Assembly: GCA_001820955.1 (NCBI GenBank) | Contig: MHRK01000008.1 | Coordinates: 1-38,605, forward strand | Direction of reading: 5' to 3' | Source: Candidatus Taylorbacteria bacterium RIFCSPHIGHO2_02_FULL_43_32b | GTDB lineage: Bacteria > Patescibacteriota > Minisyncoccia > Phycocordibacterales > 2-02-FULL-43-11 | Length of the DNA: 38,605 nt | Shown here: in pieces, positions 1-38,605 of the stretch | Layout: each line of letters begins with the position of its first letter | Position numbering within the stretch: position 1 is the first letter of the stretch | Notes under the pieces: generated by a model | Seen by the model: only the letters and a program-made list of their open reading frames with translations | What the model was told of the DNA's origin: nothing | The model's database searches: none | Translations under genes and position numbers: made by a program

Positions 1-137
1 GAGAGCGCCTTGGAGGTCGCCAGACGCTCTGGTATCATTAAAAATATTAAAAGTGAGAGTGTCCTAACTCTGGGGTGAATTTAGGAACAGCTCCTGTTAT
101 TGATAATAACACATATTACAAAAATCAGCAATATTAT

Positions 138-166
138 TTGACATTTGCGTGCCAGCGTGATATACT
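138..166 (+). promoter_or_regulatory. sigma70-type promoter (TTGACA - 17 bp - TATACT) upstream of the 174-aa ORF
   Basis: TTGACA at 138-143, TATACT at 161-166, 17-bp spacer. Confidence 0.75.
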
Positions 167-193
167 TAATAAAGTAACGTCAACCTAAATTCA

Positions 194-718
194 ATGAGTG
201 GTGCCTTATTTGGCGCCGGATCGAAAAAGTTCATTATGAAAACTGTTATCGAGCTACATGAGAGCGAATTCATGCCATTAATTTACCAGAGCTCAAATCA
301 TGCCGGAGATGTTTATGCCGAAGTACCAACGACAGAGACAGAAAAACAGGCCATAGATGAAGGCCGACGGCTCTGCCTTCAAATGGCGGATGAAAAGACT
401 CCGGAGGGGAGCACGACGTTTGTGGTCTTTGCTCCAGGCTCGCCGATCATTGACGTAAAGTGTCACGTCTGCGCTCATCTATACACACTGACCGATACCG
501 GTCGCAAGGATCTCGAGAACAAAAGACGCTCACTCGTAGAGCGACTTAAAATCGCCAAAAGAGCATGCTTCTTTGGCTCATTCTCTCCGGGTTCTCACGA
601 GTACACCAATGAGGATTACTTCGCGGCCCAGGCAAACGAGTACGACAAGAAAACTCTACCCAAACAGATCCGCAGGCTCAATTTGTTTTTGGGCAAGTCT
701 CGAAACTCCGGTATCTAA
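194..718 (+). CDS. hypothetical protein (start could be ATG 194 or in-frame ATG 236)
   Basis: ORF downstream of a consensus promoter and upstream of a terminator hairpin; no family recognised; contains CHVC. Confidence 0.6.
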   Translation: MSGALFGAGSKKFIMKTVIELHESEFMPLIYQSSNHAGDVYAEVPTTETEKQAIDEGRRLCLQMADEKTPEGSTTFVVFAPGSPIIDVKCHVCAHLYTLTDTGRKDLENKRRSLVERLKIAKRACFFGSFSPGSHEYTNEDYFAAQANEYDKKTLPKQIRRLNLFLGKSRNSGI

Positions 719-732
719 TAAACGGCAACTAT

Positions 733-770
733 AGCGGTACGATCCAAATTTGGAATGTACCGCTTTTCTG
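733..770 (+). terminator. rho-independent terminator-like hairpin
   Basis: AGCGGTAC (733-740) / GTACCGCT (757-764), inner palindrome TCCAAATTTGGA, followed by a T-rich tail TTTCTGTTT. Confidence 0.7.
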
Positions 771-792
771 TTTAGTAACCACGAAGCGCGAC

Positions 793-1680
793 CTATAAAT
801 CGCTTTTCGCCTTTGCCAAAACAAGCATATTGTCGCCGAAATTTACGGACAATCGCACCTTAGCAAGCCTCGGAAATTTATTCACCAAATTAAGCAAAAT
901 TTTCCAGAGCCTAAGCTTCTGCCAGCGAAGGAGTGTATGGAGAATGTATTCGAGCGTAAAAGATTTGCCAGGCGCTTTCATTTGGACAACATCAAAACCT
1001 GTCTCATTTAGAAGTTGAGTGAGTCCCCTTCTCGTAAAATAGGAAAGGTGCTCGGGAGGAACCAAAAGATGCCAGCGTTTTTTAAGCAGTCTTGCGTAGA
1101 AACTGCCGGCATCGGGAGTAATAATGACAAGCGAGCCCCCCTCTTTCAAAAGAGCGCGGGCTTTTTTTAGATCGCTTCTTGTGTCCTTCATATGCTCGAC
1201 AACATCAAACATTGTGACGGCGTCAAATTTTTCCGGGCTTTTTAGGTCATGTATTGTTCCAGTTGTCATTTTTAATCCTTTCTTCCGACCCGCTTCCGCC
1301 GCCTCTTTGCCTATTTCAACCCCTTCGGATTTCCAGCCTAGTTTTTCCGCCAATGTCATAAAATAACCGGTTGCAGCCCCAATATCCAAAAGCTTTCCAG
1401 TCCGACCAGTATTCATTTCACTTATTTGCTTGACGCAATCTTCAAAAACCTTTTTCATGGGCGCTTTGTCAGTGTCGTAATCAACATAACCAAAACCTTC
1501 TGCCGCACCCCAAAAATAATTGTTGCCATAAATATCGGCGGTGTCGGCCGGGGGGTTCGACACAAACAAAGTGCCACACATAGCACACTTCAAAATATTG
1601 AAACCGTTTTTTTCGGCGAAAAAAGTATTGCTTTCACTATTGCACGCCGGACAGTTCCTTTTTAAATGAGTCTGGTTCAT
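793..1680 (-). CDS. class I SAM-dependent methyltransferase with N-terminal CxxC...CxxC zinc-ribbon-like segment
   Basis: CPAC..CAMC N-terminus; LLDIGAATGYFM motif; FDVVEHMKD. Confidence 0.85.
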   Translation of the reverse strand: MNQTHLKRNCPACNSESNTFFAEKNGFNILKCAMCGTLFVSNPPADTADIYGNNYFWGAAEGFGYVDYDTDKAPMKKVFEDCVKQISEMNTGRTGKLLDIGAATGYFMTLAEKLGWKSEGVEIGKEAAEAGRKKGLKMTTGTIHDLKSPEKFDAVTMFDVVEHMKDTRSDLKKARALLKEGGSLVIITPDAGSFYARLLKKRWHLLVPPEHLSYFTRRGLTQLLNETGFDVVQMKAPGKSFTLEYILHTLLRWQKLRLWKILLNLVNKFPRLAKVRLSVNFGDNMLVLAKAKSDL

Positions 1681-1757
1681 TTTAATCTTGATTTCGATTT
1701 ATTAGTTAAGTTCATTCCCGCCTTCGCAAATGCTACGGACGGGCAAGCGTCATGATT

Positions 1758-1840
1758 CGTCTGCCTGTGCGTACCTGCTTGCGCGTCTGCCTGTGCGTAC
1801 CTGCTTGCGCGTACACGCAGGCAAGCACGCAGACAGGTAG
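1758..1840. repeat. GC-rich 26-bp tandem repeat (x2) followed by an imperfect inverted arm
   Basis: CGTCTGCCTGTGCGTACCTGCTTGCG at 1758-1783 repeated exactly at 1784-1809; TGCTTGC (1802-1808) / GCAAGCA (1821-1827) hairpin. Confidence 0.85.
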
Positions 1841-1850
1841 CATTCGTTTA

Positions 1851-2561
1851 TTAGCACTTGCCTTTAAACCTTATTCGCCACGGCGCCACAACTCCCTCAC
1901 TGATAATGTGACTCGATATTTTCGATTCTCCTCCGGTACGGTTCCTAAATGTGATCGGCACTTCGGCAAATTTAGCGCCGGCCTTATGAAGTTTGCTTTT
2001 GAGTTCCATGATAAAAGCGTAACCGGAAGCGTCAAAATCGGAAAAATCAATTTTTCCTAAAACATCGCGATGCATCAAATTAAAACCTCCCGTCAAATCA
2101 CGGACGGGCAAACCGGTGACGATTCTCGCATAAATATTTCCTCCCCTACTCAACACTCTTCTCCACAACTCCCATCCGACAGTCTTCCCTCCATCAACAT
2201 ATCGGGACCCCACAACCACAGAAGCCGACATGGTTTTTTTGAGCATTTCCGGAATATGCTCTGGATTATGCGACAAATCGGCATCCATCATCAAAACCCA
2301 CTCTTGATCCATTTTCTGGAGGACATGCAAAAAAGCCTCGGTGTAAGCTTTACCCAAACCCTCCTTACCCTTCCTTTTCAATAAAAACAAGTTTGGATAT
2401 TTTTTTCGGAGACCCTCAACAGCCACCCCCGTCCCATCCGGCGAATTATCATCCACCACCAAAACCGTTGCCCCCACAACATTAATAAATATCTTCCCCA
2501 AAATCGTTTCGATATTTTCCCGCTCATTATAAGTCGGCAACACAACGCAAATTTTTTTCAT
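1851..2561 (-). CDS. polyprenol-phosphate mannosyltransferase-like GT2 glycosyltransferase (DPM1 type)
   Basis: VVLPTYNERENIE, VVDDNSPDGTG, MDADLSHNPEHIP, DLTGGFNLMHR. Confidence 0.9.
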   Translation of the reverse strand: MKKICVVLPTYNERENIETILGKIFINVVGATVLVVDDNSPDGTGVAVEGLRKKYPNLFLLKRKGKEGLGKAYTEAFLHVLQKMDQEWVLMMDADLSHNPEHIPEMLKKTMSASVVVGSRYVDGGKTVGWELWRRVLSRGGNIYARIVTGLPVRDLTGGFNLMHRDVLGKIDFSDFDASGYAFIMELKSKLHKAGAKFAEVPITFRNRTGGESKISSHIISEGVVAPWRIRFKGKC

Positions 2562-2581
2562 TCGTCACTAAAATATGAGAA

Positions 2582-3430
2582 CTACCGATAATGCCATTTT
2601 ATAACCGACGTCGGATTAAGAGGCGAACCGCCCATGACATCTCTTTTTACAGAAGTTATCTTTATTCCCGACGTTTTCTCGAGTAGAGGCAATAAATTCC
2701 TACTGTAATCATTGACCTCGGCATATCGCTGTCTCATTAAACCAAGCAGTGTACTTTTGTCGGTCGAGTATAGCGGCTCAAGATGAACAACCGACCTTAT
2801 TTTTTTTCTATATTTCGACAAAACCTTAAACATGTTGCTTATATCCGGAATTTGTTCGATAGCGTGAGCCGTAAATAGCACTATCGGTCTGTCGATTTTT
2901 TTTAAAATAGCGTAATCTTCGTCGTAAAAATTGAAATGCTCAACGGAAATGTTCGCGCGACCTTCAAAAACCTTTGCCGCCAACGTAACGGCATTTCGGG
3001 AATATTCACCACCCAAATATTCGACGTTTTTTTTGGAAATCTTGCTCAACAAATGCAAGTTATAGCCAAACCCGGCGCCCAACTCCACGACTGCATCCCC
3101 ATCCTTTATCTCGGGCAAAACAGAGTCGACGATCAGTTTCTCGTATGTCCTTAGAAAATCCCTTCCGCCAACAATGACAAGACTGCTCCCCAAAGAGATG
3201 CACTCCTTTTTTTGTATGGCACTATCGTAATAGGCCCTGATCTCTTCGATTGAATGATTTCCTTTACCGAATTGTGCCAAGCATTGCCCGTATTTCTCGA
3301 TGTTGTATTCCTGTTCGATCTTACCTACCGTACGGGATGCATTTTTCCATATTCCCAGGCCCAATAACATCTGCGGCCACGAGGACCATTCCGGAAATTC
3401 GTTCACATCAATTTTTTTGATTATCTTCAT
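2582..3430 (-). CDS. putative sugar-modifying SAM-dependent methyltransferase
   Basis: AVVELGAGFGYNLHLL motif I; position in glycan operon; overlaps the 3' end of the SpsF-like ORF by 23 bp. Confidence 0.65.
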   Translation of the reverse strand: MKIIKKIDVNEFPEWSSWPQMLLGLGIWKNASRTVGKIEQEYNIEKYGQCLAQFGKGNHSIEEIRAYYDSAIQKKECISLGSSLVIVGGRDFLRTYEKLIVDSVLPEIKDGDAVVELGAGFGYNLHLLSKISKKNVEYLGGEYSRNAVTLAAKVFEGRANISVEHFNFYDEDYAILKKIDRPIVLFTAHAIEQIPDISNMFKVLSKYRKKIRSVVHLEPLYSTDKSTLLGLMRQRYAEVNDYSRNLLPLLEKTSGIKITSVKRDVMGGSPLNPTSVIKWHYR

Positions 3431-4190
3431 ATTTTTTATCTTCCTTTAATGATTTGGCATAACCTTCGTCCCTCTTGTATATCTTATTGATCTTTCTCAG
3501 CTCGGGATTGCGCAACAGCAATCGATAGATACTCATCATATCGGATTTATCGGTTCCCAGCGACCGCAAAACCTGACTAACGAACTCAAAATCCTCTTTC
3601 GTATCGATGGTCCATCGCTCTCCCGAAAGGTCTATGTCCTGCAAGATGTTCCTTATCGTGAAGAGCTTCGGATTTTTCCAAATGTACGGTGTGACGTGCT
3701 CGCGCTCCGAAACAAGTTCGGCTTCCTTACAGACTCGTGCCAGAACTTCGAATGAAAAAACTTCCGTATCCAACCCGTCGGGAAACGTCGGTGGCTTGGT
3801 GTTTGTAACATAGTCCACATCGCCGTTCAAATATCCTTTCATAACCAAATCACTTACCTCTGGGTCAAGAAGCGGGCAATCACCTGTAATACGCATCACT
3901 ATATCCGCCTTGGCCAATTTTGCAGCTTCATAATAGCGGTCGAGAACATCATCTTCACTGCCACGATAAATTTCGATGCCCAAAGTTTTAGCATATTGCG
4001 CCAAAGGTTCGTCCCTCTCACTGATTGTAGTAGCCAGCCAAACGGAGTCCAGAGAGGGAATACGTTTGGCTCGCTCTACGACGTGGGCAATAAGTGGCCT
4101 CCCCTCGATGTCCATCATCATCTTGCCCGGTAGACGCGAAGAACCCATTCTGGCCTGAATTATGGCAACTGTTTTCTTTTTTTTCGACAT
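3408..4190 (-). CDS. SpsF-like cytidylyltransferase family protein (spore-coat polysaccharide / NeuA-like nucleotidyltransferase)
   Basis: AIIQARMGSSRLPGKMM, RGSEDDVLDRYYEAA, MRITGDCPLLDPE. Confidence 0.88.
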   Translation of the reverse strand: MSKKKKTVAIIQARMGSSRLPGKMMMDIEGRPLIAHVVERAKRIPSLDSVWLATTISERDEPLAQYAKTLGIEIYRGSEDDVLDRYYEAAKLAKADIVMRITGDCPLLDPEVSDLVMKGYLNGDVDYVTNTKPPTFPDGLDTEVFSFEVLARVCKEAELVSEREHVTPYIWKNPKLFTIRNILQDIDLSGERWTIDTKEDFEFVSQVLRSLGTDKSDMMSIYRLLLRNPELRKINKIYKRDEGYAKSLKEDKKYEDNQKN

Positions 4191-4202
4191 AGCGAATATT
4201 TT

Positions 4203-5537
4203 TTATGTCAGCCGATTAAATCCAGTATGTGCTACAGGACCCCTTAAATATTTCACGACATTGTTCTCATTCAAAGCCTTTTTTATTACAGTAAAAACCT
4301 CGTCAACGGCACTCAAATATTTCTTTACATGCATCTCGGTATGGGCGTAACTGACATAAACACTGGTTGTTGCCAAGAATCCTCTGTCCAACATTTCTTG
4401 AATAAATAAAGTCTTAAGCTCATTAGCATTTTTGTCGTCAAAACTCAAGGTAATTAAGCAATTAGGACCTTCGATTTTTAGAGCTATTCCATGCTTTGCG
4501 GCCAGTTCCTTCCACCCTTTTCCTATCATTGCTCCGATTCGCTCCAAATGTTGAGGCACTTTTTTTGCTTTCATCTTTTTTATCACAGCCAATGCTGCAG
4601 TTGGGCCAATCTTCTCAGTCCAATAGGTGCTGGAGATAAAAGATTTTTGAGCGGCCTCCATTACTTCCTTCCGACCGACGATAGCCGCAATCGGATAACC
4701 ATTGCCAAGAGCCTTAGCATATACAGCTATGTCGGGTTCAACCTTAAAGAGTTCGTGTGAACCGCCAAGACGCAATCGGAAACCTGCTGAAACTTCGTCA
4801 AAAATTAATACAATTTTTTTTCTATCAGTAATCTCTCTGACTTTATTCAAAAAGCCATTCATTGGTTCCTGGTGACGTATAGGCTCCATAACAATGACCC
4901 CAATATCATGTTTTTCTAAAATGGATTCCAGCTCCTCAAAATGATTATATCGAAATGGAAAAGCCGTATCTCTAAGTGATCGTGGCACCCCAGAAGGTTC
5001 CAGCCCTTTTATCAAATGCCCGTCCAGATTTTTATCCGAAGACAAGTTGCTTGATAAGTACCAATCATGCCAACCATGATATCCGCAAAAAGCCACCTTA
5101 TCTTTGCCAGAATAAGCTCTAGCAATCCGAACAGCTATAGCCACACCCTCACCCCCTGTCCTTCCGTAGCGAACCCCACCCGCCCAGGGGTTCAGTTTTA
5201 GCATCTCATGGGCCAATTCCACCTCCTCCGAACAATTTAAAGTGGACATTGAGCCATCATCAACTGCTTTACGGACCGCTCTGTTTACGTCCGGGTCAGC
5301 GTATCCAAGAACGCATGCGCCCACACCCATCAGCGAAAAATCTAAATATTTTCTACCGTCCAAGTCCGTAATCTCGATTCCCTTCGCTTTCTTATAATAC
5401 GCCGGCCAACCGTCCGGCAAAAACATCTCCGCCCTCTTTGAGAGCAACTGACTACCGCCGGGAATCATCCGTTTTGCGGTCTGCCATAGCTTTTGAGATT
5501 TTCCTTTCTTGTTAACTTTCATAATCAATTTTTTCAT
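4203..5537 (-). CDS. class III PLP-dependent aminotransferase (glutamate-1-semialdehyde aminomutase-like)
   Basis: GGEGVAIAVRIARA, YHGWHDWYL, IFDEVSAGFRL, AKALGNGYPIAAI (PLP Lys). Confidence 0.9.
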   Translation of the reverse strand: MKKLIMKVNKKGKSQKLWQTAKRMIPGGSQLLSKRAEMFLPDGWPAYYKKAKGIEITDLDGRKYLDFSLMGVGACVLGYADPDVNRAVRKAVDDGSMSTLNCSEEVELAHEMLKLNPWAGGVRYGRTGGEGVAIAVRIARAYSGKDKVAFCGYHGWHDWYLSSNLSSDKNLDGHLIKGLEPSGVPRSLRDTAFPFRYNHFEELESILEKHDIGVIVMEPIRHQEPMNGFLNKVREITDRKKIVLIFDEVSAGFRLRLGGSHELFKVEPDIAVYAKALGNGYPIAAIVGRKEVMEAAQKSFISSTYWTEKIGPTAALAVIKKMKAKKVPQHLERIGAMIGKGWKELAAKHGIALKIEGPNCLITLSFDDKNANELKTLFIQEMLDRGFLATTSVYVSYAHTEMHVKKYLSAVDEVFTVIKKALNENNVVKYLRGPVAHTGFNRLT

Positions 5538-5557
5538 AAATATTATTTTGCACGCTC

Positions 5558-5875
5558 CTATGCTTTACGATTTAAAAAATAGTCTGCACGCTTTTTTAAA
5601 TGATTATTATTTCCGGCAGAAAATGACTTCAGGATATCATCTGTTAAAAATTCATCCATACCTAAAAGCAGAAGTGTTTGCTCGTCCAACTGTTTTTCCA
5701 GAGAAAACTTTCTTATGAATTTGGCCATAATAGATCTAAGCAAGTTTAATCTCTCTATCCCATGCTCGTTTAACTCGCCAAATATTTCCTCTGTTGTGCC
5801 AAACGAAATGCTATTAAAAATAAGGCCAACCAGTGCCTTTTCTTCGTTTTCGGTCAGGTTTTGTTCAACTTTCAT
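5558..5875 (-). CDS. hypothetical protein, 105 aa
   Basis: ORF co-oriented within the operon; no family recognised. Confidence 0.55.
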   Translation of the reverse strand: MKVEQNLTENEEKALVGLIFNSISFGTTEEIFGELNEHGIERLNLLRSIMAKFIRKFSLEKQLDEQTLLLLGMDEFLTDDILKSFSAGNNNHLKKRADYFLNRKA

Positions 5876-6001
5876 TTTAACAAGATTAACACGACACAGA
5901 CCTTCGATTAAATTGACACTTAGTAATACTTATTGCTATAAGTTATTATCAAACGGTTTTCTAATATAAATTAGAAATTGAGTAATTTTTTCATTACCCT
6001 T

Positions 6002-6646
6002 CTAACCCATCTCTTGAGAAATTGCACCGTAATTCGACCTAATTTTCAGATGACGATGAATATTAAATCCATTTTTATTTTTGGCAGTTGGGTCGATGTA
6101 ACGCCCCGTGTAAATCACATCGCCATTATCGTCTGTGTCTTGGCACCATATAAAATCATTTTTCCACAAAATTTCCTTGTTTACCAAATATGAGGCCAAA
6201 AAAGTATAGGCCGTCAATATTGCCGATGGAAAATTTTGTTTTTTTCCTAATCGGATGTTTAACTCGTCCGGACTCAACCCGCGGGAATCGTCTGAAACTT
6301 CCCTCTTTAAAAGATACCAGTTATCTTCCAACGTCCGGGAGGCAAACCGATGATTGATATACCAATCCTGGTTATAAAAGCAGGGTTCTTTTTTTGAGGG
6401 ATCCCAACCAAATGATTTTCGTAAAGAATTAATCGTCAGCTTTTCTCCACTCTTGTGCGCAGAAACACCCAAAATTAGAATATGGTCGTGGGCGCATTTT
6501 TTTAGCAAAGAATCCGGGAAGTTAAGTGCCGGATCTATTTTAATAAGAGCAACATTTAAAAACTTCCGAATAGAATTGATTTCATCAACCCCTATAAAAT
6601 TCATGCCAAACATTTTTTTTGCCTCACTCGTATTCATCGTATTCAT
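6002..6646 (-). CDS. hypothetical protein, 214 aa, C-terminus GFNIHRHLKIRSNYGAI
   Basis: ORF with 4-bp overlap (6643-6646) with the upstream DUF218 gene, suggesting translational coupling. Confidence 0.7.
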   Translation of the reverse strand: MNTMNTSEAKKMFGMNFIGVDEINSIRKFLNVALIKIDPALNFPDSLLKKCAHDHILILGVSAHKSGEKLTINSLRKSFGWDPSKKEPCFYNQDWYINHRFASRTLEDNWYLLKREVSDDSRGLSPDELNIRLGKKQNFPSAILTAYTFLASYLVNKEILWKNDFIWCQDTDDNGDVIYTGRYIDPTAKNKNGFNIHRHLKIRSNYGAISQEMG

Positions 6647-7272
6647 ATAGCGTCTTTAACCTTCTCAATCTTCCTGCTCGGGTAAGTCCGCAACTCCTTC
6701 TGCTTCTGGTACTCTATAGCCTCATCGAATGACACTACATGTCCTTGCTTGCCATACCTCTCTATCTTCTTGAATTCCTCCTCTAGTAGTTCCAACCTTT
6801 GTCCCCATGGCTCCTTTCTAAACCATGAAAGATTTCTAGCCGGGATATTAATAATATGCAGTTTCTTACCGCCCTCTTTCATTGCCTGAAGAAAAGTTAA
6901 ATACGCTCTGTATTGGTGATAATGCGAAGCCACGAGTATGAGAGTAGACCAGCCACTTTCGACGGCCAATTTCACCACCTGCTTGCCCTGCTCGTACGTA
7001 TTCTCCGACAAACCCTCGACGACTATGCGATCCGCAGGTACGCCGAATTCCATTAGCTTATTGCGAAGACCGTCACAATCAAAGCTACCGTACGCTTCAT
7101 TGAAAGCTCCACCAGAAATAACCACGATGGGGGCATATCCTGCCTCCCAAAGCTCATAGGTCTTGGTCACACGATTGTGACCATCACCTTGCAAAAGCAC
7201 AATGGCATCCGCTTTCATGATTGTATCATTATCAACCATGGCCATGAATTGTTCCCTACGACTTATGCTCAT
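6643..7272 (-). CDS. YdcF/ElyC/SanA-like (DUF218) family protein
   Basis: DAIVLLQGDGHNRVTKTYELW...PIVVISGG...SENTYEQGK...LILVASHYHQYRA. Confidence 0.8.
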   Translation of the reverse strand: MSISRREQFMAMVDNDTIMKADAIVLLQGDGHNRVTKTYELWEAGYAPIVVISGGAFNEAYGSFDCDGLRNKLMEFGVPADRIVVEGLSENTYEQGKQVVKLAVESGWSTLILVASHYHQYRAYLTFLQAMKEGGKKLHIINIPARNLSWFRKEPWGQRLELLEEEFKKIERYGKQGHVVSFDEAIEYQKQKELRTYPSRKIEKVKDAI

Positions 7273-7279
7273 TTATTAT

Positions 7280-8353
7280 TTATGCAAGATCACTCCACAT
7301 TATTGGCGTGTTAATCGCAAGTTTTCTTTTGGCTCTCCTACCAACAACTTGTGTCTTAAATTTTGGCAAAATACCAAGAGAGGGACGAAGTTCGACAATA
7401 TCTCCCAACTTAAATGTTTCGCCTGCCTTTTTCTCTTTAGATGTATAAAGTCCTCTTCTTTGCACAACCACGGTCTCGGTCTCCTCCTCGACAACGTCTT
7501 TTAAACCTGTGCCCATAGCCTTCTCCAAATCCCTGATGTGCCTGACCATTAATGCAAATTCAGCCGGTTCCATTGAATGAGGGTGGTCCGGTCCAGCATC
7601 TTTTTTATTCAAAGTAAAATGCTTTTCGATGACTTGAGCACCGAGAGCAACAGCCCCAAGTACTACAGTATCACCTGGAGTATGGTCAGAATAACCAACA
7701 ATCGCGCCAAAAGCCTGTCTATAGGTTTCCATTACTTTAATATTGGCACTTTCGATCTTCGAAGGATAGTTGGTGATACACTGAAGCAAAGCTAAATCTT
7801 TATTACCCGTTGACTTAATGACCCGGACCGCTTCATCAACTTCAGCAAGTGTACTGGCACCCGTAGCCAAAATAAGAGGTTTACCTTTCTTAGCAATGTA
7901 CTCCAACATTTCAAGCCAAGTAATATCGCCCGATCCGATCTTGTAAAAATTGACGCCAAGCCGCCCCATCAAATCGACAGCTTCAAAATCGTAGGGAGAA
8001 GAAGAGACCTCGATACCAATCGTGAGACAGTAGTCAAAAAAAGCCTTGTGCCATTCTCTGGGGAATTCCGCATCCTTGAAAACTTGGTCAAGCGGTTTAT
8101 TCCAGCTACCATGGACACCTTTCAATCTCATCGAGGCAAAACCCGGTCCGGATACTATCTTCTTGGCTTGGAAACTTTGAATCTTAACTACATCGCCACC
8201 CGCCTGCTTTACTGCAAGCGCGAGCTCCTTTGCTTTATCGAGATTGCCGTCAAAGTTGGCGCCGATATCGGCAATGATAAAAGCTTTTTGTCCTTCCCCC
8301 ACAAGCCTTTTACCAATTTTAATAACCTTTGAAAAATTATGCATTGTCTTCAT
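7280..8353 (-). CDS. N-acetylneuraminate synthase family protein (NeuB/SpsE-like) with C-terminal SAF domain
   Basis: FIIADIGANFDGNLDKAKELA, VVKIQSF, GYSDHTPGDTVVLGAVALGAQVIEKHFTL, DHPHSMEP. Confidence 0.92.
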   Translation of the reverse strand: MKTMHNFSKVIKIGKRLVGEGQKAFIIADIGANFDGNLDKAKELALAVKQAGGDVVKIQSFQAKKIVSGPGFASMRLKGVHGSWNKPLDQVFKDAEFPREWHKAFFDYCLTIGIEVSSSPYDFEAVDLMGRLGVNFYKIGSGDITWLEMLEYIAKKGKPLILATGASTLAEVDEAVRVIKSTGNKDLALLQCITNYPSKIESANIKVMETYRQAFGAIVGYSDHTPGDTVVLGAVALGAQVIEKHFTLNKKDAGPDHPHSMEPAEFALMVRHIRDLEKAMGTGLKDVVEEETETVVVQRRGLYTSKEKKAGETFKLGDIVELRPSLGILPKFKTQVVGRRAKRKLAINTPIMWSDLA

Positions 8354-8386
8354 ATTATCGAAATTTATAAGTTTTTGTCAGTGACG

Positions 8387-8836
8387 TCAATCTTTAAACC
8401 AAACGGACAAACCATCAGCCTCAAAACGCTTAACGAAACCAAAATGAAGTACCATCTTCTCTGAAGCAAGATTGCCTTCCTTAATAACAGCTTTCTTTTT
8501 CTGCCCCTGCAAAACAGAATTTTCCAACAAGGAACTGAGCATTCTTTTGCCAACTCCTTTCCCCCTAGAAGGAGGTGCAACAGTCCATGACAACTCGTAA
8601 ATGTCTTGGCCATCCTTTTTTTCCTTGTCAATCCTACAGGTACCCACAGGTTTTCCATCCTCTTCGAAAATGTAAATTTGTCTACTCGGATTCGAAAGAT
8701 TCCTCTGAATCCAAGCCAGATGATCATCCCATATTATAGGCTCAGTATTAATTGACTGCTCCCTGGTCAAAGGATCATTCCTCCATTCAAACAAATTTTT
8801 GGCATCCTCAATTGTGGCTTTTCTAAGTTTTTGCAT
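8387..8836 (-). CDS. GNAT family N-acetyltransferase (candidate PseH-like)
   Basis: LFEWRNDPLTREQSI, LSWTVAPPSRGKGVGKRML. Confidence 0.8.
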   Translation of the reverse strand: MQKLRKATIEDAKNLFEWRNDPLTREQSINTEPIIWDDHLAWIQRNLSNPSRQIYIFEEDGKPVGTCRIDKEKKDGQDIYELSWTVAPPSRGKGVGKRMLSSLLENSVLQGQKKKAVIKEGNLASEKMVLHFGFVKRFEADGLSVWFKD

Positions 8837-8837
8837 C

Positions 8838-9905
8838 TTATTTTTGTATTAATTTCCAGGATAAGGGCGTGCCTAAAGAAATATCTACCTTCGCTCGTTT
8901 TCCTATCACTCTATCATAATCCTTTGGCGGCAAGCCATAACCGGGACGTATCGACCTAACGTTCTTTACAGTAAATTTATCACCTTTTTTGATATCTGCC
9001 GCAACAAAAAGTGATCGGCGAAAATTCTTGTTGTATTTTTCCTCCGGTGTTTGGGGACCGTAGGCAACTTTTCCAAGCATTGTTTCATTTTTCCTTATGG
9101 AGTCAACCATCGCCTTGAATTCATTTGGATCAAGCGAAAACCGATCGTCAAGAGCACTGCCGTGTTCCAGAACCAAATGCTTTTCGATAACCACTGCACC
9201 AAGGGATGCGGCCAAGACTGGTGCGTCGATACCGCCCATATTATCTGAAAGACCTGAGTGAACCTTAAACTTTTCTCTGATATCCTTCATTGTCCTCAAG
9301 TTCGTTGCCCCTACTCTTGGCTTATCGGCATAAGAGGTCGTACATTGCAAAATCACTATATCCTTCGAACCTGCCATTTTAAGAGTCTCTACTGTCAATT
9401 TTACCTCTTCCAATGTTGAAAAGCCGACAGAAACAATGACCGGCTTTTCGGTCTTTGCAACCCTTTGCAGAAGCGGTACGTCAACAGATTCATATGCGGC
9501 AATTTTATATGCGGGAACACCAAGTTTCTCCAAGAAATCTACGGCAGTTGCGTCAAAAGGCGTTGAGAAAAAAACGAGCCCTAAATCCTCGGCTATTTTT
9601 TTTAATTTCGGAAACCACTCCCAGGGTGTATAAGCTTTCTTATATAGCTCATAAAATGTCTGCCCTTTCCAGCTTTCAGGATTTTTCTCACCTCCAACTC
9701 GAAACCATTCTTTATCACTATTAAGCGTCATGGTATCCGCAGTGTAAGTTTGTAACTTGATAGCGTCGGCCCCCGCATTTACAGCGGCTTTTATAATTGC
9801 CACAGCCTTATCGTAATTTTGCTCATGATTACCTGACATTTCCGCCACAATAAAAGACGGAGATCCCTCGCCAATTGTTTTTTTGCCTATCTTTATATTT
9901 TTCAT
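8838..9905 (-). CDS. pseI: pseudaminic acid synthase
   Basis: FIVAEMSGNHEQNYDKAVAIIKAA, AIKLQTYTADTMTL, GLSDNMGGIDAPVLAASLGAVVIEKHL, C-terminal SAF domain. Confidence 0.92.
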   Translation of the reverse strand: MKNIKIGKKTIGEGSPSFIVAEMSGNHEQNYDKAVAIIKAAVNAGADAIKLQTYTADTMTLNSDKEWFRVGGEKNPESWKGQTFYELYKKAYTPWEWFPKLKKIAEDLGLVFFSTPFDATAVDFLEKLGVPAYKIAAYESVDVPLLQRVAKTEKPVIVSVGFSTLEEVKLTVETLKMAGSKDIVILQCTTSYADKPRVGATNLRTMKDIREKFKVHSGLSDNMGGIDAPVLAASLGAVVIEKHLVLEHGSALDDRFSLDPNEFKAMVDSIRKNETMLGKVAYGPQTPEEKYNKNFRRSLFVAADIKKGDKFTVKNVRSIRPGYGLPPKDYDRVIGKRAKVDISLGTPLSWKLIQK

Positions 9906-10543
9906 TTACTCGGGATGGTAAATTTATAAGTACCTAGTCTTATTTGGGCAATCCCCCTCTGCTCTAACTCTTCGCGCAGCTGAAATGATTTATTTGTTCT
10001 CATTTTCGCGATAAAATCCTTCCATTCATTAGTTTTATATTGAATTAAAACATCCTCAGCCCCCATATAATTTACACCCGATAAAATATTCTTAATTGGT
10101 GAGTATTGAATCATAGCTTTCACTCTAGGCAAATGCCAATCATTGGACAAGATAAACACGGAACCCTTGATCTTCCCGGACTTAATAAATTCAGATAAAA
10201 AATACAACTGTTCGAAAGTTGAACCCGAATTATTTTCTTCAAAAATAACATATTCCGGCACACCTCTATCGACTAGCTCTCTTTTCATCACCTTGGCTAT
10301 TGTTAAACCACGCGGCAACACCTTATCCAATTGGCCACGCCCTCCGGAAGTATAAATCGTTATTTGCGAATTCACATCCCATAGTGCCGCCGCCGCTAAA
10401 ACCCGCAATTTATCGTTCGTTGGTCCGAAATTATCACCTTCATTTTCCCCTAATGTAGTGTGCCAGTGGCCATTTTCAGACATTATTAGCCCGCCACCCA
10501 AAATCCAGATAACGTTATTCGATTTTAATTCAAAATTATTCAT
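9902..10543 (-). CDS. second YdcF/DUF218-like protein
   Basis: IWILGGGL...ITIYTSGGRGQ...NNSGSTFEQLYFL...VFILSNDWHLPRVKAM; 4-bp overlap with pseI. Confidence 0.7.
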   Translation of the reverse strand: MNNFELKSNNVIWILGGGLIMSENGHWHTTLGENEGDNFGPTNDKLRVLAAAALWDVNSQITIYTSGGRGQLDKVLPRGLTIAKVMKRELVDRGVPEYVIFEENNSGSTFEQLYFLSEFIKSGKIKGSVFILSNDWHLPRVKAMIQYSPIKNILSGVNYMGAEDVLIQYKTNEWKDFIAKMRTNKSFQLREELEQRGIAQIRLGTYKFTIPSK

Positions 10544-12025
10544 CTACCTTATTAGATACTTCAAAAGTTCAGCAGCCTGCGCAACATCATTCTGTGTTTT
10601 TTTCCCCTGCTCAATTTTGCTTAGAAAATAGTGGAGCTCGTCCATATACATATCATTGATTTCGAATTTAGACGGAATAAAAATAGCCTGTCTTTTAACC
10701 TCATTTTCCAAGATTACTTCATTGCTATGCCAATCCCACAGAAGATTACCATTTTCACCTATAATCAAACACTGTCTTCTGTAAGAGCGAGACAAATAAT
10801 CGCTATGAACGCGGCCCAAAACTCCGTTTTTGAAATCAAAGACAGCAGACACTTGATCCTCCACGTCGATTTCAAGCGCCCCCGACATCTTTGGAACAAT
10901 TTCATGTTTGTTTACTTGAGAAAAATTGCTAAACCAAAAAAGCAAATCAAATTCGTGAATATCATCTAAAATAATACCCCCACCTTCTCTTTTCTTTGCT
11001 GAATATGTCTTCCTGTAATCTACTCCCTTCCGCCACATAGAAAGATCGTGACCAAATTCGTGTGAAATGCTATATACTTTGCCCAACTTCCCGTCTTCTA
11101 AATACTTCTTGATAAATGCCAGTGACGGATGAAACCGCATATTACAGGCTACCATAGTACAAAGCTTTTTTTCTCTCACCATCTGCGCGAGTCTTTTTAC
11201 ATTTTTTAAAGAGTGAGAGAGAGGTTTTTCAATAAAAAGGTGAAGTCCAGCCTGCGCACACTTTAATGCAGCTTCCACGTGTTCACTGTTTGGAGTGCAA
11301 ACAAAAGCAATGTCGAATTTCTTTAGCTCTTTTATATTCAGATCTTTCAAAGAATTCGCGCCTTTAGTTTTAGAAATATCTAAATCGAACAAAGAAATAT
11401 TCTCATAGCCAAGAGTTTTCAAATTATCATAATGTCTCCTTCCAATTGATCCAAAACCAACAATGACTATACTGGCGTTTGCATTAAAAAGTTGTCTTCT
11501 TTTTATCATTGCCGTGGCATCATAAAATATCCCGTTATGACTTACGGCATTCTTTTTTGTACCGTAAATTTTAAATCCCGCTTTCTCGTATGCGTGTGTG
11601 GCCTTACTGTGTTCCGACACGACTCCCAACTCCACCTCATAAAGCCCGATTTCGTTTAGAGCGTAATCACTAATCAATCTGGTAGATTCAGTGCCAATCC
11701 CCCTACCCCAATAACTTTTCTCACCTATTACAATTGAAAAAATTGTTCTGCCATTTTTCTTGTCTATTGGTTCCAACTTAACATTACCGATATGTTTATT
11801 ATTGGTTTTATCGAAAATTCCCATAAAAACAACTAACGGGTCATTAATCTTCTTGCTCACGTATGATCTAAGTTCAGCCGCCGATATATTACGTACCTCG
11901 ATATATTTATTTACGTCAGAATCGCTAAACCAGGACCTGTAACGTTCGGAAATATCTTCCATAGTAATAGGTCGCAAGTATATCTGTTCCCCCTGTATAA
12001 TTTTTTCTTTTTGTATTGTGGTCAT
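10544..12025 (-). CDS. fusion: N-terminal RimJ/PseH-like GNAT acetyltransferase + C-terminal Gfo/Idh/MocA oxidoreductase
   Basis: GNAT: YLRPITMEDISERYRSWF, SYWGRGIGTESTRL; oxidoreductase: IVIVGFGSIGRRHYDNL, HLFIEKPLSHS; continuous 493-aa ORF. Confidence 0.88.
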   Translation of the reverse strand: MTTIQKEKIIQGEQIYLRPITMEDISERYRSWFSDSDVNKYIEVRNISAAELRSYVSKKINDPLVVFMGIFDKTNNKHIGNVKLEPIDKKNGRTIFSIVIGEKSYWGRGIGTESTRLISDYALNEIGLYEVELGVVSEHSKATHAYEKAGFKIYGTKKNAVSHNGIFYDATAMIKRRQLFNANASIVIVGFGSIGRRHYDNLKTLGYENISLFDLDISKTKGANSLKDLNIKELKKFDIAFVCTPNSEHVEAALKCAQAGLHLFIEKPLSHSLKNVKRLAQMVREKKLCTMVACNMRFHPSLAFIKKYLEDGKLGKVYSISHEFGHDLSMWRKGVDYRKTYSAKKREGGGIILDDIHEFDLLFWFSNFSQVNKHEIVPKMSGALEIDVEDQVSAVFDFKNGVLGRVHSDYLSRSYRRQCLIIGENGNLLWDWHSNEVILENEVKRQAIFIPSKFEINDMYMDELHYFLSKIEQGKKTQNDVAQAAELLKYLIR

Positions 12026-13347
12026 AAAACTTTCTTTATTTCCTCAAAAAATCCGCGACTTTTTATTTTATTAGCAACTGACCGTAGAAGACTAACATCG
12101 ATATTCGCCAATTTTGAAATATAATCCAAATCATAACTTCCATCAGAATAATTAAGCAACCACCACATAGCTAATTCTTCCGAGTCTCTTTTTTTTTGAG
12201 ATAACGATCGAAATAACCCTCTCGGACCAAGCTGAGGTTCGCCGTTTGGACATAAATTTATCCAATATTCGCCATCTTCAATCGACTTCACTATACACGA
12301 ATATGCATCTATCGTTTCCGCCATCTTTTTAAAATCGATAAAACTTTTGTTATCAAGCGACGTATGATATTCCTCATAAGAAGCATAGGGTGTCCTCATT
12401 AGCGAACCCATTGGCAGATTATACCCAGGAGAGCAATACTGTCGCTCGTCGCTACCAATCGCTGGATTAAAAGGCAAAATCTTTCCGTTCCTTTTACCTG
12501 CCATAAACTTTAACGCCGCTCTGTCAGAAAGCGTATCACCTCGCCTTGAACGTTTGTAAGTAAACGGGCCTCCGTCTCCAACACAAGTTATTTGATAACC
12601 CCCTATCATATTTTCTTTAAGTTGCTCACCTCTAAGTTTCAAAAATGCCACAGCTCCGATCGTTTCGGGCACAATAACGAATCGATAGGTGAATTTTCGT
12701 TTTTTAATATTTTGTAATTTTTTGTACAAAAAAGATAGAACAAGCGGTCCGGATAATTCATTGTTTGCAAGGGAAGGGTGACATAGATATGAAGAAAATA
12801 ATATTTCCTTTTTTGACGCACCCTTAAGAACAGCTTCACCAATAATGAGTTCCCCCGAAACTAATGTGGTGTCAACTTTGACCTTATAATTACCCTGCGG
12901 CAGATTTTTCTTATCTTTTTCTGAAATACAAAAACCCCAATAAGGACGATAGTAAGACGTAATATATGGCACAGCCTCTTCTTGTTTAGGAATAGAATGC
13001 AAATGCTTTTTTAACTCTGACAAAGAAATGATGCCCGAAAATGGAACGGAGTAGTTTACTAAATGAAGATTATTTTTTTTAAATTCTGCTCTTTTTTTCC
13101 CAGAGGGATCTGTAAAAAAAGCATCCTTTGGTCTCCATTCCTTGGGTACAGTCCAGTCCAAAATTTTTTCGTTAGTTTTCCATTTGTATTTTCGAAAAGG
13201 AACGACTTCACTTAATATTTTAAGAGAATCCCTAAAACCCGGACCCATGATACTTCGGGGTATCGGCCATAATCTATCGAAATATTTTTCCAATTGTTTA
13301 GGCAATATTTTGTTCATTTTAGATCGGGCGAATGGGTACGCCTGCAT
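12022..13347 (-). CDS. DUF4910/DUF2172-type aminopeptidase-like protein
   Basis: LWPIPRSIMGPGFRDSL, SSYLCHPSLANNELSGPLVLSFLY, VIVPETIGAVAFL, C-terminal winged-helix-like region. Confidence 0.75.
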   Translation of the reverse strand: MQAYPFARSKMNKILPKQLEKYFDRLWPIPRSIMGPGFRDSLKILSEVVPFRKYKWKTNEKILDWTVPKEWRPKDAFFTDPSGKKRAEFKKNNLHLVNYSVPFSGIISLSELKKHLHSIPKQEEAVPYITSYYRPYWGFCISEKDKKNLPQGNYKVKVDTTLVSGELIIGEAVLKGASKKEILFSSYLCHPSLANNELSGPLVLSFLYKKLQNIKKRKFTYRFVIVPETIGAVAFLKLRGEQLKENMIGGYQITCVGDGGPFTYKRSRRGDTLSDRAALKFMAGKRNGKILPFNPAIGSDERQYCSPGYNLPMGSLMRTPYASYEEYHTSLDNKSFIDFKKMAETIDAYSCIVKSIEDGEYWINLCPNGEPQLGPRGLFRSLSQKKRDSEELAMWWLLNYSDGSYDLDYISKLANIDVSLLRSVANKIKSRGFFEEIKKVL

Positions 13348-14083
13348 TAAAAATAAAAGACTTGACCTGGGTCAGATTGGAATCGGAAAAATGGAAAAGC
13401 GAGGAGGCGGCGGTCGCGGCTGCGCCGGCCTTGACCGCAAGGACGCAATCGTCCCGCGTTCCTGCCCCACCGTTCGCGATAACCGGGACATTGACCTCTT
13501 TCGAAACCAGTTTGATGGCTTCGAGGTCATAGCCTTTCATTGTCCCCTCCTTATCGATTGAAGAGATAAGCAATTCTCCTGCCCCCAATTCGGTGGCTTT
13601 CTTGGCCCATTCAACCAATTCAAGACCTGTCGCTTTTCGGCCGCGGTCGACGAAGACCTCGTACCTTCCCTTTTTGACCTCCTTGAAATCGATCGAGACA
13701 ACAACGCATTGCCGGCCGAATTTGGCCGCGGCTTTTTTGATGAAGGCCGGGTTCTCGATAGCATAAGTATTTATGGAAATTTTATCTGCGCCGTGCCGGA
13801 GCAACTCTTTGATGGTCGCCATGTCGCGGACACCGCCTCCCGCCGTTATCGGCACAAAACAATTCTTGGAAACATCATCCAGCGTTTCTATCAAGAAATT
13901 TATACCGTCTTTGGCTTTTTCGATATTTAGGAGAATAAGCTCGTCGGCATCCTGGGAATCGTAAATTCGGGCCGTCGTCGCCGGAAAACCGACATCACGG
14001 ACGCCATCTTTGCCGAAGCGGATGGGTTTGACCATTCGCCCGCCTGAAAGCAATAACACAGGTATTAACCGAACTTTTAACAT
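13319..14083 (-). CDS. HisF-family protein of the glycan amidotransferase type
   Basis: VRLIPVLLLSGGRMVKPIRF, ITAGGGVRDMATIKELLRHGADKISIN, GAGELLISSIDKEGTMKGYDLE, VPVIANGGAG. Confidence 0.93.
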   Translation of the reverse strand: MLKVRLIPVLLLSGGRMVKPIRFGKDGVRDVGFPATTARIYDSQDADELILLNIEKAKDGINFLIETLDDVSKNCFVPITAGGGVRDMATIKELLRHGADKISINTYAIENPAFIKKAAAKFGRQCVVVSIDFKEVKKGRYEVFVDRGRKATGLELVEWAKKATELGAGELLISSIDKEGTMKGYDLEAIKLVSKEVNVPVIANGGAGTRDDCVLAVKAGAAATAASSLFHFSDSNLTQVKSFIFNAGVPIRPI

Positions 14084-14087
14084 CGAA

Positions 14088-15251
14088 TTATGGTTTCCAA
14101 TCCCAAAGCTTCATATCCCAAAGCATCTTATCGTTTTTCTCTTTGGAGAAATCGTGCTTGTACGGAGGCACCGTGTGCGAGACGGCGATCTTGCGCCACT
14201 CTTTTTCCGTAATGCCAATGATCTTAAGGATGTAATCCAAACTCGGCGGACGTTTACCCTCGTACTTCCGAATGAGCTTGGCGGCCTCCCCTCTGGTCAT
14301 CCGGCCGTTTCGAATATCTATACTGCAAAGGTGCGTGGTCCTGGCGTAGCCGCGCTTTATGAACTTCAAATAATCGCGCGGACCCTGGAGCTGATATTCG
14401 ATCTTTTCGTAATAATATTTTGGCGGAACTCCTTCAACATGATCACCCTGCCAACCAATTTTCTTGCTGATTATGTCACTGTTCTTTTTGACGTCCCATG
14501 GAATGTAGGAACCGAGACAAACCGAACGGACATTGAGAGCTTTTAGATCTTGAAGCGCGGGATAACGATATGGGTCAAGGTCGCGCGCCGTGACTTTATC
14601 CTTCAAAAATCCCTGCATATCTTCTGCGGTTATGCCCAAATTGACGAAACGGTTAAAACGGCGCTCATCGACCTCTTCGGTATCGTTGTAATTATAGTAA
14701 GCAGTATATTCCGCCGAAGGCTCACCCCAGAACAAGAGCGGAATTTTGTGTTTAACGGCGATCTGCATCGGATAAGCGAAACTGCCGGCATGGGCATGCC
14801 AATCGAAATCCCCCTTCCGCTTCAGGGCTTCTTTCATGAGAAGCCGGACAACCTTCCAATCGCTTCGGAATTTCAAAAAATCGACTCCGAGGGTGCGCTG
14901 TGTCTTCTCGTTGTTCTCAACTGTGCGCGGCCGGTAAAAACCGTGATCAAAACTGACAACGAGCGGTTTCAGTTTCAGTCTCTCAACCACATACCAAAGC
15001 GTGTAAGTCGAATCCTTGCCGCCGCTGAACGGAATGATGCAGTCGTAAACACCTTTTCCGCGGTATTGCTCCACGAGCTCGTGCAATTCTTTTTCTCTGG
15101 CTTTCCAGTCGATGGTCTTTTTCACCTCGCTATTCCGGCAGACATTGCATACGCCCTCTTTATCGAAAATTACCGATTCGTGAGTTTCGGGTAGAACGCA
15201 TCGCGTGCAGCGGCGCAAATTATTCAATATTTTTGTGTCCTCGATATTCAT
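14088..15251 (-). CDS. N-acetyl sugar amidotransferase (PseA/WbpG family)
   Basis: RCTRCVLPETHESVIFDKEGVCNVC, CIIPFSGGKDSTYTLWYVVE (PP-loop). Confidence 0.92.
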   Translation of the reverse strand: MNIEDTKILNNLRRCTRCVLPETHESVIFDKEGVCNVCRNSEVKKTIDWKAREKELHELVEQYRGKGVYDCIIPFSGGKDSTYTLWYVVERLKLKPLVVSFDHGFYRPRTVENNEKTQRTLGVDFLKFRSDWKVVRLLMKEALKRKGDFDWHAHAGSFAYPMQIAVKHKIPLLFWGEPSAEYTAYYNYNDTEEVDERRFNRFVNLGITAEDMQGFLKDKVTARDLDPYRYPALQDLKALNVRSVCLGSYIPWDVKKNSDIISKKIGWQGDHVEGVPPKYYYEKIEYQLQGPRDYLKFIKRGYARTTHLCSIDIRNGRMTRGEAAKLIRKYEGKRPPSLDYILKIIGITEKEWRKIAVSHTVPPYKHDFSKEKNDKMLWDMKLWDWKP

Positions 15252-15252
15252 T

Positions 15253-15876
15253 TTATTTATTCAAAAAATTCTCCAGTAATTTCAGTCCCGCGTGCTGGCT
15301 CTTCTCGGGATGGAACTGCACGCCGAAAATATTTTTTGTTTCCACGGCGGAAACAAAATCACCACCGTAATCCGTCGTGCCCGAGATCGCTTTCCTATCG
15401 CTCGGCTCTAAACTATAACTGTGCACGAAATAAAATATCGGATCTTTAATGCCTTCGAACAGGCTCTCTTTCTCAACCTTTACGTCATTCCAGCCGACAT
15501 GCGGCAACGGCAGCTTGCCGACGTTCATTTTATCCGTCTTGCCCTTTATCCATCCCAAACCGGGCGTTTTGCGGCCCTCCAGACCGTATTCTGCCAAAAT
15601 CTGCATGCCGAGACAAATACCAAGATAGGACTTCTTATTCGTTATCACCTCTTTGTTCAAAACCCCGACGAGTCCGTTCTTATCGAGATTTTTCATGCAC
15701 TGATCGAAAGAGCCGACACCAGGCAAAATTATATGCGTGGCTTTTTCCAAATCATACATTTTTGATGATAAAGTGTACTCTACACCCAGTGCGGACACGG
15801 CATTCACGACTGAACCGCAATTACCCATGCCATAATCAACTATGGCCACCGTCTTTCCTGGCTTCACGTTCAGCAT
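15253..15876 (-). CDS. HisH-family glutamine amidotransferase
   Basis: IVDYGMGNCGSVVNA, LGICLGMQILAEYG (catalytic Cys), GVQFHPEKSQ (His, Glu). Confidence 0.93.
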   Translation of the reverse strand: MLNVKPGKTVAIVDYGMGNCGSVVNAVSALGVEYTLSSKMYDLEKATHIILPGVGSFDQCMKNLDKNGLVGVLNKEVITNKKSYLGICLGMQILAEYGLEGRKTPGLGWIKGKTDKMNVGKLPLPHVGWNDVKVEKESLFEGIKDPIFYFVHSYSLEPSDRKAISGTTDYGGDFVSAVETKNIFGVQFHPEKSQHAGLKLLENFLNK

Positions 15877-15877
15877 A

Positions 15878-17032
15878 TTATCGAATCATTATTTTAAAAA
15901 AAGCATTCACTAAATTACTTATGCGAGCTACTTCGTCAACTGATAAATCTGGAAATATTGGCAATGTAATAGCCCTGCTTGCGTAAAAATCAGCACTCTG
16001 AAGCCTCACATTTTTATAACCATGCTTCCGATAGAAAGGATGAGAATAAACGGGAGGATAATGGAAATTGGCTCCTATGCCATTTCTTTTTAAAAAATTA
16101 TAAAGTGGCAATCTATCCTTCCAATCTCTTACAAGTATCACGTACAAATGCCAAGCAGAACTAGAATCGGGCGCTTCAGTCGGTAAAATAATGTGCGGAT
16201 TCTTATATAAATATTCCCTATACTTTTCCGTAATGACTTTTCTTTTTTTTAAAAAGTTGCCAAGACGATCCAATTGTGAAATACCGAGCGACGCACAAAC
16301 GTCCGTCAATCTGTAATTGTATCCGAATTCTGTCATAACATTGAAACCCGTCTTCTTCTTCGCTACACCATGACTTCGAAGCAATTTCACAGTTGCGGCA
16401 TAAGCCTTAGAGTTTGTGACCACAGCCCCCCCTTCACCTGTCGTAATAGTTTTGACAGGATGAAAACTAAATATGGTCATATCTCCAATCGAGCCAATTT
16501 TTTTATTCTTGTAGGCGGACCCGAGCGCATGGCAAGCATCTTCAATCACAATTAACCGGTGTTTTTTTGCTATTGCCATGATAACAGCCATGTTGCATGG
16601 ATTACCTGCAAAATGCACCGGAACAATGGCTTTTGTCCTCGGCGTAATCAACTTTTCGATTTTGTTTTCTTCGATGTTGTACGTATCTAGACGAATGTCG
16701 CAAAAAATTGGCTTGGCACCGACAGCAAGTAGCATGTTTGTCGTGGCAACAAAAGTATTTGGGGTTGTTATAACTTCATCATCTTTCCCTATCCCCGAGG
16801 CGAGATAGGCAAGATGAAGGGCCGCTGTTCCAGAAGAAACAACCGTCGCATACCTTACGCCACATACCTTGGATAATTTATTTTCGAAAATACCGATACT
16901 TGGACCTTGTGTTAGCCAATCAGAACGAAGAACATCTGACACATATTTTATATCTGACCCGCTAAGCGACTGATGGCCATACGGAATATTTTTTCGGTGT
17001 TCTTTTTTCATTAATTTTTCTCCACACTTCAC
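15878..17032 (-). CDS. pseC: UDP-4-amino-4,6-dideoxy-N-acetyl-beta-L-altrosamine transaminase
   Basis: IPYGHQSLSGSDIKYVSDVLRSDWLTQGP; FSFHPVKTITTGEGGAVV (PLP Lys); adjacent to pseB. Confidence 0.92.
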   Translation of the reverse strand: MKCGEKLMKKEHRKNIPYGHQSLSGSDIKYVSDVLRSDWLTQGPSIGIFENKLSKVCGVRYATVVSSGTAALHLAYLASGIGKDDEVITTPNTFVATTNMLLAVGAKPIFCDIRLDTYNIEENKIEKLITPRTKAIVPVHFAGNPCNMAVIMAIAKKHRLIVIEDACHALGSAYKNKKIGSIGDMTIFSFHPVKTITTGEGGAVVTNSKAYAATVKLLRSHGVAKKKTGFNVMTEFGYNYRLTDVCASLGISQLDRLGNFLKKRKVITEKYREYLYKNPHIILPTEAPDSSSAWHLYVILVRDWKDRLPLYNFLKRNGIGANFHYPPVYSHPFYRKHGYKNVRLQSADFYASRAITLPIFPDLSVDEVARISNLVNAFFKIMIR

Positions 17033-17039
17033 TTTTTTA

Positions 17040-18059
17040 CTACTTCATAAAAAAAGTTTTCTGGAAACGATCAACTACCTTCTTGAATTGATCCTTAGTA
17101 AACCATGAGCCGTTAGTATTACTTGAAAAAGTAAAACCCTTTGGCAGTTTTTTTCCTGCTTTGATTATTTTCTTAAAGCGTCGATTAATATCGAAAAGTT
17201 CGTTATCCTCAGGTAAAATTACGTAATGTTTTTCTAACTCAACGGCATGCCTCGATTCTTCCCGAGTTAACAAAGTTTCGTGTATTTTCTCTCCCGGCCG
17301 AACACCAATAATTTGTTTTTCAGCATTTGGAACCAAAACATCGAACATGTCCGTAATTTTCATGCTAGGCACTTTCGGAATAAATACCTCTCCTCCCTCC
17401 ATATTTTGCAAACCAAAAAGTACCAACTCAAAACTCTGTTCCAAATTAATCCAAAAGCGTGTCATTTCTTCGTGAGTAATCGTCACTGTTTTTAAACCCG
17501 GCATCTTAAGAACTTTTTCTATGATACTGCCACGACTGCCCATAACGTTTCCGTAACGGACGACACTAAATTTTGTTTGGTTACCTCCATAAACGTTTGA
17601 ACTAACAAACAACTTTTCCGCGCAAAGTTTGGTTGCCCCATAAAGATTGCTCGGCTCTGCGGCTTTATCAGTTGAAATGAGAATGGCTTTTTCTACACCA
17701 CAATCTACAGCAACTTCGCATATATTTTCACTACCCAATATGTTTGTTTTAATGGCTTCAAAAGGATTGTATTCCAGTGTAGGAACCTGCTTAAGGGCGG
17801 CAGCATGGACAACAATATTTACATTATGAAATGCTCTCATTAATCTCTCCTTATCGCGAACATCTCCCAAAAAAAACCTGACCCTTGGGTCTCTTCCAAC
17901 TTCCTCTCCAAGTTGCATCTGCTTAAACTCATCCCTGCTCAAAATAATTAACTTTTTAATCGGAGCATTGTTCAGTAAAAACTTCGCAAAGTTACGGCCA
18001 AACGAACCTGTTCCGCCAGTAATTAATATGGTTTTATTTTTTAAAAAATCTAATTTCAT
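17040..18059 (-). CDS. pseB: UDP-N-acetylglucosamine 4,6-dehydratase (inverting)
   Basis: ILITGGTGSFGRNF, AALKQVPTLEYNPFEAIKTNILGSENI, STDKAAEPSNLYGATKL. Confidence 0.94.
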   Translation of the reverse strand: MKLDFLKNKTILITGGTGSFGRNFAKFLLNNAPIKKLIILSRDEFKQMQLGEEVGRDPRVRFFLGDVRDKERLMRAFHNVNIVVHAAALKQVPTLEYNPFEAIKTNILGSENICEVAVDCGVEKAILISTDKAAEPSNLYGATKLCAEKLFVSSNVYGGNQTKFSVVRYGNVMGSRGSIIEKVLKMPGLKTVTITHEEMTRFWINLEQSFELVLFGLQNMEGGEVFIPKVPSMKITDMFDVLVPNAEKQIIGVRPGEKIHETLLTREESRHAVELEKHYVILPEDNELFDINRRFKKIIKAGKKLPKGFTFSSNTNGSWFTKDQFKKVVDRFQKTFFMK

Positions 18060-19492
18060 TTATTGTTCTTAGTGCTAATTATTTCTTCTAAAATTGCCTT
18101 CATGGAACACTCCGCGCTTTCCTTTAACGATAAGTGCGGTTTAACCTTTTCCGCAGAATCAAAATAATATTTTATCGCAGATTCTTCCAGACACTTGAGA
18201 AAGTTGATAACCCGCCAAGACTCCACTCTATACCCATTCGTAATTTTTTCAAACGCCATTCTTGCAGAATCTACACTGTCTACCCGGAAAATCGAGGGAC
18301 AATTCTGATACCATGGATGCCCAAAAATTATACCCGGTTTTAAACGAACAATCGCTTCCCATACCGGCGTACCAGTTACGCTTGCGACAGCTTTTGACTC
18401 TCGAACTAGACTAAAGGTATTTGTATCAATAGGCACTATTTTTACATTTTTTACAGTAGCAATTCTTTTGTAATAGCCCGGATAGCGGTAAGCGGTGTAA
18501 TTCAATCCTCGAACATCCCACTCGACAGGGTGTTCTTTTACGTAAACCTCCCAACCTTCAGGAAGTGCTTTGGCCAATGTTTCAATTGCTAAAATAAGAT
18601 CGACATAGATATCGCCCTGTGGGCTCGTTGTACACTCTGGTTGATAATTTAGCGGAAAATAGACGAAAGGCTTCGAAAAATCTGGTATTGATTCAACCTC
18701 ACAGTATTCCTTTTTAATATTCTGGCTAACTTTTTTCTTGAAGTAGCTAAAAAATTTCATAAAAATCGAACCGTCTTTCAAACTGGAAAAAACAACTTTC
18801 GATTTGATTACAATAAGTTTTTTTAAACTAAAATTATTTTTGAAAGCTAAAAGATATTGCGGCGGTATATCTTTTGAAACCTGTTCATAATATTTTTGAT
18901 ATGGCTCGCTTAGGTCAGAAACGTTAAATTTTGTATTTTTATACTCGTTTATCTTCGACCTGAGTCTCGCGCTTCCCACCCTAAAGTCTTCCATAATAAG
19001 ACTGCTCCCGGCCACAAGAGTACCATCAAAAACAACGGTTTTTATACCCTTCAGCCGAGCAAGTTCGTAAGTGAGGTAGTCAAATATCGCATGAGGCGGA
19101 ACCATAAAAACAACTGCGTCCGGTTTCATTTTCTCCAATACGCCATTCCAATACGAAAGCATTTTGTAATACGTTCTCTTTCTTTCGTCCAAATTCATCC
19201 ACTCATAATGCTTGTTCATCATCGTAAGAATAATGGCTTCCGGCTTATGCATTAAATCTACGAGCTCTCGAGAAACCGGATCAAATTCTAAATTCGCATT
19301 TATTGGGGGCAATGCATTTTGAGCGTCCACGTGATCATGCAAAACCGTCCTGCCAAATTCTTTAGCCAACTCTTCTTTTCCCTTCCAATTGTAAGCCCAA
19401 TACAAAAGTTCATGCCCATTTTTTTGTAAACTCTTGGCAACTTCAACATATTCCAGATGCTGATTGGGCCAATGAAATAAAAAAAGTTTCAT
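18056..19492 (-). CDS. capsule/surface-carbohydrate glycosyltransferase-like protein
   Basis: FVYFPLNYQPECTTSPQG, VYVKEHPVEWDVRG, SVTGTPVWEAIVRLKPGIIFG; paralogue-like to 27644-29149. Confidence 0.75.
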   Translation of the reverse strand: MKLFLFHWPNQHLEYVEVAKSLQKNGHELLYWAYNWKGKEELAKEFGRTVLHDHVDAQNALPPINANLEFDPVSRELVDLMHKPEAIILTMMNKHYEWMNLDERKRTYYKMLSYWNGVLEKMKPDAVVFMVPPHAIFDYLTYELARLKGIKTVVFDGTLVAGSSLIMEDFRVGSARLRSKINEYKNTKFNVSDLSEPYQKYYEQVSKDIPPQYLLAFKNNFSLKKLIVIKSKVVFSSLKDGSIFMKFFSYFKKKVSQNIKKEYCEVESIPDFSKPFVYFPLNYQPECTTSPQGDIYVDLILAIETLAKALPEGWEVYVKEHPVEWDVRGLNYTAYRYPGYYKRIATVKNVKIVPIDTNTFSLVRESKAVASVTGTPVWEAIVRLKPGIIFGHPWYQNCPSIFRVDSVDSARMAFEKITNGYRVESWRVINFLKCLEESAIKYYFDSAEKVKPHLSLKESAECSMKAILEEIISTKNNK

Positions 19493-19503
19493 AAGGTAGC
19501 GTT

Positions 19504-21288
19504 TTAAATCTCGTATAATTTCTTGAAATACGAATCGCCGTCTGAAAGCAATTCTTCGGGACTGCCTTCTTCCTGTACTTCTCCGTCACCAAGAACAACA
19601 AGCTTGTCAACATTTTTTACAGTCGATAATCGATGAGCAATAATTATTACAGTAATTGTGCCCTTCAAATTATCAATAACATTTTGAATTTCTCTCTCAG
19701 ATTCATTGTCTAAAGAACTGGTGGCCTCATCCAAAATCAAAATTCTGGGGTGTCCGGCCAAAACTCTGGCGATAATTATTCTCTGTCTTTGCCCACCCGA
19801 GAGCATAATCCCTCTTTCGCCAATAACCGTTTGAAATTTATTAGAAGTAGAATTAACAAAATCAAAAATATTTGCCATCTTAGCCGCACTCTCAATATCC
19901 TGATCCGAAACCTCCTCATTATAAAATTTTATATTGTTCGCAATCGAATCGTTCAACAAGAAGATGTCCTGCGAAATATAACCGATTTCTGTTCGCCATT
20001 TCTTAAGTTTAATATCAGCAATATTTTGGCCATCTATAGTAATCGTCCCAGAGGTCGGTTTGAAAAAACGCAAGATCAAGTCTACGATCGTTGTCTTTCC
20101 GACACCAGATGGGCCAATTATACCGACCATCTCACCCTGTTTTATCTTGAGGTTTAGATTATTGAAAATATTCTTGCCGCCGTCGTAACTAAATTTCACA
20201 TTTTTAAATTCAATAGAATCCTTAAAACTAACCTGACTTACGCCTTCTGAAATTTCACGACTCTCCACCGCCTCATTCTCATATCTGATTACAGACTCAA
20301 GATACGGTATGTATTCGTTGATAGACTGCATAAGTTTCTGGAGTTGCTGAATGTAAATGAACATTTTTTCGATCAGATAGACAACCGCAGCCAAGGCCGC
20401 CAAACTAAAATTCGGCGTTTTGTAAGCGAAAGCAAAAATTACCAGAACGTACATAAGACCAATCGGCTGAAGCAATGAATCCGGCAAAATCCCATACAAA
20501 AGCGCCCTGATGGTATAGCGCTTTTGCGCATCAAACAAATCAGACCCGCGCTTAACCACTTTTTCTTCTGAAAGTGTCGCCTTCACCGTTTTCATTCCCG
20601 TGACATGCTCGTTGATAAAGTGAGCAATTTCGCGGTTTAAATTTTCAAGCTTGTTAGAAAGCATTCTAGTCCTGTCGAGAAGTGGCTTGAACAGGATGAA
20701 AATGAAAAAACCCAAAACCGATGTTAGAATGGTAATCGGCACCGAAATGTTAAGCGCGACCAAAACATACATCGTAAGACCAGAAATTACCGTAACCGAT
20801 TGACTAAGGCATTGAAAGAGGGATTCGCTATATCTAACATTTGTAATAAGCAAAGTATCAAGGTGCCCCAATTTCTGTTTCAAAAGATGACCCCAATCCG
20901 CGTTGGTCATCTTGGTAAAAAGTTGCTTGCGCAGTCTGGCGGAATAATTAGTTGTAATTTTTATCTTTATATAATTATTTAAAAGTAAAACGACCGCACG
21001 CGCGAGAAAGAGAAAAAATATCAAAACGAGAAGGTACCGAAGACTAAATTTTATACCAACCAAATCGAACCCGCTTTTTATAAATTGAGAAATAAAATCG
21101 TTGCCAAAACTTGAACTACCCGTCAAAAAAGAAAAAAGAGGGATGATGGCATTGATACCGATACCCTCAAGCAACCCACCAATGATTCCGAGAACTGACA
21201 GTGAAATAATCTGCCATTTATAATGACCATAACCGCGATTCAAAAGCGCAAACAGCAGAAAAATTTTTAAATTTGCAATCTTTACCAT
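19504..21288 (-). CDS. ABC exporter (fused permease-ATPase; candidate glycan flippase, PglK/MsbA-like)
   Basis: Walker A GPSGVGKTT, signature LSGGQRQRI, Walker B RILILDEATSSLD; N-terminal hydrophobic segments. Confidence 0.93.
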   Translation of the reverse strand: MVKIANLKIFLLFALLNRGYGHYKWQIISLSVLGIIGGLLEGIGINAIIPLFSFLTGSSSFGNDFISQFIKSGFDLVGIKFSLRYLLVLIFFLFLARAVVLLLNNYIKIKITTNYSARLRKQLFTKMTNADWGHLLKQKLGHLDTLLITNVRYSESLFQCLSQSVTVISGLTMYVLVALNISVPITILTSVLGFFIFILFKPLLDRTRMLSNKLENLNREIAHFINEHVTGMKTVKATLSEEKVVKRGSDLFDAQKRYTIRALLYGILPDSLLQPIGLMYVLVIFAFAYKTPNFSLAALAAVVYLIEKMFIYIQQLQKLMQSINEYIPYLESVIRYENEAVESREISEGVSQVSFKDSIEFKNVKFSYDGGKNIFNNLNLKIKQGEMVGIIGPSGVGKTTIVDLILRFFKPTSGTITIDGQNIADIKLKKWRTEIGYISQDIFLLNDSIANNIKFYNEEVSDQDIESAAKMANIFDFVNSTSNKFQTVIGERGIMLSGGQRQRIIIARVLAGHPRILILDEATSSLDNESEREIQNVIDNLKGTITVIIIAHRLSTVKNVDKLVVLGDGEVQEEGSPEELLSDGDSYFKKLYEI

Positions 21289-21533
21289 TTATTCATTTTG
21301 TTAACGGCTTTCTCTTTGATCTTCAAATACGAATCTGTGGCCTGTTTCTCTAATTCTGGAGAAACGAGCTTGAGAATTTCTTTGCCTAATATTCTGTATT
21401 GCCTACCGACTTTATTCGCCTTTAAAAAACCCCTCTTCAAAAGTCTTTTCATTGTACTGTTCGAGATCTTCAAAAAACCCTCCGCCTCCTTAGTAGTATA
21501 AACTTCATCCGTTCTAATTTGGAGCATACTCAT
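21282..21533 (-). CDS. small helix-turn-helix (excisionase/MerR-like) DNA-binding protein; start re-assigned to ATG 21533 (or 21527)
   Basis: EVYTTKEAEGFLKISNSTMKRLLKRGFLKANKVGRQYRILGKEIL; the longer ORF start (21584) would lie upstream of the promoter. Confidence 0.75.
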   Translation of the reverse strand: MSMLQIRTDEVYTTKEAEGFLKISNSTMKRLLKRGFLKANKVGRQYRILGKEILKLVSPELEKQATDSYLKIKEKAVNKMNKW

Positions 21534-21543
21534 GACATCAAGT

Positions 21544-21572
21544 ATAATAGCAAATGGGTCATAAGGTGTCAA
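21544..21572 (-). promoter_or_regulatory. sigma70-type promoter for the minus-strand glycan operon (TTGACA - 17 bp - TATTAT)
   Basis: on the minus strand TTGACA = 21572-21567, TATTAT = 21549-21544; spacer 17 bp. Confidence 0.7.
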
Positions 21573-21853
21573 AACAAACCACAAAGTGCCAGCGTGCCGA
21601 ACAACATAGTCTTCATTTTATTAAACATCGAATAAAGCCGCCCCAAAAGATATCTAAATATTAATTATTAGACTTTACATAATATATTTATTAACATAAA
21701 TTCGCTCTAACATTGGATATTTTTTGGAGTTGTTTTCAAAAGCAGAACTAACCGCAAAAACACCGATTTTGAAATATTTTTTTGCTATTATAAATCATGC
21801 CTAAACAATAGTTAACCCGCAAAAAATGCATTACGTTTTTTGCTTCTAGCAGA

Positions 21854-23677
21854 ATGAATAAAAAACCCTTAATCATAATCGGAATCAATGATTCTCATGA
21901 CGCATCGGCCTCTATAGTCATAGACGGCAAGCTTATTGCTGCTGTCTCGGAAGAGCGACTCCAAAGGATCAAATCAATGGGCGGATTTCCAAAAGGGGCC
22001 ATAGAAGAGTGTCTTCGAATTGCCGGCGTAAAAAAAGAAGAGGTTGATTATGTGGCGGTCGGCAGTAAACATGTGAGTGTCGATAACCTCTACAACATCG
22101 TGCCGACTTTAACGATAAAAGATTTATACAAGCTTGAAGAAGAATATTGGCAGCCCACTCTCTATCAAAACAAGAAAATAAAACTGAAAGATATTTTTCC
22201 AAACTATAAACCAAAAGGCACCATCTACTATCCCCTACAGAAGATCCCATTTGGTTTTAATCGCGACTTAAAAGAATCGGATATAAAACGAGCGGCAGAA
22301 ATTCGAAAAAATTATATTGCCGAATATTTTGCTCTACCTTCAGAAAAAATCTTTTTTATTGATCACCATACTGCTCACGCTTATTACAGCTACTACTCAA
22401 ACCCTTTTCGCAATCAGAATAAAAAAACTCTTGTTCTGACATCCGATGCCGGAGGCGATGGTATTTACGAATCCATTTCCATATTTGAAAACGGAAAATA
22501 CAATGAGATATACAAAGGACATTCAAACACCTTGGCGCCGATATATAGCTATATCACTCTCCTACTTGGCATGAAGCCGAACGAACATGAATACAAAGTC
22601 ATGGGTTTAGCTCCCTATGCAAAAGCTCACGAGAAAAAAGGGCCGTACGAAGTTTTTCAAAATGCGTTGGAAGTAGATGGCCTCCAATTCAAGAATAATC
22701 CCGAAATGAAAGATAGGTTTAAATATTTCGGCGACCGCCTCAAGTTTTACAGATTCGATGGCATTGCCGGAGGACTTCAGGATTTTGCTGAAAAACTCAT
22801 AACAACTTGGGTTAAAAACGCTGTCAAAAAAACTGGCATCGACAATATCGCAATAAGCGGCGGACTATTTTTAAATATAAAGATAAATAAAGCCATATCG
22901 GAAATGTCAGAGGTTAAATCTCTTTTCGTTCCGCCCGGTCTTGGGGATGAGTCTCTCCCCATCGGCGCCAGTTACGTCTTGCTCGATCAGATCAAAAACA
23001 CCTCACTCGAAAACGTCAAGCCTCTCAAAAATGCATACTTGGGCGGCGAAACAGACCCAAAAGATGTTGAAGCATTAATCAAACACCCAATCATAAAAAA
23101 ATATTATTCGGTCAAACGAAATGCTACGGCAAACGATGTCGCCAAGCTTTTGAAAAAAGGTGAAATCTGCGCGCTCTTTTCCGGAGCCATGGAATTCGGC
23201 CCAAGGGCTCTCGGTCACCGCTCAATAATTGCCGACCCATCAAGGCGAGAGTCAGTAATAAAAATTAATGAAGCGATCAAAATGCGGGACTTCTGGATGC
23301 CTTTTACACCGTCAGTCCTATCTGAGCGAATGAGCGATTACATAGTTAACAAGAAAAGAATTAGCGATTCATTCATGACCGTCAGCTTTGAATCGACAGA
23401 CCTCGGCAAAAAAGATCTAGCCGCAGCCATTCATCCTTACGACCTAACCGCCCGTCCACAAAGAGTCGAAAAGGAAATCTCTCCCGTCTACTACGGCATT
23501 ATCAAAGCCTTCGAGAAACAGACTGGTATCGGCGCGGTTTTGAACACATCTCTCAATATCCACGGCAAACCAATCGTCCGAAAACCTGTCGAGATTGCTG
23601 ATGAAATTCTTTCAAACGCTGATGTGCGCCTGGATAATATTTATGTCGAAGGTATATTGCTTTCAAAGAAACAGTAG
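21854..23677 (+). CDS. NodU/CmcH-family carbamoyltransferase
   Basis: IIGINDSHDASASIVIDGKLIAAVSEER, FIDHHTAHAYYSYY, GAMEFGPRALGHRSIIADP. Confidence 0.94.
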   Translation: MNKKPLIIIGINDSHDASASIVIDGKLIAAVSEERLQRIKSMGGFPKGAIEECLRIAGVKKEEVDYVAVGSKHVSVDNLYNIVPTLTIKDLYKLEEEYWQPTLYQNKKIKLKDIFPNYKPKGTIYYPLQKIPFGFNRDLKESDIKRAAEIRKNYIAEYFALPSEKIFFIDHHTAHAYYSYYSNPFRNQNKKTLVLTSDAGGDGIYESISIFENGKYNEIYKGHSNTLAPIYSYITLLLGMKPNEHEYKVMGLAPYAKAHEKKGPYEVFQNALEVDGLQFKNNPEMKDRFKYFGDRLKFYRFDGIAGGLQDFAEKLITTWVKNAVKKTGIDNIAISGGLFLNIKINKAISEMSEVKSLFVPPGLGDESLPIGASYVLLDQIKNTSLENVKPLKNAYLGGETDPKDVEALIKHPIIKKYYSVKRNATANDVAKLLKKGEICALFSGAMEFGPRALGHRSIIADPSRRESVIKINEAIKMRDFWMPFTPSVLSERMSDYIVNKKRISDSFMTVSFESTDLGKKDLAAAIHPYDLTARPQRVEKEISPVYYGIIKAFEKQTGIGAVLNTSLNIHGKPIVRKPVEIADEILSNADVRLDNIYVEGILLSKKQ

Positions 23678-23806
23678 ATCCCGTACGAAACCGCTTCACT
23701 ACGAAAACATCTAATTACGACACATGAAAAATTCCAATTTTAAAAAAATAGCTAATAATAATTTTCGTACTTTCAAAGGCGAAGTGTTTCCTATTTCGTA
23801 CGGGAC
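23678..23806. repeat. inverted-repeat pair A (MITE-like unit): ATCCCGTACGAAAC ... TTTCGTACGGGAC
   Basis: TCCCGTACGAAA at 23679-23690 and its exact reverse complement at 23794-23805; sub-terminal TACGAAAA (23700-23707) / TTTTCGTA (23762-23769). Confidence 0.85.
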
Positions 23807-24170
23807 TATCGGCACTGACGTAGAAAAAGTTTCGCGTTTTAAACTCGACAAAAAAGCCGATAGCCGATTACTAAACAGAATTTTTTCTAAAAAAGAGCTG
23901 GCCTATTGTTTTTCAAAATCAAAACCCGAACAACACCTTTCTGGCCGATTTTCAGCCAAGGAGTCTATAATTAAGGCTCTGAGCCATATAAACGGAACAC
24001 CCTTGTACTGCGCCATGCCTGACATCGAAATAGTGAATAAAAATGGACTGCCTATGGCTAAATTGCTCGATAAAGAATTAAAGGGTTATACCGTCCAAGT
24101 CTCAATCGCCCACTCAAAAGACACAGTCTTCACAGTAGCCCTCGTAACATCCCGTACGAAACACACTTAG
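23724..24170 (+). CDS. acpS: holo-ACP synthase / 4'-phosphopantetheinyl transferase (AcpS family)
   Basis: GTIGTDVEKVSRF, RIFSKKELAYC, HLSGRFSAKESIIKAL, VSIAHSKDTVFTVAL. Confidence 0.9.
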   Translation: MKNSNFKKIANNNFRTFKGEVFPISYGTIGTDVEKVSRFKLDKKADSRLLNRIFSKKELAYCFSKSKPEQHLSGRFSAKESIIKALSHINGTPLYCAMPDIEIVNKNGLPMAKLLDKELKGYTVQVSIAHSKDTVFTVALVTSRTKHT

Positions 24171-24432
24171 TTATGTTTTATACATATATTTTAAAAAGTA
24201 ATAAGAATGATCAACTTTATACCAGATATACAACGGATTTACGGAAACGTTTTAAAGAACATAACGAGGGCTTGTCTACTTATACAAAATCAAGAGGTCC
24301 GTATGAACTTATATACTATGAAGCATGCTTAGATGAACTTGATGCAAGGTCGAGGGAATTATATTTAAAAACGGGAAGGGGGAAACGCTATATTAAATCT
24401 AGATTAAAACACTTCCTGTTTCGTACGGGAAC
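24149..24432. mobile_element. inverted-repeat pair B enclosing a GIY-YIG ORF (putative small mobile unit)
   Basis: 14-bp inverted repeat TCCCGTACGAAACA (24150-24163) / TGTTTCGTACGGGA (24417-24430) bracketing the GIY-YIG coding region. Confidence 0.55.
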
Positions 24433-24448
24433 AAAAAATCATGCCTAA
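24173..24448 (+). CDS. GIY-YIG nuclease family protein (UPF0213/YhbQ-like)
   Basis: FYTYILKSNKNDQLYTRYTTDLRKRFKEHNEGLSTYTKSRGPYELIYYEA. Confidence 0.9.
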   Translation: MFYTYILKSNKNDQLYTRYTTDLRKRFKEHNEGLSTYTKSRGPYELIYYEACLDELDARSRELYLKTGRGKRYIKSRLKHFLFRTGTKNHA

Positions 24449-26216
24449 AAAAGAAGTTGCCGAATTAAATACGACCGCAGATTATATTCGAGCTTACAAA
24501 AACAAGGCTGTACTTTCGTCGCTTCCTAATAACGTAAAGAAACTCCGCGTCGCAATTTTAGCTAGTTCAACAATTAACGGCCTGAAAGAAGTTCTATCGA
24601 TCAAATCACGTGACTTCGGCATTGACGCCGATGTATATGTAGGCGAATACAACCAATACACCCGGGAAATTTTGGATGATAAAAGTGAACTTTACACACA
24701 CAAGAGCGATGTAATTTTTTTGTTTATCGACACAAGAGCGATAAAGGACAGTTTCTTTCTGAATAAAAAAGAGGACTCCTGGGTTAACGAAAAATTTGCT
24801 GAAATAAAGTCCCTAATAGAAAAACTAGAAGAAAAGACCAGTGCAACGATCATAATCCACAATTTCGAAAGACTGACCAATTCCCCCTTGGGTATTTTGG
24901 CTAACAAAGAAAAAAATAGTTTTACTGAAATGGTAGGAGAACTTAACCGTAAACTTGTGAAAGAAACCATGGACAATCGCAGAGTTTTTATTTTTGATTA
25001 CGACAATTTCCTAGCAAAAGTCGGTAAAGAAAAAGCTTTTGATCCTAAATTCTATTATCTCGCTGATATAAAGCTTAATTTGGAATTACTACCTGAATTG
25101 GCTGAGGCATATATCAAATACTTAATTCCAATTGCCGGTCTCACAAAAAAATGCCTTGTATTAGATTTAGACGGTATTCTCTGGGGAGGAATTATTGGCG
25201 AAGACGGACTTTCCGGAATTAAATTGGGCCCAACCCCCGAAGGCCGGCCTTTTTGGGAACTTCAGCAATACATTCTCGCTCTTCGCGAACAAGGGGTAAT
25301 TCTTGCCATAAATAGCAAAAATAATCTCGCAGATGTTCAAAGTGTCTTCAAAAAACATCCCTATTGTTTGTTAAAAGATGAGCATTTTGCCGCTCTCGAA
25401 ATAAACTGGAACGACAAAATAGCCAACATGAAAAAGCTAGCAGCTGACTTAAACATTGGTTTGGACAGTTTTGTCTTTCTTGATGATGACAAGACCAACC
25501 GAATGATTGTAAGAGAAGCCCTGCCCGAAGTCTTAACATTGGAAATGCCGGATGATCCGGCATTGTACTTACGAACACTCTCAAATCTTCCTTTTTTCAA
25601 TAAACTGAAAATTACTGAGGAAGATAGAAAACGTGGCGATCAGTATAGAGAAGAAAAAAAGCGAACTGAATTCAAGAGTGTCGCTACGAATATGGATGAG
25701 TATTTGAAAGGCTTGGATATCAAAGTAGAGATCAAGAAAGCAGACAAATTTACAATTCCTCGAATTGCCCAGTTAATTTCAAAAACTAATCAATTTAATA
25801 CAACCACTAAACGCTACAGCGAAACCGAAGTCGCCAAGATGGCCAACTCAAAAGATTATTTGATTATCTCAATCAAAGCTGAAGATCGCTTCGGTGATAG
25901 TGGCATAACTGGCGTAGCAATAATAAAAATGGGTTCTATAAACTGGCATATTGATTCATACCTTCTTAGCTGCAGAATATTGGGTAAGGAGATTGAAACA
26001 ACATTCCTATGGTACATTTTGGAGGAGGCCAAAAAGGTAAAAGTGACGGACGTCACAGCAGATTTTATAAAAACTGCTAAAAATGTGGTTTCAGCCCCAT
26101 TTTTCAAGAAAAGCGGTTTTGAACTTTTAAATTCTTCCGACGTAAAAGAGACTTGGAAATTTGATCTTAAAAAGAAATTTACGAAACCTGCGTTTATTAA
26201 AATAGTTAAAGCCTAA
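24441..26216 (+). CDS. FkbH-like HAD-IIIC family protein
   Basis: CLVLDLDGILWGGIIGEDG, AINSKNN, FVFLDDDKTNR, C-terminal acyltransferase-like FkbH region. Confidence 0.92.
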   Translation: MPKKEVAELNTTADYIRAYKNKAVLSSLPNNVKKLRVAILASSTINGLKEVLSIKSRDFGIDADVYVGEYNQYTREILDDKSELYTHKSDVIFLFIDTRAIKDSFFLNKKEDSWVNEKFAEIKSLIEKLEEKTSATIIIHNFERLTNSPLGILANKEKNSFTEMVGELNRKLVKETMDNRRVFIFDYDNFLAKVGKEKAFDPKFYYLADIKLNLELLPELAEAYIKYLIPIAGLTKKCLVLDLDGILWGGIIGEDGLSGIKLGPTPEGRPFWELQQYILALREQGVILAINSKNNLADVQSVFKKHPYCLLKDEHFAALEINWNDKIANMKKLAADLNIGLDSFVFLDDDKTNRMIVREALPEVLTLEMPDDPALYLRTLSNLPFFNKLKITEEDRKRGDQYREEKKRTEFKSVATNMDEYLKGLDIKVEIKKADKFTIPRIAQLISKTNQFNTTTKRYSETEVAKMANSKDYLIISIKAEDRFGDSGITGVAIIKMGSINWHIDSYLLSCRILGKEIETTFLWYILEEAKKVKVTDVTADFIKTAKNVVSAPFFKKSGFELLNSSDVKETWKFDLKKKFTKPAFIKIVKA

Positions 26217-26437
26217 TGACTTTAAAAGAAATTACAGCAAAAGTCCTCGGTATGGATGCAAATAAGATAAACGGGAAAACGTCCCGTGAGAGTACTTCTG
26301 AATGGGATTCTTTTAACCACCTTCTTTTAGTCAGCGAAATCGAAAAAGAATTTGATATAAAATTGAAGATGGATGAAGTGAATACGATAAAAACTTTTGC
26401 CGATCTAGAGAAAATTTTAAGGACTCATGGAAAATAG
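26216..26437 (+). CDS. acyl carrier protein
   Basis: 73 aa, TSEWDSFNHLLLVSEIEKEFDIKL with phosphopantetheine-attachment Ser. Confidence 0.9.
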   Translation: MTLKEITAKVLGMDANKINGKTSRESTSEWDSFNHLLLVSEIEKEFDIKLKMDEVNTIKTFADLEKILRTHGK

Positions 26438-26858
26438 CGTGAAAAAAGGAAGATCCTTTCAGGAACTTAAAATCGGCGACAAGGCCGAGTTTGAGGTCAT
26501 AATCACTGAAGAAATGCATGGAAATTTTGCCGAACTCTCAGGCGACAAAAGTCCAATTCATACGAACAGCGAATTTTCCAAACAAAACGGCTTTGATAAC
26601 AAGATCGGTTACGCTTTTTTACTTTCCAGTTTCCTGTCGCGACTTTATGGAGAATATTTGCCAGGAGGCAGTTCAATTTGTCTTAAACAGGAACTAAAAT
26701 TCATTAAGCCATATTTTGTTGGTGATACGGTCATTATTCGGGGTGAAATCGTAAATAGATCTGAATCTACAAAAATCGCTGATATAAAAGTTGAAATTGT
26801 GCGCAATAAGACTGAAATTGTCTCAAACGGCATCGGAACAGTAAAACTTTTATTTTAA
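26427..26858 (+). CDS. MaoC-like hotdog-fold dehydratase/hydratase
   Basis: FAELSGDKSPIHTNSEFSKQNGF (D-x4-H catalytic pattern), LKFIKPYFVGDTV. Confidence 0.88.
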   Translation: MENSVKKGRSFQELKIGDKAEFEVIITEEMHGNFAELSGDKSPIHTNSEFSKQNGFDNKIGYAFLLSSFLSRLYGEYLPGGSSICLKQELKFIKPYFVGDTVIIRGEIVNRSESTKIADIKVEIVRNKTEIVSNGIGTVKLLF

Positions 26859-27641
26859 ATGACTACCTTATTTAAATACGAAGACCGGGAAATAACCGAT
26901 CGTGATTTTATAAAGGGTTTAAAAGACATCGGTGTAAAAAACGGAGATACTATTTTTGTGCATACGGATGTGGGTGTATTTGGGAAACTTGCTGAAACCA
27001 ATCGAAATAAACTCTTAGAATCTTTTTTTGAAATTCTTAAAGAAAGCGTGGGCGAAGGGGGTACAATTATCATTCCAACTTTTACCTACAGCTTTTGCGA
27101 AGGAAAAGATTACGATCCAAAAAATAGTCCCTCGACTGTTGGTATTTTTACGGAATTTTTTAGGAAACAAGAAGGTGTAATTCGAACAAATCATCCAATA
27201 TTTTCGGTCGGGATTTGGGGCAAGAACAAAGACAGTTTTTTAAATGTTGGTACAGACTCATTTGACGACAACTCGATTTTTGGAAAGCTGTTTAGGGCAA
27301 ACGGAAAATTGGTTTTTCTAGGTGCATCTTTCCATTCCTGTACATTTCTTCACTACATTGAACAAAAACACGGCGTCCCCTATCGCTATATTAAAGAATT
27401 TCAAGAAAAAATTATTGAGGGCAAAAAAGCTATGCCAAAAAGTGCGACGTACTATGTCCGCGACCTCGATAAAAAAGTCGTTCTTGAGACTTCAAGGTTG
27501 ATTGACCATTTGAAAAATAAAGGAATGCTTAAAGTAAAAAAAGTAGGCAGTGGTAATATTATGGCTATCAAGGCAGTGGATTTGCTTGAAGAGGGGCAAA
27601 AATGCTTAGATAAAGACATTAATTTCTTTTTGGAACCTTAA
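26859..27641 (+). CDS. aminoglycoside 3-N-acetyltransferase (AAC(3))-family protein, likely a sugar N-acyltransferase
   Basis: DTIFVHTDVGVFGK, GEGGTIIIPTFTYSF, TNHPIFSVGIWG, LGASFHSCTFLHYIE. Confidence 0.88.
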   Translation: MTTLFKYEDREITDRDFIKGLKDIGVKNGDTIFVHTDVGVFGKLAETNRNKLLESFFEILKESVGEGGTIIIPTFTYSFCEGKDYDPKNSPSTVGIFTEFFRKQEGVIRTNHPIFSVGIWGKNKDSFLNVGTDSFDDNSIFGKLFRANGKLVFLGASFHSCTFLHYIEQKHGVPYRYIKEFQEKIIEGKKAMPKSATYYVRDLDKKVVLETSRLIDHLKNKGMLKVKKVGSGNIMAIKAVDLLEEGQKCLDKDINFFLEP

Positions 27642-27643
27642 CC

Positions 27644-29149
27644 ATGGCAAAAAAAGTCTGTTTTTTCTTACAGCGCAGATTCGCATACCTAGGTCATGCC
27701 CTTGCCTATAACCTCCTTAAAAACGGGAGTGCTAAGGAAATATGCGCCTACGTGACTCTTCGAAGTAGCTACGATTTTATAAAGAATCAGAAGGACTTAC
27801 ATTACACAGGCCTATTATTAGATGAGGATATTTATAAGGATGCCCTGAAAAAAGGGAGTGTGAATTTTGAATACCTGAATAAGCTCGAAGCCACTTACGG
27901 ACTACCCAACCTTTGGCCCTATTTGTATCTCGACCGAGTCTTAATGAACGGTCAATTAATCAGAGAGTACCCGTACAATCGTCCCACTGCTTCTTTTGAC
28001 GATATGCTAAGAATTATTGAGCACTCGGCAAAGACCATCGAAAAATTTCTTGACGATGAAAAGCCCGATGCAATCGTATTTTCTGTCATAGGCTCATTGG
28101 CACCACTTCTCCTCTATCAAATGGCAAAAAAGAAAGGCATACAAACTATTTGCATTGACTTAACAAGAATAAAGAACGGGGTCGGCCTTTCCGAAGATTT
28201 CAAGACTTTTTCTTGGGTAGACTCTATTTACGAAAAGCTACAGGCTGGCACCTTAAAATCACAATATCTAGAAAATGCCGAGAAATTTATCGAAGAGTTT
28301 AGAAAGTCTCCGGAGCCGTATTTGAAAGAATTGAAACCGGAATTCAACAATCAAGTGGGTAGAGCGGCAAATATTTCTTTTTTGAAACCTAAGCAATTAA
28401 TCAGGACGATATTTTGGCACATAAGACAACTCTACCTAGATCTCAAACAAAAAGAAAATGACTACACCGATATAAAAATCTGGTGGATAGTCTTCGATAA
28501 ATTTATGCGAAAGTCACGAGGTTTATTTGGCTACCACAATTTTTGGGAAAAAATACCAAAAAAAGAGAACTTCGCTTATTACCCACTTCATTATGAAACA
28601 GAGACGGCCACTTTGCTTTATGCTCCGTTGTACGTGAACCAAATTGAGCTTATTAAACAAACGGCTCGAGCCCTTCCTGTCGGCATGTATTTATACGTGA
28701 AGGAACATCCAAGAATGATCGGCTACAGAAAGCGAAACTTTTACCGAGATATTAAAAAAATTCCTAACGTTCGATTAATTCAACCGACTTATTACGGCCC
28801 GACACTAGTCAAGGAAGCGAAAATCATAGTCACCATTACAAGTACAGCAGGATGGGAAGGCGTAATGCTCGGCAAACCCGTTATTACTTTTGGAGATATT
28901 TACTACAACAAACTGCCGAATGTTTCGAGGTGTCGTAGCTTTGAAGATCTCGCACTGTTAATAAAAAACAAACTCGCAAATACAGGTCATGATGAAAAAT
29001 CTCTTATTCATTATGTGGCCGCCCTTATGGAAGAATCTGTAAATATAGATTATGTGAACTTATGGGCTTTCCCTGACGAAAAAGCTCTCTTAGCGGACCC
29101 CGCAATGATCGAGCTCGCCAAACTTCTCCATTTAAAAATGAACATATGA
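27644..29149 (+). CDS. capsule/surface-carbohydrate glycosyltransferase-like protein
   Basis: FAYYPLHYETETATLLYAP, YLYVKEHPRMIGYRKRNFY, ITSTAGWEGVMLGKPVITFGD. Confidence 0.78.
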   Translation: MAKKVCFFLQRRFAYLGHALAYNLLKNGSAKEICAYVTLRSSYDFIKNQKDLHYTGLLLDEDIYKDALKKGSVNFEYLNKLEATYGLPNLWPYLYLDRVLMNGQLIREYPYNRPTASFDDMLRIIEHSAKTIEKFLDDEKPDAIVFSVIGSLAPLLLYQMAKKKGIQTICIDLTRIKNGVGLSEDFKTFSWVDSIYEKLQAGTLKSQYLENAEKFIEEFRKSPEPYLKELKPEFNNQVGRAANISFLKPKQLIRTIFWHIRQLYLDLKQKENDYTDIKIWWIVFDKFMRKSRGLFGYHNFWEKIPKKENFAYYPLHYETETATLLYAPLYVNQIELIKQTARALPVGMYLYVKEHPRMIGYRKRNFYRDIKKIPNVRLIQPTYYGPTLVKEAKIIVTITSTAGWEGVMLGKPVITFGDIYYNKLPNVSRCRSFEDLALLIKNKLANTGHDEKSLIHYVAALMEESVNIDYVNLWAFPDEKALLADPAMIELAKLLHLKMNI

Positions 29150-30015
29150 AATCCTATAAACCCGAAAATTTGAAGAATATTTCCTTAGTCATCTGTGTGC
29201 GAAACTCTGCCAATCTACTCCACGGATGCTTGACCGAAATAAAAAAGGAGTCTCCTGAATCCGAAGTAATAGTAATTGACGGCAATTCCCGAGATAATTC
29301 CGCCTCAATAGCAAAAAATTTTACTCTTAACGTATTTAGTGATGAAGGAAAGGGACTTGCTGCTGCCCGACAACTCGGTATTGATAAAGCCACTAGAAGT
29401 CTTGTAGCCTTTGTGGGTCCGGATAACATAATCAGTCGCGAACTACTCCTTAAAATGGCCAATGTTTTATTAGCTGATCCTATGACTGCGGCAGTAGTAG
29501 CGAACACAAAAGTGATAAATCCCAAAAACTATTGGGAGAAAACCACAAATTATATTTATGAATACCTGATAAACAAAGTTGGTTCAGTCGATGTTGTGGG
29601 CACGCCATGCATGTATCCAGTAGAGATAGTCCGTAAAATCCGTTATGATTCCCGTATCACGGGAGGCTGTGATGACACAGACCTTTCTTTTAGGCTCAAA
29701 GATGCGGGCTACAAGCTTGAAATGATCGATAGTTACAATTATGAAAAAAACGACTTAGAATTTAAAGATTTTTGCGCACGATGGAAAACTTTTTATGGGA
29801 GAGGAGATGCAGAGTTCTATAACAAATATAAAGACACATGGACCTTTAGGAGAAAATTTCAATCGTTGACCCACCCCTTAAGAAAGTACATACTAAAAGG
29901 CTCATGGATATTTATAAGGAAGGGAAAATTTATTTACGTTCCTGGTATAATTATCGCCGGTTTATCACGATATTTAGGGTGGTATATCCATTATAAAAAA
30001 ACGGTATCTAAATAA
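29146..30015 (+). CDS. GT2 family glycosyltransferase
   Basis: SLVICVRNSANLLHGCLTEIKKE, EVIVIDGNSRDNSASIAK, GGCDDTDLSFRLKDAGYK. Confidence 0.9.
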   Translation: MKSYKPENLKNISLVICVRNSANLLHGCLTEIKKESPESEVIVIDGNSRDNSASIAKNFTLNVFSDEGKGLAAARQLGIDKATRSLVAFVGPDNIISRELLLKMANVLLADPMTAAVVANTKVINPKNYWEKTTNYIYEYLINKVGSVDVVGTPCMYPVEIVRKIRYDSRITGGCDDTDLSFRLKDAGYKLEMIDSYNYEKNDLEFKDFCARWKTFYGRGDAEFYNKYKDTWTFRRKFQSLTHPLRKYILKGSWIFIRKGKFIYVPGIIIAGLSRYLGWYIHYKKTVSK

Positions 30016-30885
30016 ATGGGAAAAAAAATTCTGATACTCGGAGCAAGCGGTTTGTTAGGGCAGGAACTGTCCAGAGTCGTGACGTCTAATGACAATTACA
30101 ACGTTCTGCAACCTGCACACAACGAACTGGATCTAACCAAGATTGACGCCCTAGAAGCATACATTTCTGCTCACAAACCGGAATTTATAATCAACTGTGC
30201 GGCCTTAATAAATGTGGATAAAATTGAGGAAGATCCTCTTCCAGCATTTCAACTAAATGCTTTGGTCCCTGGTCACCTCGCCTCTATTTGCGCTCATTTG
30301 AAAATTAAAGGTGTGATTATACAAATGAGTACGAGCTATGTTTTTGGTCATAGAAATACTCCATTCACTGAAGAAGACAGTGCATGTCCTATAAATATGT
30401 ACGGAAAATCAAAAGCTTTAGGAGAAACGCTTCTCTCTTCTTACGCAAACAAAGGCAATCTGAAATATTATATCATCCGAACCTCGTGGCTGTATTCTAG
30501 ATTCCGAGACACCTTTGTAGATGAAACTGCAAAAAAACTTCTTTCCAAAATAACAGTTAACGCAACAGTGGACCAATATGGCAACCCTACAAATGCCGAA
30601 CACTTGGCTTCATTTATCATATCAGAACTAATAGAAAAAGATCATCCACAAAATATAATTCATGCCATCAATAAAACGCCAGAATCAGGTGTAAACCGTT
30701 ACGAATGGGCCCTGGCGATTGCAGAGGCGCTTGGAGTAAGCAGTGATTTAGTTATTGCCGCAAAAGCTGAAAATATTTTTAAAACTCCACGACCCAGGGC
30801 TATTTTGCAAAAGAGCCAAAAATGCAATATGCCGGATTGGCGCGAATCAACCAATCAATACATTCATTTAAAGTATGGACAATAA
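30016..30885 (+). CDS. RmlD-like SDR (dTDP-4-dehydrorhamnose reductase family)
   Basis: ILILGASGLLGQELSRV, IINCAALINVDKIEEDP, STSYVFGH, YGKSKALGE. Confidence 0.88.
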   Translation: MGKKILILGASGLLGQELSRVVTSNDNYNVLQPAHNELDLTKIDALEAYISAHKPEFIINCAALINVDKIEEDPLPAFQLNALVPGHLASICAHLKIKGVIIQMSTSYVFGHRNTPFTEEDSACPINMYGKSKALGETLLSSYANKGNLKYYIIRTSWLYSRFRDTFVDETAKKLLSKITVNATVDQYGNPTNAEHLASFIISELIEKDHPQNIIHAINKTPESGVNRYEWALAIAEALGVSSDLVIAAKAENIFKTPRPRAILQKSQKCNMPDWRESTNQYIHLKYGQ

Positions 30886-30928
30886 ATGCATTTCTTTATA
30901 AGATTGGCGAACTAGAAAAACATTCATT

Positions 30929-32230
30929 ATGCCAAAAAAAATCGACAAAGATTTGCATAAAATAAGAGTTTTGGTAAAAGACTACCTGCTAAAGAAAAAC
31001 GGAGTGCCTAAACCGAAAACAGTAGGGGTTGGTTGGCCTTCTTTTGATGAAAAAGAGATCATGGGAGCTTTTGATTGTCTTATAAACCTCAGACTTTCAC
31101 AAGGCCCGCGAGTCAAAGAATTCGAGCAGCGATACGCCAAAATGATGGGCAAGAAATATGCTGTCGCGGTTAACTCTGGATCATCAGCTAACCTTTTGGT
31201 GCTATCCTCCCTCATGATTTCGGGTAAATTAAAACGGGGTGATGAAGTCATTATCCCCGCAAGCACTTTTGCAACAGTCGCCTCGCCTATTATTCAACTT
31301 GGGCTAATACCAGTCTATGTCGACTGCGATGATAAGACGTGGACAATTTCTCCTACAGAAGTCGAGAAAGCTCTCAGTCCAAAAACTAAATTAATAATGC
31401 CAGTCCATAGTATTGGAAACCCCGCCGACATTGTTTCGATAATGTCCATTGCCCGTAAACACAAGCTCTTGGTACTTGAAGACTGCTGTGAAGCCCACGG
31501 AGCATCTCTAAATGGCCGAGTTGTCGGGTCCTTTGGAGATATAGCGACAATAAGCTTTTTCGTCGCCCACAACATCACTACAGGCGAAGGTGGTATGATT
31601 TTTACCGACGACGCCGAACTTTTTGATATTCTAACCTCGATACGTGAATTCGGTCGTCTGCCTCAGCATATATTAAATAAAGGACGTTTTTCTTACGAGG
31701 ACAAAGTCTTAGGTTTTTACGACACTCGCTACGTTTTTACGCGCTTAGGCTTTAACGTGAGAATGACTGACATTGCAGCTTCAATGGGCTTAGAACAAAT
31801 TAAGAAACTTGATAAACTTAATAGGAAGCGCATATCGATAGCTAGAGACTATAGCCAAACACTAAAAAAATACGAAACCCATGTTTCTATTCCATATACA
31901 TTACCGAAGGGAGTGCACAGCTATTATGGTTACTGTTTTGTTATAAATCCAAAAGCCCCTTTTACTAGAAAGGAAATTACAGAAACTCTTGAAGCGGCCG
32001 GCATCGAAACAAGACCTTTTTTTGGAGGCTGTCTTCCAGATCAACCCGGATTCAGAGATGAACCTAAACGCGTAGTAGGGCAATTGCCCGTCTCGCGATG
32101 GCTTAGAGACAACGCCGTGTTTATTGGCTGCCACCCCGCCCTAACAAAAGAGCACGTTAAGCATGTCCTCAAAACACTAGAACTTTTTTTTACGAATATT
32201 GATTTAAAAACAAATAAATCGCGACAATAG
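30929..32230 (+). CDS. DegT/DnrJ-fold sugar 3-dehydratase (RfbH/ColD-like; catalytic Lys replaced by His)
   Basis: VNSGSSANLLVLSSL, LEDCCEAHGASLNGRVVGSFGDIATISFFVAHNITTGEGG. Confidence 0.85.
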   Translation: MPKKIDKDLHKIRVLVKDYLLKKNGVPKPKTVGVGWPSFDEKEIMGAFDCLINLRLSQGPRVKEFEQRYAKMMGKKYAVAVNSGSSANLLVLSSLMISGKLKRGDEVIIPASTFATVASPIIQLGLIPVYVDCDDKTWTISPTEVEKALSPKTKLIMPVHSIGNPADIVSIMSIARKHKLLVLEDCCEAHGASLNGRVVGSFGDIATISFFVAHNITTGEGGMIFTDDAELFDILTSIREFGRLPQHILNKGRFSYEDKVLGFYDTRYVFTRLGFNVRMTDIAASMGLEQIKKLDKLNRKRISIARDYSQTLKKYETHVSIPYTLPKGVHSYYGYCFVINPKAPFTRKEITETLEAAGIETRPFFGGCLPDQPGFRDEPKRVVGQLPVSRWLRDNAVFIGCHPALTKEHVKHVLKTLELFFTNIDLKTNKSRQ

Positions 32231-32240
32231 AGACATTGTC

Positions 32241-33437
32241 TTATTTAAGGTCACTTTTCATTTCCTCGACGGCTCTAAACAATCGGCCAACCTGTTTAAC
32301 ATAGTTCATCTCATCATCCTTGAGCCTTCGATAACAATTCATAGACAATTTAGCTCGAAGCTCGCGGTCCCGGCCAAGTTCTTCGATACGTAAAGCCAGC
32401 TCCTCTGTATCTCTATTTTTAAAGTAGAGAGCTGCCCCATCGGCAATCCACTGCAAACCACCGCCAGCAGGCAAAATACACGGTATGCCAAATATCATGG
32501 CGTACAGTAGGGATATCGAAGTGCCGTAAGTAAGCCAATCGGCCTGTACGAATATATCAGCCTCTCGATGTAATTGATATAATTTTTCCTTAGAAACCCA
32601 ACCCAGGAGTGTTACATATGGATCCAATTTATACTCCCTTATCATGTCTTTGACATATTGCTCCTCAGGACCAGTGCCTCCCAAAATTAGCTCGAAATCA
32701 TCCTTATTTCTAACCAAGCTGAAACCCTTTAGCAAAATATCGAAACCTTTTCCCGGCGCCATTCGGCTGGAATAAAAAATTTTAATTTTCGGACCAAATT
32801 TGTTGCGTTTTAAATATGAATTTTCGACAATGCTATTTTCACGCATAATTTTTCCAAAATCGATTGGATCATTGATAACCAGACTTTTGGGGTCTCTACG
32901 AAGACCGAAATTTTCATACATCTCTTTAAACATGGGGCTGATGAAGGAAAAAAGGTCAATGCCGTTGGCGAGCGGCATGCCGATATTTTTTTCCACCAAA
33001 GAGCGTAATTTTATCTTCAATCTTTCGATTACTTTAGGCTCATTTTGCGGAAATAAGGACGAGGTGATTTGAGGCCAAAATATAAGTTCACGGTTAAAAA
33101 AAGCCTCCACAGGGACCTTCCCACCAAGTCTACGGTAAAGTCCTGCACCGTAGAGCAAAAGATGACCATCTATATGGAAAATATCCGCCTCATTTTGATA
33201 CTTACGTAATATTTTATAGGCATGCCACTGTATACCAAGAAGTCCGCGCGAAAGTACTTTCTCCTCGATGACTTTATAGGGTAATGGACGATCAATCTCA
33301 TTATTCTGAGAAAAAACAGTTACTACAGTAACTTCATTTCCTAATCTCTGGAATTCCCTTATCATGAGGTCGAACTCCTCAACTGAACCGCCAGCTTTTT
33401 TAAAATTTAGCTTTGATGTGACAAAAAATATTCTCAT
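32241..33437 (-). CDS. GT4-family glycosyltransferase (start taken at MRIFFVTSKL)
   Basis: IFYSSRMAPGKGFDILLKGF, LILGGTGPEEQYVKDM, GTSISLLYAMIFGIPCILPAGGG. Confidence 0.9.
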   Translation of the reverse strand: MRIFFVTSKLNFKKAGGSVEEFDLMIREFQRLGNEVTVVTVFSQNNEIDRPLPYKVIEEKVLSRGLLGIQWHAYKILRKYQNEADIFHIDGHLLLYGAGLYRRLGGKVPVEAFFNRELIFWPQITSSLFPQNEPKVIERLKIKLRSLVEKNIGMPLANGIDLFSFISPMFKEMYENFGLRRDPKSLVINDPIDFGKIMRENSIVENSYLKRNKFGPKIKIFYSSRMAPGKGFDILLKGFSLVRNKDDFELILGGTGPEEQYVKDMIREYKLDPYVTLLGWVSKEKLYQLHREADIFVQADWLTYGTSISLLYAMIFGIPCILPAGGGLQWIADGAALYFKNRDTEELALRIEELGRDRELRAKLSMNCYRRLKDDEMNYVKQVGRLFRAVEEMKSDLK

Positions 33438-33543
33438 TGGATGACCGGAAATAGCGGCAATTCTTCGATTGACATCTAGTCCCGGCAAAGTATGCTTTAT
33501 ATGCTGATATTACACAAAAACAGCATTTCAAACAAGAAACTCT

Positions 33544-34320
33544 ATGTCCGAAAAAAACTGCATATTCATAGGCGGTAAACAAATTGGAGTCAATTGCCTC
33601 AGGAAAGTCCTCGAAGCTGGTGTTCGTCCTCAGCTTGTTGTCGCCAATATGGACGACAAGGGCGAAACCCTCTGGCACGAGTCGCTCGTTAAAATCTCCA
33701 AAGAGGCAGGGCTTAACACCATAACAGGCCAAAAATTGCGCGATACTGACGTTGTGGATCAGATAAGAAAACTTGAACCGGAAATCATCTTTTGCATCGG
33801 TGGCATGCAAATTGTGCCTAAAGAAGTCCTCGATATTCCCAAGATTGGCACCATCAACATTCACCCGGCCCTTCTGCCAAAATACCGTGGACGATACTCT
33901 ACAGTCCACGCTATATTCAATGGCGATAAGTACACTGGAGTAACCCTACACTTCATGGATGAGGGTTTGGATAGCGGACCGATAATCCTCCAGCAAAAGT
34001 TTCCCATCGACAAAGATGATACAGCTCGTGAAGTTTATGATAAATTCACGAACGTCGGCACCGCCTTATTCGAGAAATTCCTGTCAGTTTGGCTCTCCGG
34101 TAAGCCGATAAAAAGCAGACCTCAAGATGAGAAAAAGGCCACGTACTATCCAAAAGGCCTACCCAATAACGGAGAGATAGACTGGTCCTGGCCTGGTAAA
34201 AAGATATACGACTTCATCAGGGCCATGACTTTCGAACCTTTCGGACCGGCCGGTTTCCAATTAGGCAATAAGAAAATGGTCATTATCGACGAGAGTCATA
34301 TTAATCGGGACAAAAAATGA
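33544..34320 (+). CDS. formyltransferase-family protein (methionyl-tRNA/sugar N-formyltransferase fold)
   Basis: IGTINIHPALLPKYRGRYSTVHAIFNGDKYTGVTLHFMDEGLDSGPII. Confidence 0.92.
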   Translation: MSEKNCIFIGGKQIGVNCLRKVLEAGVRPQLVVANMDDKGETLWHESLVKISKEAGLNTITGQKLRDTDVVDQIRKLEPEIIFCIGGMQIVPKEVLDIPKIGTINIHPALLPKYRGRYSTVHAIFNGDKYTGVTLHFMDEGLDSGPIILQQKFPIDKDDTAREVYDKFTNVGTALFEKFLSVWLSGKPIKSRPQDEKKATYYPKGLPNNGEIDWSWPGKKIYDFIRAMTFEPFGPAGFQLGNKKMVIIDESHINRDKK

Positions 34321-35579
34321 AAAAGAAAAATACGAAAAGCAAAAATAAAGATGTCGGGCACATCAAAGGATGCCAGATCTGCGGTGATGATATAGCCATA
34401 GTTTTTTCTCTGGGCCATCAGCCAGTCACTCAACGATACCTGACCGAGGAAACCCTGCATGAGCCCGAAACACTTTTCCCTCTCAACTTGTCCCGCTGCA
34501 GCAATTGCGGACTGCTTCAGCTCGATTACATTGTCGATCCGGAAGTGGTCTTCGCTAAAGACTATCCGTACCGCACTGGCCTAACCAAGATGCTTATTAG
34601 GAATTTCGAGGAGCTGGCCGAAACAGTGCACCGCCTATACGTCATTAACAATAACGACCTAGTAGTCGATATCGGCTCTAACGATGGCACTTTGCTCAAA
34701 CCGTTCAAAGCGAAAGGCGCGAGGGTGGTAGGTGTCGAACCAACAGACGCAGCCAAGGACGCCAACAAGGCCGGCATTCCGACCGTCCAAGCCTACTTCG
34801 ATGCCAAATCATCAGAAAAGGTGGTCAAAAAATACGGCAAGGCCAGATTTTTGACCGCGACAAACGCCTTCGCACACATCAATGAATTGCCAGCGCTAAT
34901 GAAAGCAGTAAAAAACCTGATGGATAAGGATTCCGTTTTCATATCCGAATCCCAATATCTGATGGATATATTGGCCAAAAATGAATTTGACACGATCTAC
35001 CATGAACATCTGCGCTTTTATTCGCTGAAACCCCTGCAAAAACTTTTTGAGATACACGGTATGAGTTTGGTGGATGCCGAAAGGATTTCGGCCGCGGGAG
35101 GCTCCATCCGCGCCTATGCCATGAATGGTAAAAGGCCGATGAGCGAGAGGTTGCGTAAACTTATTAAAGAAGAGGAAAAAGCTGGGATATATGACGAGCA
35201 AACCTATCGTAAATTCGCTGAGAAAAACATTACAGCCAAAAACGAGTTCTTGTCGCTTTTGCTCCGCCTTAAGAGTGAAGGACACAAGATCGTCGGTTTG
35301 ACGAGCTCCGCCCGCTCCAATAGTCTGCTCGGTTTTTGCAAGATCGACGATAAAATCCTGGATTATTTAGCGGAAAAGGACGGCTCGCCCAAGATCGGCC
35401 TCTTCGCGCCCGGTTCGCATATTAGAGTTGTAAGCGAAAGCGAACTGCTCAAAGACCAGCCGCCGTACCTCGCCGTTCTGTCATGGCATATAGGCGATGA
35501 ACTGGTGGAAAAAATGAAATCGATTGGCTACAAAGGTAAATTCATTATTCCGCTCCCTCTGGCTAAAATAATCGAATAA
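34317..35579 (+). CDS. TylC3/NovU-like sugar C-methyltransferase
   Basis: CQICG...HQPVTQRYL...CSNCGLLQLD zinc site; LVVDIGSNDGTLLKPF; YHEHLRFYSLKPL; C-terminal region LTSSARSNSLLGF. Confidence 0.92.
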   Translation: MKKKNTKSKNKDVGHIKGCQICGDDIAIVFSLGHQPVTQRYLTEETLHEPETLFPLNLSRCSNCGLLQLDYIVDPEVVFAKDYPYRTGLTKMLIRNFEELAETVHRLYVINNNDLVVDIGSNDGTLLKPFKAKGARVVGVEPTDAAKDANKAGIPTVQAYFDAKSSEKVVKKYGKARFLTATNAFAHINELPALMKAVKNLMDKDSVFISESQYLMDILAKNEFDTIYHEHLRFYSLKPLQKLFEIHGMSLVDAERISAAGGSIRAYAMNGKRPMSERLRKLIKEEEKAGIYDEQTYRKFAEKNITAKNEFLSLLLRLKSEGHKIVGLTSSARSNSLLGFCKIDDKILDYLAEKDGSPKIGLFAPGSHIRVVSESELLKDQPPYLAVLSWHIGDELVEKMKSIGYKGKFIIPLPLAKIIE

Positions 35580-35580
35580 C

Positions 35581-36696
35581 ATGACCTTGAAGAAAAAACC
35601 GCAAAAGATAGCATGGTGGCAACCAAAGATCGAAAAAGAAAACTATACCTTTCTGAAAAAAGCGCTGGATTCGAACTACATTAATGAAGGTCCCCAAACG
35701 GCTGAATTCGAAAAAGCTATTCTGAAACTGACAGGCGCAAAATATGCCCTGGCGACGAACAACTGCACAACGGCTATGTTCTTATCTTTGAAAGCTCTCG
35801 GCATTGGGCCCGGTGACCAAGTCATCGTTCCCGACATCACTTTCATAGCCACAGCCAATGCGGTTTCGTTAAGCGGCGCCGAACCTGTTTTAGTGGACAC
35901 CCGAAAAGAGGACCTGACCATGGACCCGCTCGCCTTCCAAAAAGCCATCACGTCCCGAACTAAAGCGGTTATTCCCGTTCATGTCAGCGGCCGAAGCGCG
36001 CAAATCGAGGAAATAATGGCCATAGCTGAAAAACGAAACTTGAAGGTAATAGAGGACGCGGCGGAGACCATTGGGTCCTACCGCAAAGGCAAGCACCTCG
36101 GCACTTTCGGTATAACCGGCTGTTTCTCTTTCGCCGCAAACAAAACCATTTCAACCGGCCAAGGTGGCATGGTAGTCACGGATAATGAAGAGATCTATTT
36201 GAAACTCCGCCCACTTATTAATCAGGGCCGGACCAAACTCGGCACAGGTGGAGATGATGTCCACAACACCATCGGTTTTAACTTTCGGATGACCGACCTT
36301 CAGGCCGCAATGGGCCTGGGCCAACTCAAACATCTCAACGAAAGGACTAAAAGAATGAGGAGGAATTATGAGCTGTATTCCATGAACCTCGGCAATGTAA
36401 AAGGACTGCGGATCTATCCGGCTGATACTAAAGCAGGAGAACTGCTGCAGTGGACGGATGCCTTCACCGAGCGCCGAGATGAACTCGTAAAATATTTAGT
36501 CGAGAGAAATATCGACTGCCGTAATTATTGGATGCCTATCCACCGACAAATGGCTTATAAAATGCCGGACGATAATTTTCCAAATAGTACCTATTCATCG
36601 CCCCTGTCGCTTTGGCTACCGTCGGCTTTTACCTTAACTGATAAAGATATCTTGAAAGTCTGCCAGGAAATCAAAAATTTTTTACTTCCTAGATAA
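35581..36696 (+). CDS. DegT/DnrJ/EryC1/StrS sugar aminotransferase
   Basis: ATNNCTTAMFLSLKALGIGPGDQVIVPDITF, IEDAAETIGSY, FSFAANKTISTGQGG (PLP Lys). Confidence 0.93.
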   Translation: MTLKKKPQKIAWWQPKIEKENYTFLKKALDSNYINEGPQTAEFEKAILKLTGAKYALATNNCTTAMFLSLKALGIGPGDQVIVPDITFIATANAVSLSGAEPVLVDTRKEDLTMDPLAFQKAITSRTKAVIPVHVSGRSAQIEEIMAIAEKRNLKVIEDAAETIGSYRKGKHLGTFGITGCFSFAANKTISTGQGGMVVTDNEEIYLKLRPLINQGRTKLGTGGDDVHNTIGFNFRMTDLQAAMGLGQLKHLNERTKRMRRNYELYSMNLGNVKGLRIYPADTKAGELLQWTDAFTERRDELVKYLVERNIDCRNYWMPIHRQMAYKMPDDNFPNSTYSSPLSLWLPSAFTLTDKDILKVCQEIKNFLLPR

Positions 36697-36718
36697 ACCA
36701 TGGCAGCGTGACAAAAAT

Positions 36719-36747
36719 TTGACTAATTTTACGTTTAATGCTATTAT
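36719..36747 (+). promoter_or_regulatory. sigma70-type promoter (TTGACT - 17 bp - TATTAT)
   Basis: TTGACT 36719-36724, TATTAT 36742-36747, spacer 17 bp. Confidence 0.7.
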
Positions 36748-36806
36748 TTCGTAAGTAAGACAGCCTGAATTGGCATCACAACAAAAAACCACCGAAAGGA
36801 TACTGA

Positions 36807-37346
36807 GTGAAAAATGACGAATCTTTCAACGAACGAAGCACCCTTAACCAAGTGCTAAAAAAAGTTGAGTTTGGGCTGCAGGAAACAGATCCTAATAAGA
36901 TCGATCTGCGCTTTCTCAGATTGATCTACCTGGCAGACACCTACGATGGCAAGGGCACTCCTTCAGACGGTCATAAGTACAGGGCGATTCTCTACGGCAA
37001 TCAGATAGTTTACGCGTGGTACAAGGGCTACGCCAACGGCACAGGTCATGACGGATATGCTGCGGGAAGCTATTTGTACGACGAGATGTGGGTAGTATCA
37101 AACATCTACCTGAAGATTATGGAAATTGCGCAACGCAAATTCCACCGACAGGAATTGCCGAAAGGTGATTCATCTGTGGGGGAAGAGGATCTCGTGTTCA
37201 TCCCTTGGAAAACGTTGGTGGTACTTCGCAGGCATCCCCAATTTCGGGAACTTAAGCGATTTTTCGGCATAACTCTTCCATGGTTTCCAGAAAGCTCGAA
37301 ATGCCGAGTGAAGGTCTCGAAGTTCTACGAGAAAGGACAGGAGTAA
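36807..37346 (+). CDS. hypothetical protein, 179 aa, GTG start
   Basis: own promoter; GAAAGGA SD at 36794-36800; followed by a terminator. Confidence 0.75.
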   Translation: MKNDESFNERSTLNQVLKKVEFGLQETDPNKIDLRFLRLIYLADTYDGKGTPSDGHKYRAILYGNQIVYAWYKGYANGTGHDGYAAGSYLYDEMWVVSNIYLKIMEIAQRKFHRQELPKGDSSVGEEDLVFIPWKTLVVLRRHPQFRELKRFFGITLPWFPESSKCRVKVSKFYEKGQE

Positions 37347-37366
37347 AAAATAATCGACGTCCACTG

Positions 37367-37398
37367 AAACCACGAAATATAAAGTTTGTGGTTTTTTT
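37367..37398 (+). terminator. rho-independent terminator
   Basis: AAACCACGAA (37367-37376) / TTTGTGGTTT (37385-37394, one G-U) with T tract. Confidence 0.8.
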
Positions 37399-37440
37399 AT
37401 GCAATAAAATTTGCCTCGTCCCTCTCCACTTCTAACCAAA

Positions 37441-37465
37441 ATAAAAGCGGCCGCATTGGCGACCG
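37441..37465 (-). terminator. terminator-like hairpin for the minus-strand Nudix-like gene
   Basis: minus strand CGGTCGC-CAAT-GCGGCCG (7-bp stem with one U-G) followed by CTTTTATTTT. Confidence 0.65.
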
Positions 37466-37485
37466 TTTGAAAATTTTTCTGAAGA

Positions 37486-38430
37486 CTACCGACACAGGTC
37501 GATAAGTTCCTTCATGTGCCGAATTGCCATCAAGTCTGCAGACCTTCGGCCTCCATCCGTTAAATCGGAATAGGCTCTGGATTCATCTGCAAAAATATTG
37601 GCAGCGTACCCTTCCCAACCCGACCCGAAAGACTTGCCGACGGATAAATACAGGGCTGCTACACCAACCGGTACTCCGGCATGTAGTCCTCGCGTTAGCC
37701 AAGAGGTCACGACCTCCTTTGTTGTCGGAATAAACAGCAGTTTATCCTCAGCCTCTTCAGCGGACAAACCTTTGGCTTCCGCCTTGGCGACCTTTCGATC
37801 GATTATTTCTTCACATGGGGGTTTGAGACGAGCGGAGTAAATCATCTCCATATGCGCCGTCCATGGCCCGTAGACTATGGCCCGGAGAGTTAGGTCATCG
37901 ATCTCATCTCTCGATACCAACGCTTCTTCTTTCAATTCACGTAAAGCTGTCTCTGTCGGATTCGCATCCTTTGGATAGCTAGTGATCCCCGCCGTACTGC
38001 AGTGCCAGCCACCAGGTTTTACGTCCTACTTTTCATCCCGAAGAGTTATCAAGACGCGTTCCTCACCCGAGCGATCATGACTTGTGATCACGGTAGTAAC
38101 GGCCAGAGGCGTAGGCTGAAAGGACTTCGGGAACTTCTCCACAAATTCGCTCTGCCTTCCGCCGATTCGATCCCTGTAACTAAGACATGGATCCAGCGCG
38201 ACTTCCACAATCGAAGCTTCTACGCAGCAAGAGGCAAATCGGTAAGACGACGGGTTTAAGTCATTCGGCCAGGGTTTAAAGCCAGAGCCTAACAACTTCT
38301 GCCAGCCAGCTTCTAACATTGCCTCCGATTCCGGACTCCGCTCCAGACTGCAACCCGGCTCCAGAATCGTTGTCTGGATATTTTGGGGCTGCCAAGACCC
38401 AGAACTGATGATTTCAAAGATCGGTTTCGT
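37486..38430 (-). pseudogene. Nudix-hydrolase-like gene interrupted by in-frame TAG (38028-38026) with apparent ATG-to-ACG start (38430-38428)
   Basis: ORFs 38319-38026 and 37935-37486 share the same frame; read-through gives AVTTVITSHDRSGEERVLITLRDEK*DVKPGGWHCSTAGITSYPKDANPTETALRELKEEA; SD GAAAGGA (38442-38436) 5 nt before in-frame ACG. Confidence 0.7.
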
Positions 38431-38494
38431 AAACTTCCTTTCTGTTTGTTGTTATTTCTGACACAAAAAAAGGCTATAACCCTTCTCTTTTAGC

Positions 38495-38522
38495 ATTATA
38501 CTAGATTATTGATTTTTGTCAA
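38495..38522 (-). promoter_or_regulatory. consensus sigma70-type promoter (TTGACA - 16 bp - TATAAT), minus strand
   Basis: minus-strand TTGACA = 38522-38517, TATAAT = 38500-38495. Confidence 0.75.
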
Positions 38523-38605
38523 TTCTTCTTTACGTAACCCCTCACACCCCTGTGCACAACTTCCCAAAAAATCCCAGAGAAACAATGGTAAAATAGAAGC
38601 ATGAG

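Follow-up and report, generated by a model that had tools for sequence, protein, structure and literature searches.

Genomic context of the GIY-YIG gene

The window analysed here is a 38,605-nucleotide stretch of contig MHRK01000008.1 from Candidatus Taylorbacteria bacterium RIFCSPHIGHO2_02_FULL_43_32b. At positions 24173–24448 it contains a 91-aa ORF with a GIY-YIG domain (PF01541, E-value 4e-13, 49.9 bits against a curated cut-off of 22.6), flanked upstream by an acpS-type phosphopantetheinyl transferase gene (PF01648) and on the other side by an FkbH-like gene (PF21211). The sequence TCCCGTACGAAACA at 24150–24163 and its exact reverse complement at 24417–24430 form a 14-bp inverted repeat around this ORF, and both copies run into coding sequence: the acpS ORF ends in ...VTSRTKHT and the GIY-YIG ORF in ...LFRTGTKNHA. 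The first-pass annotation had described the repeat, the ORF with its two neighbours and the overlap with coding sequence, and all of these were confirmed, the genes by their Pfam domains.

The core 12-mer of the repeat, TTTCGTACGGGA, occurs exactly four times in the 1.01-Mb (1,011,203-bp) genome, always within 23679–24430, and the same 12-mer read backwards, used as a control, occurs zero times; the inverted repeat is therefore not a product of chance. The two further occurrences form a second inverted pair (23679–23690 and 23794–23805), absent from the first-pass annotation, which delimits a 127-bp unit enclosing the acpS start. Since this pair has the same 12-bp core, acpS sits between two units, designated A and B. 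The features, with the terminal inverted repeats (TIRs) of both units, are as follows.

23679–23805, + strand: unit A, 127 bp long, MITE-like and without an ORF, sharing the TIRs of unit B; it folds TIR to TIR (z −3.4)
23679–23690, + strand: left TIR of unit A
23794–23805, + strand: right TIR of unit A, followed directly by the conserved acpS N-terminus (T)IGTDVEKVSRF
23724–24170, + strand: acpS ORF, a host gene between two insertions, whose listed start falls within unit A and whose final codons belong to the left end of unit B
24150–24430, + strand: unit B, a complete 281-bp GIY-YIG element from TIR to TIR, with the length class and architecture of 64 curated elements
24150–24163, + strand: left TIR of unit B, doubling as coding sequence for part of the acpS C-terminus
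24173–24448, + strand: GIY-YIG nuclease ORF, 91 aa, UPF0213-like, with Gly18 of the YIG motif changed to Arg (PF01541, alignment, AlphaFold2 model)
24243–24255, + strand: internal arm GGAAACGTTTTAA of a second (subterminal) inverted repeat, a pattern seen in 56 of 64 relatives
24404–24416, + strand: right subterminal arm TTAAAACACTTCC, with two mismatches to the partner of 24243–24255 (sequence and family pattern)
24417–24430, + strand: right TIR of unit B, coding for ..LFRTG near the C-terminus of the GIY-YIG protein; in relatives the ending FLxRTG/FLSLTG is likewise encoded by the right TIR

A family of elements in related genomes

Eighty GIY-YIG loci were gathered with an alignment of three such proteins; they lie in named genomes, nearly all of them Patescibacteria. 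Matching TIRs (inverted-repeat score of at least 10) lie close around 66 of the 80, compared with 2 of 157 shifted control regions, and the tie between the repeat and GIY-YIG genes, one of the checks set at first pass, is borne out. The core 12-mer itself was found in 21 of 197 genomes in an order-wide scan, often paired with start spacings of ~103–110 bp or 267–268 bp; the long spacing corresponds to units with a GIY-YIG ORF and the short one to ORF-less units.

A curated set of 64 elements ranges from 274 to 287 bp, with a mode of 277 bp. The TIRs are 11–16 bp long and of the type TCCCGTTAGAGAT or TCCCGTACGAAAT. Left and right 13-nt arms are identical in 51 of the 64 despite the presence of 31 different left arms; for arms taken from different loci, 7% of pairs would be expected to be identical. 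The sole gene is the GIY-YIG ORF (85–90 aa, ~86), which starts immediately downstream of the left TIR and stops within or at the right one. In 56 of the 64, as against 6 of 1280 shuffled controls, an arm of the GGAAACGCTTTAA type about 90 bp into the element pairs with TTAAAGCGTTTCC just inside the right TIR. Loci from an independent genome sample reproduced the pattern and added a 314–320-bp subfamily.

Several loci depart from this pattern. One GIY-YIG ORF (L228, G106:C1:396946) is bracketed by a 20-bp inverted repeat that is perfect but unrelated in sequence (CCCAGCACTCAATTTTATTT), so the TIR types are more diverse than those described above. Another GIY-YIG branch (L107 in G000:C45, L101–L104, L171, L172, L227, L242) is without these TIRs; its ORFs lie immediately in front of tRNA-like genes and often have GCGGGCGGG-type repeats next to them. 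At L168, a 23S rRNA gene, identified by its Rfam LSU match, contains a GIY-YIG ORF with long, different arms (ACCCGCCCAACTT..AAGTTGGGCGGGG) and so resembles the rRNA insertions reported in PMC11270868.

Target site and reconstruction of the start codon

An exact 4-bp target duplication flanks 31 of the 64 elements (permuted mean 11.3 matches; none of 5000 permutations reaches this number), and the excess persists among loci without TGAA (12 of 30, permuted mean 1.5, 0/5000). Among the 64 elements there is no comparable excess of duplications of 2, 3 or 6 bp, and matches of 5 bp are few in number. The target is A|TGAA, with the variants TGAG, TGAT, TGGA and TGTA; the duplicated 4-mers at insertions comprise TGAA and these four variants as well as CTGG and TTTA.

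In elements ending in A, the host ATG is rebuilt as A|TG in 47 of 50 cases, and 45 of the rebuilt codons head ORFs of more than 50 aa. These ORFs are conserved genes, including TopA, MurG, ExoIII, transaldolase, RuvX, FolD, RNase H and SMC, and in most proteins tested the domain begins at residues 1–5. The stop codon of the GIY-YIG ORF consists of the first three flank bases in 47 of 64 elements, and the old host ATG is in frame with the GIY-YIG ORF in 20 of 64. No ATG is rebuilt by the elements that end in G (CCCCG...CGGGG), several of which lie at the 3' ends of genes.

Some elements occur in tandem (L029, L032, L076, L066, L087, L215), the right end plus TGAA or TAA abutting the next left TIR, as if each insertion regenerated the target.

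ORF-less short units

Short units of 115–125 bp share ends, target and duplication with the GIY-YIG elements. Among 42 that were examined, an exact duplication is present in 33 and A|TG is rebuilt in 38; the units fold TIR to TIR with z-scores from −3.4 to −6.8. A 15-mer comprising right end and target, TCTCTAACGGGATGA, occurs 74 times in the genomes having it (23 of 148), and its reversed form gave no match in the 148 genomes. One genome, G034, accounts for 17 of the matches, mostly 120–121-bp units (~16 copies) that nearly all have exact duplications and lie at the starts of KsgA, TruB, bL9 and other genes, named from their N-terminal sequences.

A GIY-YIG partner with matching TIRs is present in the same genome in G000 (which contains the window), G115 and G188, and in G034 for the CGTACGAAA type. 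For the CGTTAGAGA type, no such partner was found in the G034, G075 and G025 assemblies: in G034, where many short units are of the TCCCGTTAGAGAT type, the sole GIY-YIG element of this class found carries a TCCCGTACGAAAT TIR, and in G075 and G025 there is no GIY-YIG element of this class. Loss of the autonomous partner is usual for MITEs, and the ORF-less units are best read, from their ends and target sites, as non-autonomous MITE-like derivatives. Translational coupling, with an ORF reading from the old ATG through the short unit, was also tested but is not put forward (6 of 28 units compared with 7.8% in shuffles, mostly one subfamily).

Empty sites and distribution

Direct comparison of related genomes shows insertion, with empty sites for both forms of the element. 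Within one genus, the transaldolase start carries a GIY-YIG element in G062 (L173) and is empty in G173 (L174); once the element and one copy of TGAA are taken out of L173, the flanks align with L174 at 81% through the junction, with no gap at the junction. At the TypA start, a 115-bp unit with TGGA duplicated is present in G188 (L115), the site is empty in three species (L114, L116, L119), and a further species (L118) has a different insert at the same ATG. The TypA query was composed by hand and not taken from a locus, and the matches were then read directly from the DNA. The first-pass annotation had suggested looking for empty sites at the acpS–fkbH junction; none was found there, no orthologous junction being present in the source family, which consists of two genomes only, the other without fkbH.

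Members of the 314–320-bp subfamily (L162, L165, L170) have TIRs TCCCGTAGTAGA / TTCACTACAGGA and the same 4-bp duplication, and L170 again lies at a TypA start codon.

GIY-YIG copies are patchily distributed, with 1–5 per positive genome, in 38 of 148 genomes of the order and 62 of 287 of the phylum; a viral collection yielded one distant relative only. Elements were also seen in records not labelled as Patescibacteria (L099 and others among L025–L104), labelled delta proteobacterium NaphS2, Cloacimonadota, Omnitrophota and others, which could reflect either horizontal spread or mis-binned contigs.

The GIY-YIG protein

The protein is a UPF0213-like GIY-YIG domain. Its AlphaFold2 model has a pLDDT of 86.5, and the single-domain UPF0213/COG2827 protein BH0048 (PDB 1zg2) is its best match in the PDB by both sequence and fold, followed in fold by Slx1 and I-TevI. 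Unlike these UPF0213/COG2827 relatives, the protein is element-borne, its gene is bracketed by TIRs, and it has a C-terminal helix and a TIR-encoded tail; we know of no reported mobile context for the solved UPF0213 proteins. Among similar pairs, codon positions 1, 2 and 3 differ at rates of 0.25, 0.15 and 0.51, which shows purifying selection on the protein. The distance between TIRs follows that between proteins (Mantel test on the clean set, r = 0.50, 0/5000); with frameshifted copies included the correlation is weaker (r = 0.19, 116/5000).

State of the window copies

Although the TIRs of unit B match at 14 of 14 positions, an exact 4-bp duplication is absent at both window copies (TAGA/CTAT at unit A, AACA/ACAA at unit B). 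In the window protein Arg18 replaces the conserved Gly of the YIG motif, which is Gly in 64 of 65 aligned family sequences; Tyr16, Arg26 and Glu62 are retained. The catalytic signature (Y..Y-G, Arg, Glu) is broken in this copy and intact in relatives, and because of the replacement of Gly18 the protein is probably inactive. The border between unit A and acpS reads ...CGGGA|CTATCGGC where relatives would have A|TG. We infer that acpS has lost its own ATG at this border and that its present start is either within unit A or an alternative codon; its N-terminus (window 23679–23860) may be element-encoded. Both units look like old, immobile, decayed family members, the window copy being probably dead. 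Given the missing exact duplications and the G18R change in unit B, the window alone is no proof of mobility. A second GIY-YIG element with another TIR (ACCCCGTTAAGT / ACTTAACGGGGT) is present elsewhere in the same genome (L106, G000:C41:2013-2258).

Proposed mechanism and alternative explanations

We consider it likely that these loci represent a patescibacterial family of transposon-like DNA elements of very small size, ~277 bp long with a single GIY-YIG gene and accompanied by MITE-like derivatives, of which units A and B would be decayed members. The idea of a minimal mobile unit, raised at first pass, gains strong support at the level of the family from the TIRs, the 4-bp duplications, the dispersal to unrelated genes, the empty sites and the ORF-less derivatives. 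The GIY-YIG nuclease is probably the mobilising enzyme. With somewhat less assurance, we favour the view that the 86-residue protein acts alone as the transposase of a ~277-bp element that targets start codons, borrows and returns the ATG, and has spawned start-codon MITEs across the Patescibacteria. The TIRs, duplications, target rule, empty sites, derivatives, purifying selection and TIR–protein co-variation can be read directly from the sequences; the mechanism built on them is a proposal.

In this scheme the element would insert with a 4-bp target duplication, preferring A|TGAA in a start codon. As the right TIR ends in A, A+TG(A) would restore the host ATG, and the same TGA would usually serve as the GIY-YIG stop codon, overlapping the host start. 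For about one third of the elements, the former host ATG to the left shares the reading frame of the GIY-YIG ORF and could start it. The protein would recognise and bind the folded or paired ends and make cuts with a 4-nt stagger at the TIR/flank border and in the target; gap filling by host repair would then complete the insertion. Known GIY-YIG enzymes hydrolyse DNA, usually with staggers of 1–2 nt and not 4, and we know of no GIY-YIG enzyme that joins strands.

The weakest point of this scheme is that some genomes rich in short units lack a GIY-YIG element with the same TIRs, which makes a trans-acting enzyme other than GIY-YIG possible. The elements would then be mobile, with a transposase encoded elsewhere and the GIY-YIG protein as a passenger or accessory. 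We regard this as rather unlikely, though the most serious of the alternatives: short units do outnumber GIY-YIG elements and occur in genomes without a TIR-matched copy, and the GIY-YIG nuclease that accompanies the tyrosine recombinases of Tsy transposons is accessory and non-essential (PMC10293859). Against it, the GIY-YIG ORF is the only gene, defines every 274–287-bp unit and spans it from TIR to TIR; it is under purifying selection and diverges in step with the TIRs; and exact pairs of these TIRs were never seen to enclose a longer element carrying another gene. As for known transposase domains, GIY-YIG was the only domain found in the ORF of the window element, and the relatives, being of the same length, have no space for a second gene.

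Mobilisation of dispersed palindromes by a nuclease acting on single-stranded hairpins, as in RAYT/REP systems, has less in its favour, and we think it improbable. It would accord with the TIR-to-TIR folding of the short units (z −3.4 to −6.8), with the co-varying second inverted repeat just inside the right TIR, and with a protein fold close to Slx1, a cutter of branched DNA. However, an HUH tyrosine transposase is missing, the TIRs enclose the nuclease gene, and insertion produces 4-bp duplications. Membership of RAYT/REP was rejected, no HUH/Y1 transposase domain being found in the four window ORFs tested.

Homing, in which the enzyme would cut one allelic site and the element would be copied by recombination with flanking homology, is very improbable and largely refuted. 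GIY-YIG is a homing-endonuclease fold and sites are reused at the TypA, ExoIII and MurG starts, yet dozens of unrelated genes carry insertions, many of which have a 4-bp duplication of their own, and homing needs no TIRs and makes no duplications, both of which are present here. An allelic, site-specific homing endonuclease gene was rejected because the target genes are unrelated. The comparison with RAYT/REP or homing systems made in the first-pass annotation therefore survives only as a loose analogy, given the many unrelated sites, the duplications, the nuclease inside the TIRs and the missing HUH/tyrosine transposase.

Least probable of all is an immobile regulatory or translational-coupling module, or a transcription terminator. 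The overlap of the GIY-YIG stop with the host start and the strong folding of the units would fit such a role, but for the family it is refuted by the empty sites, by the target duplications and by the many similar copies dispersed through a single genome. A regulatory side effect of the elements is possible.

Relation to known systems

The preferred reading, a GIY-YIG transposon-like family, resembles IS/MITE pairs of the DDE type in its TIRs, short duplication, autonomous-looking and ORF-less copies, and empty sites. It differs in having no DDE transposase, a total length of ~277 bp, a single GIY-YIG gene, and a start codon that is targeted and rebuilt. RAYT/REP and IS200/IS605 are likewise tiny nuclease-linked palindromic elements with subterminal foldable sequence, but they use HUH tyrosine chemistry without target duplication, in contrast to the GIY-YIG domain and 4-bp duplication found here. 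Known GIY-YIG nucleases act in homing, restriction or repair, or assist recombinases and reverse transcriptases; in Penelope-like retroelements, a GIY-YIG domain accompanies reverse transcriptase in transposition. Unlike in these retroelements and in Tsy transposons, no other gene fits in the present element. To our knowledge, GIY-YIG has not been known as the only enzyme of a transposon with TIRs and target duplication.

Searches of the literature by topic and by TIR sequence found no description of such elements, a weak negative in that preprints and most subscription journals were outside their scope. The nearest report concerns rRNA genes of CPR bacteria, which contain non-intron GIY-YIG insertions at poorly conserved sites as well as uncharacterised insertions of less than 200 bp (PMC11270868). 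These share with our elements the GIY-YIG gene, the short ORF-less insertions and the host bacteria; they are set apart by their description, which reports no inverted repeats, duplications or start-codon targeting.

If the proposed mechanism is correct, it would represent a new transposition chemistry in an extremely small package, and the elements would be among the smallest autonomous transposons possible. Inserting at an ATG, duplicating TGAA and ending in A may amount to an unusual strategy of harmlessness, by which the start of the host gene is kept. Since about one fifth to one quarter of the sampled phylum and order genomes carry GIY-YIG copies, the family matters for gene-start annotation and for genome plasticity in the streamlined Patescibacteria. 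It may also explain the uncharacterised GIY-YIG and short insertions in the rRNA genes of these bacteria.
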